64,000 nucleotides of DNA, taken from the NCBI GenBank assembly GCA_944358305.1, contig CALVQK010000004.1, positions 1 to 64,000 on the forward strand, read 5' to 3'. The translations under genes and the position numbers were made by a program. This DNA is from an uncultured Bacilli bacterium. GTDB taxonomy: Bacteria > Bacillota_I > Bacilli_A > RF39 > UBA660. The notes beneath the pieces are model-generated. The model searched no databases. It saw nothing but the letters and a program-made list of their open reading frames with translations, and was not told the DNA's origin. Of this stretch, positions 1-64,000 are shown one piece after another (the stretch's first letter is position 1; each line of letters starts with the position of its first letter).

Positions 1-73
1 CAGCATGAACAGAAACTACAGAACAAAAAATGCCGAATATAAATATTCCTAATATAATCTTAAGTTTTTTCAT
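1..73 (-). CDS. Partial secreted or membrane protein, N-terminus only
   Basis: The first 24 codons of a gene run off the left edge of the window. They read as a classic signal peptide: Met-Lys-Lys-Leu-Lys, then a hydrophobic core ending in Cys-Ser-Val-Val-Ser-Val-His-Ala. A GAGGAGG ribosome-binding site lies 7 bases before the ATG at 71-73. The gene overlaps the end of the upstream acyltransferase by 14 bases, so it is the next cistron of the polysaccharide operon. It is probably an exported cell-envelope protein, but the mature part is not visible. Confidence 0.7.
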   Translation of the reverse strand, partial: MKKLKIILGIFIFGIFCSVVSVHA

Positions 74-1097
74 AATTTAGCCTCCTCGTAATTATATATT
101 TAATTCTATCATACAAATAATATATTAACAATGTGAGTATAATCATAAAAATTGTCACTATAATATTCTTTCCACTCATTAAATCAATGTTAATAGCATC
201 TTGAATCTTATAATAAACTTTAAATATTAATCTTTGTGTACAAAACATCAATAAAGATAAAAAACTAAATCTAACTAAAACATCAGCAAACTTAGTATTA
301 AATTTATTTTTACAAAGCTCAAGCTTTTTTGAAATTAAAACATATACATAAATACTAATAATAGCAGCTACTAAATACAAAAAATAATTATTATAAATGC
401 TTGTTGACATATTAACCCTGCCATTTAATAAAGAAAGATAAAAAGAAATTATTAACAATATACAAACTTGAAAAATAAAAACTATATTATTATGTAAAAC
501 TTTATTAATAACTTTATTAATTTTTACTTTATTCAACTTATATAAATATCCTAAGTAAAATACTAACAAAGCATGGGGAACAATTTCTAATCCAAAATAT
601 AATTTTATTTGTTTAATATTTAAAAAAACACAAATTACTAACAATATTATTGTTGTAATTAAAGCAAAAATTGGTTTTTCAATTTTAATACTTTTTCTTA
701 TAATATAAAAGAAAATTAATGTAAAAAACATAATAATCAAAAACCAAAGTGAAGAATTAAAGGCAAAAGATCCATTAACAAAAAAGTAAGTAGCTAGTAT
801 TTCACTTTTTGATAAATATATTCCTTCTAGAAAATAAGTTACTAAAATTGAAATAAATGCAAAAAGAAAATATGGAACAAGTAAATTTTTAACTTTACGC
901 TTCAAAAAAGTTTTAAAGTTTTTTTCTTGATGATATAAATAACCGGATATAAAGAAGAAAAGAGGCATATGAAAAGAGTAAATATAAATTTTAGCATATC
1001 CTTCATATAATACCAAATGTCCTATTACAACAAGAATTGCACCTATTCCTTTTAATATATCAGCCCACCGTTCTCTCTCTCTAACCAAAGCATTCAC
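60..1097 (-). CDS. Acyltransferase family 3 membrane protein
   Basis: Integral membrane acyltransferase of the Acyl_transf_3 (OafA/OatA/WecH-like) family, expected to acetylate or succinylate a cell-surface sugar. The N-terminus has the family signature: ADILKGIGAILVVIGHL with the conserved His, then FHMPLFFFISGYLY. About ten hydrophobic segments follow over 345 residues, the usual length. There is no SGNH domain. The GTG start at 1097 overlaps the preceding glycosyltransferase stop by 4 bases, but its AAGGAA lies directly against it. A TTG nine bases downstream has better spacing, so the start is uncertain. The acyl donor and substrate cannot be read from sequence. Confidence 0.88.
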   Translation of the reverse strand: MNALVRERERWADILKGIGAILVVIGHLVLYEGYAKIYIYSFHMPLFFFISGYLYHQEKNFKTFLKRKVKNLLVPYFLFAFISILVTYFLEGIYLSKSEILATYFFVNGSFAFNSSLWFLIIMFFTLIFFYIIRKSIKIEKPIFALITTIILLVICVFLNIKQIKLYFGLEIVPHALLVFYLGYLYKLNKVKINKVINKVLHNNIVFIFQVCILLIISFYLSLLNGRVNMSTSIYNNYFLYLVAAIISIYVYVLISKKLELCKNKFNTKFADVLVRFSFLSLLMFCTQRLIFKVYYKIQDAINIDLMSGKNIIVTIFMIILTLLIYYLYDRIKYIITRRLNYEKT

Positions 1098-2035
1098 TTC
1101 CTTACATACAAATCACAATAAAGTTTACTTAAACCTTTATTCTTTTCTATAAATGATTTTAACATATTTCTTTCTTTAAAGTAACTATTTTGCCTATAAT
1201 TAGGAATATTTCTTTCAAAATAATCAAAAGTACTATCAATAAATTTATTTCTAAGTTTTTTATCGCTTATATTTCTTTGCTGAATATTATAATTAACTAA
1301 TATCTTAATAGTTAACATATCAACAACATCTCTACTCCAATCATAATTTTTAAAATAACCTCTAATAATATCTACAATCTTTATAATATCAAATATTCTC
1401 TCATCCCTAACTGTAGTCTCACTTTTATCATGAACCATATAATAGACTAAAGCCTTATTAACTTTACCAATATTTTTAGATTTAAGTAATGCTAAAGCGA
1501 CAAAAGGAGCATCCTCATATTTTAAATCTTCCACAAATTTTATCTTATTATCTTTAATTAAATCACTTCTATAAATCTTATTCCAAGGAGCAAGGTTAAT
1601 ATCTAATAAAAGTTTAGGATTATCTTTTAAAGAAGTATTTTTAAAATCATTAATTTTTTCTTCTAAAACATTGCTATTAACTCTATAAAAATCACACACT
1701 ACAAGATCTAATTTTTCCTTTTCTATTCTTTTATATAATACTTCGCAAGCATCAGTCTTTAAATAATCATCACTATCTAAAAACATAATATATTTACCAG
1801 TACTTTTATTAATACCAAAATTTCTTGTCTTACCTATACCATGATTACTTCTTTTAAAATATTTAATTCTATCATCTTCATAACTTTTTATAATAGATTC
1901 ACTATCATCAGTAGAACCGTCATTAATCAAAATAAATTCTAACTCTTTTTTAGTTTGATTAACTAAAGAATCTAAACACTTCTTTAAATACTTACTAGCA
2001 TTATAAATTGGTACTATTATACTTATATCAACCAT
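1094..2035 (-). CDS. Glycosyltransferase family 2
   Basis: Cytosolic-face GT-A glycosyltransferase using a nucleotide sugar to extend a lipid-linked surface polysaccharide. Visible motifs: ISIIVPIYNASKYLKKCLDS (residues 4-23), INDGSTDDS, and the DXD-type metal-binding motif LDSDDY near residue 87, followed by a GNT-II-like acceptor half. It has 313 residues, typical for bacterial GT2. A strong AGGAGGT precedes the ATG. It sits two bases after the next GT2 and shares the operon. Linkage and sugar are not predictable. Confidence 0.9.
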   Translation of the reverse strand: MVDISIIVPIYNASKYLKKCLDSLVNQTKKELEFILINDGSTDDSESIIKSYEDDRIKYFKRSNHGIGKTRNFGINKSTGKYIMFLDSDDYLKTDACEVLYKRIEKEKLDLVVCDFYRVNSNVLEEKINDFKNTSLKDNPKLLLDINLAPWNKIYRSDLIKDNKIKFVEDLKYEDAPFVALALLKSKNIGKVNKALVYYMVHDKSETTVRDERIFDIIKIVDIIRGYFKNYDWSRDVVDMLTIKILVNYNIQQRNISDKKLRNKFIDSTFDYFERNIPNYRQNSYFKERNMLKSFIEKNKGLSKLYCDLYVRK

Positions 2036-2037
2036 AA

Positions 2038-2958
2038 CTACCTCCTATAATATAATTTAGGACTTAATTTAACTAAAGTCTTTTTAATTTTTCTTCCTAA
2101 ATTATCATCAAGTAAATTATCAAACACCTTATCTTTCTTCAATCTATTTAAAGCTTCTTTATAATCCTTACCTTCTAACTCAGTTATTTTTAAAATTAAA
2201 CTATTACTAATAAAACTCATAAAATAGGTCTTATCCAATTTAGTTTTATTTATCTCTTTAACTAAATATAAATAATGATCATAAAAGTCTTTTACTTTCT
2301 TTTCCGTTTTAGCATAATCACTACTATTCATAATACTGCCGTCTCTTTGATAATAACAGTATCCTAAATAATCAATGCTATTAACTACTTTAGATTTAAT
2401 AATAACTAAAGGTATAAGTCCAAAATCTTCATGGTATGTTCCCTTCTTAAAAGAAAATTTTTCTTTTAAATAATACTCTCTTTTAATAGCATAAGCCCAA
2501 GCATTTTCTACAAAGTGATATTTTGTAATTAACTTAAAAGCTTCTACTCCATCTTTATTTTCAAAAGGTTCCTCTTTATAATTAATATAATCTTTATTAT
2601 CAAAAACTTCTTTTATTTGAAATCTTACTAAATCAGGATTATTAAATAAAGACTCATTTATCTCTTTTAATAAATCTTTTTCTATATAATCATCACTATC
2701 TAAAAATATTAAATAATCTCCACTTGATACCTTAACCCCATTATTACGAGCCATACTTAAACCTTGATTTTCTTGATTTATTACCTTATAAGGATATTTA
2801 CTAATAATATTAGAACTATTATCAGTAGACCCATCATTAATAATAATAACCTCATAGTCAGTAAAGCTTTGCTTACTTATACTATCTAAACATCTTTTTA
2901 AATATTTTTCTGTATTATAAACAGGAACAATTATACTAAACCTAGGTTTTTTCTGCAT
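2038..2958 (-). CDS. Glycosyltransferase family 2
   Basis: Second GT2 enzyme of the same operon (306 residues). Motifs are FSIIVPVYNTEKYLKRCLDS near the N-terminus, IINDGSTDNS, and FLDSDDYIEK with the metal-binding aspartates. It resembles EpsJ/CpsJ-type enzymes that add single sugars to undecaprenyl-linked repeat units. The start codon overlaps the stop of the polymerase/GT4 fusion by one base (TAATG), indicating translational coupling. It is similar to the neighbouring GT2 in its first 100 residues only, so the pair probably have different acceptors. Confidence 0.9.
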   Translation of the reverse strand: MQKKPRFSIIVPVYNTEKYLKRCLDSISKQSFTDYEVIIINDGSTDNSSNIISKYPYKVINQENQGLSMARNNGVKVSSGDYLIFLDSDDYIEKDLLKEINESLFNNPDLVRFQIKEVFDNKDYINYKEEPFENKDGVEAFKLITKYHFVENAWAYAIKREYYLKEKFSFKKGTYHEDFGLIPLVIIKSKVVNSIDYLGYCYYQRDGSIMNSSDYAKTEKKVKDFYDHYLYLVKEINKTKLDKTYFMSFISNSLILKITELEGKDYKEALNRLKKDKVFDNLLDDNLGRKIKKTLVKLSPKLYYRR

Positions 2959-5279
2959 TAGAAATCACCTCCATCAAAGATAGTCTCTAATTTTTCCATT
3001 CGCACATTTTGTATTTCTTCTAAATCTAAAAAAGTATCAGTCTTTTTCTTACTATTTAATATTTCTTTAACCTTCTCTAACATTTTCATCTCATTAGAAG
3101 GAATAACTTCACCATAATTTTTACCAATCTTTAAATAATCATCACTAACTTTAATCGTCGTAATTAATTTTTTCTTTAAAGCAAGTCCTTCTAAATAAAC
3201 TACTGGGAACCCTTCATAAAGAGAAGTTAAAATTAAATAATCACCCTTTTTCATATAAGGATAAGGATTTATTTTAGAACCTACAAAAACGACTCTATCT
3301 TCTATTTTTAGTTTCTTAACTTCCTTGACATAGTCTTCTCTACTAGGACCATCTCCTACTACCCAAAGAACAACATTATCAAAATTTGCAACTAATTTAA
3401 AAGCTCTACCTAATTTTTTAGAAGCATCATCAAGTCTACCCACAAAGACAAATAAAGTCTTGCCTCTTGGTTTAGTTAAAGATATTTTTTCTTTACTTAA
3501 AGCCTCTATTTCTTCTAAATTAATAAAATTATTAAAAACAAAACATCTATTCTTTAAGAAAGGATATATCTTTGTAAATTTGCGACATGATTCTAAAGAA
3601 ACAAAGAAAATAGTTTTAAAATCATAAATCCCTCTAGTATCAAAGAATCTTCTAAAATCTTCTAAATCTGGATAGATATAACTATAATCACTATGAACAT
3701 AAATAGAATTGTTTATTGATGATAGTTTAGATATTTTATTACCACTATAACTGTAAGTAGCATAACAACAACTAAAGTCAAAGGTGTGATAATTAAATAA
3801 AGCATAACTACATCTTCTTAAAATATTAACTCCTTTTCTTATTATTTTATTTTTATTATTAGAAACTTTAAATTCTTTTACGTTAATAGATTTATCTAAC
3901 TTTTCTAAAAGTTCACCTTTAGCATCTTCTAATATTATTGTTACTTGATATTTATTTTTATCTATCTTATTAACTAAATTAACTAAAGATTTTTCAATAC
4001 CACCGAGCTTTAAATTAACGCCTGTAAATAATAAACATTTCTTATCATTTTTAACAAGAGATAACAAAATGAATGAAACAAGGCCACTAACAGCAGGAGC
4101 GGTTATGATATGCCCTGTAAATAATGATAATACTATAATTAAGAAAAGACTTAAATATAACATCAACTGTCTAAATGAGAAAGCTTTTCTTTCCTGTAAA
4201 ACTGATATTAAAACATATATATATGGTACAAAAAAGATAATAAAACCAGCGACTCCTTGATTATAATAAACGTCAAAATAATCCATTTCTATACTTTTTA
4301 ATTCTTTACCATTATCATAATAACCAAGACCAAAGATTTTTTGATAAGTATTCGCTTCATCATACAACTTTTCTTTATTATTTAAGAAAGTCAATCTTTG
4401 ACTAAAGATAAAATGATCAACTAACCTCTCATCTTTAAAAATATCAAAAATATTATCAACTTTTAAATAATCAAGATGTACTTCTATATTCTTGTAAAAA
4501 CTAGTTCTAGGTGCAACTATTATAAGAACAAGTCCTAATGCCACAATAATCGCTGTAAAAGTTGTTACAACATGATATTTCTTATCTATAAAAGATTTAT
4601 ATAATATATAAATAAAAACTACAAAAAGACTTATTATTAAAGCAAGAAGTGGTGTCTTAGTTCCTACACTTAATATAACAACTAAATAAATAAACGTAAT
4701 AAATAACTTAAATATTAAGTTTTTACTTTCATAAAAAATAATAAATAAAATAGGTGTCAATATTGCTATAATAGCACTAATCTCATTCGCAGAATTATAA
4801 AATCCTAATGTTCCTTCTTTAGTAATGGCATAACTTTCAAAACCTACTCCTAATGCTAAAGGAATAAATATTAATATTAAATATAAACATAAAGTTATAA
4901 CTAAACTAAGAGTTGTAATCTTAATTTCTTTTCTAATACTAAATAAAGATATTAAAAGTAAAGGGAAATAGAATAATCTAAAAGTATTTTGAATCTCCCT
5001 AAAATAATTAGGATTCTCTTTAAAAAGAGTTAATCCTAATATAAATAACAATAAATAAATACCAAAGATTCCAAAATACACTAAATTACTTTTTTTCTTA
5101 TAAATAAAAGTAGCAACATAAAAAATAAAGAATAAGAAAAGTATTCTTAAAACTAAACCCAAAGTTAAACTAATATCAAAAATATGCAACATTACTCCTG
5201 TAACAAAATCAATAATAGGTCCACTTAAAAGGAATAACATACATATTATACTAATATTTTTTTTAATAAAAGAAGACAT
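2958..5279 (-). CDS. Wzy-like polymerase fused to GT4 glycosyltransferase
   Basis: A 773-residue two-part protein. Residues 1 to about 405 are a polytopic membrane region with about eleven hydrophobic helices and a large central extracytoplasmic loop, as in O-antigen ligase/polymerase (Wzy/WaaL) proteins. From about residue 415 a GT-B fold of family GT4 begins: LLFTGVNLKLGGIEKSLVNL, then FVGRLDDASKK, VVGDGPSRED and LTSLYEGFPVVYLEGLAL with the nucleotide-sugar-binding glutamates. The two activities are usually separate genes. The reading frame is continuous, with no second ribosome-binding site seen at the junction. Probable role: polymerisation of exported repeat units plus a sugar addition on the cytosolic side. 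Confidence 0.85.
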   Translation of the reverse strand: MSSFIKKNISIICMLFLLSGPIIDFVTGVMLHIFDISLTLGLVLRILFLFFIFYVATFIYKKKSNLVYFGIFGIYLLLFILGLTLFKENPNYFREIQNTFRLFYFPLLLISLFSIRKEIKITTLSLVITLCLYLILIFIPLALGVGFESYAITKEGTLGFYNSANEISAIIAILTPILFIIFYESKNLIFKLFITFIYLVVILSVGTKTPLLALIISLFVVFIYILYKSFIDKKYHVVTTFTAIIVALGLVLIIVAPRTSFYKNIEVHLDYLKVDNIFDIFKDERLVDHFIFSQRLTFLNNKEKLYDEANTYQKIFGLGYYDNGKELKSIEMDYFDVYYNQGVAGFIIFFVPYIYVLISVLQERKAFSFRQLMLYLSLFLIIVLSLFTGHIITAPAVSGLVSFILLSLVKNDKKCLLFTGVNLKLGGIEKSLVNLVNKIDKNKYQVTIILEDAKGELLEKLDKSINVKEFKVSNNKNKIIRKGVNILRRCSYALFNYHTFDFSCCYATYSYSGNKISKLSSINNSIYVHSDYSYIYPDLEDFRRFFDTRGIYDFKTIFFVSLESCRKFTKIYPFLKNRCFVFNNFINLEEIEALSKEKISLTKPRGKTLFVFVGRLDDASKKLGRAFKLVANFDNVVLWVVGDGPSREDYVKEVKKLKIEDRVVFVGSKINPYPYMKKGDYLILTSLYEGFPVVYLEGLALKKKLITTIKVSDDYLKIGKNYGEVIPSNEMKMLEKVKEILNSKKKTDTFLDLEEIQNVRMEKLETIFDGGDF

Positions 5280-5283
5280 TCTA

Positions 5284-6231
5284 TCACTTCCTTCTTTTTG
5301 AATCTTTTTCTGTTTCTCTAACTATATAAATAGGTCTATCCTTTACTTCTGTATAAGTTTTAGAAATATAAGCACCACTAATACCTGTACAGAAAAGTTG
5401 AACGCCACTTAAGAAAAACATAATACATACTAAAGAAGGCCATCCTGCTACAGGATCTCCAAAAATTAAAGTTCTAATAATAATGAAAATAACAGAAATT
5501 AAAGAAATTAAACAAAATAATACTCCAACAAAAACTGCAATAGTTAAAGGCACAGTTGAAAAACCAATAATTGCATCAATCGCATAAGTAAATAATTTAA
5601 AGATACTCCATTTACTAGCACCAGCTACTCTTTTTGGAACTTTATAAGTTAACCATTTAGTTTTAAAGCCAACAAAGCTGAATATTCCTTTACTATAACG
5701 ATTATACTCTTTTAATTCTAGTATTGCATTTACCATTTGTCTCGTCATTAATCTAAAATCCCTAGCCCCTGGAACCATTTCTACTTTTGATAATTTAGAT
5801 ATTAACCTATAATAACATCTTGTTAAAAATCTTCTAAAGATACCATATTCTTTATGAGCATCTGTCTTAAGTCCTACACAATCAACATCTTCTGTTGTAA
5901 TAATTTTATACATCTTCTCTATAAGTTCAGGTGGATCTTGTAAATCAGCATCAAGTAAAGTTACATAGTCTCCGGTACTATAAACAAGTCCTGCATAAAT
6001 AGCTGCTTCTTTTCCAAAATTTCTTGAAAAAGAAATATACCTAACATTCTTATCTTTTTTTGAAAGATCTTTAATAACATTAATAGTCTTATCACTACTA
6101 CCATCATCTACAAAAATAAGTTCAAAGGAAACATCTTTCATCTTATTAATTACTTTATTAATAGTATCATAAAATAAAGGAATTGATTCTTCTTCGTTAT
6201 AACAAGGTACAATAACAGATATTTTATTCAT
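5284..6231 (-). CDS. Polyisoprenyl-phosphate glycosyltransferase (GtrB/DPM-like)
   Basis: GT2 enzyme that loads a sugar onto undecaprenyl phosphate. The catalytic domain shows ISVIVPCYNEEESIPLFY, FVDDGSSDKT, LDADLQDPPE and the amphipathic RFLTR/YRLISK region. Two transmembrane helices follow at about residues 225-250 and 262-285, as in GtrB and YkoT/CsbB. The ATG at 6231 is preferred over the upstream GTG at 6240 because GGTGG lies 5 bases before it. The next gene upstream encodes GtrA, the usual partner that flips the lipid-linked sugar. Together they probably glycosylate an envelope polymer such as teichoic acid or polysaccharide. Confidence 0.92.
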   Translation of the reverse strand: MNKISVIVPCYNEEESIPLFYDTINKVINKMKDVSFELIFVDDGSSDKTINVIKDLSKKDKNVRYISFSRNFGKEAAIYAGLVYSTGDYVTLLDADLQDPPELIEKMYKIITTEDVDCVGLKTDAHKEYGIFRRFLTRCYYRLISKLSKVEMVPGARDFRLMTRQMVNAILELKEYNRYSKGIFSFVGFKTKWLTYKVPKRVAGASKWSIFKLFTYAIDAIIGFSTVPLTIAVFVGVLFCLISLISVIFIIIRTLIFGDPVAGWPSLVCIMFFLSGVQLFCTGISGAYISKTYTEVKDRPIYIVRETEKDSKRRK

Positions 6232-6240
6232 ATTAACCAC

Positions 6241-6693
6241 CTATTCTAAAAACATTTTTCTAGTCACAAAATTGAAAATCATTACAATAGCAGTTGAGAT
6301 AATTTTCATAAACATTGCATTAATACCTAATATATCAACACCTATTTTCATAATAATTAAAGTTAAGATAAGACCAACAATACTAAGAACTATAAAAATA
6401 ACAAAGTTTTTCTTTGGATCTTTTTCTTTATTTACATCAAAAACCCATTTAATGCTAGCAATATAATTATATATAACTGATATTGTAAATGATAAAATAG
6501 CACTAATTATATAATAAATATGCAATATATCATTAGCTATAAAGAAAACAAACCAATCTATTAATGTCGCAATAACTCCTACAACACCAAACTTAAATAT
6601 TTGAATTAATAACTTACGAGTTTTAGATTTAAACTTTAAATGCAATATATTACACACTTTATCAAATAGCCATTCAACTTTATCTTTTTCCAT
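6241..6693 (-). CDS. GtrA family membrane protein
   Basis: Small membrane protein (150 residues) with four transmembrane helices in two pairs. It carries the GtrA signature QIFKFGVVGVIATLIDWFVF and NYIASIKWVF. Family members are proposed to flip undecaprenyl-phosphate-linked glucose or other sugars across the membrane. It is followed immediately (9 bases) by its GT2 partner. An AAGGAGAG site lies before the ATG, and the preceding gap of about 45 bases suggests the polysaccharide operon begins here. Confidence 0.92.
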   Translation of the reverse strand: MEKDKVEWLFDKVCNILHLKFKSKTRKLLIQIFKFGVVGVIATLIDWFVFFIANDILHIYYIISAILSFTISVIYNYIASIKWVFDVNKEKDPKKNFVIFIVLSIVGLILTLIIMKIGVDILGINAMFMKIISTAIVMIFNFVTRKMFLE

Positions 6694-6737
6694 ACTTCTC
6701 TCCTTGATTCAGTTATAGTATAACATATAATACCTAG

Positions 6738-7559
6738 CTAGTCTAAATATTTCTTAAGCTCTTCTGTAATAACTTCATAACCACGATCATTAGGATGAAG
6801 CCCATCGTCAGTATACTCTTCGCTAAAATTACCCTCATCATCAAGTAATAAATTATACATATCAATATAAGTACAATTGTTACCCTCACAATATTCTTTC
6901 AATCTGTTATTAATTTCCATAATATCTGCATTATTTCTCTCATCAACAACTGTTTTATCTATACCATCATTAACAGGATAAATTGCTTCAACATAAACTT
7001 CTATCTGAGGATTATCAATTTTAATATCCGATATTATTTTTTCGATATTAGAAACTATTTCTTCAACTTCCATATTATGAATTAAATCATTAGTACCAAT
7101 CAATAAAAATACTTTAGAAGGATTATAATTATACACCCTATTCTTCATGTCATTTAAAATATCCGTTGTTGTATTACCAGAAACACCACTATTAACAACA
7201 GGCAAGCCTTTATAATATTCATCCAAATCATAAAAGTCTGTAATTGAATCTCCTAAAAACAAATAATTAGTATATTCACTTTTCAAATTATCTATCATAG
7301 TACTATACTCTTCTTCATTTTTATCAATAGTAGAATTTAAATCGTCAATAGAAGAAGTTAAACTATTAGTCCTTAGTAAAAAAAATGCATTAAAGAAAAT
7401 ACTAACAACTAGTATAAATAAAACTACTTTGTTATTGCTATTTTTCTTAACATTATTAGGACGTGCAGATGAATTATTTTTATAATAAATCTTTTTATTT
7501 TTTTCAATTCTTGTACTATATTTTTGTTTTTTCTGTTTTTTTCCTGTAGACTTACTCAT
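6738..7559 (-). CDS. Membrane-anchored SGNH/GDSL hydrolase
   Basis: Esterase-type hydrolase of the SGNH superfamily. Block I is YLFLGDSITDFYDL with the nucleophilic Ser, block II is NSGVSGNTT, block III is LLIGTNDL, and block V is DDGLHPNDRGY with the catalytic Asp-His. The N-terminus is a Lys-rich tail followed by one transmembrane helix (VVLFILVVSIFFNAFFLL), so the catalytic domain should face outward. The start at 7559 is chosen because AAGGGG lies 7 bases upstream. A longer reading from 7637 would lack a ribosome-binding site and overlap the toxin stop. A likely role is deacetylation of envelope glycans. Confidence 0.85.
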   Translation of the reverse strand: MSKSTGKKQKKQKYSTRIEKNKKIYYKNNSSARPNNVKKNSNNKVVLFILVVSIFFNAFFLLRTNSLTSSIDDLNSTIDKNEEEYSTMIDNLKSEYTNYLFLGDSITDFYDLDEYYKGLPVVNSGVSGNTTTDILNDMKNRVYNYNPSKVFLLIGTNDLIHNMEVEEIVSNIEKIISDIKIDNPQIEVYVEAIYPVNDGIDKTVVDERNNADIMEINNRLKEYCEGNNCTYIDMYNLLLDDEGNFSEEYTDDGLHPNDRGYEVITEELKKYLD

Positions 7560-7623
7560 AGCAATTCCCCTTTTCATACCAATAAGAGTATACCATAAAT
7601 ATTTGCACTTTAACATTGAAAGA

Positions 7624-7651
7624 AAAAAACTTGACATTATTTGCCAAGTTC
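7624..7651 (-). terminator. Rho-independent terminator after type III toxin gene
   Basis: On the minus strand AACTTG and CAAGTT form a stem, followed by a run of seven T. The toxin stop codon lies inside the loop. It separates the toxin from the SGNH hydrolase gene. Confidence 0.6.
7634..7648. repeat. 15-bp direct repeat, left copy flanking toxin-antitoxin module
   Basis: ACATTATTTGCCAAG occurs here and again at 8479-8493 in the same orientation. The left copy covers the last codons of the toxin gene. The two copies bracket the toxin-antitoxin module at a distance of 845 bp, as would be left by an insertion or site-specific duplication. Confidence 0.6.
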
Positions 7652-8107
7652 TTCAAGCATCATTTCTTTTATTTTATCAATATCAGGGAAAAATAAATTA
7701 ATTCCTTGTTTCTTTAAAGACAATAGATAATTAAAATTACTTAATATTTCATCTTTTAATGTATCTATTACTTTAAGTGGTTTTCCATTTATTATATGTG
7801 GATGATCAATATATTTTTCTAATGTAGGAAATGCATTTTGTAATAATATAACTGATTTCTTATTGGCAATTTTTCTTATCATTATAGAACGGCAATCTCC
7901 ATATTTTTTAACCTTTTTATCTATTATAGATTGATATTTAGAAACTTTACTGCTTAAAGGAATAAACCATAGTATATCCTTGTCTCTAATAGTAAAATAA
8001 GTAGGTCTAGCCCTTCCATTTTCATGATTTATCATTAACCCTTTATCATTTATTTTGTCAAAAAAATCATCCTTTATATGGTAAATATATCCTGTTTCAA
8101 CTTTCAT
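7637..8107 (-). CDS. cptN: Type III toxin, CptN/ToxN-like endoribonuclease
   Basis: A 156-residue protein recognised as a ToxN/AbiQ-superfamily endoribonuclease of CptIN type. The N-terminal strand ETGYIYHIKDDFFDKIND, the RPTYFTIRDKDILWFIPLSS segment and the C-terminal LKKQGINLFFPDIDKI are as in this family. Such toxins cut cellular RNA and are held inactive by their own RNA repeats. The context fits exactly: a promoter, two tandem 50-nt repeats and a terminator precede the gene on the same strand, so most transcription yields antitoxin RNA and read-through yields toxin. An AGGGGGTG site precedes the ATG. The cptN label is by resemblance and not verified by search. Confidence 0.82.
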   Translation of the reverse strand: MKVETGYIYHIKDDFFDKINDKGLMINHENGRARPTYFTIRDKDILWFIPLSSKVSKYQSIIDKKVKKYGDCRSIMIRKIANKKSVILLQNAFPTLEKYIDHPHIINGKPLKVIDTLKDEILSNFNYLLSLKKQGINLFFPDIDKIKEMMLEELGK

Positions 8108-8197
8108 TTAACATACACCCCCTAATAATAAATATAACTTGTAACTAAAATATATCAAATTATAATTATGTTTACAAGTACAAAAGTTCGTTTTTTT

Positions 8198-8235
8198 AAA
8201 GAAAAGAAAACTTTACTCAAAAGAATAAAGTTTTC
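8198..8235 (-). terminator. Terminator between antitoxin RNA and toxin gene
   Basis: GAAAACTTTA and TAAAGTTTTC (8206-8215 and 8226-8235) form a perfect 10-bp stem with a 10-nt loop, followed by TTTTCTTT on the minus strand. This leaky terminator sits where type III modules set the antitoxin-to-toxin ratio. Confidence 0.75.
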
Positions 8236-8237
8236 AA

Positions 8238-8343
8238 ACATTTTCGATCGGAATAATTTATAACCCGCACCATCCGAGAGCGGTTAACATTTCACGATTG
8301 GAATAATTTATAACCCGCACCATCCAAGAGCGGCTAACATTTA
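8238..8343. repeat. Tandem antitoxin repeats
   Basis: Two near-identical 50-bp units, differing at a few positions, plus a short AACATTT remnant of a further unit at 8238. They encode the RNA antitoxin. Confidence 0.85.
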
Positions 8344-8370
8344 CATATTACATTTCTTAAATGCAATAAT

Positions 8371-8399
8371 AATATACTATATTTTGACATATATGTCAA
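8371..8399 (-). promoter_or_regulatory. Promoter of antitoxin-toxin operon
   Basis: A consensus TTGACA (8394-8399), a 17-bp spacer and TATATT (8371-8376) on the minus strand. The -35 box lies within the perfect 16-bp palindrome TTGACATATATGTCAA (8384-8399), which could be an operator or a second -35 box on the opposite strand. Confidence 0.75.
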
Positions 8400-8478
8400 T
8401 AAGTATACATTTATATTATATTCACTTGTTAATAAAATACAATTGTTTTTATAATTAAAATAGTATTTAAAAGGTTTT

Positions 8479-8493
8479 ACATTATTTGCCAAG
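8479..8493. repeat. 15-bp direct repeat, right copy flanking toxin-antitoxin module
   Basis: Second copy of ACATTATTTGCCAAG (left copy at 7634-7648). It lies upstream of the promoter of the adjacent peptidase gene. Confidence 0.6.
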
Positions 8494-8503
8494 ATTATAA
8501 TTA

Positions 8504-8532
8504 TAGACAAAATAAAAAAATAATGTTAAAAT
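8504..8532 (+). promoter_or_regulatory. Promoter of HEXXH peptidase gene
   Basis: TAGACA (8504-8509), 17-bp spacer, TAAAAT (8527-8532). The expected start point near 8539 is 23 bases before the ATG at 8562. Confidence 0.5.
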
Positions 8533-8561
8533 ATAGCCCTGTAAAGAAAAGAGGGTTATTA

Positions 8562-9491
8562 ATGAATGAATTATGGAATCAATGCAAATCGTTAGTAAAT
8601 TCAAATTTAAAAGAGCAATATTCTGAAGAACATCTATATGCTTTATATAGTGCTACTCTTGCTCTTCTTTTAATAAAGCCAAAATTAGCATTATCTAAAT
8701 TACCAAATATATTACAATCTTTAAATATAATTATTGGAAATGAAACCGCTTTAGAACTTGCTACTAAAAATATTGAAGGATTTGTTGATGATGGTAATTT
8801 AGAAAAAAGTGGAGCTGCTATCATAAGACAAATTAATTATGATGATAAACAAGATACTTTAACAGAAGATAGATACTTAGTATTTTCTGCAAATAATCAA
8901 AATATAAGCAAAGCTGAAACTGTAATGAAATTAATACATGAATTTTTTCATTTATTAAGACATGGAGGAATAAGCAAAACAAACACAGTCATTAAAGATA
9001 TAGAAGGAATAAGTATTAATAGATTTAACTTAAATACCATGACTATGAAAAGAAAGCATTTTCAACTAGAAGAAGCTATAGTGCAATCTTATACTAATGA
9101 AGCTTTAACACTATTAAATGAATATTTAAATACTAATGATAACCTACCTTCATTTTTAAATAGTTTAAAAATAGAATTACAAAATTTCTCTTATAGAGCT
9201 TATGATCTTCATCTTTATATTTTAAATATGTTTAAACAAAATCCTAAAATTAATACCCTAATAGATAAAAGTTTTGAAAACTTTACTACTCCATCTCCTT
9301 TAGCACAATATGTAAATGATGTTATGGCTTCACCCAGTGCCTTTAGTAGAATGTCAAAACAAATAGACTATCTAATTGCTATACAAAATGATAAAAATAT
9401 AACAGATAAAGAGTTTGACAATTATCTTAATGAAATAGAAAAAGAAATAAAAGAATTCCTATTAAGAAGCAAATACATGCATAAAAAATAG
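8562..9491 (+). CDS. Putative HEXXH zinc metallopeptidase, unknown family
   Basis: A 309-residue soluble protein without signal peptide. Around residue 138 it has KLIHEFFHLLRHG, an HEXXH zinc-binding motif, with LEEAIVQSYTNEAL about 40 residues later providing a candidate third ligand glutamate. This is the layout of gluzincin-type minimal peptidases. The rest is mainly helical and not recognised. The start at 8562 is chosen over an upstream ATG at 8523 because AAGAGGG lies 6 bases before it and the upstream ATG overlaps the promoter. It is transcribed alone, ending in a terminator shared with convergent ppdK. The substrate is unknown. Confidence 0.65.
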   Translation: MNELWNQCKSLVNSNLKEQYSEEHLYALYSATLALLLIKPKLALSKLPNILQSLNIIIGNETALELATKNIEGFVDDGNLEKSGAAIIRQINYDDKQDTLTEDRYLVFSANNQNISKAETVMKLIHEFFHLLRHGGISKTNTVIKDIEGISINRFNLNTMTMKRKHFQLEEAIVQSYTNEALTLLNEYLNTNDNLPSFLNSLKIELQNFSYRAYDLHLYILNMFKQNPKINTLIDKSFENFTTPSPLAQYVNDVMASPSAFSRMSKQIDYLIAIQNDKNITDKEFDNYLNEIEKEIKEFLLRSKYMHKK

Positions 9492-9519
9492 TTACTAAAA
9501 ATTTAGTAACTATTTTTTT
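9488..9519. terminator. Bidirectional terminator, peptidase gene and ppdK
   Basis: A perfect 12-bp stem (ATAGTTACTAAA / TTTAGTAACTAT) with a 2-nt loop, followed by seven T. It separates the convergent peptidase and ppdK genes. Confidence 0.85.
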
Positions 9520-9522
9520 CTA

Positions 9523-12144
9523 TTATTTATTTTCTAATTTAGCTTGAGCAGCAGCAAGCCTTGCCACAGGTACTCTAAATGGACTACAAGAAACATAATC
9601 AAGACCAACTTTTTGACAGAAAGCTATACTCTTAGGATCTCCTCCATGTTCTCCACAAATTCCTAGTTTTATATCAGGTCTTGCTTTTCTTCCAAGAGAC
9701 ACAGCCATAGAAACTAATTTACCTACTCCAATTTGATCTAAGCTTGCGAAAGGATCACTTGTAAATATTTTTTTCTCATAATAATCTTTTAAGAATTTAG
9801 AAGCATCATCTCTAGAAAAACCATAAGTCATTTGTGTTAAATCATTAGTACCGAATGAGAAAAATTCTGCTTCTTTAGCTATTTCATCTGCTAAAAGTGC
9901 TGCTCTTGGTATTTCAATCATTGTTCCAACTTTATATTTCAACTTACTATTATTTTCACTAATTATAGCATCTGCTGTTGTTGTTACAATATTTTTAACA
10001 TATTTTAATTCATTAGCATCCCCTACTAAAGGTATCATAATCTCAGGCGTTACAGTAATACCTTCTTTTTCTACTTCTAAAGCTGAGTATATAACTGCTT
10101 TTGTTTGCATAACAGCAATCTCAGGATAAGTAACTGCAAGACGGCAACCACGGTGTCCCATCATTGGATTAAATTCTTTTAAAGACTCTACCTTATTTTT
10201 TAAGTCATTAAAGTCCATTTCAAGATCTTTAGCAAGAGCTTTAATCTCATCATCAGTATGAGGTAAGAATTCATGTAGGGGTGGATCTAAGAATCTAATT
10301 GTAACTTCATAGCCATCCATAACTTTAAATAATGCTTTAAAATCTTCCTTTTGATAAGGTAAAATCTTATCAAGTGCCTCTTCTCTTTTTTCTTTAGTAG
10401 GTGCAACTATCATCTTTCTAAAGTTAAAGATTCGCATCATATCAAAGAACATATGCTCTGTACGACAAAGCCCAATACCTTTCGCCCCAAAGTCTCTTGC
10501 AACTTTAGCATCCCTAGGATTATCAGCATTAGTTCTAACTTCTAAATCTGCTACTTCATCAGCCCAGTTCATGAATGTTTCAAAATTTCCACTAATAGAT
10601 GCTGGAACTGTTTTGATCTCTTCTCCATAAACTTTACCAGTAGAACCATCTAGACTAAGATAATCACCTTCTTTAAAGACTTTACCATCTTTAGTAGTTA
10701 AAGTTTTCTTATTAACATCAACTATCAAATCACCACAACCAGAAACACAACAAGTACCCATACCACGTGCAACTACGGCAGCATGAGATGTCATTCCACC
10801 TCTTACTGTTAATATACCTCGAGCAATATTCATACCTTCTATATCTTCAGGAGAAGTTTCTTCACGAGCCAAAATAATATCTTCTACACCGTTTTCATGA
10901 GCTTTCATAACATCATCAGCACTAAAGTATAAGTGCCCTGTTGCTGCTCCAGGTGAAGCTGCTAAACCTTTACCAATAACTTCTGCTTTACTTAAAGCAT
11001 CTTTATCAAAAGCAGGGTGAAGTAGTTGTTCTAATTGTTTAGGCTCTACTCTCATTAATGCTTCTTCCTTACTTATTTTACCTTCATTAACAAGTTCAAC
11101 AGCAATTCTTAAAGCCGCTTCTGCTGTCCTTTTACCACTTCTAGTTTGAAGCATAAATAACTTACCATTTTCTATAGTAAACTCCATATCTTGCATATCT
11201 TTATAATGATCTTCTAGCGTTTTACATATTTTAACAAACTCATCGAAACATTCTGGCATAACTTCTTTTAAAGTATCAATAGATTGTGGTGTTCTAATAC
11301 CTGCCACAACATCTTCACCTTGAGCATTAATTAAATATTCTCCATATAACTTAGCTTCTCCAGTAGCAGGATTTCTAGTAAATGCTACCCCAGTACCACT
11401 AGTATTTCCCATATTACCATAAACCATCTCTTGAACATTAACAGCAGTACCCCAGTCACCAGGAATATCATTAAGACGTCTATAAGTAATCGCTCTATCA
11501 TTATTCCAACTTCTAAATACAGCTTTGACAGCTTCAATTAACTGCACTTTAGCATCTTGTGGAAAATCCTCTCCTGCATGCTTTTTATATTCATCCTTAT
11601 ATCTATCTACAACTTCAACTAAGTCATCTGCCGTTAAATCAGTATCAAGTTCTTTCCTTTTTTCCTTCTTAATATCTTCGAATAAGTATTCAAAAGAACT
11701 CTTAGGAAAGCCCATAACTACATCAGCAAACATTTGAATAAATCTACGATAACAGTCATAAGCAAATCTCTTGTTATCTGTAAGTGTTGCAAGTGTCTCT
11801 ACAACTTCATCATTCATACCAAGATTAAGTATTGTATCCATCATTCCTGGCATTGAACTTCTTGCTCCACTTCTAACTGATACTAATAATGGATTTTTTG
11901 TATCTCCCATTTTCTTTCCAGTTTCTTTTTCAAGATTAGCTAATTCTTTAAAAATTTCTTCTTTAATATCGTCACTAATCTCTTCATTATCTTTATAGTA
12001 TTTTAAGCAAGCTTCGGTTGTTACAGTAAAACCACGAGGTACAGGTAAACCAATTCTTGTCATCTCTGCAAGATTAGCTCCTTTTCCTCCTAACAACTTC
12101 TTCATATCTTTATTACCTTCACTAAAGGCATAAACATATTTCAT
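9523..12144 (-). CDS. ppdK: Pyruvate, phosphate dikinase
   Basis: Cytosolic enzyme interconverting pyruvate, ATP and phosphate with phosphoenolpyruvate, AMP and pyrophosphate. The full-length 873 residues match the family. The N-terminal ATP-grasp domain starts with KKLLGGKGANLAEMTRIGLP. The central swivelling domain carries the phospho-histidine in GGMTSHAAVVARGMGTCCV. The C-terminal PEP/pyruvate barrel ends with GICGEHGGDPKSIAFCQKVG and FRVPVARLAAAQ. In anaerobes it serves pyrophosphate-linked glycolysis or gluconeogenesis. It appears to be a single-gene unit. Confidence 0.97.
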   Translation of the reverse strand: MKYVYAFSEGNKDMKKLLGGKGANLAEMTRIGLPVPRGFTVTTEACLKYYKDNEEISDDIKEEIFKELANLEKETGKKMGDTKNPLLVSVRSGARSSMPGMMDTILNLGMNDEVVETLATLTDNKRFAYDCYRRFIQMFADVVMGFPKSSFEYLFEDIKKEKRKELDTDLTADDLVEVVDRYKDEYKKHAGEDFPQDAKVQLIEAVKAVFRSWNNDRAITYRRLNDIPGDWGTAVNVQEMVYGNMGNTSGTGVAFTRNPATGEAKLYGEYLINAQGEDVVAGIRTPQSIDTLKEVMPECFDEFVKICKTLEDHYKDMQDMEFTIENGKLFMLQTRSGKRTAEAALRIAVELVNEGKISKEEALMRVEPKQLEQLLHPAFDKDALSKAEVIGKGLAASPGAATGHLYFSADDVMKAHENGVEDIILAREETSPEDIEGMNIARGILTVRGGMTSHAAVVARGMGTCCVSGCGDLIVDVNKKTLTTKDGKVFKEGDYLSLDGSTGKVYGEEIKTVPASISGNFETFMNWADEVADLEVRTNADNPRDAKVARDFGAKGIGLCRTEHMFFDMMRIFNFRKMIVAPTKEKREEALDKILPYQKEDFKALFKVMDGYEVTIRFLDPPLHEFLPHTDDEIKALAKDLEMDFNDLKNKVESLKEFNPMMGHRGCRLAVTYPEIAVMQTKAVIYSALEVEKEGITVTPEIMIPLVGDANELKYVKNIVTTTADAIISENNSKLKYKVGTMIEIPRAALLADEIAKEAEFFSFGTNDLTQMTYGFSRDDASKFLKDYYEKKIFTSDPFASLDQIGVGKLVSMAVSLGRKARPDIKLGICGEHGGDPKSIAFCQKVGLDYVSCSPFRVPVARLAAAQAKLENK

Positions 12145-12217
12145 TTAATCACTATCCTTTCGCTATACTTAAAGTATATCAAAGTTAATTTGTTTTTAAA
12201 AGAAATTTATTTATTAA

Positions 12218-12246
12218 TTGTTATCAAAAAAACGACATGTTATACT
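12218..12246 (+). promoter_or_regulatory. Promoter of pyrH
   Basis: TTGTTA (12218-12223), a 17-bp spacer and TATACT (12241-12246), ending 22 bases before the GTG start of pyrH. Confidence 0.55.
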
Positions 12247-12268
12247 AATAGCAAAGGAAGTGTTTTAA

Positions 12269-12967
12269 GTGAAGAAGAAAAGAATTTTATTAAAGCTTAG
12301 TGGTGAAGCTTTAAGTGGTTCTAAAGATAATGGTATTGACTTTGAAAGAGTAATAGAAATTGCAAAAGAAGTTAAAGAATGCCTTGATATGGGCTTTTCG
12401 ATTGGCATAGTTGTCGGTGGAGGAAACTTCTGGCGTGGTAGGGCAAATGACTTCATGGAACGCCAAACATCAGATTATATTGGTATGCTTGCAACTACTA
12501 TGAACGCTCTTGCCCTTCAAGATGCTTTTAGACAAATAAATGTTCCCGTCAGAGTTGAAACTGCTATTGAAATGCGCAAAGTTGCTGAATTCTATTTACG
12601 TGAAAAGGCCGAAAAGCATTTAGAAAAAGGACGTATTGTAATATTTGGCTGTGGAACAGGTAACCCCTTCTTTTCAACAGATACAGCCGCAGCCTTAAGA
12701 GCCGCTGAAATTAATGCTGACATTTTAGTAAAAGCAACTAATGTTGATGGTATTTATGATAAAGATCCTAAAAAATATAAAGATGCTAAACTAATTAAAG
12801 AAACAACTTATAGTGAAGTTTTAAATAAAAAGTTAAAAGTAATGGACTTAACAGCAATAACTCTATGTATGGAAGAAGCTATCCCTATTATTATCTTTAA
12901 TATAAATAAACCAGGTATGTTAAAAGAAGCATTAATTACTGACGATATAGGATCTATTGTAAAATAG
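12269..12967 (+). CDS. pyrH: UMP kinase
   Basis: Phosphorylates UMP to UDP in pyrimidine nucleotide synthesis. It is an amino-acid-kinase fold protein of 232 residues, normal for bacteria. Motifs: RILLKLSGEALSG at the N-terminus, GIVVGGGNFWRG, FGCGTGNPFFSTDTAAALRA and TNVDGIYDKDPKK. It uses a GTG start with AAAGGAAG upstream. In many Bacillota pyrH lies between tsf and frr. Here it is alone and followed by a decayed ABC ATPase fragment, so the ancestral neighbourhood has been broken. Confidence 0.96.
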   Translation: MKKKRILLKLSGEALSGSKDNGIDFERVIEIAKEVKECLDMGFSIGIVVGGGNFWRGRANDFMERQTSDYIGMLATTMNALALQDAFRQINVPVRVETAIEMRKVAEFYLREKAEKHLEKGRIVIFGCGTGNPFFSTDTAAALRAAEINADILVKATNVDGIYDKDPKKYKDAKLIKETTYSEVLNKKLKVMDLTAITLCMEEAIPIIIFNINKPGMLKEALITDDIGSIVK

Positions 12968-12982
12968 GTAAACCACCAATAA

Positions 12983-13292
12983 TTAAAAAGCTTAAAAGAT
13001 GCTAGACTTCTTGATTGGATTAATAGTCTAGAAAAAGGTATTAGATTATTCACATAACAAAAACAAAGGCTTAATATTATTAGAGGTATTTTACTAGAAT
13101 ATTTTAGATGAACCAACTTCTAATTTAGATAGTTTATCAGAAGAAAAAATATATGATATGATTAATAAATATCTAAATGATAAAACTCTAATTATTGTTA
13201 CTCATAGACCTAAATTAAGAGATATTTGTAATAAACATTACTACTTTAAAAATAAAGAAATGATTATAGAAAATAAAAATCCTAATGTATAA
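12983..13292 (+). pseudogene. Decayed ABC transporter ATPase, C-terminal remnant
   Basis: Conceptual translation just after pyrH gives DARLLDWINSLEKGI, then a stop where the LSGGQ signature should be, then QKQRLNIIRGILLE. After a frame change, LDEPTSNLDS (Walker B and D-loop), LIIVTHRPKL (switch His) and a short tail end at 13290-13292. The signature loop is interrupted and the region between Q-loop and Walker B is out of frame, so no functional protein can result. The order and spacing are those of an ABC exporter ATPase. The N-terminal two thirds are missing. Confidence 0.75.
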
Positions 13293-13308
13293 ACTACTTA
13301 GGATTTAA
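13278..13308 (-). terminator. Terminator-like hairpin downstream of GT2/DUF2304 pair
   Basis: AATCCTAA and TTAGGATT form an 8-bp stem with a 12-nt loop. On the minus strand it is followed by TTTTTATTTTC, so it can end the minus-strand GT2/DUF2304 transcript about 220 bp after its last gene. Confidence 0.45.
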
Positions 13309-13405
13309 AAATCTTATATTCTATGCCATCCCTTATATTTAATTTTCTTTAGACAAAATTTTATGCAATTACCTTATTTATTTTTTCATAAACTCAAGCA
13401 TAATT

Positions 13406-13450
13406 AAACTTCTTATTCAATTATTTAAATTTTACTAATAAGAAGTTAAT
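13406..13450. repeat. Inverted repeat in intergenic region
   Basis: AACTTCTTATT and AATAAGAAGTT form an 11-bp perfect inverted repeat around an AT-rich loop of about 20 bases. It is not followed by a clear T run. The surrounding 13293-13527 contains no gene that I can support. Confidence 0.35.
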
Positions 13451-13527
13451 CTAAGCATCCTGAAAAATATTTCTCTAGATTATATACAAGTACAACAATT
13501 AACAGTTTATATCTAGATTCACTAGTA

Positions 13528-13884
13528 TTATTTCTTTTTATTTTCCTTTCTTTCATCAGCATTCTCTTTTAAAGCAATATAATGATTTAAATTTTTTATT
13601 TTTTCATTTAGTATAGATAATCTAATGTTATCTATAAATACTTGTATTAGCAAAAACACAATAATAATAAAGAAAACAAAATTTACAGAAGCCATAAATC
13701 CTAACTTATTAGCTAGCCATCCAACCGCATTATCAAAAATACTCATTAGTATTAAAATAAAGCTACCTATCATCCATGTAATTGAATTTTCTACTTTAAG
13801 TTTTGCTTGCTTTATTTTTTTAACACACAAATAAAAAGAAACCAATGAACTAACAAGTAAAATAATTCTTAATGTTAATGACAT
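13528..13884 (-). CDS. DUF2304 membrane protein
   Basis: A 118-residue protein with three transmembrane helices (about residues 3-20, 35-52 and 66-88) and a basic, charged tail. It is typical of DUF2304 proteins, which accompany polyprenyl-phosphate GT2 enzymes and probably act as their membrane partner. Here it follows the GT2 gene by 13 bases with an AGGAGG site, so the two are one unit. Its biochemical role is not established. Confidence 0.85.
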   Translation of the reverse strand: MSLTLRIILLVSSLVSFYLCVKKIKQAKLKVENSITWMIGSFILILMSIFDNAVGWLANKLGFMASVNFVFFIIIVFLLIQVFIDNIRLSILNEKIKNLNHYIALKENADERKENKKK

Positions 13885-13897
13885 AAATTATTACCTC

Positions 13898-14587
13898 CTA
13901 CTTTTCCTTCCTTGTAAATGTTCTAATAAATATTATAGATAGCAAAATATTCACCATATATTTTACTGATTTAAAAATATTTAAATAACTTTCTCCAAAT
14001 TCTCTATCTTTCATTTCTACTTGTACTTCTTTAACTATTAAACCTTTTTTAATCATATAGACAACAGTATCTGGTTCTGGTGTTAAACTAGCATCCGAAT
14101 TAAACATATCTATTGCTTTTTTATTATATGCACGCATTCCAGAAGTAGGATCTTTTATCTTCTTCCATGTAACAAGCTTTATTGCAAAACTAATTAGTCT
14201 ATTTCCTATCATTCTTGCTGTTAAAGGCTTTTTCTTTTCAACAAATCTTGAACCAATTGCAATATCTACATTATTTTTTTCAATCTCATTAACTAATTTT
14301 TTTAGATATTTTGCTTCATGCTGACCATCACCATCAAATTGAATTGCAATATCATAACCATTCATTTTCGCATATTTCATTCCAACTTGTATACCACTAG
14401 TAAGTCCAAAATTTATTGGAAGTGATACCATATTAAAGTTATTTTTTTGACATACTTCTTTAGTATTATCAGTTGAACAATCATTAATTATTACGTAATC
14501 ATATGATACATTTTTTTTAATATCTTTTATTACTTTTTCAATATTTAATGCTTCATTATATGCTGGTACAATAACTAATACTTTAAT
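13898..14587 (-). CDS. Glycosyltransferase family 2 (DPM-like) with ATT start codon
   Basis: Soluble GT2 enzyme related to dolichyl/polyprenyl-phosphate mannosyltransferase. The only complete reading begins at ATT (14585-14587): Met-KVLVIVPAYNEALNIEK, VIINDCSTDNT, FDGDGQHEAKYL and DPTSGMRAYNKKA. GGAGG stands 8 bases before the ATT, a TAG stop lies at 14600-14602 in frame, and no ATG, GTG or TTG occurs between. The next ATG (14431) would remove the nucleotide-binding strand and the INDCSTD motif. Length from ATT is 229 residues, normal for the family. Either AUU is used as initiation codon or a single base has changed from ATG. DUF2304 is the partner gene. Confidence 0.85.
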   Translation of the reverse strand: MKVLVIVPAYNEALNIEKVIKDIKKNVSYDYVIINDCSTDNTKEVCQKNNFNMVSLPINFGLTSGIQVGMKYAKMNGYDIAIQFDGDGQHEAKYLKKLVNEIEKNNVDIAIGSRFVEKKKPLTARMIGNRLISFAIKLVTWKKIKDPTSGMRAYNKKAIDMFNSDASLTPEPDTVVYMIKKGLIVKEVQVEMKDREFGESYLNIFKSVKYMVNILLSIIFIRTFTRKEK

Positions 14588-14766
14588 TTTAACCGCCTCC
14601 TAAGTATAACATAACGTAATTTCATTATATTATATCTTAATAACTTATTCAATCTTTTTTACCAAATTTTTAAGAACACACCACAATTAAATTTTCCATG
14701 GCAAACATTTTAAACAAAAATTGAATATACAATAATTATTTTAACATTGAAAAAATAAAAATCATT

Positions 14767-14925
14767 TTACAATCCGAGAAAAATTATATCTTTGCTATGC
14801 TCAATCTTACTTAAACAATAAATCTCCAAAAAAAGATTATAAACATTAATTATACTAATATTAAACCCTCTAGTTTCCTTGTTTAAATAAGCTTTTAAAC
14901 TATCACAATTACTAAACTTATTCAT
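14767..14925 (-). CDS. Possible small protein, unknown
   Basis: Open frame of 52 codons beginning Met-NKFSNCDSLKAYLNKE and ending FLGL. AAGGG is present but 13 bases from the ATG. No family is recognised and there are no membrane segments. It lies alone between the GT2 gene and htpG. It may be real, a remnant, or chance. The rest of 14588-14999 shows nothing else except the htpG terminator. Confidence 0.3.
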   Translation of the reverse strand: MNKFSNCDSLKAYLNKETRGFNISIINVYNLFLEIYCLSKIEHSKDIIFLGL

Positions 14926-14975
14926 TAATACCGCTCTACCCTTTAGGTAATTAAAGTACAATCAAATATACTAAA

Positions 14976-15003
14976 GGAAAAAAGCAAGGTCATAAGGCCT
15001 TAC
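14976..15003 (-). terminator. Terminator of htpG
   Basis: GTAAGG and CCTTGC (with one G-U pair) form a 6-bp stem with an 8-nt loop, followed by TTTTTT on the minus strand, just after the htpG stop. Confidence 0.6.
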
Positions 15004-16886
15004 TTTGCTAATACTTCGCATACTAAATTACTTATCTCTGTTGGATTATCCAAACTCATTCCTTCAATAAGTCTAGCTTCAGCATAAAGTATCTTGCTAT
15101 ATTTTTCTAATGTTTCAAAATCTTTCTTTTCATATAAATCTTTAAGTTTATTAGCAATAGGATGATCTTCATTAATCTCCATTACAGTATCAGCTTTTAC
15201 ACCTGTATCTGTTGGCATTGCATCCATTACTTTTTGCATTTCTACTGATACAGCACCCTTACTAGTTAAACATACTGGATGATTTTTCAAACGATGAGTA
15301 AATGCAACTTCATTAACACTAGCACCTAAAGCATCATGCATTTTAGTAAACATTTCTTTATATTCTTCATTAACTTTCTTTAACTCATCTTTCTCTTCAT
15401 CACTTTCAAGATCTGCTTCACTGCTTGCCACATTAACAAAATTCTTATCTTTATAAGACATCATTACTTTAAAGACAAATTCATCTAAGTAATCAGTCAA
15501 ATATAAAATATCTATACCCTTTTCTTTAGCAGCATCAACTTGAGGTAATAAATCAATTTTATCTACTGTCTCACCACAAGCATAGTAAATTGTCTTATCA
15601 TCATCACTCATCTTAGAAATATATTCATCAAGAGTAACCATTTTCTTTTCTTTAGATGAATAGAAAAGTAATAAGTCTTGTAATGTTTCTTTAGCCATTC
15701 CATAAGACTCATAAATACCAACTTTAAGTTGCATTCCAAAGTCTTTAAAGAACTTCTCATAATTTTCTCTATCATTTTTAAGCATCTTTTCTAATTCTTT
15801 TTTAATCTTAGATTCAAGACTTTTAGCAATAGATTTAATTTGATAATTTTCTTGTAATGTTTCTCTTGAAATATTTAAAGATATATCTTCACTATCAACA
15901 ATACCTTTAACAAAACTAAAGTAATCAGGTAAAAGGTCAGAACATTTATCCATGATTAGAACACCTTTAGAATAAAGTTCAAGTCCTTTCTCATAGTCTT
16001 TAGAATAATAATTATATGGAGCATGACTTGGAATAAATAAAAGTGTTGTATATGAACATCTTCCCTCTACTTCACTACGTATTACTTTTAAAGGAGCTTC
16101 ATAATCATAAAATTTATCTGTATAAAATGAATTATAATCTTCATCTTTTACACTACTCTTTTGTTTTTTCCAAATAGGAACCATACTGTTTAAGGTTTTA
16201 TCTTCTAATTTTTTCTCTTCTTTATCATCTTTCTTTGTAATAGTCTCTACTTCCATCTTAATAGGATAAGAGATATAATCAGAATATTTCTTAACTAATC
16301 TTTCAAGAGCATAATCTTCTAGATATTCATCATAATTATTATCTTCATTATTCTCTTTTAAATGAAGAATTATTTTTGTACCAGTTTTATCATAGTTTAT
16401 CTCTTCAATAGAATATCCATCAGCACCGCTAGATGTCCACTTGTAAGCTTTATCACTATCATAAGCTTTACTAATTACTTCTACTTCATCACTTACCATA
16501 AAGCTAGAATAGAATCCTACACCAAACTGACCAATAATAGCCATGTTTTTATCATCAGACATTTTCTCTTTAAACAATTCAGAACCACTCTTAGCAATAG
16601 TACCTAAGTTATTTTCAAGTTCTTCTTCAGTCATACCAATACCATTATCGACAATAGTTAAAGTACGATTGTCTTTATCAGGTATAAGTCTAATCTCTAA
16701 ATCTTTTTTCTTAATTTTTATATTTTTATTAGTAAGTGATTCATAATAAAGTTTATCAATAGCATCACTTGCATTAGAGATTAACTCCCTTAAGAATATC
16801 TCCTTATTAGTATAAATAGAATTAATCATCAAATCTAATAGCTTTTTAGATTCAGCTTTAAATTGTTTTTTCTTCAAATTAATCAC
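15000..16886 (-). CDS. htpG: Molecular chaperone HtpG (Hsp90)
   Basis: ATP-dependent Hsp90 chaperone, full length at about 625 residues. The N-terminal GHKL ATPase domain shows KEIFLRELISNASDAIDKL, TIVDNGIGMTEEEL and IGQFGVGFYSSFMV. The middle domain has NISRETLQEN, and the C-terminus is the dimerisation domain. The frame opens at a GTG (16886). The TTG nine bases later gives Met-KKKQFKAESKKLL, the usual family N-terminus, with AGAAGAG 8 bases before it, so TTG 16877 is the probable start. A CIRCE operator overlaps its promoter, indicating HrcA control. Confidence 0.96.
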   Translation of the reverse strand: MINLKKKQFKAESKKLLDLMINSIYTNKEIFLRELISNASDAIDKLYYESLTNKNIKIKKKDLEIRLIPDKDNRTLTIVDNGIGMTEEELENNLGTIAKSGSELFKEKMSDDKNMAIIGQFGVGFYSSFMVSDEVEVISKAYDSDKAYKWTSSGADGYSIEEINYDKTGTKIILHLKENNEDNNYDEYLEDYALERLVKKYSDYISYPIKMEVETITKKDDKEEKKLEDKTLNSMVPIWKKQKSSVKDEDYNSFYTDKFYDYEAPLKVIRSEVEGRCSYTTLLFIPSHAPYNYYSKDYEKGLELYSKGVLIMDKCSDLLPDYFSFVKGIVDSEDISLNISRETLQENYQIKSIAKSLESKIKKELEKMLKNDRENYEKFFKDFGMQLKVGIYESYGMAKETLQDLLLFYSSKEKKMVTLDEYISKMSDDDKTIYYACGETVDKIDLLPQVDAAKEKGIDILYLTDYLDEFVFKVMMSYKDKNFVNVASSEADLESDEEKDELKKVNEEYKEMFTKMHDALGASVNEVAFTHRLKNHPVCLTSKGAVSVEMQKVMDAMPTDTGVKADTVMEINEDHPIANKLKDLYEKKDFETLEKYSKILYAEARLIEGMSLDNPTEISNLVCEVLAK

Positions 16887-16910
16887 TCTTCTTTCTTACT
16901 TACATTAAGT

Positions 16911-16939
16911 AGAATAACACCAGAGTTAGCAATTGTCAA
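16911..16939 (-). promoter_or_regulatory. Promoter of htpG
   Basis: TTGACA (16934-16939), 17-bp spacer, TATTCT (16911-16916) on the minus strand. The -35 box sits inside the CIRCE operator. Confidence 0.75.
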
Positions 16940-16952
16940 GAATGAGTGCTAA
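16926..16952. promoter_or_regulatory. CIRCE operator upstream of htpG (HrcA site)
   Basis: Read on the minus strand: TTAGCACTC, nine bases, AATTGCTAA. The left arm is consensus and the right arm matches GAGTGCTAA at 7 of 9 positions. Overlap with the -35 box means bound HrcA would block transcription until heat shock. Confidence 0.85.
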
Positions 16953-16961
16953 AAAATATTT

Positions 16962-16992
16962 AAAAAAGAATCTCTAATAATAGAAATTCTTT
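16962..16992 (-). terminator. Terminator of surface protein gene
   Basis: AAAGAATTTCTA and TAGAGATTCTTT pair around a 4-nt loop with one mismatch or wobble, followed by TTTTTT on the minus strand, right after the stop at 16991. Confidence 0.7.
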
Positions 16993-18664
16993 AAGAAATT
17001 ACATAAGGATTACTAGCAGTACCATCTCCACTAGCAAATCCGTTATCAGTTGCCACATTGATAACTGGACGCACGGCGTCACCACCGTCGCTGACAGCGC
17101 GGTAATACAAATAATAAAACTCAATCCACATATAAAAATAACCGTAATTGTATTTGTAAGGCGTCATTGTCCAATAAAACATATTAGGATCACCAGGATT
17201 TAAATAACTATCATTCTCTACACTAAAATTTTCACCTGCTAATGTTAATTCATCTGCTGTTATTAAGCCTGCTTTTAATCTATAACTTCCTCCATATGTC
17301 TCATCTGTATCTGGACATAATAATGTTGGACTATTTGGTTTTGCAAAATTACTTAAATTTTGAACTAATCTATCATAACTTGCAAATAAATAATTACCTG
17401 TAGCCTCATCCCTATGAAAATTGCTACTATCGCTGCAAAATCTTCCCCCTATTACCATACTATCATATATTGTATCTCCTAAGGCATTTTCATACCATGT
17501 ATCTACTTCTCTTTTTATAAATGAATCAGTTTCATTTGTATCTCTATCATATGTATATCCTGTAGATTTTGGATCATTATGCTCTAAATTATATGGTGCT
17601 AATCCTATTGCATATGAGTGAGCTAAATCACTAAAATCAGGTGTTGCACTTGTTCCATTATATATTAGTCTTAAGCTTCCATCCCCATTTACTCTTACTA
17701 TCTTCCAGTACATTTTATCTCCTGCTGAAGCTAGCTTAACTTGAGTACAACTACTATTGCCAGCTTCTTCACAACTAACATTACTCTGATAATACGATCC
17801 TGTACTATTACCTTCATATACATAATAATCTTCTGTATATTCTCCAAATTGAACATTATTATTTATTACGTTACCTCTATAATAGTAACTTATTCCGTCT
17901 GCATCTTCCATACTATATAATCCATTTGTTACATATTCTGGGTTATTTAACTGTTCATATTCATCATTAGTATAATTGCCATTACTTGCATAGTTAAACA
18001 TATTTTCTTTTTCTTCTTGTAACTCATTATCTTCTAGTATCTCTTGAGTAGTTAGAGGCACATATTTATCTCCTGCTTTTCCATATACATTTATCTGTAC
18101 ACTAAATGTAAGATTTCCGCCATCTCCTTGAGGATTATAATCTTCATCTACATACATTCTAAGTCTATAATTATTACTTTCACTACTTGTCATACTAGAT
18201 GTATATAAACTCATCTCTCCTGAAGGACGTCCTGTATAATCATTGGCACTATCCTCTACATTATATACTTCTGGTACCATTAGGGCTTCTTCACTTCCAT
18301 CATCATTTAACTTTGTTAAATAAAGTTTGATATTAGAACCGTCTATTGTACCATCTCCTACTTCTTTAGCACTTATCTCATAATTGATATTTACATCTCC
18401 AACAATTTCACTACTTACTGTAAAATCAAAATATTCTCCTGGATTTAATCTTACCATTCCTGTTCTATCCGTTGTTGGTAAGGCTCCATTTAAACTTATT
18501 GTATTATCACTTTCTTCATATGTCATTGTTATTGATCCTGTTGTTATTGTATTTGGTGTATTACCTGTCCCGCTAAAACTAAAAGCTGCAAAACTTACAC
18601 CAACTATTGCCAGTAACATTACAACTAATATTACTATTATCACTATATTTTCTTTTTTCTTCAT
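16991..18664 (-). CDS. Signal-anchored surface protein with VRPVIN-type C-terminal module
   Basis: A 557-residue exported protein. Residues 1-30 are a Lys-rich start and a hydrophobic helix ending VGVSFAAFSFSG, as in TasA/camelysin-like proteins. A beta-rich domain follows (about 30-200, TITTGSITMTYEE, NPGEYFDFTV), then a spacer. The C-terminal lectin-like module (about 290-557) contains YWKIVRVNGDGSLRLIYNG, SYRLKAGLITADELTLAG, FYWTMTP and AVRPVINVATDNG. Between WTMTP and VRPVIN is a stretch dominated by Tyr, Phe and Trp (YNYGYFYMWIEFYYLYY), then a GC-rich segment unlike the rest of the gene. No LPXTG motif is seen. It is probably an adhesin or binding protein. Confidence 0.7.
   Translation of the reverse strand: MKKKENIVIIVILVVMLLAIVGVSFAAFSFSGTGNTPNTITTGSITMTYEESDNTISLNGALPTTDRTGMVRLNPGEYFDFTVSSEIVGDVNINYEISAKEVGDGTIDGSNIKLYLTKLNDDGSEEALMVPEVYNVEDSANDYTGRPSGEMSLYTSSMTSSESNNYRLRMYVDEDYNPQGDGGNLTFSVQINVYGKAGDKYVPLTTQEILEDNELQEEKENMFNYASNGNYTNDEYEQLNNPEYVTNGLYSMEDADGISYYYRGNVINNNVQFGEYTEDYYVYEGNSTGSYYQSNVSCEEAGNSSCTQVKLASAGDKMYWKIVRVNGDGSLRLIYNGTSATPDFSDLAHSYAIGLAPYNLEHNDPKSTGYTYDRDTNETDSFIKREVDTWYENALGDTIYDSMVIGGRFCSDSSNFHRDEATGNYLFASYDRLVQNLSNFAKPNSPTLLCPDTDETYGGSYRLKAGLITADELTLAGENFSVENDSYLNPGDPNMFYWTMTPYKYNYGYFYMWIEFYYLYYRAVSDGGDAVRPVINVATDNGFASGDGTASNPYVIS
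17030..17160 (-). other. Variable-looking segment with GC-rich end in surface protein gene
   Basis: Coding DNA for the aromatic-rich loop is T/A rich (TAT, TTT, ATG, TGG and similar codons at about 17102-17160). It switches abruptly to a GC-rich run at about 17068-17103 encoding RAVSDGGDAVRP. A variable aromatic/Asn-type loop followed by a GC-rich invariant end resembles the variable region and IMH-like end of diversity-generating retroelement targets. No reverse transcriptase or template repeat was seen in this window. Confidence 0.35.
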
Positions 18665-18674
18665 AATTTTACTC

Positions 18675-18739
18675 CTTTCATTATTTTGACATTAAAAAGA
18701 ACAGAATATTATTATCCTGCTCTTATGTCATAATGAAAG
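18675..18739 (-). promoter_or_regulatory. Long 5'-leader hairpin before surface protein gene
   Basis: CTTTCATTATGACAT pairs with ATGTCA-aaa-TAATGAAAG, and the interior AGAGCAGGATA pairs with TATTCTGTTCT around ATAA. Together they form a stem of about 26 bp with one bulge. Its base reaches the first bases of the AAGGAG ribosome-binding site, so it could affect translation or mRNA stability. Confidence 0.55.
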
Positions 18740-18774
18740 AAAGTAATTTCATTACTTAGATACTTACTAAAGTA

Positions 18775-18783
18775 CCCCCCCCC
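18775..18783. repeat. Poly-C/poly-G tract of nine bases
   Basis: Nine consecutive C on the plus strand (G on the coding strand), 110 bases before the start of the surface protein gene, in otherwise AT-rich DNA. A weak TTTACA lies 20 bases before TACTTT with the G run between them, so length changes would alter promoter spacing. Confidence 0.6.
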
Positions 18784-18862
18784 AGGTAACTTTTTGTAAA
18801 CACATTTTCTTCATACTTTTTACCTTCTTTCTACTATCCTATTTACTTAATATTACCATGAA

Positions 18863-19888
18863 CTATTTACTTGGGTCAACTAGTATTTTAACCGCTTCAT
18901 CGTTACCACTTGTTAATCTTTTGTAAGCATTCTCAACTTCATCATAACCTACTACATCACTAACAAATTTCATAACTTCTATTTGTTTATTTGCTATTAA
19001 ATCAAGACATGTTGCAAATTCTTCTTTAGTATAAGCGATAGCCCCTTTAACAGTTAACTCACTCATAACAGCAACTACAGTTGGAATACTAATAGGGCCG
19101 GTGGCAACCCCAACTAAAACAACAACTCCACCAGGTTTAACTGTAACTAAAGATGATGTAACAGCACTAGAATTACCACAACATTCAATAACTATATCAA
19201 AACCACCATTTGTATCAGCTTGGACTTCATTAACCATATCTTCACTAGTAGCATCATAATACTTATCAGCAACACCTAAATTAACTGCCTTTTCTCCCCT
19301 ATTAGGATTAGCTTCACTGACTGCTACAAAACTAGCTCCTTCTTTTTTAGCAAACATCGCACTCATTAAGCCAATAATTCCTCCACCAATTACTAAGACT
19401 TTAGAACCTACCTTAACATCTGCTAAATGAATACCATGCAAAGCCACTGCTGTAGGTTCAACCATAGCAGCCTCTTCATCACTAACATTATCTGGAACTT
19501 TTAAAACCATATCACTTCTAACTTTAATCTTTTCTGTCAAAGCTCCAGGATTATCAAGAGAAAGTCCTACTGCTTCAGTCCAAGTACTCTTACAATACTG
19601 AGGATTACCACTTAAACAAGCAGGACATTTATTACATGGAGAAATAGGTAAAGCTGTTACTCTATCTCCTACCTTTAAATCATCACAATTACCAGGATCA
19701 ATTACCTCACCACAAAATTCATGTCCCATGACTAAACCGACAGGTTCGCCCATTGTAAAGTAATGCAAATCAGATCCACAAATACCTGCTTTTAATACTT
19801 TGATAACAACATTAGTATTATCAATAACTGGTTCCTCTATTTCCTTTATTTCAAATTCATTTTTCCCTTTTAATGCAACTGCACGCAT
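18863..19888 (-). CDS. Zinc-dependent medium-chain alcohol dehydrogenase
   Basis: NAD(P)-dependent dehydrogenase of the MDR superfamily, 341 residues. Catalytic zinc ligands are in GICGSDLHYF and GHEFCGEV. The structural zinc lobe has four cysteines in CNKCPACLSGNPQYC. The Rossmann motif is VLVIGGGIIGLMSAMFA. It is closest in layout to sorbitol/threonine dehydrogenases (polyol or amino-alcohol substrates), but the substrate is not predictable. An AGAGGTG site precedes the ATG. It is transcribed with, or just before, the phosphatase of the SNF2 operon. Confidence 0.9.
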   Translation of the reverse strand: MRAVALKGKNEFEIKEIEEPVIDNTNVVIKVLKAGICGSDLHYFTMGEPVGLVMGHEFCGEVIDPGNCDDLKVGDRVTALPISPCNKCPACLSGNPQYCKSTWTEAVGLSLDNPGALTEKIKVRSDMVLKVPDNVSDEEAAMVEPTAVALHGIHLADVKVGSKVLVIGGGIIGLMSAMFAKKEGASFVAVSEANPNRGEKAVNLGVADKYYDATSEDMVNEVQADTNGGFDIVIECCGNSSAVTSSLVTVKPGGVVVLVGVATGPISIPTVVAVMSELTVKGAIAYTKEEFATCLDLIANKQIEVMKFVSDVVGYDEVENAYKRLTSGNDEAVKILVDPSK

Positions 19889-19941
19889 CTTATCACCTCT
19901 AGTTTAATTCTAACACAGATATAAATAAAAAGATGTAAATT

Positions 19942-20394
19942 TTACTTATCTTTACATCTTATATATTCTAACAAAGCTCTACACCCTTTATCTATTTCTT
20001 CATAAGTAATATTAAAATTATGAGTATACCATGGATCATCAATCTCTTTAGTTTTCTTAGTAAAATCTAATAACTTATACACTTTCTTATCTGTACCAAA
20101 TAATCTTTTCATAGATAAAACATTATAATTATCCATCCCTACAAAACAATCAAACTTTTCATAATCTTCCTCTACTAACTGCCTAGCATAATGTCTATCG
20201 TAAGGAATATTATTTAAATCCAACATTTTTTTAGTGCCAGGATGTATATCAGAACCAACATCAGCAGCTACACCCCTAGATTCTATTAAGAAATCTTTAC
20301 TTAAACCAGCTTTTTTCACTAAATCTTTAAATATATATTCAGCCATAGTACTTCTACAAATATTTCCTTGGCAAACAAAACATACTTTTATCAT
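19942..20394 (-). CDS. Low-molecular-weight protein tyrosine phosphatase
   Basis: Cysteine phosphatase of the LMW-PTP family, 150 residues. The active-site P-loop is VCFVCQGNICRSTMAE (C-x5-R-S) at the N-terminus, and the acid is in DDPWY near residue 122. It dephosphorylates tyrosine on bacterial proteins, often those controlling exopolysaccharide synthesis, or arginine-phosphorylated proteins. The ATG at 20394 gives the standard N-terminus with AGGTG upstream. The longer reading from 20418 overlaps the helicase end and lacks a site. It follows the SNF2 gene by 16 bases. Confidence 0.92.
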   Translation of the reverse strand: MIKVCFVCQGNICRSTMAEYIFKDLVKKAGLSKDFLIESRGVAADVGSDIHPGTKKMLDLNNIPYDRHYARQLVEEDYEKFDCFVGMDNYNVLSMKRLFGTDKKVYKLLDFTKKTKEIDDPWYTHNFNITYEEIDKGCRALLEYIRCKDK

Positions 20395-20410
20395 TTTCCT
20401 ACACCTCTTA

Positions 20411-23400
20411 TTATTCATTATTAAATTTTAATAGTTCCCTAATATCATCAACAGATAAGTTTTGAAAACTCTTATACTCATCCCCATCTTTTTCTATCAA
20501 CTTATCACTAAGTATCTTTTTCTTTTCTTGTAAATCAAGAATCTTTTCTTCAATAGTTCCTTTAGTAATTAATTTAATTACTTCAACCGTATTTTTCTGG
20601 CCTATCCTATGCGCTCTATCTGTCGCTTGATTTTCAGCTTGGGGATTCCACCATAAATCTAAATGAATTACAATATCAGCACTAGTAAGATTTAAACCTG
20701 TCCCTCCACTTTTTAACATAATTAAGAAAATATTAGTATCATCACTATTAAATTTATCAACTAACTCTTGTCTTTTTTTACTACTAACAGAACCATCTAT
20801 AACATAACTAGTAATGCCTTCTTTAGTAAGATTATCTTTAACTATATTTAAAGCTGTTTTAAAACTAGTAAATAACAAAATCTTATGACCATTACTAACT
20901 ACTTCTTTAACTACATCTATTAAATGTTCAATCTTAGATGAAGTCTTATTAAAATTATCAAATATTATTTTAGGATCAATACATACTTGCCTAAGTCTTG
21001 TCAGTAATGTAAGTATTTGCATTTTATTTTTAGAAAAGCCACCACTAACTAACTCTTCCATTTCTTCTTTTGTCTCTTTTACAAGAGCCGCATAAATCCT
21101 CTTCTCTTCGTCACTTAAATCTATATAAATATTATTTTCAATCTTATCAGGTAAATCTTTTAATACTTCATTTTTCTTTCGCCTTAAAATAAATGGACTA
21201 ACTTGTTCTCTAAGCTTACTAAGAACTAAATTAGTATCATCATCAAAATCTTTACCAATACTATATTTTTCCTTAAATTTAGTTTTATTAGCAAGGAAAC
21301 CAGGCATTACATAATCAAAAATACTCCACAACTCTAAAATAGAATTTTCAATAGGTGTACCTGTTAAAGCTAATTTTATCTCACTATTAATACTCTTAAC
21401 TGACCTTGTTAACAAAGCTGTAGGATTCTTAATATTTTGCGCTTCATCTATAATCATTACTTTAAAATTAAGTTCTTTATATAAATCTAAATCTTCTCTT
21501 AAAAGTCCATAACTAGTAATATAAACATTACTGTCACTTATCTTTAATCTAGCATGTCTATCCCTCTTTAAACCTACAAAAATACTTCTTTTTATATCAC
21601 CACTAAATTTTCTAAATTCATTATCCCAGTTATAAACTAATGCTGTAGGTGCTACTATAAGTATTTTTGCATTATTATCTTCTTCTAAAACTCTTTTAAT
21701 AAAAATAATTGTCTGCAAACTTTTACCAAGTCCCATTTCATCAGCAAGTATTCCACCTAAACCACACTTATAAAGATTATAAAGCCATTTAACACCATCT
21801 TTTTGATAAGGTCTTAAAAGTTTATCTTCTTCTTTCGCAAAGTTAATCGAAGCATTCTTATATTCTTTAAATTTCTCCACAAATTCATCAAACAAACTAT
21901 TAGTTTTAATAAATTTATTCTTACTTTTTAAACTATCTAAATAAAGTGCTCTAAATTTAGGAATTTCTCCTTTTTCTTCATCCAATTCTAAATCTTCCCT
22001 TAACTCTTCTAACTCTTTAATTGAAGGATCAAGTAAATCTAAAATATCGCCACTTTTTAATCTATAATATTTTTTCTTATTTTTTAGACTTGCAAAAATA
22101 TCATCTAATTCATTAGGACTAACATTATCAAGTTTAAACTCATAATTTAAAATATTATCTTTACCTATACTAAAACTAGTACTACCATTCACTTTTTTTA
22201 TTAAATTAGTATTTTTAAACTTTTCACTAGTAAAGACTTCATAATTACTAATAAGTTCTTCTAAACCATTCTCTAAAAAATAACCAACTTCATCTATATC
22301 ATAAAGTTTTAACTCACTATCAAAACCATACTTAGCGATATCTAAAAACACACTTCTTTCAAACTCTTTATCTCTTATAACATCACTATCTTCTTTATCA
22401 AGATAATTAACTTCTATATCACTATAATTAAAGATTATTTTACATTCTATATATAATTCTAATATATCAAAATATAACTTAACAGAAGGTGTCTTAACAA
22501 TAACCATATCATCAACAGACTTATCAAGACTAACTTTATCTTTAATATTAGGAATTAGATAATCTTTAAATTCTTTAAATTCTTTTGAAGAAAAAATAAA
22601 ACTATCTACTCCTTCTTCTAATATATTTTTAGCAAGTATACTTTCTACTTCATTTAACTTATAAATACCATCTTTATCTATTAAATAACTATAATCACTA
22701 CACAAATTAGTAAGAGTAGATAAATCAGAATCTATTTTTAAAATATGAGTATTTTTTTCTTTAACAATTTTAAAACTAAAAGGTAAACCTTTAATTACAT
22801 GTAATTCTTTAGTAAATAACGAAGATTCTACATGAATAGTATCTACTATTGAAAATAACTCATCTAAATTATTTTTAGTAGGAATTAAATAAGGATCAGA
22901 ACGGTAAAGTCTAGAATAAGCAAGTTCTATAAAACTAATAAGCTTTCTGCTTTCTTTATTAAAATAATATTCTCTATTATTATAAGCAAATTCTTTACCA
23001 AAATTAAGAACGCCACCATTACGATATTTATCAATAAAACTATTAACTTTATTTCCTAAGGCATAAAGTTTATTAGAACCAACCTTAAATCTTAATTCAT
23101 AATAAGATATATATTTATTTCTATAGTAACTATAATAATCAGGATGACTTTCTAACTTCAAATAAGGAACCACAATAGCTTCTTTTTTTATAACATTATT
23201 AGATTTAGTTATATTTTTTATATCATTTAAAAGAGTTGCTGCTAACAAATCAGTTTGTTCATCTTCATTAAGAAAAAAATACTCTCCTTGATACTTAACT
23301 AAAACAGCAGCGACATGTTTACAAGATGAAGTAGCACTAAACTGAGGACAGGTACAAAATACATCAGTTATATTTTTACTACTATCTTCTTCCACTGTTA

Positions 23401-23560
23401 TTATATAAGATTTTAAACTTTCTAAAGAAGTTACAACAAATCTATGTTTCTCAGAATCAAGATCAAAACCACTTCCTATATATTTAACTTTTCTATTATC
23501 ATAATTAAGACCTTTTTCTAAATCGCTTCTACTAACATATTTCAAAATCTCTTCACTCAT
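20411..23560 (-). CDS. SNF2-family helicase with SWIM zinc finger
   Basis: Large DNA-dependent ATPase (about 1049 residues). Near residue 85 is a SWIM zinc finger, CTCPQFSATSSCKHVAAVL. A poorly conserved SNF2-associated region fills residues 150-560. The motor follows: GGILADEMGLGKSLQTIIFI (Walker A), IDEAQNIKNP (DEAQ box), LTGTPIENS, then the helicase C domain with LFTSFKTAL, LKSGGTGLNLTSAD and DRAHRIGQ. It probably remodels protein-DNA complexes. The start at 23560 is preferred over TTG 23575. It is an operon with the downstream phosphatase gene. Confidence 0.94.
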   Translation of the reverse strand: MSEEILKYVSRSDLEKGLNYDNRKVKYIGSGFDLDSEKHRFVVTSLESLKSYIITVEEDSSKNITDVFCTCPQFSATSSCKHVAAVLVKYQGEYFFLNEDEQTDLLAATLLNDIKNITKSNNVIKKEAIVVPYLKLESHPDYYSYYRNKYISYYELRFKVGSNKLYALGNKVNSFIDKYRNGGVLNFGKEFAYNNREYYFNKESRKLISFIELAYSRLYRSDPYLIPTKNNLDELFSIVDTIHVESSLFTKELHVIKGLPFSFKIVKEKNTHILKIDSDLSTLTNLCSDYSYLIDKDGIYKLNEVESILAKNILEEGVDSFIFSSKEFKEFKDYLIPNIKDKVSLDKSVDDMVIVKTPSVKLYFDILELYIECKIIFNYSDIEVNYLDKEDSDVIRDKEFERSVFLDIAKYGFDSELKLYDIDEVGYFLENGLEELISNYEVFTSEKFKNTNLIKKVNGSTSFSIGKDNILNYEFKLDNVSPNELDDIFASLKNKKKYYRLKSGDILDLLDPSIKELEELREDLELDEEKGEIPKFRALYLDSLKSKNKFIKTNSLFDEFVEKFKEYKNASINFAKEEDKLLRPYQKDGVKWLYNLYKCGLGGILADEMGLGKSLQTIIFIKRVLEEDNNAKILIVAPTALVYNWDNEFRKFSGDIKRSIFVGLKRDRHARLKISDSNVYITSYGLLREDLDLYKELNFKVMIIDEAQNIKNPTALLTRSVKSINSEIKLALTGTPIENSILELWSIFDYVMPGFLANKTKFKEKYSIGKDFDDDTNLVLSKLREQVSPFILRRKKNEVLKDLPDKIENNIYIDLSDEEKRIYAALVKETKEEMEELVSGGFSKNKMQILTLLTRLRQVCIDPKIIFDNFNKTSSKIEHLIDVVKEVVSNGHKILLFTSFKTALNIVKDNLTKEGITSYVIDGSVSSKKRQELVDKFNSDDTNIFLIMLKSGGTGLNLTSADIVIHLDLWWNPQAENQATDRAHRIGQKNTVEVIKLITKGTIEEKILDLQEKKKILSDKLIEKDGDEYKSFQNLSVDDIRELLKFNNE

Positions 23561-23610
23561 AGACACCACATCCAACTTTTAATATAGCACAAGAAAATAA
23601 AAAAAGCTAT

Positions 23611-24003
23611 TTAAAGCTTTGTATTCATCATAGTTTTATAAATAGTTTTTAGTTTCTCTTTCTTATCATGGTTCATCTCAATAAAATTAATATGTAACTG
23701 ATAACCACTATCGAAACTAAATAATAATTCTACTTTACCGGGCTTAAAATTAATAGCACTACTAGAAATAGATGTATAAGGAAAAATATGAATTTTCTTA
23801 TAATAAACAGCAAGAGTATCTCTATCAAATAAAATCATTTTCTTATCGGTAAAAACAGCATAATCTTTACTATTTTTATAACTACCTATAATACTTTCTT
23901 TATTACTGACATATTCTTTTGCATAGTCTGGTAATCTATCAGTTGCAATTTCTTCTTTAAAATCAAAATACTTAGATAATTCTTTAAATTTAATATAAGC
24001 CAT
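23611..24003 (-). CDS. Bacterial PH-domain-like protein
   Basis: A 130-residue soluble protein. The central part (ESIIGSYKNSKDYAVFTDKK, ILFDRDTLAVYYKKIHIFPY, SISSSAINFKPGKVELLFSF) has the alternating strands of a bacterial PH (YvbH/bPH) domain, and the C-terminus is helical. Such domains bind lipids or proteins, and the exact role is unknown. The ATG at 24003 gives a start with AAGGTG upstream. A GTG four codons earlier overlaps that site. It lies 35 bases before the SNF2 gene and may be co-transcribed. Confidence 0.75.
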   Translation of the reverse strand: MAYIKFKELSKYFDFKEEIATDRLPDYAKEYVSNKESIIGSYKNSKDYAVFTDKKMILFDRDTLAVYYKKIHIFPYTSISSSAINFKPGKVELLFSFDSGYQLHINFIEMNHDKKEKLKTIYKTMMNTKL

Positions 24004-24087
24004 AAAATAACACACCTTCTATCTTTACTACTTAAAATTTATCATTATAAACAATATTCGTCAAGAGTATAGGCATTATTTGACAAT

Positions 24088-24124
24088 AGAAAAATAGCAT
24101 CTAATAACTTGATTAGACACTATT
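24088..24124 (-). terminator. Terminator of small membrane protein gene
   Basis: AATAGTGTCTAAT and ATTAGATGCTATT pair over 13 positions with two wobble pairs around a 6-nt loop, followed by TTTTC on the minus strand. Confidence 0.65.
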
Positions 24125-24230
24125 AAAAAAGTATTAATACAAATATTATTGCTATTGAAATAAGAGTAACAATGGAAAAAATAAATTCTGTTATTATTTC
24201 TATTTTACTTTTATTTACTTCTTCATTCAT
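24123..24230 (-). CDS. Small single-pass membrane protein, 35 residues
   Basis: Met-NEEVNKSKIEIITEF followed by a 20-residue hydrophobic helix ending in FVLILF. It has its own consensus promoter (24301-24329), an AAAGGGGAG ribosome-binding site 7 bases before the ATG, and its own terminator starting at the stop codon. That complete set makes a real gene likely despite the size. A charged N-terminus with a C-terminal helix suggests a membrane-bound regulator or a small toxic peptide. No family is recognised. Confidence 0.7.
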   Translation of the reverse strand: MNEEVNKSKIEIITEFIFSIVTLISIAIIFVLILF

Positions 24231-24300
24231 AGTATGCTCCCCTTTCTTAAATATAAGAAATTAAGTCGCCCTATGATTAGTTATTAAATGCTATATAAAT

Positions 24301-24329
24301 ATAGTATCATGTAATAACCTGAAGTGCAA
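24301..24329 (-). promoter_or_regulatory. Promoter of small membrane protein gene
   Basis: TTGCAC (24324-24329), 17-bp spacer, TACTAT (24301-24306) on the minus strand, about 70 bases before the ATG. Confidence 0.6.
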
Positions 24330-24349
24330 CAGTAAAATGTATCTTTTTA

Positions 24350-24378
24350 GAGAAAGAAAAGAGTCGTTTAGACTCTTT
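24350..24378 (-). terminator. Terminator of giant Ig-repeat protein gene
   Basis: AAAGAGTC and GACTCTTT form an 8-bp stem with a 5-nt loop, followed by TTCTTTCT on the minus strand, at the stop codon of the large gene. Confidence 0.75.
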
Positions 24379-27300
24379 ATTGTGTTATTGTAATATTATT
24401 ACGGAAAGTTGTATTTCCAAAGGCATCAACTAAGCATACACTAACACCACTATAATTTCCTGGTACAGGATAATCACCAATATAAGAACCAGTAATTGTA
24501 CCCATAGTTGCACCTTTTTCCATTAATTCTTCACATGATTGATAATTATGTCCTAGATCATAATAAAGTTCAAATGAACCACTATCATCACTCATTTCAT
24601 AATGGATACTTCCTTTATAACTACCGCCTGTTTCAACACCTATAAGTACTGGATCTTCGTTATCTTCTAATACATTAATACGACGAACTTTTTCACTTCT
24701 ATTACCTGCTCTATCAGTAGCAGCATATATAATAACGAATTGTCCTACTTTATCTAATTTAATTTCTGTTGGATTAGGAGTAATTCTCTTACCTCCTTCA
24801 TCATAATATAGATAACTTACATCTACAGTTACATTACCATCTATATTATCAGTAGCAGTTGCCCCTTCATCTTCATAAGTATCACCAATTTGTAAAGTTA
24901 AATCTTTCCAATTATTAATGTTAATTGTAGGAGCAGTTTTATCGATTACTACTTCTTGTTTAGTATTTTCATTAGATAAATCTGCTAATTTATTACCAGC
25001 TTTATCATAGATGTTTGAAATAGTGAACTCAACTTTACCTTCTTCCATATCATCAGTAACCTTATAAGTTACAGCATATGTATAAGGACTTCCATTATTA
25101 AGTCTTGTTTCATTAACTTTATATTCTTTGCCATTTATAGTAAATGTAGGATTTTCTCTTAAAAGTTCATTTACATTTAAGTAAACACCTATTGTATCTC
25201 CAACTTTTGCTACATCTTTATTAGCATTATCTGAATTAACTCTTATATTTACTAAACCAACTGGAATAGTATCTACTGTAAATGTAAGTTGAGTATAATT
25301 TGTAGCAGAATCTTTAACACCCACTTTATAAGTACCATCTGTTTTAAACATTTCCTTAGCTTCATCAAGAGTTACCTTTTTATCATTTACTGTTAAAGTA
25401 TAATCATTTGCTTCAGTAATGTCAAAGTCTACTGAATTATAGAACATTTCTTCATTATCACTACCAGTATAATCAACATCATTAATTGTAATAACAGGTT
25501 TTGTTCTATCTATTTGGAAAGTAATTGTTTTAGTATTTCCTGCTTTATCTGTAGCAGTTAATGTATAATTACCATCATCACAAATATATGTATCTGATTC
25601 ATAATCTGCATCATTTAATTTAATACTCTTCATATTATTATCAGAAACTGTTGCAGAAACACAATAGTTGTGAAGACCTGGCTCTATACTACTTTCTTCT
25701 TTGTTTTTGTGTAATACTATAGTTGGATTAGTTCTATCAATTTGATACCATCCATTACGAGTATAAGTAGCATTACCAGCCTTATCTACTGCTTTCACAT
25801 TAAGAACATAACGTCCTTCTGTATTAATAGTAATTTTAACTGTATAAGTACCATCTCCATTATCAATGATATCTTTAGAATCAACTTTAACTGCTTTATC
25901 AGAATCTAAGATGTTATGCATATTTCCGTCATTACTAGATTCATTCCAAGCATAATATACACTATCTAAATTAGCTTCTGTTACTGTAACATCAAATGTT
26001 TGCTCAGTAAACCAATATTTATATCCTGTTGTTCCACCAATTGAAACTGTTGGATTAGTATTATCAACTATTATATTACCATTTTGAGCACCTATTTTCG
26101 CATCATCAGAAGTCAATGTTTTTCCTATATTACCTGATGCATCAGCATATCCATAAATTTCAAAACTTAATTTTCCATCTGTATCGTTAACTTTGTATAC
26201 TTTTGAATAAATATAATATTTTTCACCATCATCAGTTTCTTCTTCTACAGGATCACCATATTGAAAAACATCTTTACCATTAACTTTTACATATGGACTA
26301 ACAGCTAACTTTTCATTAAAGTGAACATTTATATAAACTTTATCACCATTAGTAACATACCAAGTATTATCATAATGTTCACCGCCATAAATACCTAAAG
26401 CTCTATATACTGGTGCTGTTGTATCTACAACTTTTACTATTCTAGTAACTTGAGAAACATTTGAAGATGAATCTTTAGCAGTATACCAAATCTTATATTG
26501 ACCTAATACACTTGTATCTACTTTATTATCTTTAGCATCTGTCCAAGTACCATCTTTTCCTGTTTCAGAATAATATATTTTTAATTCTGGAGTTATTTCT
26601 TCGTTTGAATTATCAGTGATAGTTACTCCCTCATCTTTATATTCTGAGTATAATTCTACACTAACTTCAGATTCACCGTTTAATGTAATTACTGGTGCTG
26701 TTGTATCTACAACTTTTACTATTCTAGTAACTTGAGAAACATTTGAAGATGAATCTTTAGCAGTATACCAAATCTTATATTGACCTAATACACTTGTATC
26801 TACTTTATTATCTTTAGCATCTGTCCAAGTACCATCTTTTCCTGTTTCAGAATAATATATTTTTAATTCTGGAGTTATTTCTTCGTTTGAATTATCAGTG
26901 ATAGTTACTCCCTCATCTTTATATTCTGAGTATAATTCTACACTAACTTCAGATTCACCGTTTAATGTAATTACTGGTGCTGTTGTATCTACAACTTTTA
27001 CTATTCTAGTAACTTGAGAAACATTTGAAGATGAATCTTTAGCAGTATACCAAATCTTATATTGACCTAATACACTTGTATCTACTTTATTATCTTTAGC
27101 ATCTGTCCAAGTACCATCTTTTCCTGTTTCAGAATAATATATTTTTAATTCTGGAGTTATATTTTCACTAAAATTATCAGTAATTGTTACTCCTTCATCA
27201 TTGTATTCAGAGTTTAATTCTACACTAACCTCAGATTCACCATTTAATGTAATTTTTGGAGAAGTAACATCATAAATAGCTACTCTACCATTACTTGTAG

Positions 27301-30046
27301 GTGTTTGATTAAGAACAACTTCATCAGTAGATTTATTACCTGCCATATCAACTACATTAGATAAAACAATTTCTAATCTACCTTGATCTAATTTAGAATC
27401 TTCTGTAATATTAACAGTTCCTTCATAAATATATTTACCTTCATTATTTAAGAACTTTTCATTTAAAGTCATTGGAACTTCCATTCCTCCAACTTTAACT
27501 GTAGGAGCAGTTTTTAATTCTTCACTAAATTGCATTCTGAATACAAAACTATCTCCATTTTTAACATAATAGACTTTTTCTTTATCTATCTCATAATATT
27601 GTTTACCAGATTTATCAAAATCTAATGTTGAATATACTCTACTAGCTGGAGTCTTATCAATTGTAAAGGTAATAGTTGATACATTATTATTTCTATCAAC
27701 TGCTTTAATTGTATAAGTTCCTTCTTCAGCATATTTCTTTTCAAATGTTAATTTTGTATTTTTAAAATTATCTTTATAAGTTTCAAGTACTTCTTCAGTA
27801 CCATCTTCTTTTACTAAAGATACTTTCTTTAAACTACCATCACTGATATTTAAAGTTACTTCTTGATAAGTACCGTTGTTTTCAACTGATACTTCTTTAC
27901 CGCCATTGATAGCAGTTCCTCCAACAACTGGACTTTCAGTATCTAGGTAAATATCTCTATATTCAGAAACATTACCAGCTTTGTCATATGCTTTAATATT
28001 ATAACGTGTATTATCTCCTTCTTTATCTAAAGTAAATGTATTACTCTCGATAGTTTCAGTTCCACGCCCATCATAATATTGTACTGTCATATAAGCAAAA
28101 TTATCATCTGTAGCTTCAACAGTATATCCTGATGTAATAAATCCATTATTGAAGTTTAATACTGGAATTGTATTATCAATAGTTACACTTGGATATGATG
28201 ACATATTAACATCTTTTTCTGTTAAATTAACACCAACATTTCCAATAGCATCTGCATAACCATATACTTCAAATGGTAAGATTCCATCGTTTAAGTTCAT
28301 ATCTTCTGTTAGTTTAATATCTGCATAATAAGCATAATGATTATCTTCAGGTCTAGAACTTTGATCACGATATGTAGCAGTAAATTCTTTACCACCTAAT
28401 TTCACTGTAGGTTCAACACCTAATTTTTCATCAAAGTAAACTAATACACGAACAGTATCCCCATTCTTAGCATATAGTTTACCTACTTCATCTTTAAACT
28501 CATTAATATCAGTAACACCTAATGATTTAACTACTGGTGCACTTCCATCATAAGTTACTTGACCATAGTTTTTAGTATTAGTAACATTATCATTATTTAA
28601 AGTAATAGTATTACCTGCTTTATCAATAATATTAGTTACTGTAAATGGAATTTCTTTTCCATCTTCTAAGTTAGCAACTGAATTATCAATAGTGATATCT
28701 GCTACACATACATATTTACCATAATCTGTTTCATTACATTTTTTAAATGTAACACTTTGTGAATTACCTATAGTTAATACAGGTAGTTCAGTTAATTCTT
28801 CATCAAAATTAACTTCAACCCTTAATGTTTGACCATTTCTAATAGTCTTACGATTATTTTCATCGCTTAAATTTAGAATGTAAACCCATTTAGGTTCTTC
28901 TACATGTTTATCAATTACAAATGTAATTTCTTTAGACTTATTATCAGCTTTATCAGTAACAACAACTGTATAAGTACCTTCTTCAGTTATAGGATCACCT
29001 GCATTATAAGGTTTAACAAGTTCTCCATTTTTATGAAGATGTACTGTATCAGGATTAGTATCATCAATAGTAACTGCTACATCAGTATTGTAGTATTTAC
29101 CATCTTCTACTCCTCCAACTACTGGTTTAGTTCTATCAATTGTAAATGTCAAAGTTTTCTCATTAAATGCAGCATCAACAGCAGTTACAACATAAGTTCC
29201 TTCTTCAGTAAATGAATCAGTATAATCTACAGGATTACCATTAAACATTACTGTAGTAGTAACTTCATTATCATCACTTATTGTTAATGATACACTATCA
29301 TTTCTTGTGAAACTATTATTATCAATACCACTAATATCCGGACCCTCGATATCATTTAGTATTTTGTTAACAGTTTCTAAACGGCTTGCTAAATTATCTT
29401 TAGCAGAACCATTAACTAAATCGTTAACTAATTCTTCTATTCTCTCATCATCACGATAATCTATAGAATCTAGAATACCATCTCTATTAGTAGAATTAGC
29501 AACCATTGTTTCTAATCTTTCAATTAAAGCTGTAACATCAATAATATCTTGTACTGCCTCAAGACGACTATTAAGTTCATCTTTTTGTGATTGATTAGTT
29601 ACTTTGTCTACAAGGCTAGCTGCATAGTCAACATCACCTTGTAAAAGAGAAGACTCAGCTTGTTCAACTGCTTTTAAAGCATCAGCATAATAATCATAAC
29701 TATCAACTGGAACTTGACCATTATTACCACTATCACTAGGACCAGTAGTAAATCCTGTTCCATCAGTATTACCAACGCTACCTAAACCATTTCTAAATAA
29801 AGTGTTTTGGTTATTATCAATAACACCAGTCTGATCAGCTGATCCATCTGTTAATAGAGCATCTGTTTCAGATTCTTCTGAATCAGTATTTCCATTACCA
29901 TCAGTATCACCATCAAGTCTATCTCTTTCTTCTGTTTCTCCTTCCTCAAAATTTTCTTGATTATCAGGATTTGCAAACACAAATGAACCAAGTCCAATAA
30001 TCAAGAATAATACTATGATTAAAAGTCCTGCCTTTTTCTTATCCAT
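24377..30046 (-). CDS. Giant surface protein with Ig-like (DUF5011/HYR-type) repeats
   Basis: An 1889-residue exported protein. Residues 1-26 are a signal or anchor helix (AGLLIIVLFLIIGLGSFVFA). An acidic, Asp/Glu/Asn-rich linker follows, then a helical segment (about 110-235), then more than fifteen Ig-like modules. Modules recur as ITIDRTKPVV, VTDKAGN and YNTDVAVTIDDTNP. Three tandem 94-residue modules start TAPVITLNGESEVSVEL and contain DEGVTITDNSNEEITPELKI. No LPXTG or S-layer domain is seen, so attachment is presumably by the N-terminal helix. It probably acts as an adhesin or stalk. It has its own promoter and terminator. Confidence 0.85.
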   Translation of the reverse strand: MDKKKAGLLIIVLFLIIGLGSFVFANPDNQENFEEGETEERDRLDGDTDGNGNTDSEESETDALLTDGSADQTGVIDNNQNTLFRNGLGSVGNTDGTGFTTGPSDSGNNGQVPVDSYDYYADALKAVEQAESSLLQGDVDYAASLVDKVTNQSQKDELNSRLEAVQDIIDVTALIERLETMVANSTNRDGILDSIDYRDDERIEELVNDLVNGSAKDNLASRLETVNKILNDIEGPDISGIDNNSFTRNDSVSLTISDDNEVTTTVMFNGNPVDYTDSFTEEGTYVVTAVDAAFNEKTLTFTIDRTKPVVGGVEDGKYYNTDVAVTIDDTNPDTVHLHKNGELVKPYNAGDPITEEGTYTVVVTDKADNKSKEITFVIDKHVEEPKWVYILNLSDENNRKTIRNGQTLRVEVNFDEELTELPVLTIGNSQSVTFKKCNETDYGKYVCVADITIDNSVANLEDGKEIPFTVTNIIDKAGNTITLNNDNVTNTKNYGQVTYDGSAPVVKSLGVTDINEFKDEVGKLYAKNGDTVRVLVYFDEKLGVEPTVKLGGKEFTATYRDQSSRPEDNHYAYYADIKLTEDMNLNDGILPFEVYGYADAIGNVGVNLTEKDVNMSSYPSVTIDNTIPVLNFNNGFITSGYTVEATDDNFAYMTVQYYDGRGTETIESNTFTLDKEGDNTRYNIKAYDKAGNVSEYRDIYLDTESPVVGGTAINGGKEVSVENNGTYQEVTLNISDGSLKKVSLVKEDGTEEVLETYKDNFKNTKLTFEKKYAEEGTYTIKAVDRNNNVSTITFTIDKTPASRVYSTLDFDKSGKQYYEIDKEKVYYVKNGDSFVFRMQFSEELKTAPTVKVGGMEVPMTLNEKFLNNEGKYIYEGTVNITEDSKLDQGRLEIVLSNVVDMAGNKSTDEVVLNQTPTSNGRVAIYDVTSPKITLNGESEVSVELNSEYNDEGVTITDNFSENITPELKIYYSETGKDGTWTDAKDNKVDTSVLGQYKIWYTAKDSSSNVSQVTRIVKVVDTTAPVITLNGESEVSVELYSEYKDEGVTITDNSNEEITPELKIYYSETGKDGTWTDAKDNKVDTSVLGQYKIWYTAKDSSSNVSQVTRIVKVVDTTAPVITLNGESEVSVELYSEYKDEGVTITDNSNEEITPELKIYYSETGKDGTWTDAKDNKVDTSVLGQYKIWYTAKDSSSNVSQVTRIVKVVDTTAPVYRALGIYGGEHYDNTWYVTNGDKVYINVHFNEKLAVSPYVKVNGKDVFQYGDPVEEETDDGEKYYIYSKVYKVNDTDGKLSFEIYGYADASGNIGKTLTSDDAKIGAQNGNIIVDNTNPTVSIGGTTGYKYWFTEQTFDVTVTEANLDSVYYAWNESSNDGNMHNILDSDKAVKVDSKDIIDNGDGTYTVKITINTEGRYVLNVKAVDKAGNATYTRNGWYQIDRTNPTIVLHKNKEESSIEPGLHNYCVSATVSDNNMKSIKLNDADYESDTYICDDGNYTLTATDKAGNTKTITFQIDRTKPVITINDVDYTGSDNEEMFYNSVDFDITEANDYTLTVNDKKVTLDEAKEMFKTDGTYKVGVKDSATNYTQLTFTVDTIPVGLVNIRVNSDNANKDVAKVGDTIGVYLNVNELLRENPTFTINGKEYKVNETRLNNGSPYTYAVTYKVTDDMEEGKVEFTISNIYDKAGNKLADLSNENTKQEVVIDKTAPTININNWKDLTLQIGDTYEDEGATATDNIDGNVTVDVSYLYYDEGGKRITPNPTEIKLDKVGQFVIIYAATDRAGNRSEKVRRINVLEDNEDPVLIGVETGGSYKGSIHYEMSDDSGSFELYYDLGHNYQSCEELMEKGATMGTITGSYIGDYPVPGNYSGVSVCLVDAFGNTTFRNNITITQ
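26412..27257. repeat. Three 282-bp tandem repeats inside Ig-repeat gene
   Basis: Units start at 26412, 26694 and 26976 (period 282 bp, 94 codons). The first two units on this strand appear identical base for base. The third diverges in its last 90 bases. Such identity points to recent duplication and to possible length variation by recombination or slippage, and also makes assembly errors possible. Confidence 0.85.
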
Positions 30047-30068
30047 AATATCCTCTCCTTGTACCTAT

Positions 30069-30096
30069 ATTTTAACATGGAATTAACAAAAAGCAA
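30069..30096 (-). promoter_or_regulatory. Promoter of giant surface protein gene
   Basis: TTGCTT (30091-30096), 16-bp spacer, TAAAAT (30069-30074) on the minus strand, 22 bases before the ATG, with AAGGAGAGG between. Confidence 0.5.
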
Positions 30097-30127
30097 CAAT
30101 TTTTTACACAAAAATTACACATTTCTA

Positions 30128-30163
30128 TTAAAAAAGTTCTAAATCTTTAAAATTTAGAACTTA
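30128..30163 (-). terminator. Terminator of signal peptidase gene
   Basis: AAGTTCTAAAT and ATTTAGAACTT form an 11-bp perfect stem with a 7-nt loop, followed by TTTTT on the minus strand. Confidence 0.8.
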
Positions 30164-30685
30164 AAACAATCTAAATTTAGTAATTGGCCAAAATCTTATC
30201 GCGATTTCTCCAATTATATCCTCTTCCTCAACTAAACCTATTTTTCTACTATCAAGTGAATTATCTCTATTATCTCCAAGTACAAAATACATACCTTCTG
30301 GAACTTCATTATAACCTAAATCTTGCAAATCAAAATCAGCAGTATCAACATCTTTTAAATAATCCTCTTCATAATATCTGCCATTTATATACACTTTATT
30401 ATCAATAATAGATATATGATCGCCTGGTAAACCGATAACACGTTTAATTAAATATTTTGTATCTTCATAAGTAAAAGCAATTATATCTCCTCGTTCTACA
30501 TCAAAAAATCTATATTTAGCTTTATTCAAAATTAAAACATCCTGATTTTCTAATGTTGGATCCATCGAATCACCAACTACTTGTGTAATAGAGACAACAT
30601 AAACCATCAAAACTATTAATATAAATACAATTATAATAAATTTTACTGAGTCTTTTAGAAATTCTTTTATAGTTAACCAATCCAT
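30161..30685 (-). CDS. lepB: Signal peptidase I
   Basis: Membrane serine protease removing signal peptides from exported proteins, 174 residues (Bacillota SipS type with one N-terminal helix). The catalytic Ser is in VVGDSMDPTL and the catalytic Lys in YLIKRVIGLPGD. The family boxes VPEGMYFVLGDNRDNSLDSR (C/D/E boxes) are complete. It is encoded just before the giant exported protein, but on a separate transcript ending in a strong terminator. Confidence 0.95.
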   Translation of the reverse strand: MDWLTIKEFLKDSVKFIIIVFILIVLMVYVVSITQVVGDSMDPTLENQDVLILNKAKYRFFDVERGDIIAFTYEDTKYLIKRVIGLPGDHISIIDNKVYINGRYYEEDYLKDVDTADFDLQDLGYNEVPEGMYFVLGDNRDNSLDSRKIGLVEEEDIIGEIAIRFWPITKFRLF

Positions 30686-30817
30686 ATAGCATTACCCTTT
30701 TCCATATATCATAACAGATAAAATATAGCATAGTTTAAAAGGAAAAGCAAGAAAGCAATTACCAATAAACAAAAAGACACAAGTAATAATACCTATGTCT
30801 AAACAATAACAGCATTT

Positions 30818-31705
30818 CTATTTATCTAAATCAATAAGTTCATATTCACGATTACCCACACCAAGATCATAAGCTGCTTCTACAGTATGAACACCATGAA
30901 GTGATTCTATTCTCTCTATTAGTTTATCTTTACCTGGATCAGTAGAATTATATACAAGGTCAAGACAAGCCTGATCTACTGCTACAGGGTCAGTTGATGC
31001 AAGTATTCCAATATCTTGCATACAAGGAGCTGAAGCATTACCATCACAATCACAGTCAATAGAAATATTTTTCATAACATTAATATAAACTGCATTACCT
31101 TTAAAGTAATCCACTACACTACTAGCAGCATCTGCCATTGCTTCTAAGAATCTATCTTGTTCTGGTAAATTATTAAATAATTTTGTTTGATCATCAGTAA
31201 CACCAGCTGTATGAATTAATGTTTTACCAGCACTTGAAGCACAACCAATAGATAGTTGTTTTAATGCTCCGCCATATCCTCCCATAGCATGTCCTTTAAA
31301 ATGAGATAAAACAAGTAGTGAATCATATTTTTCTAAATCTTTTCCAACATAGTTTTTCTTTAAAACTTTACCATTAGGAATATCTAATTCCATATCAGGT
31401 CCTTCAGCATCTAATAAGTCAAATGGAAAATATTTCTCCCACTCATGTTCTTTAATTAATTCTAGGTGTTTTTCAGTAGAGTTTCTTGCACCAGGATATG
31501 CTGTATTACACTCAACAACAGTACCATGAACATAGTTAATAACCTCTTTAACAAATTCTGGTCTTAGATAGTTCTTATTACCTTTCTCTCCAGAATGCAT
31601 TTTAACAGCAACATTGCCTTCTAATTTCTTTCCAACAGCTTCATATGCTTTAATAATATTTTCAGGAGTTATATCCTTAATAAAATATACTTTTGATTTT
31701 TCCAT
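30818..31705 (-). CDS. DUF362 domain protein
   Basis: A 295-residue protein of the DUF362 family: NVAVKMHSGEKGNKNYLRPE, LLVLSHFKGHAMGGYGGALK, GCASSAGK and DPVAVDQACLDLVYN. Unlike many members it has no C-terminal 2x[4Fe-4S] ferredoxin domain, but CDCDGNASAPCMQDIG contains several cysteines. Biochemical function is not established. It is the last gene of a five-gene unit with flavodoxin, CMD, cupin and SGNH genes, suggesting a shared redox or detoxification role. Confidence 0.85.
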   Translation of the reverse strand: MEKSKVYFIKDITPENIIKAYEAVGKKLEGNVAVKMHSGEKGNKNYLRPEFVKEVINYVHGTVVECNTAYPGARNSTEKHLELIKEHEWEKYFPFDLLDAEGPDMELDIPNGKVLKKNYVGKDLEKYDSLLVLSHFKGHAMGGYGGALKQLSIGCASSAGKTLIHTAGVTDDQTKLFNNLPEQDRFLEAMADAASSVVDYFKGNAVYINVMKNISIDCDCDGNASAPCMQDIGILASTDPVAVDQACLDLVYNSTDPGKDKLIERIESLHGVHTVEAAYDLGVGNREYELIDLDK

Positions 31706-31719
31706 AATTTCTTCCTCCT

Positions 31720-32370
31720 TTAATTAATATAAATATCTTTTATTTTAATATACAATAATTCTGCTAATTTTTTATGACTTTCTTCTGTTAAATGAACTCC
31801 ATCTATACCAACATCTAAACCATCATTATTTAGGAAATAACAGTTATATTTTTTTGCAAGTTCTTCATATATTGTATTTAATTGTTTTGATTTTTCTGTT
31901 GCCCCCAAATACTTATCATCTTTTTTACAGTAATCTGTTTTTTCATCAATAACAGGTGGTGTCACTATCAATAATTTAGGATAGCTTTCCTTAAATTGAG
32001 ATTTTCTATTTAAAATAGTTTTAACAAAATATTCTTCTAATATTTTTCCAATTTCTAAAGCAGATTTATTATAGGTATTTTTTAACTCATTAGTACCAAG
32101 CATTAGTATAACCAAATCTATTGGATCATGACTGTCTAAACAAGGAATTAGATATTCATAACCATTTTTTCCTTCCTTACCAGGTCTTAAATCATTTGAT
32201 ATTAAAGTTCTACTATTTAATCCTTCTTCTATTACTTCAAAATTATCTCCTAAAAGATTTGCTAAAACTTTAGGCCATCTTTTATCATTTCCATATCTTA
32301 GATGATTACTTCCAGAAATATATCCCCAGGTATTGGAATCACCATAGCATAAAATTCTCACTTGCTGCAT
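31720..32370 (-). CDS. SGNH/GDSL hydrolase
   Basis: Cytosolic esterase-like protein of 216 residues. Block I is ILCYGDSNTWGY, block II is EEGLNSRT, block III is LMLGTNELK, and block V is DGVHLTEESHKKLA with Asp and His. It resembles arylesterase/lysophospholipase-like SGNH proteins. There is no signal peptide. It follows the cupin gene by 3 bases in the operon. Confidence 0.88.
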   Translation of the reverse strand: MQQVRILCYGDSNTWGYISGSNHLRYGNDKRWPKVLANLLGDNFEVIEEGLNSRTLISNDLRPGKEGKNGYEYLIPCLDSHDPIDLVILMLGTNELKNTYNKSALEIGKILEEYFVKTILNRKSQFKESYPKLLIVTPPVIDEKTDYCKKDDKYLGATEKSKQLNTIYEELAKKYNCYFLNNDGLDVGIDGVHLTEESHKKLAELLYIKIKDIYIN

Positions 32371-32373
32371 TGT

Positions 32374-32799
32374 TTATTCTCCTAATTTTTCATACTCTTT
32401 ATCTGTTACAGGCTCACACCATTCATTTGATGTCTCTTCACCTGGTACTTCTATTGCCAAATGACTAAACCAAGAGTCTTTCTTTGCTCCATGCCAATGT
32501 TTTACATTAGCAGGTATAGTAATAACCATACCAGGTTTTAAAGATACTGCATCTTTTCCTTCTTCTTGATACCAACCTTCTCCATCAACACAAATAAGAA
32601 TTTGACCACCGCCACTTTTAGCATGATGAATATGCCAATTATTACGACAAGCTGGCTCAAATGTTACATTGGCGATAAATAGACTTGTTTTATTAGGGTC
32701 AGTTAAAGGATTTAAATAACTTTTACCTATAAAGTATTTTGCAAAAGCAGTATTTTCTTCTCCTAAACCAAAGTCTCCTCCTTTTTTAATTTCACTCAT
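32374..32799 (-). CDS. Cupin domain protein
   Basis: Small beta-barrel protein of 141 residues. Metal-binding motif 1 is NNWHIHHAKSGGGQILICVD, and motif 2 is PANVKHWHGAKKDSWFSHLA. It is similar to the cupins found next to carboxymuconolactone decarboxylase-like genes, thought to act in quinone or aldehyde detoxification. Start and stop overlap the CMD gene by one base (TAATG), so the two are translationally coupled. Confidence 0.9.
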   Translation of the reverse strand: MSEIKKGGDFGLGEENTAFAKYFIGKSYLNPLTDPNKTSLFIANVTFEPACRNNWHIHHAKSGGGQILICVDGEGWYQEEGKDAVSLKPGMVITIPANVKHWHGAKKDSWFSHLAIEVPGEETSNEWCEPVTDKEYEKLGE

Positions 32800-33461
32800 T
32801 ATTTATCTTCTCCTTTCTTTGTTATATTCTTAATTAAATTAATTGTATTTAAACTTCTAGGAAAGCCTAGATATGGAACTAAATTCTTTACTACTTCTAT
32901 TAATAACTCTTTACTGTTTCCTAATGCTAGATTAGCATTTATATGAGATGAAAGTTGAGGCACTACATCTTGAAAAGATGCTAGAGTTGCAAAAGTAATT
33001 AGTTCTCTTTCTTTATAACTTAAATACTTCCTAGTATAAAAATCTCCAAAACAGTAACTTGCCAAATAATCCCAGATAAATTTAAAATCTTCGCTTTCAT
33101 TATTCCTTGATTTATCTATATTTTCTTTACCAAAAAGATTATACTGTGTTTCTAATCCTTTAGAATATCTATTATCATTAGTTGTAGTAGAAGCCTCATC
33201 TGTTTTACCTAAGACTTCTTCTGCTATTACAAGAAATGGATAAACTTTACCATATCCCAAATATGGAACAGTCTGATATATAGCTTCCTTCAATGATTCT
33301 TTATCTACATAATTTACTGCTTCCATTAACTTATCTTTAAATACTTCTTTACTATTAGTAGATATTAAAGCTGGCAACAAAGTAAGATATTTACTTCTTT
33401 CATCAATATTAGTTTTAATATCATTATTTATAAAATTATTAACAATATTTTCTATCTCCAT
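32799..33461 (-). CDS. Carboxymuconolactone decarboxylase family protein
   Basis: A 220-residue protein with two CMD/AhpD-like halves. The second half shows YLSYKERELITFATLASFQD and SSHINANLALGNSKELLIE, the family core. The usual CxxC pair of AhpD is absent, so peroxiredoxin reductase activity is unlikely. It overlaps both neighbours by one base, within the flavodoxin-CMD-cupin-SGNH-DUF362 unit. Confidence 0.87.
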   Translation of the reverse strand: MEIENIVNNFINNDIKTNIDERSKYLTLLPALISTNSKEVFKDKLMEAVNYVDKESLKEAIYQTVPYLGYGKVYPFLVIAEEVLGKTDEASTTTNDNRYSKGLETQYNLFGKENIDKSRNNESEDFKFIWDYLASYCFGDFYTRKYLSYKERELITFATLASFQDVVPQLSSHINANLALGNSKELLIEVVKNLVPYLGFPRSLNTINLIKNITKKGEDK

Positions 33462-33931
33462 TAATTATCTATCTCCTCTATAAATTTATCAATTACACTA
33501 CTACTAGTTTCTAAATTATTACCATCAAATTTAAGAATCAATTCATTTCTAACATTAGGACAATACTTCTTTATATCTTCTACCGTATGACCTAACCATC
33601 CTCCATTAGTAATAATTGGCATAACAGTTTTATCTTTTAAATCATACTTTTCTAAGAATGTATGAACAACAGGAGCAAAAGTATACCACCAAACAGGAGT
33701 CGCTAAAATAACAGTGTCATAATTATCCAAATTAATATTAACTTCTTCTATTTCTCTTAAGACATTATTATTTACTTCTTCTTGTCCTAAATCAACTACT
33801 GTATCATAATCAGTAGAATAAGGTTCCTTTGGTTTAATTTCAAAAACATCTGCATCTATTTTTTCTTTGATCATATCAACAATTCTTTTAGTATGACCTG
33901 AATATGAATAATACACAATTGCTTTTTTCAA
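33461..33931 (-). CDS. Flavodoxin-like protein
   Basis: FMN-binding electron carrier or NAD(P)H:quinone-type flavoprotein, 156 residues. The phosphate loop is YYSYSGHTKR near the N-terminus. FMN-loop segments ATPVWWYTFAPVV and ITNGGWLGHT follow. It uses a TTG start (33929-33931) with GAAGGTG upstream. It is the first gene of the five-gene redox unit. Confidence 0.9.
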   Translation of the reverse strand: MKKAIVYYSYSGHTKRIVDMIKEKIDADVFEIKPKEPYSTDYDTVVDLGQEEVNNNVLREIEEVNINLDNYDTVILATPVWWYTFAPVVHTFLEKYDLKDKTVMPIITNGGWLGHTVEDIKKYCPNVRNELILKFDGNNLETSSSVIDKFIEEIDN

Positions 33932-33996
33932 AACAACACCTTCTTTCTCTACGTTTTAATTTTACTACTTAGACTTAACTCTAGGTCAAGAGAAAA

Positions 33997-34308
33997 TTAC
34001 TTAGTTTCTTCATCTATCCAATTTAAATAAGCATCATTATGGCTAGTCAAAGGAAAAACGGCAAACTCAGGTACATTATAACTATGAATTTCTTTAATTA
34101 CTTTATAAACTTCCTTAATTAAAGACTCTTTTGTTTTCATATAAACTAAATATTCTTTAGCTTCTTCAAACTCACCTTTATAATTCCATTTACTATTACT
34201 TTGAACTATTTGTAAACTAGCAACTAATTTTTCATCTAATAATTTTTTAGCTGTCAAATCTACTTCTTCTTTACTATCAAAAGCTACTTCTATCATTACA
34301 TATTTCAT
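33997..34308 (-). CDS. cutA: Divalent-cation tolerance protein CutA
   Basis: Small trimeric ferredoxin-fold protein (103 residues). The core KLLDEKLVASLQIVQSNSKW, WNYKGEFEEAKEYLVYMKT and IHSYNVPEFAVFPL fit CutA, including the conserved YxVPE. Linked to copper tolerance in some bacteria, though its general role is unclear. The ATG at 34308 with AGGTGATAAAG upstream is preferred over 34317. Confidence 0.9.
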   Translation of the reverse strand: MKYVMIEVAFDSKEEVDLTAKKLLDEKLVASLQIVQSNSKWNYKGEFEEAKEYLVYMKTKESLIKEVYKVIKEIHSYNVPEFAVFPLTSHNDAYLNWIDEETK

Positions 34309-34379
34309 CTTTATCACCTAAATTTATCTTACGCCATCTTTAAAAAAATGTAAACCAAAAGAAAAATATTAACATATAG

Positions 34380-34408
34380 TTAATAAAAGCTCCTTAATAT
34401 GCTAAAAT
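34380..34408 (+). promoter_or_regulatory. Promoter placing start codon near +1 (possible leaderless gene)
   Basis: TTAATA (34380-34385), 17-bp spacer, TAAAAT (34403-34408). The ATG is at 34418, only 9 bases after the -10 box, and no purine-rich ribosome-binding site precedes it. The mRNA may be leaderless. Confidence 0.5.
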
Positions 34409-34417
34409 TAAAATATT

Positions 34418-35613
34418 ATGAAGAAAGCAAATTTATTAATAAATGAAATAGCACAAGAAGAGGATATTTTAACAGCTTTTAGTCTTTTCTATAATAACAT
34501 AGCAATTTTAAAAGACTTTGAAATTATTCTTTCCCGAAATAAAAGCATTAATGATATTCCTTTTCCGCTAAAAACTAAAAATATTGAAGAGAAAGCGTAT
34601 TTAAGAAACGCCTTTAAATATAATGGTATTTTTTTCCTAGATGAAAAAACAGTTATCGAAATGATGCAAGGTAAAAAAGTTAAAATCCCATATGATTATT
34701 CTGTCTCTTTAGATAGTAACATGATAAGTTATCTAGATCGTAGTGTAAAAAGAAACTTTAGCAAAGTACCAAAAGAATTTTTAAATGCCATTACTTATCT
34801 CATAAAAGAAGATGTTAACTTTGATGGCTTAGAATATTTAATGGAAAACTATAAGGGAGTTAAAGAAAACAAAAAAGAAATAAAAGAAAATCTAATTTCT
34901 TATGAAATTTTAAAAAATATAGATAAAGAAGCTTTATTTAACTATAAATTAATCGTTCCTAATATAAGTATGAAAGAAATAGAAGAAAAAGCAAATCAAG
35001 AATATCAAATGTGGCTAGAAATTTTAGAAAGAAAAGAATTTAAAAGTATTATAAAGCAATATAACTTATGTTATTTGTTACTACTTAAAATGTGTCAAAT
35101 CGAACTACAATATAAAAACAAATCACTAGAAAATAAACTTGAAATATTTTTAGCATTTATGCAAAAAGACTTAGGCTCTTTATGTATTAAAGAACTTTTA
35201 ATCGCTAAAAGCTACTTTCAAAAAGGAAATAATATGTTATTCTTTAGAAAAATTCAAAAAGGTTCAAAAAAGATTTTAAAAGATTTAAAAAATATGAGTT
35301 GGGATCTATTTCATATTAGAAGAATAGAACAAAATAGAAGCTTTTTTAATAAAGATAATTATTATATTCCTCTTTTCTTTACTTTTGATAAAGGCCTTAT
35401 GGAAATAATCGATATTACAAGACTATCTACTTTAATATATAACAAAAAGATAGAACAAGTGCTTCTACCTATAGTGATTTTCTAGAACAAAGAGACTTTT
35501 TTATTAATTCTAAACTTGAAAAATATTTTACTAAAGAAAAAGCAGAAGAAAGAACTCCTTGTAAAAGCATTGATGCAATGATAACAAGTTTAGAAAAGTA
35601 CTTTACAGAATAA
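34418..35613 (+). pseudogene. Unknown protein gene with a frameshift near its 3' end
   Basis: An open frame of 355 codons ends at a TAG at 35483-35485. The -1 frame from the AACAAAAAG run at about 35443 continues as DRTSASTYSDFLEQRDFF and KYFTKEKAEERTPCKSIDAM to a TAA at 35611-35613. The intact form would have about 397 residues. The protein is soluble, helical and Lys-rich (VPKEFLNAITYLIKED, SLCIKELLIAKSYFQKG), and no family is recognised. The frameshift could be mutation, sequencing error at a homopolymer, or slippage at CAAAAAG. It stands alone on the plus strand beside the defence island. Confidence 0.6.
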
Positions 35614-35674
35614 ATAAGAAAGTCAAAACATTTTATATTTTTCCAGTTTTTTCCAATTAATAGTAAAAAGAAAA

Positions 35675-36697
35675 CTAGTCTTGGAAATGACCAAATCTAG
35701 CTTTTTCTTCATAACAAGTATTTAATAAATTCAAATCTTTAATAATATTTTTAGGAGTACACTCTAAATATAACGATTCTTCTGGTTCAATATAACCTTT
35801 ATCACTATCTATATATATTGATAAAGGTTCATCTATTCCAATAGCATAACTAATAACAACTTCGCACCAAGATAAATCATACTTTTTCAAATACTGTTTA
35901 GCAATTTCTCTTGCCTTATAAGCTGCACTACGATCTACTTTAGTAGGATCCTTTCCAGAAAAAGCACCACCACCTACTTTAGCAAAAGATTGATATGAAT
36001 CAACTACTATTTTTCTACCAGTAAGACCTGAATCACCTAAAAAACCACCTATTTCAAATCTTCCCGTTGGATTAATTAAAAACTCTTCTATTTCTATACC
36101 ATAATCATTACATATATTTAAACAAGTTTTTTTAATTAAATTATCAGTATAATCACGATGTTTCTCATCATTTTGATAAGATATAGTAAAATATTTTATT
36201 TTCTTTAACTTTATCTTATCATCATAATAACCAGTAATCTCCGCTTTACCATCACTCATTAAATATGAGCATTTTTTTCTTTCTTCATCATACCATTTAC
36301 TAAATCTTTGCAAAATAACCATTGCTAGAGGAAGGAATTCTTTAGTATCATTACAAGCATAACCAAACATCATACCTTGATCTCCTGCTCCACCTACCAA
36401 ATCATTAGTACCAAGGGCAATATCAGGACTTTGTCTACCTAAATTATCAATTATTTCGTAATTAGTATCATAACCAACATCTTTTAATACTCTTTTTACA
36501 ATTTTTTCTATATCAACATGAGCATTGCTAGTAACTTCTCCTGTAACAAAGATTTTACCTTTACCACCCATAACTTCTATACCACATCTAGAATGTTTAT
36601 CTTCTTTTAAATAAGCATCAAGTAATGCATCACTAATTTGATCACAAACTTTATCAGGATGTCCTCTAAATACTATTTCATTTGTATATAATCTCAT
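35675..36697 (-). CDS. metK: S-adenosylmethionine synthetase, short form
   Basis: Makes S-adenosylmethionine from methionine and ATP. Signature motifs are present: RGHPDKVCDQISDALLD (residues 11-27), GAGDQGMMFGYA and GGGAFSGKDPTKVDRSAAY. At 340 residues it is 40-50 shorter than standard MetK, and it begins MRLYTNEIVFRGHPDK rather than the usual SESVTEGHPDK. AAGGAGAG lies before the ATG, and TGCTATACT is an extended -10. It neighbours an island with two SAM-using DNA methyltransferases. It may be the only MetK or a supplementary copy tied to methylation. Confidence 0.9.
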   Translation of the reverse strand: MRLYTNEIVFRGHPDKVCDQISDALLDAYLKEDKHSRCGIEVMGGKGKIFVTGEVTSNAHVDIEKIVKRVLKDVGYDTNYEIIDNLGRQSPDIALGTNDLVGGAGDQGMMFGYACNDTKEFLPLAMVILQRFSKWYDEERKKCSYLMSDGKAEITGYYDDKIKLKKIKYFTISYQNDEKHRDYTDNLIKKTCLNICNDYGIEIEEFLINPTGRFEIGGFLGDSGLTGRKIVVDSYQSFAKVGGGAFSGKDPTKVDRSAAYKAREIAKQYLKKYDLSWCEVVISYAIGIDEPLSIYIDSDKGYIEPEESLYLECTPKNIIKDLNLLNTCYEEKARFGHFQD

Positions 36698-36774
36698 AAT
36701 ACTCTCCTTTTTAACTTTCTAATAATAGTATAGCATTTATAAATAGTTTAGCGACAGTTTTATACAAGTATAAA

Positions 36775-36813
36775 TAAAAAAAGTTTAATCAACTGTAACA
36801 GTTGCCAAACTTT
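36775..36813 (-). terminator. Terminator of AIPR gene
   Basis: AAAGTTT and AAACTTT flank an inner CAACTG-TTA-CAGTTG hairpin, followed by TTTTTATTTAT on the minus strand, at the end of the AIPR gene. Confidence 0.7.
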
Positions 36814-38491
36814 CTTTATCATCTTCAATAACTTCTTTAATCTGTTGCGCAATAGTATTACTCTTATATAAGTCTATCAACTTACTTTTCCTATCAGCTT
36901 CTGGAATATTATAATAATATCTATCATTTATCTCATCAATAATTTTATGAGTTTCTTCTTCATTTAAATTATATTTATACATAATAAACATAAAAGCTAG
37001 ATCTGCTGTTTTTACTATATTTCTAACATTTTTATCTTCTATACTATCTAAGTAATTTTTATACTTACTAATAATTTTACAAATCAATAAAGACTTTTCT
37101 AGACTATATTCTACAGCTTTATTTAAAAGTTCACCTAGCATTGTAGATATATTACTTTTCCAATTACCTAATTTATAATCCTCAACAGAAAAATACAACT
37201 TACAAAATTCTGTTAAAGATATAATATTATTTTTAGCATAAATCTTCTTTACTACTTTTTGATAACTTTTAGTACCAGAAGTATTAAGTTCTAAAAAGAA
37301 GTTTTCTTCTTTTTCTTTTTTAGTTAAATGAAATAACTGCTTTTGTAAATTTCTTAAAGAACTATCTAAAGATAATAGATCAATCGGTTTTATTAATCTT
37401 TGAGAATTTGTATATTGTGATATTTTTGCTTTTACCTTTTCATTATTTTCATTTTTTAAAATAATTAATAAATCTACACCATCTATATCAGGATACTTAT
37501 CTATTAAATTTTGAATTGTTTGTTGGCCATTATTAATTACAGGATTATTAACAATAAAATTACCACCTGTTCCTGTTAATTCTTGAACTTCACCTGTAAT
37601 TGTAATACCATTATTATATTTTACAAAGTTAGAAGAATCATGTTCAATAGTATCTTCTAATGCCTTATTTATTCCTAAATAACCTCTTACATTATCATAA
37701 AATAATTTATATAAATTTTCTTTTTTTCTAATACTGCTACAATTTAAAATGTTATCTATAAACTCTTTCGCACTAACAAAATAAGCATAAACATTTTTCT
37801 TATCATTTAATCTAGCAACTCCATTATACATTGGTACAGATAATTCTAATTTAATATTATTTTCTTTACTAATTATTATATTTTCAAAAAACTTTTTAAA
37901 TATCTCTTCAGGTTTAATATTATTTTTATCACTATTATTAGTAGAAATAGTTTTATAAACTACATCCTTATCAAACTTTATATCACGTTTATGCTTATTA
38001 AGAAAAGATAATAATGAAGAAGTATTACTATTTGAGATATTACCAGTTTTTAAAAACTCTACATAATTTGTTTTCATAACATTTAAGTCATTTAAGTCAA
38101 GAAAATCTAATTTTATTTGATAAACTTCTATTTGAGATTCACTCCAATATATAGCATCTATTTTACCATCTTCTTGTCCTTGAATAATATAATTATCATA
38201 TACAACATCATAATCTATATTATATAAAACAGAAATTGCAAATATTTCAAAAGCATGACCATAACCATCTTTCTTCTGTAATTGAAAATCTGTACGAATC
38301 TTGTAAAGTTCACCAATGATAATTTTAGCTTTATCTTCACCTAACATATAACGTAATTTAACTTCAGTACTAATATCCTTATTAGTTTCTTCTTTACCTT
38401 CTGGAGATTCATTTTTTGCTACTTTATATGTAGCCCAATTGTCATCAGAATAAAGTGTAGTATAATCTTTACACCTAATATATTTTACCAC
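36785..38491 (-). CDS. AIPR family phage-resistance protein
   Basis: A 568-residue protein of the AIPR (abortive infection phage resistance) family. The N-terminal part (about 70-200) has a PD-(D/E)XK-like core, DGKIDAIYWSESQIEVYQIK. The AIPR domain proper contains KYNNGITITGEV, VNNPVINNGQQTIQNL and SQYTNSQRLIKPIDLLSLD. Related proteins confer abortive infection in lactococci. The GTG start at 38491 has a weak upstream site. An extended -10 (TGTTATAAT at 38556-38564) and its own terminator make it a separate unit beside the R-M genes. Confidence 0.85.
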   Translation of the reverse strand: MVKYIRCKDYTTLYSDDNWATYKVAKNESPEGKEETNKDISTEVKLRYMLGEDKAKIIIGELYKIRTDFQLQKKDGYGHAFEIFAISVLYNIDYDVVYDNYIIQGQEDGKIDAIYWSESQIEVYQIKLDFLDLNDLNVMKTNYVEFLKTGNISNSNTSSLLSFLNKHKRDIKFDKDVVYKTISTNNSDKNNIKPEEIFKKFFENIIISKENNIKLELSVPMYNGVARLNDKKNVYAYFVSAKEFIDNILNCSSIRKKENLYKLFYDNVRGYLGINKALEDTIEHDSSNFVKYNNGITITGEVQELTGTGGNFIVNNPVINNGQQTIQNLIDKYPDIDGVDLLIILKNENNEKVKAKISQYTNSQRLIKPIDLLSLDSSLRNLQKQLFHLTKKEKEENFFLELNTSGTKSYQKVVKKIYAKNNIISLTEFCKLYFSVEDYKLGNWKSNISTMLGELLNKAVEYSLEKSLLICKIISKYKNYLDSIEDKNVRNIVKTADLAFMFIMYKYNLNEEETHKIIDEINDRYYYNIPEADRKSKLIDLYKSNTIAQQIKEVIEDDKESLATVTVD

Positions 38492-38555
38492 TTATAACAC
38501 CCACTTCTTTTTTATTAATAAATATAATAATTTGGAAATTATTACCAGTTAACTT

Positions 38556-38564
38556 ATTATAACA
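38556..38564 (-). promoter_or_regulatory. Extended -10 promoter of AIPR gene
   Basis: TGTTATAAT on the minus strand (TGn plus consensus -10), about 65 bases before the start codon. No good -35 box is visible. Confidence 0.45.
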
Positions 38565-38569
38565 CATAA

Positions 38570-38604
38570 TAACAAAAATAAAAGGACTGATTAAAAATCA
38601 GTCT
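38570..38604 (-). terminator. Terminator of restriction-modification operon
   Basis: GACTGATT and AATCAGTC form an 8-bp stem with a 3-nt loop, followed by CTTTTATTTTTG on the minus strand. It lies between the nuclease gene and the AIPR gene. Confidence 0.7.
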
Positions 38605-38657
38605 ATCACCCTTTATTTTTATAGTAGTTCGACTTTTACAATCATGGGTGTTTAATA

Positions 38658-38750
38658 TCATCTTTTAAAGTAATTAGATAAAAAGCGATTCCTTGCAGTG
38701 TATGTTAGCTCTGATTGAATGAAATCACAAATAGTTTCATCATTATCATT
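38658..38750 (-). pseudogene. In-frame coding remnant beyond the nuclease stop codon
   Basis: Directly after the TAA of the nuclease gene the same frame continues for 30 codons (NDNDETICDFIQSELTYTAR and RFLSNYFKR) to a TGA at 38658-38660. The composition is protein-like. The gene may have been 188 codons long before a nonsense mutation, or the stretch is a chance open frame. Confidence 0.4.
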
Positions 38751-39224
38751 TTACTCTATAAGTGTGGAATAATCAATAGATTTTCTTATAGGATCCCATT
38801 TTACTACTTTCATAGACTTATTTTTATGCATTTCACCATACTTTAAAATATCAATTCTTCTTAAATCAACAAGACACTTTCCCAAAGTACCTAATCCTTT
38901 TGTTGATATTAAAAAAGCTTCTTCGGGATTAACAAGTTGACAATATCCCCATAGTTGTCCCAAATGTGTCAATTTTAATGGCACATCTTTAACCTCTACA
39001 AATATTAATTTATATTTGTTTGATCCTTTAAGTATCCCGACAATATCAACTTCTATATCTAACCCTTTTGCCCACGGACAATCTATACCATATTTTTGTA
39101 AAATAACATCTAATTTTTGGATGGCAGATTCATATGTTACAATTACTTCACAATTCTTATATTTATCATGCAAATACTGTTCTACCCATTTTGCAATTTC
39201 CGGATACCAATCTTTCTCTGCCAT
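38751..39224 (-). CDS. PD-(D/E)XK-type nuclease, putative restriction subunit
   Basis: A 157-residue protein. Candidate catalytic residues: Asp60 in EVDIVGIL, Glu77 and Lys79 in LIFVEVKD, followed by a QxxxY motif (Gln90-Tyr94 in GQLWGYCQL) as in RecB/Cas4-like nucleases. It begins one base after the LAGLIDADG-like gene and ends the operon with two methyltransferases, so it is the best candidate for the cutting subunit of this restriction-modification system. It may be C-terminally truncated, because coding-like sequence continues in frame after its TAA. Confidence 0.7.
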   Translation of the reverse strand: MAEKDWYPEIAKWVEQYLHDKYKNCEVIVTYESAIQKLDVILQKYGIDCPWAKGLDIEVDIVGILKGSNKYKLIFVEVKDVPLKLTHLGQLWGYCQLVNPEEAFLISTKGLGTLGKCLVDLRRIDILKYGEMHKNKSMKVVKWDPIRKSIDYSTLIE

Positions 39225-39225
39225 A

Positions 39226-40110
39226 CTATTTCTCCTTATATCCTAAATCATAGGCTATTTCCTGCCAGCCATTATATTGTTTCCCACGAATTTCTTCTGG
39301 AATAAACTCATCATATACACCAGGGTGATTTAATCTACATCTATTTTTAGCTTTCTTTTGCCAATAAAATAGATGTGTTTTTTCTTTTAATTTATCTAGA
39401 TTCATTCCAGTGCTATTTAGCATTTCCTTTGTAAATTCTTCTAAAGCTTGTTGTTTATGACGAACTTTAAAACCTATTGGTAAAAATTCATTTACAAATA
39501 TTTTTATTTGGTGCTCCTTTTTCCAAAATTTCTTATTTCCATTATTATATTTTTTTAATTTTCCATCTCGCATATTAGGATGAGCAAAATCAATAGTTTG
39601 AACTGGAATATCAACACTATATAACAAATTGCATATATCTATCACTAAATACCAATTATGTGGTATTTCAATATAAACTCGATGAAAATTTTTAAAATAA
39701 CGATTCGACCTGCGTACATAACCTGTAGAATCTGCTATTCCTTGCAAAATGGATAGTTTTACATCTTTACTTTCATTATAGATATCTTCATGTATTCTCA
39801 TGTTTTCATGATTACTATAGCCTGATAAATATCTGTTTAATTCAGTAATTAAATAATCCCCATTGTTTTTAGAAAATGATATTCTTGTGACAGAATCTGT
39901 TTGTGAAGTTTTTAAATTTCTATCCAATAATGTTTCTAAATAATTTCTGATATCATTTAAACTCGCCGATACAAATAATTTTACATCTCGATTATCTACT
40001 TTAAAATTTTTATGTGGTATCTCTATAACGATAGTTGTTTCATGAATTCCTCTTCGTATTGTACCATTTCCAATTATCATTCCAAGTAAATAAGCAAATT
40101 TTATATTCAT
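39226..40110 (-). CDS. LAGLIDADG-fold protein lacking both catalytic acids
   Basis: A 294-residue protein with two LAGLIDADG-like helices: AYLLGMIIGNGTI (residues 6-18) and LQGIADSTGYV (122-132), spaced as in single-chain homing endonucleases. At the positions of the metal-binding aspartates are Asn15 and Thr129, so it should not cut DNA itself. Segments IEIPHKNFKVDN and FHRVYIEIPHNWYLVIDICNLL are compatible with two related half-domains. It lies inside an R-M operon between a methyltransferase and a PD-(D/E)XK gene. A target-recognition role is inferred, not established. Confidence 0.65.
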   Translation of the reverse strand: MNIKFAYLLGMIIGNGTIRRGIHETTIVIEIPHKNFKVDNRDVKLFVSASLNDIRNYLETLLDRNLKTSQTDSVTRISFSKNNGDYLITELNRYLSGYSNHENMRIHEDIYNESKDVKLSILQGIADSTGYVRRSNRYFKNFHRVYIEIPHNWYLVIDICNLLYSVDIPVQTIDFAHPNMRDGKLKKYNNGNKKFWKKEHQIKIFVNEFLPIGFKVRHKQQALEEFTKEMLNSTGMNLDKLKEKTHLFYWQKKAKNRCRLNHPGVYDEFIPEEIRGKQYNGWQEIAYDLGYKEK

Positions 40111-40910
40111 TAGTTATTTTCACTTCCTCTACACACCTTATTAGAAAATATTAATATATATTCATGAACTTTATTAATTCTATATTTATATGGATATCCT
40201 AAAGGTCTCATATTATTATAATCCTTCTGTCTGTCCCATATAATTATATCATCTAATGTCCATCCAGAGTTTTGCATAGCATTAATAATATCTATATGAA
40301 ATGGATAAAACTTGTCTTTTTTTCTTATATCCATTACATTTATTATACAATAGCCACTATCTTTAGTTTTTTCACGTACTTCTTTAAATATATATTCAAT
40401 TTTTTTTAAAAACATATGATAGCTTTCTATATTTCCCAGATCATTAATATTAGTACTATAATTCTCTTCCTTTTTTTTATCGGCTGATCTTTTCATATTT
40501 AAAATATTCCAATACGGTGGCGATGTTACTGTTAAATCAAACTTTTTATCCAATTTTGAAATTTCAAGTAAACTATCACCATTTATAATATTATAGTTTG
40601 ATGAAACTAATCCCTCATCTTTAATTCTTTTTTTAGATAAATCACAAAATTCTTTTGACAGTTCTATGCCCACGCAGTTCCTATCATTTTTTAACGCTGC
40701 CACCATAGTAGAACCACTACCTAAGAAAGGATCAAGGACACTTGCCCCTTTCTTAGTCCAAATTTTTATGATTCTTTCTGCTAATTCAGATGGAAATGAT
40801 GCAGGATGATTCATCTTTCTCTCATATGTAGTTTTAGAAATATCTCTCCAAATGCTGAATGAATTCTGTAACCATTCTTTACCAGTTAAGTCATTTAATC
40901 TCTCAGCCAT
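40110..40910 (-). CDS. DNA methyltransferase (N4-cytosine/N6-adenine, TSPPYW type)
   Basis: A 266-residue SAM-dependent methyltransferase. In order: NHPASFPSELAERIIKIW (motif X-like), LDPFLGSGSTMVAAL (SAM binding, about 59-73) and TSPPYW (129-134, catalytic). The TSPPYW form is usual for exocyclic amino methyltransferases, often N4-cytosine. The order with the SAM motif first is permuted relative to classic beta-class enzymes. The ATG at 40910 overlaps the stop of the preceding methyltransferase (TGATG). It shares an operon with the LAGLIDADG-like and nuclease genes. Confidence 0.88.
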   Translation of the reverse strand: MAERLNDLTGKEWLQNSFSIWRDISKTTYERKMNHPASFPSELAERIIKIWTKKGASVLDPFLGSGSTMVAALKNDRNCVGIELSKEFCDLSKKRIKDEGLVSSNYNIINGDSLLEISKLDKKFDLTVTSPPYWNILNMKRSADKKKEENYSTNINDLGNIESYHMFLKKIEYIFKEVREKTKDSGYCIINVMDIRKKDKFYPFHIDIINAMQNSGWTLDDIIIWDRQKDYNNMRPLGYPYKYRINKVHEYILIFSNKVCRGSENN

Positions 40911-42379
40911 CAAAACCACTCCTTTGATAATATTTTTTTCATCCTATTTTCTATAAATTCTATTTCTTTTTTATTAAGTCCATAAATTTGATATACCAAT
41001 TTATCAATTTTGTTTGTTATATCTGTAATTGTGTTGTAATTCTCGTTTAAAGCATCATTAACAAGATTAATAATCTGAGTATAATAAATACTGCTAATTA
41101 CAATTGGCAATTTTCCAATATATTTTTTATCTGTATGCATAGTTAACTTTGAATTATTATATATATTAATAATGAGATAGTAATTCAATAATTTTGAACT
41201 TATTAAACCTAAAATATATTTTAATTTTTTTTCGTCTGAATCAATAATATTAGTAACAGTTTCTGTTGTAATACTATTTTCATCCATATAAGAAGCAATA
41301 ATACCTGATTCAGTAGAAAAGATATTTTGAATAATTAATTTCTTGTTATTTAATAGTTTTATTTTCTCACTATATTTTTCTCTATCTTTTGGAGTAGCCA
41401 TTATATAACCTTTTACTCCAAACTTTTTTATATCTCTTCCTCTATATGCTATCTTTTTATTCATATCATCATTAACAGGAATACCTCTAAATATATCAAT
41501 AACACATTTTGATAATTTTTGACCTTGTTGACCTATCTTATTCATTAAATCTGATTCTTTATCTCCATTATATAAGATAATTGAGTCTTTAGCTAAATAT
41601 ATATGTTGAAAAACTTCCGTAGTTTCCATTTTTAAATTTTTCTTACTAATTAGTTTTTTTATTTTTACTCTATGACCATATTCTGGTTTTTTATTAGTAA
41701 TTGTTAAGATTATTTGCTCTCCACGAACATTTTTAAAATATAAACCCAAATCAACAATTTCATTTATAGTATAATTATGTACTATATCATTTCTAATTTT
41801 TTTATAACTATCAACAAATAAAATGTTTTTAGGCAAAATAAAAGAAATTACACCGTCATTCTTTATTATATCTAGTGATCTAATTAACATTAACATTGCT
41901 AAATTTACATTGGCTGAAATATACTTTTTATAGTTAAAAGCATTAGGATTATAGTTTTCACTTTCCTTTCCTGATACATAAGGGGGATTACCTATCACAT
42001 AATCAAATTTTTCTGAATTATCCTTAAAATCAAGTATTTTTTGTTTTTTATTTATACTATCACCATATATTATATTTTTATCAACAACTTTTTTATCATA
42101 ATATACATAAAAATACTCCTTTAATAGTTTTATTGCATTTTTATCACAATCTATCCCATATATATTGTGAATATTAAATTTATCCTTAAATTTCTTTTTT
42201 AAGCAACGCAAAAAAATACCAGTACCACAAGATGGATCAATTATTTTATCAGTATAAGTTATATTTATAGCATCTACCATATAATTAGCAAGACTTTCAT
42301 CAGTATAAAAAATACCATTTTTTTTCTTTTTCACAGAGTTTAAACTATCTTCATAATTTTCCAAATTAATATTTTTCAT
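40910..42379 (-). CDS. N6-adenine DNA methyltransferase, Eco57I/TaqI-like
   Basis: A 489-residue class I methyltransferase. Motif X is GIFYTDESLANYMV, motif I is IIDPSCGTGIFLRCL (about residue 48), and the catalytic motif IV is VIGNPPYVSG, specific for adenine N6. The C-terminal half (FRGIPVNDDMNKKIAYRGRD, LIIQNIFSTESGI, LNYYLIINIYN) resembles the target-recognition part of Eco57I-type proteins, with no nuclease domain. It begins the R-M operon. The ATG at 42379 (KNINLENYE) has GGAAGGTGAG upstream and is favoured over TTG 42397. Confidence 0.88.
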   Translation of the reverse strand: MKNINLENYEDSLNSVKKKKNGIFYTDESLANYMVDAINITYTDKIIDPSCGTGIFLRCLKKKFKDKFNIHNIYGIDCDKNAIKLLKEYFYVYYDKKVVDKNIIYGDSINKKQKILDFKDNSEKFDYVIGNPPYVSGKESENYNPNAFNYKKYISANVNLAMLMLIRSLDIIKNDGVISFILPKNILFVDSYKKIRNDIVHNYTINEIVDLGLYFKNVRGEQIILTITNKKPEYGHRVKIKKLISKKNLKMETTEVFQHIYLAKDSIILYNGDKESDLMNKIGQQGQKLSKCVIDIFRGIPVNDDMNKKIAYRGRDIKKFGVKGYIMATPKDREKYSEKIKLLNNKKLIIQNIFSTESGIIASYMDENSITTETVTNIIDSDEKKLKYILGLISSKLLNYYLIINIYNNSKLTMHTDKKYIGKLPIVISSIYYTQIINLVNDALNENYNTITDITNKIDKLVYQIYGLNKKEIEFIENRMKKILSKEWF

Positions 42380-42473
42380 ACCCCGCTCACCTTCCAATAG
42401 TTACAATTCAATTTTAGCATAAAAAAATTATTTTGTCTCTAACTATATAAGTATTATTTTAAATTTTACAAAT

Positions 42474-44234
42474 TTAGCCATTAATATTAAACAATAGAAA
42501 ATTATATCCTTTTTCATGTAATTTCTTGTTGATATCCAATACTAAATATTTAACATAATTAGACCTTATATCTTCTGACAAATTTTCCATAAAACCTGCA
42601 ATATAATAAATATTAGGCTTTTTAAACAAATCAACAAATTCTTCTTTTGATACCTGTCTCATTTTGATATTATTAGGGTACTTTTTTATAACTGCATCGT
42701 AATATTCTTCAAAAATTTTTCTTTTATCTTTTTCCATTAAATAATGACTAATTAATTCAGAAGAAACCAAAATCTGATTAAAAAGATCCCTTGCATCTGA
42801 TCCTCGAAATTTCCATTTATTATGTATTAAATATAAATTATCATCATCATAATAAATCAAATCAGCCAATTCAACATTATTACTGAATACTTTATGAGTC
42901 ACTATAATTCTATCTGATTCAGCAAAACTTGTATTATATGAATCTTCAGTTGCTTTAGAATCTTTATTTTTTATTATATATGTTAATTCTGTATTAACAC
43001 TCGCTGTCTCTCTATAAGTTTTTCTATATTCTGAATCAAGATTGCCAACATAATTAGAATCAAACATCAACCAATTTCCATTAAACAATAAAAATGGAAT
43101 TTGCTCATCTGATTCAATAATCCCTTGCATACATTGTTTTATTTTTGTAGGATATAATATTATATTATTATCACTATCATATACAGTCAAAGTATATCGC
43201 ATAAATTTCTCAATTAATGTTTTTGATGGTTTTTCTGGAAGGCAATTATCATATATATCCTGCATCGTAATAAAACTGTCTTTTTCTAATACACAATTAC
43301 CATCAATATCGTTTATTACATATGAAGAGCCACCAATACAATACTCAGTATATTCATTTCCTACTAAAATAAAATTATCATATTTTCTATTAGCTAAAGA
43401 ATTGATAAAAAGTTCATTGACATATTGAGACGAATAGCCATGTTTTTTTATATCCACAAAATATCCTAATGAAAAATTATCTTCTATTTGTTCAATATGA
43501 ATCAATTGATTTAGCACTGTTGCTAAGTCATCAATTCCAATTGATTTTTTAACCACAAGTGAATCTTTTACATCAATATTTAAATTCTTTATCTTTTTTG
43601 AGTTATCAACTTCTATTCCTAGTAACTCTACAATTTTACTATCAACTTCCAAAGATAATTCTCTAAATATTGCCCCTATATCATTTTCTATATTTATAGT
43701 AGTAACATTTCTATTTGAATGTCTATTTGATAATCTATTACCAGATAATCTATTCTCTAATACACTCCTAATGACTGGAGTGTTTTCTTTCATGATTTTT
43801 GGAAGTAAATATAATCCATAGTTTTTCTTTGTGTATTCTGTTATATAAGAACTACCTAAACCACCTGTTAACAGAAAAATATTACTATCTTCCATATAGC
43901 ATAAAACATATGATATATGTACGTTTGTTATATCTATATCCAAGTTACCAACATTAGCACCGCCAGAATCAGTTAAAACTTGTCTCATCATACCATACCA
44001 GCTAGGATAATGCTTAGTCTTAAAAAGAATACCATCAAAATTATTATATTTTAAATTAGTTATCTCTGTACACCTTTTTTCATTAATTTCTTCGATAATA
44101 CTATTAAGAATATTTGTTTTTAATTCTTGATATGATCTGATATTAATTTTTTTAGACTCTTTAAAATATTTTACCGATTGATCATAATCTACTTTATAAA
44201 TACTAAATTGTGTCTCATATTTTTCTTTTGCCAT
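42474..44234 (-). CDS. DUF6119/TIGR04141 sporadically distributed defence-associated protein
   Basis: A 586-residue soluble protein. The N-terminus TQFSIYKVDYDQ, the segment SWYGMMRQVL, FLLTGGLGSSYI and the C-terminal ELADLIYYDDDNLYLIHNKW match the TIGR04141/DUF6119 family, which is scattered among genomes and usually sits beside restriction-modification genes. Its biochemical role is unknown. It has its own promoter (44308-44335) and a GAGGTGG site, and lies about 95 bases before the adenine methyltransferase gene, probably as first gene of that transcript. Confidence 0.8.
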   Translation of the reverse strand: MAKEKYETQFSIYKVDYDQSVKYFKESKKINIRSYQELKTNILNSIIEEINEKRCTEITNLKYNNFDGILFKTKHYPSWYGMMRQVLTDSGGANVGNLDIDITNVHISYVLCYMEDSNIFLLTGGLGSSYITEYTKKNYGLYLLPKIMKENTPVIRSVLENRLSGNRLSNRHSNRNVTTINIENDIGAIFRELSLEVDSKIVELLGIEVDNSKKIKNLNIDVKDSLVVKKSIGIDDLATVLNQLIHIEQIEDNFSLGYFVDIKKHGYSSQYVNELFINSLANRKYDNFILVGNEYTEYCIGGSSYVINDIDGNCVLEKDSFITMQDIYDNCLPEKPSKTLIEKFMRYTLTVYDSDNNIILYPTKIKQCMQGIIESDEQIPFLLFNGNWLMFDSNYVGNLDSEYRKTYRETASVNTELTYIIKNKDSKATEDSYNTSFAESDRIIVTHKVFSNNVELADLIYYDDDNLYLIHNKWKFRGSDARDLFNQILVSSELISHYLMEKDKRKIFEEYYDAVIKKYPNNIKMRQVSKEEFVDLFKKPNIYYIAGFMENLSEDIRSNYVKYLVLDINKKLHEKGYNFLLFNING

Positions 44235-44307
44235 CTAACCACCTCTACTACAAAAAATAAACAGTATTCATCTAAAAAAGATTAAATACTGCCTACCCTT
44301 TACAACA

Positions 44308-44335
44308 ATTATATCACATTTCTAGACTTTTCCAA
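44308..44335 (-). promoter_or_regulatory. Promoter of DUF6119 gene
   Basis: TTGGAA (44330-44335), 16-bp spacer, consensus TATAAT (44308-44313) on the minus strand, about 75 bases before the ATG. The remaining region up to 44711 is AT-rich and no gene is seen in it. Confidence 0.6.
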
Positions 44336-44711
44336 AATATTTCTTAATACATTTTCATGTGCTCATTTTTTTAATTTTCCGAAAATTTTCATGTGTCTAT
44401 TTTCAACAGGATAATTATGTATGACACACAACATTTTCAGTACGAATTTAACTATATTATAAAGATTTTAGAAAATTTATATTGTCTAACGAAATCTAAT
44501 TTGTCAGACTTTTATCTAACAGAACTTCTATCAAAAGTTACCTAAGATAGCCTATTTGTCATTCGAATGCGGAACAAAACAGATTCTTACTTTTTGTAAT
44601 TATTAAACTACAATTGCTCCATAAAATAAGTTGTTTATCTTTCTTTGTAATTCTTTACTTATTTCTAATTTCTCTTTAATTACCAAATATTACCAATTAC
44701 TTTCTAACAAA

Positions 44712-44739
44712 CAAAAAATCGACTCATAAGAATCGATTT
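44712..44739 (-). terminator. Terminator of tRNA-His
   Basis: AAATCGA and TCGATTT pair around a 10-nt loop, followed by TTTG on the minus strand, about 35 bases after the tRNA 3' end. Confidence 0.65.
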
Positions 44740-44771
44740 CTATCTTGAAGTCTTTCGACTTTTTTCCATTC

Positions 44772-44848
44772 TGGGGCGGCGTATGAGGATCGAACTCATG
44801 CATACTGGTGCCACAAACCAGCGTGTTAACCACTTCACCAACGCCGCC
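44772..44848 (-). tRNA. tRNA-His (GTG anticodon)
   Basis: A complete 77-nt cloverleaf with encoded CCA. The anticodon loop is TTGTGGC between CTGGT and ACCAG. GTTCGATCC gives the T-loop. An extra 5' G pairs with discriminator C73 (GGCGGCGT against ACGCCGCC), the hallmark of histidine tRNA. It borders the defence island, a common location for integrated DNA, but no second copy of its 3' end was found in the window. Confidence 0.97.
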
Positions 44849-44948
44849 ATTTGAAATACATAAATATTATAAACATAAAACCACTAAATAAGCAAGTATT
44901 TTTTACATTAATGTATAAAAATTAAAAAATTGTAAATAATAAAAATAA

Positions 44949-44975
44949 TTAGCACTTACACTTGACAAGTGCTAA
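44949..44975. promoter_or_regulatory. CIRCE operator upstream of hsp20 (HrcA site)
   Basis: TTAGCACTT, nine bases, AAGTGCTAA: a perfect 9-9-9 inverted repeat matching the CIRCE layout and differing from consensus only in the innermost pair. The -35 box lies inside it. Confidence 0.9.
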
Positions 44976-44990
44976 AATCGGTGCTATAAC
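44962..44990 (+). promoter_or_regulatory. Promoter of hsp20
   Basis: TTGACA (44962-44967), 17-bp spacer, TATAAC (44985-44990). AAGGAAAGGAAAG precedes the ATG at 45021. Confidence 0.8.
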
Positions 44991-45020
44991 ATAATTGTAA
45001 GGAAAGGAAAGTGATAATAT

Positions 45021-45407
45021 ATGTTACCAACAAGATTTTATTTTGATAATGCATTTGATCAATTTTTTGAGAATGAAGGAAGTAAGATGAAATGTGATAT
45101 TTACGAAAAAGATAACACATATCATGTAGAGATGGATTTACCAGGATTTAAGAAAGATGAAATCAAAGTAGAATGTAATAAAGGAAACTTAGTTATAACT
45201 GCTGAGAAATCATCTAATGATGAAGATAAAGATGAAGGCAAAAAATATCTTCGTCGTGAAAGAACTTATGGTAAATACCAAAGAAGCTTCTATTTAGGTG
45301 ATATTAAAGAAGATGAAATCGAAGCTAAATTTGATAATGGTACATTAACTATTTCTGTTCCAAAAATTGATGAAAATGAAAATAAAAAACTTATTGATAT
45401 AAAATAA
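45021..45407 (+). CDS. hsp20: Small heat-shock protein Hsp20
   Basis: ATP-independent holdase of the alpha-crystallin family, 128 residues. It starts LPTRFYFDNAFDQFFENE. The crystallin domain contains YHVEMDLPGFKKDEIKVE, the YGKYQRSFYLGD strand and FDNGTLTISVPK, and ends with a short C-terminal extension. CIRCE control ties it to htpG in an HrcA regulon. In many bacteria hsp20 is not HrcA-controlled. Confidence 0.95.
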   Translation: MLPTRFYFDNAFDQFFENEGSKMKCDIYEKDNTYHVEMDLPGFKKDEIKVECNKGNLVITAEKSSNDEDKDEGKKYLRRERTYGKYQRSFYLGDIKEDEIEAKFDNGTLTISVPKIDENENKKLIDIK

Positions 45408-45433
45408 AAGAAGACCAATTACTGGTCTTTTTT
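45408..45433. terminator. Bidirectional terminator after hsp20
   Basis: AAGACCA and TGGTCTT form a 7-bp stem with a 5-nt loop, followed by a run of T. It is shared with the convergent membrane protein gene. Confidence 0.75.
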
Positions 45434-45817
45434 TATGTCCCAAAAGTAAATAAACAATGTATTAAGAATAATTCCTAAAATAACTAAATCAACAATAATA
45501 AAATTAGTCTTAAAATAATCATAATTTAAAGTATACATCAAACTATGAGCTCTATAATCTGTATATAACTTAGTAACAATTATTCCTAAATAAATTGTAA
45601 GAGCTAAAGAAATTAAATTATAACTAACTAATTCCTTATAAATATCTTTTCTACTTAATACTGTAAATATATTAATTAAAACAAATAAACTACACATAAC
45701 AAGAAAAGATATACCAAATACTCCACAATTAAATATAATTTCTAATAATAAACATACAAATACTATAAATAATACTACAGAAGTTATTCTAAGATAATAA
45801 GCTATTTTTTTATACAT
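45419..45817 (-). CDS. Four-helix membrane protein, unknown
   Basis: A 132-residue protein with four hydrophobic helices (about residues 8-27, 33-53, 66-84 and 104-124). No family is recognised. The ATG at 45817 (AGAGGA upstream) overlaps the end of the Clp-like ATPase gene by 8 bases, indicating coupled translation and perhaps a physical link between the two proteins. Confidence 0.7.
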   Translation of the reverse strand: MYKKIAYYLRITSVVLFIVFVCLLLEIIFNCGVFGISFLVMCSLFVLINIFTVLSRKDIYKELVSYNLISLALTIYLGIIVTKLYTDYRAHSLMYTLNYDYFKTNFIIVDLVILGIILNTLFIYFWDIKKDQ

Positions 45818-46742
45818 TAGCAAGTCCTCTATCTAGACCATCCGCTATTTCATTCTTAAACTCTTCCTTAAATCTAGGAAGTTCTTTTTTTATAACATCA
45901 GGATAAACATTTTTAGTATTTTCAATTGCCCTTTCTATGTCAAAAATATTAACTTCTTTCCTATTATTATAAATAGCATAAGAAAAAGCCTGTTGTAATA
46001 TCGTCAAAGTAACATCAGGATACCTTGAACCTATTTCATAAATTCTCCTATACTCACTAGTAAGATCAGTTAAAAATGCCATAATCTTTTCTTTTACATA
46101 AGGATCATACATTAATTTAGCTCCTGTCTTCTTCTCTATCTTAGGTAAAGTTCCCATACAAATAGCAATAGTCTGATCTCTTGTAGGTTCTAACACTTCA
46201 ACTTTTTGAAAACGTCTAACAAAAGCTTTATCCCTTAAAATATATCTTTCATACTCTTCAGAAGTAGTCGCACCTATTACTTTAATATCTCCTCTATCAA
46301 GACCCGGCTTAAACATATTAGCAAAATCAAGAGACTCTCCTCTACTTCCCATCAAAGTATGAATTTCATCTATAAATAAAATCAAATTAGAATAACTTTT
46401 CAACTCATCCAAAAGTATTTGCATTTTACTTTCTCCAGTATCAGGATCTTCTCCAAGTAAAGCAGATGTATTAATCTTAATAATTTGATACCCCTTCAAA
46501 ACATCAGGAACATTTCCTAACTGAATACGGTAAGCAAGCCCTTCAACAATAGCTGTTTTACCAACACCAGGTTTACCAGTTAAAATAGCAGATTTTTCAG
46601 GAGTTAATAAAATCAAAACTAATTGTTTAATTTCTTCTTCCCTACCAATAGCAGGATTAGTAATATATTCTTTCTCTGTAAAATTTTCTCCATAACTTTT
46701 TAAAATACTAACTTTACTTTTTCTAATTAATTCATCATTCAT
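45810..46742 (-). CDS. Single-domain Clp-like AAA+ ATPase
   Basis: A 310-residue ATPase equivalent to the first nucleotide-binding domain of ClpA/B/C. It has NPAIGREEEIKQL, Walker A LTGKPGVGKTAIVE, Walker B LILFIDEIHTLMG, sensor IGATTSEEYE and the arginine-finger region DKAFVRRFQKVEV. The N-domain, the second AAA module and the ClpP-binding loop are absent. It may be a stand-alone unfoldase or act with the membrane protein encoded downstream. The start at 46742 is preferred over 46751 for ribosome-binding-site spacing. Confidence 0.88.
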   Translation of the reverse strand: MNDELIRKSKVSILKSYGENFTEKEYITNPAIGREEEIKQLVLILLTPEKSAILTGKPGVGKTAIVEGLAYRIQLGNVPDVLKGYQIIKINTSALLGEDPDTGESKMQILLDELKSYSNLILFIDEIHTLMGSRGESLDFANMFKPGLDRGDIKVIGATTSEEYERYILRDKAFVRRFQKVEVLEPTRDQTIAICMGTLPKIEKKTGAKLMYDPYVKEKIMAFLTDLTSEYRRIYEIGSRYPDVTLTILQQAFSYAIYNNRKEVNIFDIERAIENTKNVYPDVIKKELPRFKEEFKNEIADGLDRGLANV

Positions 46743-46796
46743 AACTACCATTCCTCACATTCTAAGTATAGCATAAAATAAATTTTAGGAAAACAA

Positions 46797-48245
46797 CTAT
46801 TTATAACTAATATTATAATTACTAGGTCCCATAATACACTTACCATCTAAATCAAATCTAGACCCATGACAAGGACAATCCCAAGTCTTCTCTACTTCAT
46901 TAAAAACCAAACTACATTTCAAATGTGGACATCTATTATAAATAATATGCTCTACCCCATCATCATCTTTGTAAACAGCTATACTTTTACCATCTTTCTT
47001 TGTAAAATAAGGATTACCATTATAAAAAGCTTTATTCTTATTTATCTTACTATCAATAAAACTATAAGCACTACTAAAAATATTTAAAGGATAATTAATT
47101 AATTTTTGTTTATTAAAACCCCTTTTAGGATCAAATAATTCTTTATAAATATTATACTTATTATTAATTAAATCTTTTATTATAACGCTAGCAAGTATAC
47201 CATTAGAATTACCCCAAGTATTATAACCAGTCGCTAATATTAAATTATCATCAATAAAGCCTATTAAAGGTAAATGATCAAAAGTCATTAAATCATAATT
47301 ACTCCAAACATAATCATAATTAGTAATATCAGTATTATCTTCTAAATCTTTAACCATTTTCCTACTATTAGATGCAAATGCTAAATTACAAGATGATGAA
47401 ACCACTAGTAGATGATTATCATAATATCTCATCGACTTGAGTGGTGTCTCTATATTAATAGCATTAAAATCATATTCTTTTTTAACTTTAGAACATACTA
47501 AGAAAGATTTCTCTAAATAACATTTTAAAGGCATTAAATAAGGAAATAAAAAGTATGGATAATGTAAGGCAAACACTACCGTCTTAGCACTTATAATATT
47601 ACTAGTAGTATAACACTTATAATAATCATTTACTTTCTCTATCTTTATTATTTTTGTATTTTCATAAACTCTATGATTATCACTAATAGATTTTTTTATA
47701 ATTTCTCTTATAAATTTTAAAGGATGAAAAATATAAGTATTATTTACATAAAAACAAGACTCTACTCTCATTCCATTAGGTAATTTCTTAATATCAGTAG
47801 TTTTCTCTCCAAAAGATGAAAGTAACTTCTCTTCTTTTTCTATTTTCTTAATATTTAATGGATCTAAAGTATACAAATAAGATTTACTCCTCTTAAAATC
47901 ACAATCTATATTTTCCTTACTTACAATATCATCAGCAATTTTCAAAGCTTCTTTAGAAGCTCGATAATAAAGATAGGCTTTATCTCTATCAAAAATATTG
48001 GTAAGTTTAGTATAAATATCCTCTTGTAAAAAAGTTATCTTAGCACTACTTCTACTAGATGCTCCACTTCCTATTCTATTTTTCTCAACAAGAGCGACCT
48101 TTCTTTTATCATCCTTAAATTGATAAAAGGTACTACATCCTGTAATACCTCCACCAATTATTAAAACATCAACATCTAAATTTTCTTCTAACACCGCATA
48201 ATTATCACATTGAACAGTATCTTGCCATATAGAAATATTTTTCAT
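46797..48245 (-). CDS. FAD-dependent oxidoreductase with C-terminal Rieske domain
   Basis: A 482-residue fusion. The N-terminal DAO-type FAD domain has DVDVLIIGGGITGCSTFYQF and GSGASSRSSAKIT. The C-terminal Rieske [2Fe-2S] domain has ligands CPHLKCSL (C-x-H) and CPCHGSRFD (C-x-x-H). Such YhfW-like proteins occur in Bacillota, and the physiological electron donor is unknown. An AGGAGG site precedes the ATG. It lies on the same strand as the PepSY gene, with a 31-base gap. Confidence 0.92.
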   Translation of the reverse strand: MKNISIWQDTVQCDNYAVLEENLDVDVLIIGGGITGCSTFYQFKDDKRKVALVEKNRIGSGASSRSSAKITFLQEDIYTKLTNIFDRDKAYLYYRASKEALKIADDIVSKENIDCDFKRSKSYLYTLDPLNIKKIEKEEKLLSSFGEKTTDIKKLPNGMRVESCFYVNNTYIFHPLKFIREIIKKSISDNHRVYENTKIIKIEKVNDYYKCYTTSNIISAKTVVFALHYPYFLFPYLMPLKCYLEKSFLVCSKVKKEYDFNAINIETPLKSMRYYDNHLLVVSSSCNLAFASNSRKMVKDLEDNTDITNYDYVWSNYDLMTFDHLPLIGFIDDNLILATGYNTWGNSNGILASVIIKDLINNKYNIYKELFDPKRGFNKQKLINYPLNIFSSAYSFIDSKINKNKAFYNGNPYFTKKDGKSIAVYKDDDGVEHIIYNRCPHLKCSLVFNEVEKTWDCPCHGSRFDLDGKCIMGPSNYNISYK

Positions 48246-48276
48246 AACAACCTCCTATTTCTATTATGGCTAAAAT

Positions 48277-48873
48277 TTAGTCATATATACTATCTCTATC
48301 GTAACTAATTATTTCCCCAGTATTAGCATTAATTTTATAATCATATTCATAATTATTATAAGTAAAATCAACTTCATAAACTAAAATGCCATCATCATAT
48401 TCTGTCTCTGTTCTTAAAAATTGTACTAAATCAGCACTTAAATTAGCATGAGTTAATGCAATATTTCTAGCTTCTTCAACAGCAATACTAGCAGTATTAT
48501 TAGAACCATTTGCATTATCATTACTAGAATCATTGGTATTAGAATTAGAACTATTATTATCATTAATACTATTAGTAAAATATTTAAAATCAGTATAAAT
48601 AACATTTCCACCTTCAGCATCGGCTCTAGCATTAATTTTATATTCATAAACATTATTATGATAATATACTTCTACTTCATAAATACCTTTATCAAGTTCA
48701 AAATCAATATCTTCAAAATATAAATCACTTCTATTAACATTCATATTAGCAGCAATAATATCTTTCACTTCATTTTTACTAATAAATGTTGTTTTAAAAT
48801 AAATTAAGATAAGTAAAGCAATTACAACAAGTATACCAACTACAATAATAATTATTTTTCCATATTTTTTCAT
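48277..48873 (-). CDS. Membrane-anchored protein with two PepSY-like domains
   Basis: A 198-residue protein. Residues 5-27 are a transmembrane helix, followed by a first PepSY-like unit (KNEVKDIIAANMNVNRSDLY ... YEYKINARAD). A low-complexity Asn/Ser linker (about residues 104-128) comes next, then a second unit (AVEEARNIALTHANLSADLV ... YDYKINANTGEIISYDRD). PepSY domains are thought to inhibit or escort peptidases outside the membrane. An AGAGGA site precedes the ATG. Confidence 0.88.
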   Translation of the reverse strand: MKKYGKIIIIVVGILVVIALLILIYFKTTFISKNEVKDIIAANMNVNRSDLYFEDIDFELDKGIYEVEVYYHNNVYEYKINARADAEGGNVIYTDFKYFTNSINDNNSSNSNTNDSSNDNANGSNNTASIAVEEARNIALTHANLSADLVQFLRTETEYDDGILVYEVDFTYNNYEYDYKINANTGEIISYDRDSIYD

Positions 48874-48944
48874 AATATCTATCCTCTCTACTAAAATTTT
48901 ATCATTACATTTTATTTAAGTAAAGGTAAATATTATTCTAATAA

Positions 48945-50327
48945 CTACTTATATTTTTTCTTCTTTACTGCTTCATCTTTTTTACTAACAGTATCTATAC
49001 TAACAAGAGGAAAGCCACCTATATTTTCCTTATATAATGCCAAAGATTTTAAAACAATATTATTTATTTCTTCTTTACTTATTCCAAGAAATTCAGCAAT
49101 AGAACTTATAGAGAACTTTTTACCATCAACACAACCTAATATTAACCCCATAATAACAGCTTCTTTAAAAGATAACAATTGTAAAAACTCAGCATACTTA
49201 GGTATCTTAGAAAAATCAAGTTCTGTTATAACAGCACTTTCTCCAAACTTAACAGCAGTATTATCTAAAACATCAGAAGATATTTCTAAAGAAGCCTGTA
49301 CTTTTTTACTAGAAACCTCTTCTTTATCAAATACTTCTTGAAAACCACAAGGAGTAGATGCAATTGCACTCTCCTCACTATGTTTAGCCAACAATCTTTT
49401 CATTTTTGGTATCAAGTGTCTATAAAATCTTTTTGAAGCTTCTTCTGACCATTTCTCATCTGTAACTGGATTTTCTAAGTCTTTCCCATAACGCAACCTT
49501 ATTAACTCTCTTTCTTCCTCAGGTAAACTTAATATCAACGAATCTACCTCTTGTTTAGTAAAATTAGGAAAACAATCATATATTGTCTTCAAAACCCAAT
49601 GTTTTTTCTTTTTTCCATCTCTTTTATTAGTAACAAATCCAGTCTTAACACAATCAAGTGATTTAAAACTATCTAAATATTTGCCGTCTTCTAACCGCAA
49701 TTTTATCCTTTCTAAAGCTTTTCTAATAATTCTAGAAACATATGACTGTGACAAACCAAAAACACTTGCTATTTCTCTTTGTGTCATTACTTCACCATCA
49801 ATAAAGCCAAAATGCATTAAAACTACTTGCTTTTCTCTATCAGGAAGTGCTAACACTTCTTGTCTTATTGCATCATGTAATTCACATTTTTCATAATTAC
49901 CAGCAAGATCAACACTCTCATCAAAAATCCCATCAGCAATCTTCACATCATGACCTTCGCCATCACTAGATATTGTCTTATCAAGGCTTTCATCATTAAG
50001 ATATTTTTTACCTTTTCTCATAAACATAAGTATTTCATTATCAATACATCTTGATGCATAAGTTGCAAACTTAATATTTTTATTAACATCAAAAGTATCA
50101 ACACTCTTAATTAACCCTAATAGTCCAACGGATACTAATTCAGCATTATCATAAGGTGTACTAGCAAACTTAGTTAAAACTTCATTAACTACAAGCCTTA
50201 TATTATGCTTTATTATTTCATTTCTAGCATCAACATCACCATTATCTTTTTTAAAAAAATAATCATTAAGTTCATCTGAAGAAAAAGGTTTATCTAACCC
50301 CTCTAAAAATATTTTACTGTAACCCAT
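48945..50327 (-). CDS. SigE/SigK-like sigma factor with C-terminal HTH extension
   Basis: A 460-residue sigma-70 protein. Region 2 (about 35-110) reads RNEIIKHNIRLVVNEVLTKF, ELVSVGLLGLIKSVDTFD and FATYASRCIDNEILMFMRKG, as in sporulation sigma factors SigE and SigK. Region 4 (about 155-215) is LPDREKQVVLMHFGF with the helix-turn-helix TQREIASVFGLSQSYVSRII. Normal members end there. Here about 245 residues follow, with two further sigma-4-like pieces (SLPEEERELIRLRYG and SSIAEFLGISKEEINNI). AAGAGGAAATT precedes the ATG. Upstream DNA is bounded by inverted repeats beside a recombinase gene, suggesting switched expression. Confidence 0.88.
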   Translation of the reverse strand: MGYSKIFLEGLDKPFSSDELNDYFFKKDNGDVDARNEIIKHNIRLVVNEVLTKFASTPYDNAELVSVGLLGLIKSVDTFDVNKNIKFATYASRCIDNEILMFMRKGKKYLNDESLDKTISSDGEGHDVKIADGIFDESVDLAGNYEKCELHDAIRQEVLALPDREKQVVLMHFGFIDGEVMTQREIASVFGLSQSYVSRIIRKALERIKLRLEDGKYLDSFKSLDCVKTGFVTNKRDGKKKKHWVLKTIYDCFPNFTKQEVDSLILSLPEEERELIRLRYGKDLENPVTDEKWSEEASKRFYRHLIPKMKRLLAKHSEESAIASTPCGFQEVFDKEEVSSKKVQASLEISSDVLDNTAVKFGESAVITELDFSKIPKYAEFLQLLSFKEAVIMGLILGCVDGKKFSISSIAEFLGISKEEINNIVLKSLALYKENIGGFPLVSIDTVSKKDEAVKKKKYK

Positions 50328-50348
50328 AATTTCCTCTTTTCTTACTAT

Positions 50349-50367
50349 TTCTCAAAGTATTTTGCTT
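50349..50367. repeat. Left inverted repeat of putative invertible segment
   Basis: TTCTCAAAGTATTTTGCTT. Its reverse complement, with one mismatch, is at 50495-50513. It lies 21 bases before the sigma-factor start codon and outside its ribosome-binding site. Confidence 0.75.
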
Positions 50368-50494
50368 AAAGAAAAGTTAAAAAAAAGTAAATTTATCAAG
50401 CATTTTTTCATTTTTTCCCCATTTATTTTCATTAAAATATTGTAAAAGTTAACTAAAAGTGATATTATACAATTGTTTTTTTGAGAAAGTCTCA
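50368..50494. promoter_or_regulatory. Putative invertible promoter segment (127 bp)
   Basis: The segment between the inverted repeats carries a good promoter pointing away from the sigma gene: TTGTAA (50440-50445), 17-bp spacer, TATTAT (50463-50468), plus strand. On the minus strand a TATAAT (50464-50469) faces the sigma gene, but the nearest -35-like TTGAGA is 20 bases away. Inversion would turn the better promoter toward the sigma gene with a start point about 60 bases before its ATG. A small hairpin TTTGAGA-AAG-TCTCAAA lies at 50480-50496. Confidence 0.6.
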
Positions 50495-50513
50495 AAGCAA
50501 AATACTTTAAGAA
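50495..50513. repeat. Right inverted repeat of putative invertible segment
   Basis: AAGCAAAATACTTTAAGAA, inverted copy of 50349-50367 (18 of 19 positions, with a perfect 14-bp core). It lies 11 bases past the recombinase stop codon. Confidence 0.75.
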
Positions 50514-50524
50514 CAATAACATCT

Positions 50525-51622
50525 TTAAACATCATACATTGGATTTAACTGGTTGATAACTTTTACTTTACTTTCATAACCTGGATGCACATATCTTTGC
50601 AATGTTATATTTACATTAGAATGTCCTAAAATTTCGCTAAGAGTCTTAGGATCACACCCTTTCTCTATACATCTTGTCGCAAATGTATGCCTTAAAGCAT
50701 GAAAGTTATAATGATCAAGACCAATTTCTTTTACTATCTTTTTATATCTATTAAAATACGTTCTTGTCTCCATATACTTATTAGTACCAGTAATTAAAAA
50801 ATCATCAGGACCTCTACCTTCGCTAAATTTTAGTAAAAAAGTAATCATAAAATCCGGAATAGGTATTTCTCTAATCGAAGAAATTGATTTAGGTTGATCA
50901 ATAACTACAATAGTTTTCTTTTTAGCATTAACATCAGGATTTTTTATTCTTACAATTGTCTTTTTTACCTTAATTTTTTTATTTTTAATATCTATATTTT
51001 CCCATCGTAATGCACAAATTTCTCCTATTCTTAAACCAGTATATAAACAAAAATAAATACCAAAACTAATTAAATCCAAATTAGTTAACAATTCTTTTTC
51101 TAGCAAAACCTGTTCAAAAGGTTTAATAATCTGAATATCTTTTCTAGGCACCTTTGGCATAGAAACTTTTATACTAACTCCCGTAACTTTAAAGATTTGC
51201 TCTAAAATCACCAAAATATCTTTAACCGTTTTAGGACATAATCCTTCTTCAAGTAATTCTTCAGTATAATTATCAATTAGATCTAAATCAAGATCTTTTT
51301 TCTTTATTTTTGCAAACATAGGAATTATTCTCGATTTAACAGTATAATGATAACTTGAATAAGTTGACTTTTTACAACGTATTTTTACACTTCTAAGCCA
51401 CTTATAAATATAGTAACCTAAATAATCTTTATTATATATCAATAAATCATTTGCTAGTATCTTTTTATTTATCTCCTCCTTACACTTTTTTAAAGTCTCT
51501 TCATAAGTTTTCCCAGACACCGATTTATATCGTATTGTCCCATTAGGTTTATACCCGTAAAAATAGCGAGCTTCAAACCTGCCATTACCTTTCTTGTATA
51601 CATTAATTTTTTCATCGCCCAT
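50525..51622 (-). CDS. Tyrosine recombinase / phage-type integrase
   Basis: Site-specific recombinase of 365 residues. The N-terminal arm-binding region is KINVYKKGNGRFEARYFYG, followed by a SAM-like core-binding domain (WLRSVKIRCKKSTYSSYHY). The catalytic domain has Arg in YTGLRIGEICALRW, His-x-x-Arg in FHALRHTFATRC, His in LGHSNVNITL and the nucleophilic Tyr in LQRYVHPG, all intact. GGAGAAGG precedes the ATG at 51622, and the reading from 51667 lacks a site. No phage or conjugation genes surround it. Its gene ends 11 bases from an inverted repeat, so it may be the inversion enzyme for the sigma-gene promoter. Confidence 0.9.
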   Translation of the reverse strand: MGDEKINVYKKGNGRFEARYFYGYKPNGTIRYKSVSGKTYEETLKKCKEEINKKILANDLLIYNKDYLGYYIYKWLRSVKIRCKKSTYSSYHYTVKSRIIPMFAKIKKKDLDLDLIDNYTEELLEEGLCPKTVKDILVILEQIFKVTGVSIKVSMPKVPRKDIQIIKPFEQVLLEKELLTNLDLISFGIYFCLYTGLRIGEICALRWENIDIKNKKIKVKKTIVRIKNPDVNAKKKTIVVIDQPKSISSIREIPIPDFMITFLLKFSEGRGPDDFLITGTNKYMETRTYFNRYKKIVKEIGLDHYNFHALRHTFATRCIEKGCDPKTLSEILGHSNVNITLQRYVHPGYESKVKVINQLNPMYDV

Positions 51623-51656
51623 ACTACCTTCTCCTTCCAAATAAATAATGTAATAC

Positions 51657-51686
51657 AAAAAAGACATAGCACCTCGCTATATCTTT
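51657..51686 (-). terminator. Terminator of valS operon
   Basis: AGATATAGC and GCTATGTCT pair around a 5-nt loop with one wobble, followed by TTTTTT on the minus strand, between valS and the recombinase gene. Confidence 0.75.
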
Positions 51687-51711
51687 TGTCAAATATATCT
51701 ATATTTTTATT

Positions 51712-54249
51712 TTAAAGTTGCGCTTCTAATAATTTAAGTTTAGCTTCCTCTTCCTTTAATTTTTCTCTATCAAGATCAACTATATTCTTAGGAGCTTTAT
51801 TAACATAATTTTCATTACTAAGTAATTTTTTACGTCTATTAATAGAGTCTTTTAATTTCTTAATATCAGCTTCTAATTCTTCTTTATTAACTTCATTTTT
51901 AAAGAAATAAGTAATATCAATTAAACTAGATTTATAATTAATAGACTGATAATCATTCAAAGCTTCTTTAACTATTAATTCATCAGTAATCTTTAATTGT
52001 GACTTATAAATATATTCTAAATCACTATTAGTACTAAACATCACTCTATCATCTTTTTTAATATTATTAGTCGCTTTTAAATTTCTTATCTCTCTTAAGT
52101 CAACAATAACTTTAGATATTTCTTCTGCATCCTCATTAAATACAGTCTCACTATCATACTTAGGATAAGTACTAATTACAATAGACTCACTATCTTTAAA
52201 TGGTAACATAGAATAAATTTCTTCTGTTACATAAGGCATAAATGGATGAAGAAGCTTTAATATAGTTGTTAAAACATCAAGTAATACTGCTTTCGTAGTA
52301 TCATTCATATTAGCTTTACTTAACTCTATATAGTTATCACAAAAATCTTCCCAAATGAACTTATATAACATATTACCAACATTATGAAAGTCATAACTAT
52401 CCATATTTTTAATAACATCTTTAATTAAATTATTTTTTAATGTTAGAATCCATTTATCAGCTTTACTTAAATTTTGATAATCGTATCCTGATGTCTTCAT
52501 ATCTTCAAGATTCATTAAAACATAACGAGAAGCATTCCATAACTTATTAATAAAGTTCCAAGTAGATTTAACTTTCTCTTCATCATATCTTAAATCAGTT
52601 CCAGGAGCAGTATTAGTAGTTAAGAAAAATCTAAGAGAATCAGCACCATACTTATCTATAACATCCATTGGGTCCACTCCATTACCTAAAGACTTACTCA
52701 TCTTACGCCCCTTTTTATCACGAATTAGTCCATGAATAAGACAGTCTTTAAATGGTCTTTTATCAGTAAACTCTAATCCTTGGAAAGTCATACGATTAAC
52801 CCAGAATGGAATAATATCATAACCAGTTACTAAAACATTATTAGGATAATATCTCTTAAATAAATCAGTCTCTTCAGGCCATCCTAATGTTGAAAAAGGC
52901 CATAATGCAGATGAAAACCAAGTATCTAGTACATCTTCATCTTGAACCCATCCATCACCCTCTGGTGCATCCATACCAACATAAACTTCATCACCTTTAT
53001 ACCAAGCAGGTATTCTATGACCCCACCATAACTGTCTAGAAATACACCAGTCATAGGTAATTTCCATCCAGTGATTCATTGTCTTTTCATAACGCTCTGG
53101 AACAAAGTTTACCTTAGTATCTTTATTCTTTTGATTTGCAAGAACTCTATCTGCAAGAGGTCTCATCTTAACAAACCATTGTTTAGATAAAGTAGGTTCA
53201 ACTACCGCATCACTTCTTTCACTATGTCCGACATTATGCATCATCTCTTCAATACTAATTAATAAATCTTGTTTCTTTAAATCTTCTACTAGTTTTTCAC
53301 GACACTCTTCACGACTCACTCCCTCATAACCAGGAGCATTCTCATTCATAGTAGCATCCAAATTCATAACAACAACACGAGGTAAGTTATGTCTCATACC
53401 TACTTCATAGTCGTTGGGGTCGTGTGCTGGAGTAATTTTTACACACCCCGTTCCAAACTCTGGGTCAGCATGAATATCACCAACGATTGGTATTTCTTTA
53501 TTAACAATAGGAAGAATTACAGTCTTGCCAATTAAATGTTTATAACGCTCATCTTTAGGATTAACAGCAACTGCAGTATCACCAAATAAAGTCTCAGGAC
53601 GAGTTGTCGCTACATCTAAATATTCATCTGTACCAGTTATATAATATTTAATATGATAAAATGCTCCCTTATCTTCTTTATAGATAACCTCTTCATTAGA
53701 TAAAGCAGTCATTTGAACTGGATCCCAGTTAATAATCCTCTCTCCTCGATAAATTAAACCTTTCTCATAAAGTTTAACAAAGACATATCTAACCGCTTTA
53801 CTAAGTCCTTCATCTAAAGTAAATCTTTCTTTCGTATAATCAAGACTAAGCCCAAGTTTTGCCCATTGTTCATGAATAGTAGTAGCATACTCATCTTTCC
53901 AACTCCAAGCATGTTCTAACCATTCATCACGAGTTATCCCTCTAGGATTAATCCACATTTCTCTTAGTCTCTTATCAACTTTCGCTTGTGTTGCAATACC
54001 AGCATGATCCATTCCAGGAACCCATAAAGCATCAAATCCACACATTCTCTTATATCTAATTAAAATATCTTGTAGTGTTGTATCCCAAGCATGACCTAAA
54101 TGTAGTTTACCCGTAACATTAGGTGGTGGAATAACTATACAAAAAGGTTCTCTACTCTTATCTTTATCTCCTTTAAAATATCCTTTATTTACCCATTCAT
54201 TATACTTATTTTTCTCTACTTCTTTATGATTATATTTCTTATCTAACAT
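51712..54249 (-). CDS. valS: Valyl-tRNA synthetase
   Basis: Class I synthetase charging tRNA-Val, 845 residues. The HIGH motif appears as [16 protein letters not shown]. The editing domain has [17 protein letters not shown]. The KMSKS loop is [19 protein letters not shown]. The C-terminal coiled coil ([20 protein letters not shown]) is typical of ValRS. The ATG at 54249 has GGAGAAAGG upstream and overlaps the preceding unknown gene by 11 bases. A valine T-box leader controls the pair. Confidence 0.97.
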
Positions 54250-54679
54250 GACCTTTCTCCTCATCTTTCATATTTCTTTTAACCATTTGGCTTCTTATCG
54301 CTTCAAGTCCATATATTTCATCAGTATAAACAGCATCATCCACTCTTCTAAAAATATAAGCACCAATCGTTGTATATTCTTCAAAATCAAGCATATGACT
54401 TTCAAAATATTCTAACTGTCTATCTGTAACTTTACTTGGAAGATAAAATGCAAGAACACCAATATCATCTTCAGTCTTATAATTAAAATGTCCTAACTCT
54501 GCCATAGTAAAACCCGCTCTATGTGATTCATCTTCTCTAAATTTAAAGCCTAAATTATTTTCATCTGAAAACTTTTGATAAGCTTTAACATGATATTCAT
54601 CATCTAAAACATCTTGTTCAAATTCATCTTTAATTATCTGTCCTTCATCTGGAATAATGACGACTCTTCCTCTTTTCAT
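54239..54679 (-). CDS. Unknown protein co-transcribed with valS
   Basis: A 146-residue acidic, soluble protein starting [20 protein letters not shown], with [20 protein letters not shown] and [20 protein letters not shown]. No family is recognised and there are no membrane segments. It is the first gene after the valine T-box, with an AGGAGGAG site. Because it overlaps valS, it should rise and fall with valyl-tRNA supply. A link to translation is suggested by context only. Confidence 0.75.
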
Positions 54680-54694
54680 AGACTCCTCCTAAAA

Positions 54695-54945
54695 TAAAAA
54701 ATAACTATAATTTAAGGGCGTCAAAGAAAAACTAACTACGCGGTACCACCTTAATTTATAGTTATTAAACTAACTCATTACTTATAACGGACTCATACCG
54801 TGGTAACTTACTACTATTTCAGAAACCCTGCTCTATTCACTACCTTCCATATATTATATTGTTAATTTCCACCAACCATTAACTCTCTATCAATACTTTA
54901 TATGTACTCCTTGAATATAATCGCATTTAAATGTATTATAATCTA
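54695..54945 (-). promoter_or_regulatory. T-box leader (tRNA-Val sensing)
   Basis: Stem I elements: AGAGAG motif, then the distal GTTAAT-GGTTGGTGGAA-ATTAAC hairpin. A candidate specifier is GTA at 54841-54843 (minus strand), followed by GTG, both valine codons. The conserved T-box AAGGTGGTACCGCG lies at about 54739-54752. The competing terminator pairs AATAACTATAA.TTAAGG with CCTTAAATTATAGTTATT, followed by TTTTTATTTT. Uncharged tRNA-Val would stabilise the antiterminator and switch on the downstream pair. Confidence 0.92.
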
Positions 54946-54959
54946 ATTTTTTATATTTA

Positions 54960-56672
54960 TCAACTTCTTTGTTTAAATAATCTCCTATAATATCTATTTT
55001 CTTCTAATAACTTTCTATGCTTACCAATTCCTACAACCTTACCTTTATCAATAACAATTAACTCGTCTGCTATTTTCATTAAATCTTTCTTATGAGTAAT
55101 AATAACAACTGTATGATCTTTCTTTAAATCTTTCAAAACTTTAATAATATGTTTAGTAGTATTAGGATCAAGGGCACTAGTAACTTCATCAAATAGTAAA
55201 ATTTCCGCTTTAGATAACAATGTTCTAGCCATCGAAATTAACTGTTTTTGCCCTCCACTAACATTAGTAGCATCTTCACTTAACACTGTATCATAACCTT
55301 TAGGGAGACTCATAATAAAGTCATGTATTCCTACTCTCTTACAAGCTTTTATTTGATTAGAAATATTTTTATCTACTAAAGATAAATTCTCTTTAATACT
55401 CATATTAAATATAAAAGGTTTTTGAGTAGCAATAGAGACATTTGATGGATAAACTTCACTACCATAATCATATATATCAACACCATCTATATAAACATGA
55501 CCAGATTCTATTTTATAAAGTCTTAAAAGAATTCTAAAGATCGTACTTTTACCACTACCACTCTCTCCTACTATCGCTGTAAGTTTATTAGGTTCTATCT
55601 CAAAGCTCACCTTATTAAGACTTATATTATTTTCATACTTAAATGTAACTTTATCAAAGATAATATCCCCAAATATATTATCTTCTAAGTAATCTCCAAA
55701 CTCTAACATATTCTTATTATGATAATTTATTACTCTAGAAAGTCTATCTATTCTAACAGAACTATTACAAACTTTATTAACTTTCTCAAAAAAATCAAAG
55801 TTTTCTCTTTCTATTTGATCAATGTAAGTAACAATTAATACTAAATCACCAACACTCATAACCCCATCCATAATATGTTTAATAACTATTATATAGGCAA
55901 TAAATTTAGATATAGTAATAATAACTGGATATATTACTTTAGATCTGTCCCAATATTTTCTTTTTAAGAAATATTGTTTAGTCCAACTTCTCTTATAAAT
56001 ATCAAGATAATTATTCAACTTATCTTTCATATCAAAAGCTTTAATTTCCCGTGAGGCGTCTAACATCTGCTCATATAAAGAAGTTATCCTATCCTGATTC
56101 CTTCTTTGTCCCATAAAATAATAATCTTTCTTCTTTTGTCCTTTAGCAAGCATTACCTGATAGATTATATTAAAGATTAAAACAATTAAACCAATCTCTA
56201 AATTATAGAAAATAAGAATTAATAAAGCTATTATATCTGTAAAAAAATGTGCAAGAGCATCTATCATTCTATCAGTAAACATACAAACATCAAAAACATC
56301 ACTAGTAACAGTATTATCTAAATATGACTTAGGAAGTCTCTTTGTAAAGTCTTCATCATACTTAGAAACTTTTGATGCAATTATTAAATGTAATTTATTA
56401 TAAACATAATCTGTATTCTTAGCATAAACGACAAAGTTTAAATGATGACAAATAAGATAAACCAAATAATTAATACCCAAATAAACAATATTAAGAAAAG
56501 TCTCCTCATAAAGTCCCAATGTTGCATAATCAATTATTCTAGCTGCAAAAATAGGTGTAATTGCAAAAGTAAAACATCTTAAAAAAGCTGTAATAAATAA
56601 TAGTATTAAATATTTTTTATTATCCGCTCCTAAAGCAAAATAATTTTTACATATTTTAATATATCTACTCAT
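54960..56672 (-). CDS. ABC exporter, membrane-ATPase fusion (second of pair)
   Basis: Half-transporter of 570 residues. The transmembrane domain has about six helices (residues 15-310). In the ATPase domain: Walker A AIVGESGSGKSTIFRILL, Q-loop VSIATQKPF, signature NVSGGQKQLISMARTL, Walker B ILLFDEVTSALD and H-loop VVIITHKK. It overlaps its partner gene by 8 bases and is about 40% similar to it by eye, so the two probably form a heterodimer. The start at 56672 has GGGAGGTG upstream. The substrate is unknown; lipids, peptides or drugs are all possible. Confidence 0.92.
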   Translation of the reverse strand: MSRYIKICKNYFALGADNKKYLILLFITAFLRCFTFAITPIFAARIIDYATLGLYEETFLNIVYLGINYLVYLICHHLNFVVYAKNTDYVYNKLHLIIASKVSKYDEDFTKRLPKSYLDNTVTSDVFDVCMFTDRMIDALAHFFTDIIALLILIFYNLEIGLIVLIFNIIYQVMLAKGQKKKDYYFMGQRRNQDRITSLYEQMLDASREIKAFDMKDKLNNYLDIYKRSWTKQYFLKRKYWDRSKVIYPVIITISKFIAYIIVIKHIMDGVMSVGDLVLIVTYIDQIERENFDFFEKVNKVCNSSVRIDRLSRVINYHNKNMLEFGDYLEDNIFGDIIFDKVTFKYENNISLNKVSFEIEPNKLTAIVGESGSGKSTIFRILLRLYKIESGHVYIDGVDIYDYGSEVYPSNVSIATQKPFIFNMSIKENLSLVDKNISNQIKACKRVGIHDFIMSLPKGYDTVLSEDATNVSGGQKQLISMARTLLSKAEILLFDEVTSALDPNTTKHIIKVLKDLKKDHTVVIITHKKDLMKIADELIVIDKGKVVGIGKHRKLLEENRYYRRLFKQRS

Positions 56673-58407
56673 TATTAAATACACCTCCCTTACTAGGGGA
56701 CTTTCTAGCGATTAACTCTTCATAATATTTATTTGTTTTAATTAAATCTTTATGAGATCCCATTCCTACAAGTTTACCTTCATTTAAAACTATTAAATAA
56801 TCAGACTTTTTCATTAACTCTTTTTTATGAGTAATGACAATAATCGTATGATCTTTTTTCAAATCTTGTAAAACATCTTCCACTTTTAAAGCCGTATCAG
56901 GATCAAGTGATGATGTTACTTCATCAAATAGTAAAACTTCAGAATCAGTTAAAAGTGTCCTAGCAATAGATATTAACTGTTTTTGTCCACCACTTATATT
57001 TTTAGCATCTTCTCTTAACACTGTATCATAACCTTTAGGAAGACTCATAATAAAATCATGTATCCCTACTCTTTTACACATTTCAATTTGTCTAGATCTA
57101 TCTTTATCTACTAAATCAAAGTTCTGTTTTATAGAAAGATTAAAAACAAAAGGCCTTTGATTAACAATAGAAACATTACTTTTATAAACTTCTTTAGCAT
57201 AACTATAAATATCCTTACCATCAATAGTTATATCACCACAATCTGGTTTATAAGATCTAAGTAATAAATTAAAGATAGTTGTTTTACCACTACCAGTATG
57301 TCCAACAATAGTCGTTATTTTATGAGGTAATGCTGTAAAAGTAATATCTTTTAAAGTAGTTTTATTATCATAAGAAAAATAAACATGATCAAACTTAACT
57401 ACTCCTTCTATAACATCATTAAAATATTCTCCAATTGGAATAGAATGTGGCTCATAATTAAGAATAGATTGTACTCTATTTACACACACATTAACTTCTC
57501 TAATCGCCGAAGTTGTTGTAATAAATTTTCTAAGGGAAACAAATAAAGAATCAAAATAACCTATAATCAATACAACTACATCTACTGTAATATTTCCTTT
57601 CACTAACAAAATAAGACATAAAAAATAAATAAGTATTTTAAATCCATAAGTTAAAAAATTAACATCATTATCTCTTATAACAGCATATTTTCTTTTAGTA
57701 TTATAAGCTCTACTCCAATCTTTATTTATTTTCTTTAACTTATCTTCTAATGGTTCTATAATACCAAAACTTTTAACTTCACTAGATCCCTTTGTAACTT
57801 GTGAAAATAAAACTCTATACTTATCAACATTACTTCTTTGTTTTCTATAATACACATCAACTTTTCTATCTGTATAATTCCTAATAAAAATATAAAGGAT
57901 AGTAAAGATAATAAATAATACTGCTATTAAGAAATTACAATTAATAATGATTACAATTAAAACCAAAAGTTCTAAAATACTCATAATTAATTCTGATACT
58001 CTATCACACATATCACCAATATTCATAACATCGCCATTAACACTATTTAAAAGCTTTCCTTTATTAACATGTTTCGTAAAACTATCATCCATCATACTTA
58101 CTTTTTCAAATATTTTCTGTTGCAAATGAACATAACAATAATGATTATTCTTACCATAGTATTTATGATTTACAAAGTAAAACAAACGGTATAAAAAATA
58201 AGACAATGCCAAAAATCCTAGACTTAAATAAGTCATAGGATAATCTTTTAAAGTAATATATTTAATAATTAAAGAAGCACCTAAAGGTATTAAAAGATTA
58301 GCACCCTTATAAAGAAATGCTGTTATTAACATCATAACAAAATATTTTTTGTTCATCTGTGCCAACTTAAAATAATCTCTTATAAAATGATAATATTCTT
58401 TAATCAT
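56665..58407 (-). CDS. ABC exporter, membrane-ATPase fusion (first of pair)
   Basis: Half-transporter of 580 residues with six predicted helices, then the ATPase: Walker A TIVGHTGSGKTTIFNLLL, Q-loop VSIVNQRPF, signature NISGGQKQLISIARTL, Walker B VLLFDEVTSSLD and H-loop IVITHKK. Signature and Walker motifs are canonical in both partners, so both sites may hydrolyse ATP. The ATG at 58407 has AGGAG upstream, and the GTG at 58416 is too near it. No accessory genes reveal the substrate. Confidence 0.92.
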   Translation of the reverse strand: MIKEYYHFIRDYFKLAQMNKKYFVMMLITAFLYKGANLLIPLGASLIIKYITLKDYPMTYLSLGFLALSYFLYRLFYFVNHKYYGKNNHYCYVHLQQKIFEKVSMMDDSFTKHVNKGKLLNSVNGDVMNIGDMCDRVSELIMSILELLVLIVIIINCNFLIAVLFIIFTILYIFIRNYTDRKVDVYYRKQRSNVDKYRVLFSQVTKGSSEVKSFGIIEPLEDKLKKINKDWSRAYNTKRKYAVIRDNDVNFLTYGFKILIYFLCLILLVKGNITVDVVVLIIGYFDSLFVSLRKFITTTSAIREVNVCVNRVQSILNYEPHSIPIGEYFNDVIEGVVKFDHVYFSYDNKTTLKDITFTALPHKITTIVGHTGSGKTTIFNLLLRSYKPDCGDITIDGKDIYSYAKEVYKSNVSIVNQRPFVFNLSIKQNFDLVDKDRSRQIEMCKRVGIHDFIMSLPKGYDTVLREDAKNISGGQKQLISIARTLLTDSEVLLFDEVTSSLDPDTALKVEDVLQDLKKDHTIIVITHKKELMKKSDYLIVLNEGKLVGMGSHKDLIKTNKYYEELIARKSPSKGGVFNNE

Positions 58408-58567
58408 TACTCCCACTCCTACTTTAATAAAAGTTTAACATAATTTTTGTTAACTCACAACAAACATTATTTTTCAAAATTAACTTTACCATAAAGACTA
58501 ATATTTTTGTATTTTTTATAAACAAAGTATGATAAAATTAAAAAGCAAATAAAAGGAGACTAATTAC

Positions 58568-58959
58568 ATGAACAATATAGAAAATTTTAATAATACAATT
58601 AAAGAAGAAATTAACAAAATAGCAGAAGATCTATTAACTAAAACTTAAGTTTCCAAGAATGGGATCAAAGTTGGCAGTACTTTGGCACTGTTTTATATCT
58701 CAAGATTTTGACATTCCCGGAAATTTATGAGTTTGCTATAAAACTAATATATAGTAAAGTTAATTGTGGTACTAAAAGAGATAAAGATGAACTTACTAAT
58801 AAAAAAGAAGGAATTAAAAGATTTATAGAAAAATTAAGTGATAATAACTACCTAAAAAATTATCTTGCTACCCATGAAAACATTTATGACTTATTTGGTG
58901 ACTTATATAAAGAAGAAACAACAGAAAAAACAGCAAATAATAATTCTAAGAAAATGTAA
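58568..58959 (+). pseudogene. Frameshifted small gene, unknown
   Basis: AAAAGGAG and ATG (58568) open a frame of 26 codons (NNIENFNNTIKEEINK) that stops at 58646-58648. In the -1 frame the sequence continues without a gap as NLSFQEWDQSWQYFGTVLY and LTFPEIYEFAIKLIY, to a stop at 58957-58959. Together they would make a protein of about 130 residues. One base appears lost or gained near the AAAACTTAAG at 58641. No family is recognised. The second half alone could start at a TTG (58708) without a ribosome-binding site. Confidence 0.5.
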
Positions 58960-59033
58960 ACTACCAAATAAAATAACTATTTAATAATACAAGTCAAATC
59001 TTTTATGCTAAACTTATACTAAGGTGAGTGTAT

Positions 59034-61412
59034 ATGATAAGGTTTGAAAATGTATCTAAAGAATATCGGAGTAAAAAAGGACAAACTACTAAAGCTTTAA
59101 CTGACATTAATATTAATTTAAATAACAAAGGATTAATATTTATTATTGGTAAAAGTGGTAGTGGTAAAAGTACTTTACTAAACATTTTAGGAGGTCTTGA
59201 TAGTAAAACAAGCGGAAAAATTTATATTGATAATAAAGATATAGATAGTTTTAAAGAAAAAGATTTTGACTCTTATAGAAATACTTATATAGGCTTTATT
59301 TTTCAAGACTTTAATTTATTAGAAGAATATAATGTTTTTGATAATGTCATGTTATCAGCAAAACTTCAAAAGAAAAAAGCAGATAAAGAAGAGATATTAA
59401 ATCTTTTAGGTAGACTTGGTCTTAATGGATTAGAATATCGAAATATTAATGAATTATCAGGTGGCCAAAAACAAAGAGTTGGTATTGCAAGAGCTTTAAT
59501 TAAAAATCCTAAGGTGATACTAGCAGATGAACCCACAGGTAATTTAGATAGTATATCAAGTAAAGAGACTTTTAAATTATTAAAAGAAATTAGTAAAGAA
59601 AAATTAGTAGTTGTTGTATCTCATGACTTAGAAAATGCTAACACTTATGCTGATAAAATATTAGAATTACAAGATGGTAAAGCTATTAGAAATGATTTAA
59701 CTATAAAAGATCAAAATAACAGTACTTTCACATCTGTAAGTGCTAAACTTCCTTTCAAAGAATGTCTGCACTTTGCATTTACTTCCCTAAAAAGTAATAA
59801 AGTAAAACTATTCTTTACTATTATCTTAACTATGATATCTTTAGTCTTTATGGGAATATCTGTTAATTCCTTTCTTTATGATAAAGGAACATTCATGGCT
59901 GGAGTTATGAGAGATAATAATGAATATATTTTTGATATTAGTAAAATAGAAGTAGAGCCAGCCGGTGCCTCTTTTCCATTTGACTTAACTAATGATGATT
60001 TAAATATTTTAAAAGAAACCATAAATGAAGAATTAAATCCCACTTATAGATTATATAATAACAATAGACTACTAACTTTTACTTATGGTGATTATGTAGA
60101 ACCAGATGAAGACTTTGATCATGTACCTATGTGGTTTAATTATATTGAACTTAAAGATGACAGAATACTTGGTAATATTAAAGGTAAAATACCTGTCAAT
60201 AGTAATGAAATTATGGTACATAAAAATGTCGCAAGATATATTTGTAAATATGGTATTTTAGATAGCACTAATAATATTTATAAACCTAATTCTATTGATG
60301 AATTAATAAATAGTAATAAAGAAATAATGTTAGGAGATAATAAAGTTATTATAACAGGAATAGTAGATAATGATCTTAATGATGATTACTTTATTTATGT
60401 AAATGGTTTTGTTGAAAATGCCATTTTAAATAATGATATAAATACTTTCCTTACAGATTCTTATTTATCTAAAAAAGAAATAACTGCTAAAAATATTGCA
60501 ATCTATAATAACGATGTTCAACTTATAACAAATACAATTACTAAGCTTAATAAAGATGAAATAATTATTTCCTTAGATTTATTTAGAGAATTAGATAATA
60601 ATTTCAATGATGAATTAAATGAATACTTATTAAATAATAGTGAAGACAATTATAGTAGTTTAATCAATACATTTACAAATAACTATATAAATACTAATAA
60701 TAGTTTTAATAATTTATATATTACTTTTAATGGTAATCTGAATAGTAATAGTATAAAAAATGATTTAAAAGTTGTAGGAATAAGTCTAGATAATAATAAT
60801 TATGTTAGTAATGATTATATAACAGAAATAGAAAGTACTAACTCTAATAAATATAATTTTAGTTATAGGGTTTATGAAGATAATTATAATGAACTAAAAA
60901 ATATTATAAACACTTACGAAACTAATTATAATAGAAGTGGTGTTTATTACTATTTAACATTACCTCATTATGATGATTTAGAACAAATAAATGCCATCTA
61001 TAACTTTCTTGCTAAATATATTAACATTATAACTTTAGTCTTTGTATTATTTACAATACTACTCTTCTCTAACTTCATTTATATATCTATCACTTATTCT
61101 AAAAAACAAATAGGAATACTTAGAGCTTTAGGTACAAATAAAAATGATATTATTAAAATATTCTTATACGAAAGTATAATTGTAGGTATTATGTCTTATA
61201 TAATTTCTATTATTCTTTGGTTTATCTCTATTAATTTATTAAATAATTCTCTATTTGGAAATAAAACTTATATTTTAAATGGCATTGTAACAAATCCATG
61301 GGTACCAGTTATAATGTTTGTTTATACAATTATCATATCTATAATTATTACCATTATATCGTTAAGTAAGATTACAAAAATAAAACCTATTGATGCCATT
61401 CTTAATAAATAA
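59034..61412 (+). CDS. MacB-like ABC transporter, ATPase fused to FtsX-type permease
   Basis: A 792-residue protein. Residues 1-215 are an ATPase: Walker A IIGKSGSGKSTLLNIL, signature NELSGGQKQRVGIARAL, Walker B VILADEPTGNLDS. The permease has one helix at about 250-275, a long extracytoplasmic domain (about 280-650, Asn/Asp-rich) and three C-terminal helices with the FtsX motif KKQIGILRALGTNKNDIIKI. Unlike the usual BceAB or LolCDE systems, ATPase and permease are one chain. It may act as a mechanotransmitter or peptide exporter. AAGGTGAG precedes the ATG at 59034. Confidence 0.9.
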   Translation: MIRFENVSKEYRSKKGQTTKALTDININLNNKGLIFIIGKSGSGKSTLLNILGGLDSKTSGKIYIDNKDIDSFKEKDFDSYRNTYIGFIFQDFNLLEEYNVFDNVMLSAKLQKKKADKEEILNLLGRLGLNGLEYRNINELSGGQKQRVGIARALIKNPKVILADEPTGNLDSISSKETFKLLKEISKEKLVVVVSHDLENANTYADKILELQDGKAIRNDLTIKDQNNSTFTSVSAKLPFKECLHFAFTSLKSNKVKLFFTIILTMISLVFMGISVNSFLYDKGTFMAGVMRDNNEYIFDISKIEVEPAGASFPFDLTNDDLNILKETINEELNPTYRLYNNNRLLTFTYGDYVEPDEDFDHVPMWFNYIELKDDRILGNIKGKIPVNSNEIMVHKNVARYICKYGILDSTNNIYKPNSIDELINSNKEIMLGDNKVIITGIVDNDLNDDYFIYVNGFVENAILNNDINTFLTDSYLSKKEITAKNIAIYNNDVQLITNTITKLNKDEIIISLDLFRELDNNFNDELNEYLLNNSEDNYSSLINTFTNNYINTNNSFNNLYITFNGNLNSNSIKNDLKVVGISLDNNNYVSNDYITEIESTNSNKYNFSYRVYEDNYNELKNIINTYETNYNRSGVYYYLTLPHYDDLEQINAIYNFLAKYINIITLVFVLFTILLFSNFIYISITYSKKQIGILRALGTNKNDIIKIFLYESIIVGIMSYIISIILWFISINLLNNSLFGNKTYILNGIVTNPWVPVIMFVYTIIISIIITIISLSKITKIKPIDAILNK

Positions 61413-61440
61413 AAGAACTCTAAATAACTAGAGTTCTTTT
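61410..61440. terminator. Bidirectional terminator after MacB-like gene
   Basis: AAAGAACTCTA and TAGAGTTCTTT form an 11-bp perfect stem with a 6-nt loop and T runs on both strands. It is shared with the convergent thioredoxin-like gene. Confidence 0.8.
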
Positions 61441-61443
61441 GAT

Positions 61444-61701
61444 TTACACAAGCTCTTTTACGTAATTTTTAATTTCTCTATCAGTTAAAACATTACCAGT
61501 AGAGACAACTTTATCTTCTATCATAAGAGCTGGAATGACATTTATGTTATACTTCTTCTTATAAGTAGCATCTATTTTTTCAATATTGAACTCTGTATCA
61601 AGTTCACGTTCTACTTTAGATAAGTTTTTTAATATTTTCATACCATTACTACAATTAGCACCTATAACTTTTATATTTACTATATAATCTCCTCCTTTCA
61701 T
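61444..61701 (-). CDS. Thioredoxin-fold protein with single active-site Cys
   Basis: A small (85-codon frame) MTH895/TrxA-like protein: VNIKVIGANCSNGMKILKNL, then NVIPALMIEDKVVSTGN with the cis-proline. The usual CxxC is CSNG, so the resolving Cys is absent. The ATG at 61701 is followed at once by AAAGGAGGAG, which is itself a perfect ribosome-binding site. A -10-like TATACT (61708-61713) places the transcript start at about that ATG. Either the mRNA is leaderless or translation begins further in, at a non-standard codon (ATA, about 61681-61683). Confidence 0.7.
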   Translation of the reverse strand: MKGGDYIVNIKVIGANCSNGMKILKNLSKVERELDTEFNIEKIDATYKKKYNINVIPALMIEDKVVSTGNVLTDREIKNYVKELV

Positions 61702-61753
61702 AATTTAAGTATAAAAGAAGATTATGGGAAAACTATGGGCTAATTATGAAATA

Positions 61754-62026
61754 TTATTTAATAAGTAAATCTTGATATTCAGAATGACTGTTAATCCATT
61801 TAATAGCATAAGAACAACTACACTTTACTTTAATATTATTTTCTCTAAAATAATTAAAAGCATAAGTTAAAAGTAAATTGGCAATACCTTGTCCTCTCAA
61901 ATTTATATCAACAAAAGTATGATTAACATCAACAACATTAGAAGAAATATAAGGATAATCTACTTCTCCTAAGATATTACCTTTATCATCTAAATAGATA
62001 GTTCTATTCTCTTCTACTTTAAACAT
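61754..62026 (-). CDS. Small GNAT N-acetyltransferase (YjdJ-like)
   Basis: A 90-residue minimal GNAT-fold protein. It starts KVEENRTIYLDDKGNILGEV. The acetyl-CoA binding strand-loop is HTFVDINLRGQGIANLLLTY (R-x-x-G-x-A type), and the C-terminal VKCSCSYAIKWIN contains the conserved Cys/Tyr. Such short family members are widespread and their substrate is unknown. An AAAGGTAGTGG site precedes the ATG. Confidence 0.85.
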   Translation of the reverse strand: MFKVEENRTIYLDDKGNILGEVDYPYISSNVVDVNHTFVDINLRGQGIANLLLTYAFNYFRENNIKVKCSCSYAIKWINSHSEYQDLLIK

Positions 62027-62124
62027 ATTACCACTACCTTTACAATTTAATTATATAACATAATATTTTTATTTACTATAAATTTATCATAAGTTATAAT
62101 AAAGAAAAAGAAAGGAAGATGTTT

Positions 62125-62382
62125 ATGAAATGTCCAGTATGTAAAGATGTTACTCTACTAATGAGTGAAAAGAAAGGCGTAGAAATAGATTATTGCCCAG
62201 AATGCCGTGGTATCTGGTTAGATCGTGGAGAACTTGAAAAAATTATGGAAAAAGAGGATGCTTATATAAATAAAGAAGTTAAAGAAAGTTCTCATAAAGA
62301 ATCAAAACATTATGAAGAAAAACCTAGAAAACAAAAAAGAGAATCATTTATGAGTGAAATCTTTGAAATGTTTGGAGAGTAA
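62125..62382 (+). CDS. TFIIB-type zinc ribbon protein
   Basis: An 85-residue protein. Zinc ligands are CPVCKDV (CxxC) and YCPECRGIWLDRGELEKI (CxxC). A charged Lys/Glu tail and a short C-terminal helix (FMSEIFEMF) follow. It belongs to the zf-TFIIB (DUF2180-like) small proteins found across bacteria, of unknown role. AAGGAAG 6 bases before the ATG at 62125 favours this start over 62119. Confidence 0.85.
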   Translation: MKCPVCKDVTLLMSEKKGVEIDYCPECRGIWLDRGELEKIMEKEDAYINKEVKESSHKESKHYEEKPRKQKRESFMSEIFEMFGE

Positions 62383-62412
62383 AATAGTAGTTAAAACACT
62401 ACTATTTTTTAT
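62383..62412 (+). terminator. Terminator after zinc-ribbon gene
   Basis: AATAGTAGT and ACTACTATT form a 9-bp stem with a 6-nt loop, followed by TTTTT on the plus strand. Confidence 0.75.
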
Positions 62413-62413
62413 T

Positions 62414-63175
62414 TTATAACCCTAGCTTTTTACTTTCATCTTCCTGTAATATTTCACTTAATACCCATTTATCATCATTTTTAACAAACTTCCAAAATTC
62501 TACAAAAGATCTATTTTTAGTATTTCCACTGACTATACTTTTTGTCTTAGTATCTATAATATAATCAATCATTTTTCCTTTTATGTAAAACCAAATCAAA
62601 TCTTTATTATCATCTTTATCATCATAAACAGATACTGGTTTTAAATTTACTAATCTTATCTTCTTTAAAACATTTCTTTTATTATTAACATCCATCCATT
62701 CTAATTTTATCCTAAAGCTTTCATATAAATCTTTATCCATATAGTCTCTCGCTTGCTCCATATCATTATTAGTCCAAGCTTCTTGCACAATATAAAAAGT
62801 TTCTATTACTCTTTTTTCAATATTTTTATACTTCCAAGTAATATCCTTATTATCTAAAAGTCTTAAATATCTTTTACTATTAAAAGATGCTCTTAATACT
62901 TTAAAATATAGAATAATTGCTGAAGCGAAAAGAGCAAAGGCAAAGATTATATAAAAAATAATATTAACAATAGGATTACTATAACCTCTTCTACCATAAT
63001 GACCACTACTACTAGAACCACCAGAACTTGAATGAGAACCACCACTACTTGCACCACCTGCTCTTAAAGTAGTTATAGGGCTATTATAAGATACTTCTTT
63101 AGCATTAACAGTTATAACATTACAAGATATAACTACTAACAAAAGTATAAAAGATAGTAATAAAACATTTTTCAT
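62414..63175 (-). CDS. Membrane protein with Tim44-like domain
   Basis: A 253-residue exported or membrane protein. Residues 1-25 are a signal peptide, followed by a Gly/Ser-rich linker (GGASSGGSHSSSGGSSSSGH), one transmembrane helix (about 70-92) and a soluble C-terminal Tim44-like/NTF2-like domain (about 115-250: VIETFYIVQEAWTNNDMEQA, RDYMDKDLYESFRIKLEWM, FVEFWKFVKNDDKWVLSEI). Bacterial members of this family have no settled role. A GAAGG site precedes the ATG. Confidence 0.82.
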   Translation of the reverse strand: MKNVLLLSFILLLVVISCNVITVNAKEVSYNSPITTLRAGGASSGGSHSSSGGSSSSGHYGRRGYSNPIVNIIFYIIFAFALFASAIILYFKVLRASFNSKRYLRLLDNKDITWKYKNIEKRVIETFYIVQEAWTNNDMEQARDYMDKDLYESFRIKLEWMDVNNKRNVLKKIRLVNLKPVSVYDDKDDNKDLIWFYIKGKMIDYIIDTKTKSIVSGNTKNRSFVEFWKFVKNDDKWVLSEILQEDESKKLGL

Positions 63176-63180
63176 CTACT

Positions 63181-63657
63181 TTAACCTTCTTCAATTATTT
63201 TACAAACATCTATCCACTCTTTATAATTAGAAGATGTTTCTAACTCTTCAATAGTAAGTTTTACAGCACTATTACTACTGCCACAAGCAGGGTAAATTAT
63301 ATCAAAATCTTTTAAAGATATATCCAAATAAACATCTACTCCATCATTTATTCCAAAAGGACATACACCTCCTACTTTATGACCAATAAGAGACTCTACT
63401 TCATCTTTCTTAATCATTTTAGCTTTCTCATTAAATTTACTTTTATATTTAGCATTATCTATCTTTCTATTACCTGCTGTTACTATTAATATAGGTTTAC
63501 CACCTACTAAAAATGATAAAGTCTTGGCAATTTCCGCTTCTTTACAGTTTAAGGCAACCGCTGCTTCTTTAACTGTTGCAGAGGAAGTATCAAACTCTTT
63601 TACTTTATTATCTAATCCAAATTTTTTTAAATATTCTTTTGCTTTTACAAATGACAT
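63181..63657 (-). CDS. YbaK/EbsC-type aminoacyl-tRNA deacylase
   Basis: A 158-residue YbaK-like editing domain, expected to hydrolyse mischarged tRNA (Cys-tRNA-Pro or similar). VKEAAVALNCKEAEIAKTLS, a catalytic-region KSKFNEKAKMIKKDEVESL and GHKVGGVCPFGI match the family. It stands alone, not fused to ProRS. It is followed 5 bases later by the Tim44-like gene, and preceded 13 bases earlier by a partial kinase-like gene. Confidence 0.92.
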   Translation of the reverse strand: MSFVKAKEYLKKFGLDNKVKEFDTSSATVKEAAVALNCKEAEIAKTLSFLVGGKPILIVTAGNRKIDNAKYKSKFNEKAKMIKKDEVESLIGHKVGGVCPFGINDGVDVYLDISLKDFDIIYPACGSSNSAVKLTIEELETSSNYKEWIDVCKIIEEG

Positions 63658-63670
63658 AATTAACTACTCC

Positions 63671-64000
63671 TTATCTATTTTCTAACTCATTTAATTTATC
63701 TTTATCTAAATAAATAACTTTATCTTTAAATTTATTTATATAACCTAACTTCCTCTTTTCTTTTTTATAATAACTATTAACAACTTTAATCATATCTATT
63801 AAAGCTCTAAATGAAGGTGGATAGTTACAAGTTTCTTTACCCAATTTTTGATTAATCAATCTTTTTATAACTCTTTTATAAGATTCTGATTTACTTATTT
63901 TTATGTAATATATCTTATCACATTTCTTTAATCCTTCTTTAAATATGCTTCTACCAATATCTTCAATTATAAAAGAATCTTTAGATAAAATATCATTAAA
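63671..64000 (-). CDS. Partial P-loop kinase-like protein, C-terminal part
   Basis: The frame is open from the right window edge for 110 codons. SKDSFIIEDIGRSIFKEGLK, CDKIYYIKISKSESYKRVIK and FRALIDMIKVVNSYY resemble the second half of small adenylate-kinase-like (AAA_18/FlaR topology-modulation) NTPases, including the Arg-rich lid. The N-terminal P-loop would lie beyond the window. A TTG at 63859 inside it is not a real start. Confidence 0.65.
   Translation of the reverse strand, partial: FNDILSKDSFIIEDIGRSIFKEGLKKCDKIYYIKISKSESYKRVIKRLINQKLGKETCNYPPSFRALIDMIKVVNSYYKKEKRKLGYINKFKDKVIYLDKDKLNELENR

Follow-up and report, generated by a model that had tools for sequence, protein, structure and literature searches.

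The analyzed stretch of DNA (hereafter the window), which comprises 64 kb from an uncultured Bacilli bacterium, carries two intact and co-directional genes on the minus strand, one for a tyrosine recombinase (50525..51667, 380 aa) and the other for a SigK/SigE-like sigma-70 factor (48945..50327, 460 aa), with a pair of inverted repeats between them. The former, proposed here as an invertase, was assigned by Pfam Phage_integrase (E 1.8e-30) together with a SAM-like domain, and an internal start at 51622 appeared likely. As expected of an inverton, a linked site-specific recombinase with an open frame and conserved catalytic residues is present, R213, H323, R326, H349, and Y359 being invariant among its relatives. 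The closest solved structure by sequence was 6en0 (E about 2e-16 over the catalytic domain), which we take to be Tn1549 Int. The neighbors of the recombinase locus are valS and the sigma gene in the window, and serS at a second locus on contig C7 of the same genome. The ribosome-binding site of the sigma gene, AGAGG (50333..50337, minus strand), was read in the sequence and lies outside the invertible segment delimited below. A gene for a membrane-anchored PepSY-domain protein (48277-48873, minus strand) follows the sigma gene after 71 bp and may be co-transcribed with it; no such gene was present beside the sigma genes of two related genomes, G037 and G237.

The sigma factor, which is the proposed switched gene product, was recognized by Pfam sigma regions 2 and 4. 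Its assignment as a SigK or SigE orthologue was rejected because all scores fell under the curated cut-offs (193 against 252 bits for the SigK subfamily, 181.8 against 298.65 for the SigK equivalog, and 171 against 339 for SigE), and by these scores the protein is a SigK/E-like paralogue, not an orthologue. It also possesses a C-terminal extension of about 230 aa, which is the sole copy in the genome, matched no Pfam family, and is partly common to the phosphoesterase encoded behind similar switches in G030, G034, and G017. The predicted model of the extension was poor overall (pLDDT 60.8); one part of it matched sigma region 4 (1ku3) with an rmsd of 1.1 over 55 columns (E 0.016), a likeness that we regard only as a suggestion.

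The left arm of the repeat (50349-50367) reads TTCTCAAAGTATTTTGCTT, and the reverse complement of the right arm (50495-50513) reads TTCTTAAAGTATTTTGCTT. The 19-bp inverted repeats described in the initial annotation were thus recovered, with agreement at 18 of the 19 positions and a 14-bp perfect core, as was the 127-bp spacer (50368-50494) between the arms; the sigma ORF, its ribosome-binding site, and the recombinase stop (50525) were likewise found to lie outside the segment, as had been claimed. Only one pair with a perfect match of 14 bp or more and a spacing of 80-200 bp occurs in the 64-kb window, and 0.25 such pairs per window were expected from dinucleotide-shuffled windows. The repeat pair by itself is therefore mildly unusual, of modest significance and unconvincing alone, and the strength of the case comes from comparative evidence.

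Comparison of relatives revealed a 23-bp family site pattern, TCTCAAAGT-N5-ACTTTGAGA, and two 23-bp sites (50350-50372 and 50490-50512) describe the functional unit better than the 19-bp arms do. Both window sites consist of a TCTCAAAG-like half, a 5-nt core, and a CTTTGAGA-like half, with identical cores in inverted orientation. The sigma-proximal recombination site, TCTCAAAGT-ATTTT-GCTTAAAGA (50350..50372, plus strand, core 50359-50363), matches the half-sites at 15/18 positions, and the recombinase-proximal site, TCTTAAAGT-ATTTT-GCTTTGAGA (50490..50512, minus strand, core 50499-50503), which was supported by a genome-wide motif scan, at 16/18. The invertible segment between the cores accordingly spans 135 bp (50364..50498), in line with the lengths of 113-173 bp across 27 family invertons and with the two homologous segments whose orientation differs between species.

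The core was identical within the pair and inverted in orientation in 27/27 pairs (18 loci), a comparison that is biased in that most of these pairs had been found as perfect repeats that include the core. The core comparison was therefore repeated with the half-sites only, which yielded 30 site pairs 90-220 bp apart at the 18 loci; identical inverted cores were observed in 25 of the 30 and direct ones in none, and the remaining five were cross-pairs involving the sites of neighboring switches or extra single sites. As all the cores are asymmetric, inversion is fixed as the outcome of recombination. Eighteen different cores were found among the 27 invertons, and the window genome itself uses ATTTT here versus ACATT, TAAAA, and GTAAT at the contig C7 cluster; with such differing cores, the switches within this genome would not be expected to recombine with one another. 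Because a strict whole-genome site-pair pattern missed known pairs owing to their degenerate half-sites, a single-site scan allowing three mismatches was used instead. When 35 genomes of the genus were scanned in this way, the seven sites of the window genome all fell at its two recombinase loci, and the only matched pair outside recombinase carriers was that of G014, an orphan cassette in the same chromosomal slot as the C7 cluster. Two sigma homologues (L194 and L199) showed one related site, TCTCAAATTATTTAAnTTTGAGA, before the start codon with no visible partner, which may reflect a distant partner or an operator.

Inside the segment, the plus-strand promoter reported by the initial annotation was confirmed as a sequence match, TTGTAA-17-TATTAT with an extended -10 TG (50440..50468), which points away from the sigma gene (OFF), places its -10 30 nt from the core, and matches 9/12 consensus bases, making it a moderate promoter. 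It outscored every other site in its direction (shuffle p 0.04), and the sigma-ward direction was as poor as had been stated, its best site being at chance level (p 0.77). By sequence match, the segment thus holds a promoter in one direction and none in the opposite one. The same geometry recurs in the family, where 22 of the 23 OFF segments have the -10 of their best away-pointing promoter 28-44 nt from the core; the 27 family switches comprise 23 OFF, three ON with the same promoter geometry, and one unclear.

Where the recombinase was at least 48% identical and sufficient downstream sequence was available, the repeat pair was present at 17/17 loci, a count that leaves aside contigs ending too soon and loci with a truncated recombinase gene. 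No repeat pair was found at the short paralogues L096 and L130 (about 316 aa), so that the constant association of recombinase and repeats, proposed earlier as a check, held among these 17 loci and failed at the two paralogues. Among more distant recombinase relatives, any repeat was found in 4/59 and this motif in none, compared with 1% in a shuffled control, and no additional strong member outside the family emerged from 385 genomes sampled across the order. A phage origin of the recombinase clade was considered and is unsupported, since viral contigs gave only remote relatives (23-28% identical). Separately, 20-bp inverted repeats 91 bp apart were noticed 58 bp behind a 32%-identical recombinase in an Anaeroplasmataceae bin (L155, 7946-8076), and may form an independent inverton whose site is unrelated.

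Direct evidence for inversion came from comparison between species. The segments preceding a metallophosphoesterase gene in G030 and G034 were 96.7% identical when one was inverted and 53.8% identical in direct alignment; their flanks, aligned without inversion, were 98-100% identical. In this pair the outer half-sites were fixed and the inner half-sites exchanged, a pattern which places the crossover at the core. Similarly, the segment before a 153-aa gene on contig C7 of the window genome was 85.2% identical to that of G014 when inverted and 52.1% when direct, with a flank at 85%. The initial annotation would have been contradicted by relatives in a single orientation; for the system as a whole, both of these pairs are inverted with unchanged flanks. 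In addition, the G020 contig breaks off at the final base of the left site, where the assembly would be expected to branch if the sample contained both orientations. Both directly seen inversions involve cargo other than the sigma factor, namely the metallophosphoesterase gene and the 153-aa gene. Of the four sigma copies, those in three genera were OFF and that of G037 was unclear, its two directions having similar scores, and no sigma switch in the opposite orientation was found among sister species in the genera of G237, G037, and G319; these genomes are metagenome bins, and each orientation is thus an assembly consensus.

Sigma homologues behind such switches were identified in four genera, represented by the window, G037, G237, and G319. 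The initial annotation would likewise have been contradicted by an absence of the repeats where recombinase and sigma gene are both conserved; the neighboring genes in G037 and G237 both come with repeats, and in G319 the repeats persist even beside a recombinase decayed to a remnant, other recombinase copies being present elsewhere in that genome. Such repeats were absent at the sigma homologues of G160, G103, G063, G320, G243, G013, G019, and G029, and the switch is thus an addition to a wider sigma family. In the recombinase tree, the three sigma-neighboring enzymes were not grouped together, some forks in that region being open, and G110 and G237, which belong to one genus, carry differing cargo; both observations fit cargo exchange.

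Other cargo was observed throughout the family. In the window genome (G000), the second cluster on contig C7 (L065, 2916-9563) combines a recombinase of its own (60% identical) with three invertons, of which one is ON and two are OFF, placed before genes for an amidoligase, a gamma-glutamyl cyclotransferase-like protein, a 153-aa protein, and a Tad4-like protein (PF25186, Thoeris inhibitor family). The chromosomal slot between serS and the MFYDETQ gene (L062, L063, L065, and L208) holds different cargo among sister species: the phosphoesterase in G030 and G034, the amidoligase cluster in the window genome, and the 153-aa gene without a recombinase in G014. AbiEi_4-TPR proteins and an AAA_5 ATPase also occur as inverton cargo (L081, 10168-13739; L085, 8371-11714; L097, 9903-11957; L090, 8787-10520). 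This AbiEi/AAA cargo has a faint flavor of anti-phage defence, and a search of an anti-phage defence library gave weak matches only.

With the site anatomy, the matched private cores, the promoter geometry, the catalytic residues, the recurrence in four genera, and the inversion of homologous segments all observed, we consider it highly probable that the locus is an inverton in which the recombinase flips a promoter segment before the sigma gene. In the proposed mechanism, the recombinase would bind the two 23-bp sites through the inverted half-sites TCTCAAAGT and ACTTTGAGA around the 5-nt core, and recombination at the core would flip the 135-bp piece between them. This piece would carry a single vegetative-type promoter, which in the assembled orientation is predicted to aim at the 3' end of the recombinase gene and to leave the sigma gene OFF; once inverted, the promoter would start a predicted leader of ~60 nt and enter the sigma gene via the fixed ribosome-binding site (ON). 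Cells would consequently differ as to whether an additional SigK/SigE-like sigma factor, and with it a regulon, is expressed. We infer that the sigma segment of the window flips in cells by the action of the adjoining recombinase; the segment promoter, recognized from its sequence, is presumably functional, and the sigma factor presumably drives a regulon.

Three other explanations were weighed against this mechanism. That the repeats, lying between the recombinase and sigma genes, are merely a transcription terminator or an RNA hairpin, a possibility raised by the initial annotation itself, is highly improbable: long-range folding of the minus strand does give a stable stem (z -4.2), and at some family sites a perfect short hairpin precedes a T run, but the window region yielded no terminator-like site, and a terminator requires one hairpin, whereas two sites separated by 113-173 bp and sharing an asymmetric core were observed. 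A terminator would, moreover, explain neither the conserved inner promoter nor the inversion between species. The sites might alternatively be cassette ends for a recombinase that mainly moves cassettes in an integron-like or transposon-like manner, with inversion as a side reaction. The differing cargo at the slot between serS and the MFYDETQ gene and the closest solved structure, Tn1549 Int, both speak for such an activity; the sites, however, are paired and inverted around promoters and do not form direct repeats around genes, and the differing cores among invertons would hinder exchange, which renders this explanation very unlikely.

It is also conceivable, albeit unlikely, that the segment does invert but controls the sigma gene mainly after initiation, through a leader-RNA or Rho-type effect on transcription arriving from the recombinase operon. 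Recombinase and sigma genes are co-directional, making read-through possible, and the flagellar switch of Clostridioides difficile operates in this way (PMC5386303; PMC7446863); in most family segments, however, a near-consensus promoter occupies a constant position and direction relative to the sites, a feature not present in the C. difficile flagellar switch. Beyond the inverton at this locus, we lean, with less assurance, toward the broader view that uncultured Bacilli possess lineage-specific "addressed" invertons, each flipping independently of others in its genome by means of its own 5-nt core, with sigma factors as recurrent cargo and a whole regulon rendered phase-variable by direct promoter inversion.

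The inverton family recurs in roughly ten genera of uncultured gut Bacilli, where surveys saw few inversions: one inversion signature was reported among 18 unique Bacilli species (PMC5903667), and the median was 0 invertons per genome for Bacillus-like Firmicutes in a defined gut community (PMC11892184). Genomes of the host's relatives are labeled Tenericutes, Bacilli, or Firmicutes. The cargo of the family consists of regulators and enzymes, not mainly of surface structures, and with a sigma factor as a repeated target, one 135-bp flip could alter a whole regulon. The clear site code, comprising palindromic half-sites and a variable core, also makes it easier to find invertons in other genomes of the lineage.

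Among known systems, the nearest precedent is the flagellar switch of C. difficile (RecV; flgB operon with sigD), a 154-bp segment with 21-bp inverted repeats, which resembles the present locus in that a short invertible DNA and a site-specific recombinase place an alternative sigma factor, together with its regulon, under phase variation (PMC5386303; PMC7241687). That switch reaches SigD indirectly, its segment containing no functional promoter and acting post-initiation via Rho, with sigD placed within the large flagellar operon (PMC7446863), whereas here a promoter-bearing segment lies directly before a dedicated sigma gene and next to its own recombinase. A switch of the C. difficile flg type was thus rejected for this locus, in view of the promoter-like site, recognized by sequence match, at a conserved geometry inside the segment. 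In the literature searched, much subscription literature being outside its scope, no precedent was found for an invertible promoter directly before a dedicated sigma gene, a result that is accordingly provisional. The invertible promoters of gut Bacteroidales, such as those of the upxY polysaccharide loci, likewise consist of a promoter between inverted repeats, frequently with a recombinase upstream, and inversion persists in one whose recombinase has decayed (PMC13114119), paralleling the G319 copy; they differ in their surface polysaccharide cargo, site family, and lineage, the cargo here being sigma, metallophosphoesterase, amidoligase, and AAA or AbiEi-like genes. In E. coli, the 314-bp promoter switch fimS is similarly inverted by tyrosine recombinases (FimB and FimE) and differs in its fimbrial cargo (PMC9993118). 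The Tn1549 integrase moves a conjugative transposon, and none was identified here from the neighboring genes read at the window and contig C7 loci. The mechanism class, that of classical invertible promoters, is thus already known, and what is new here is the lineage, the site family, and the cargo.
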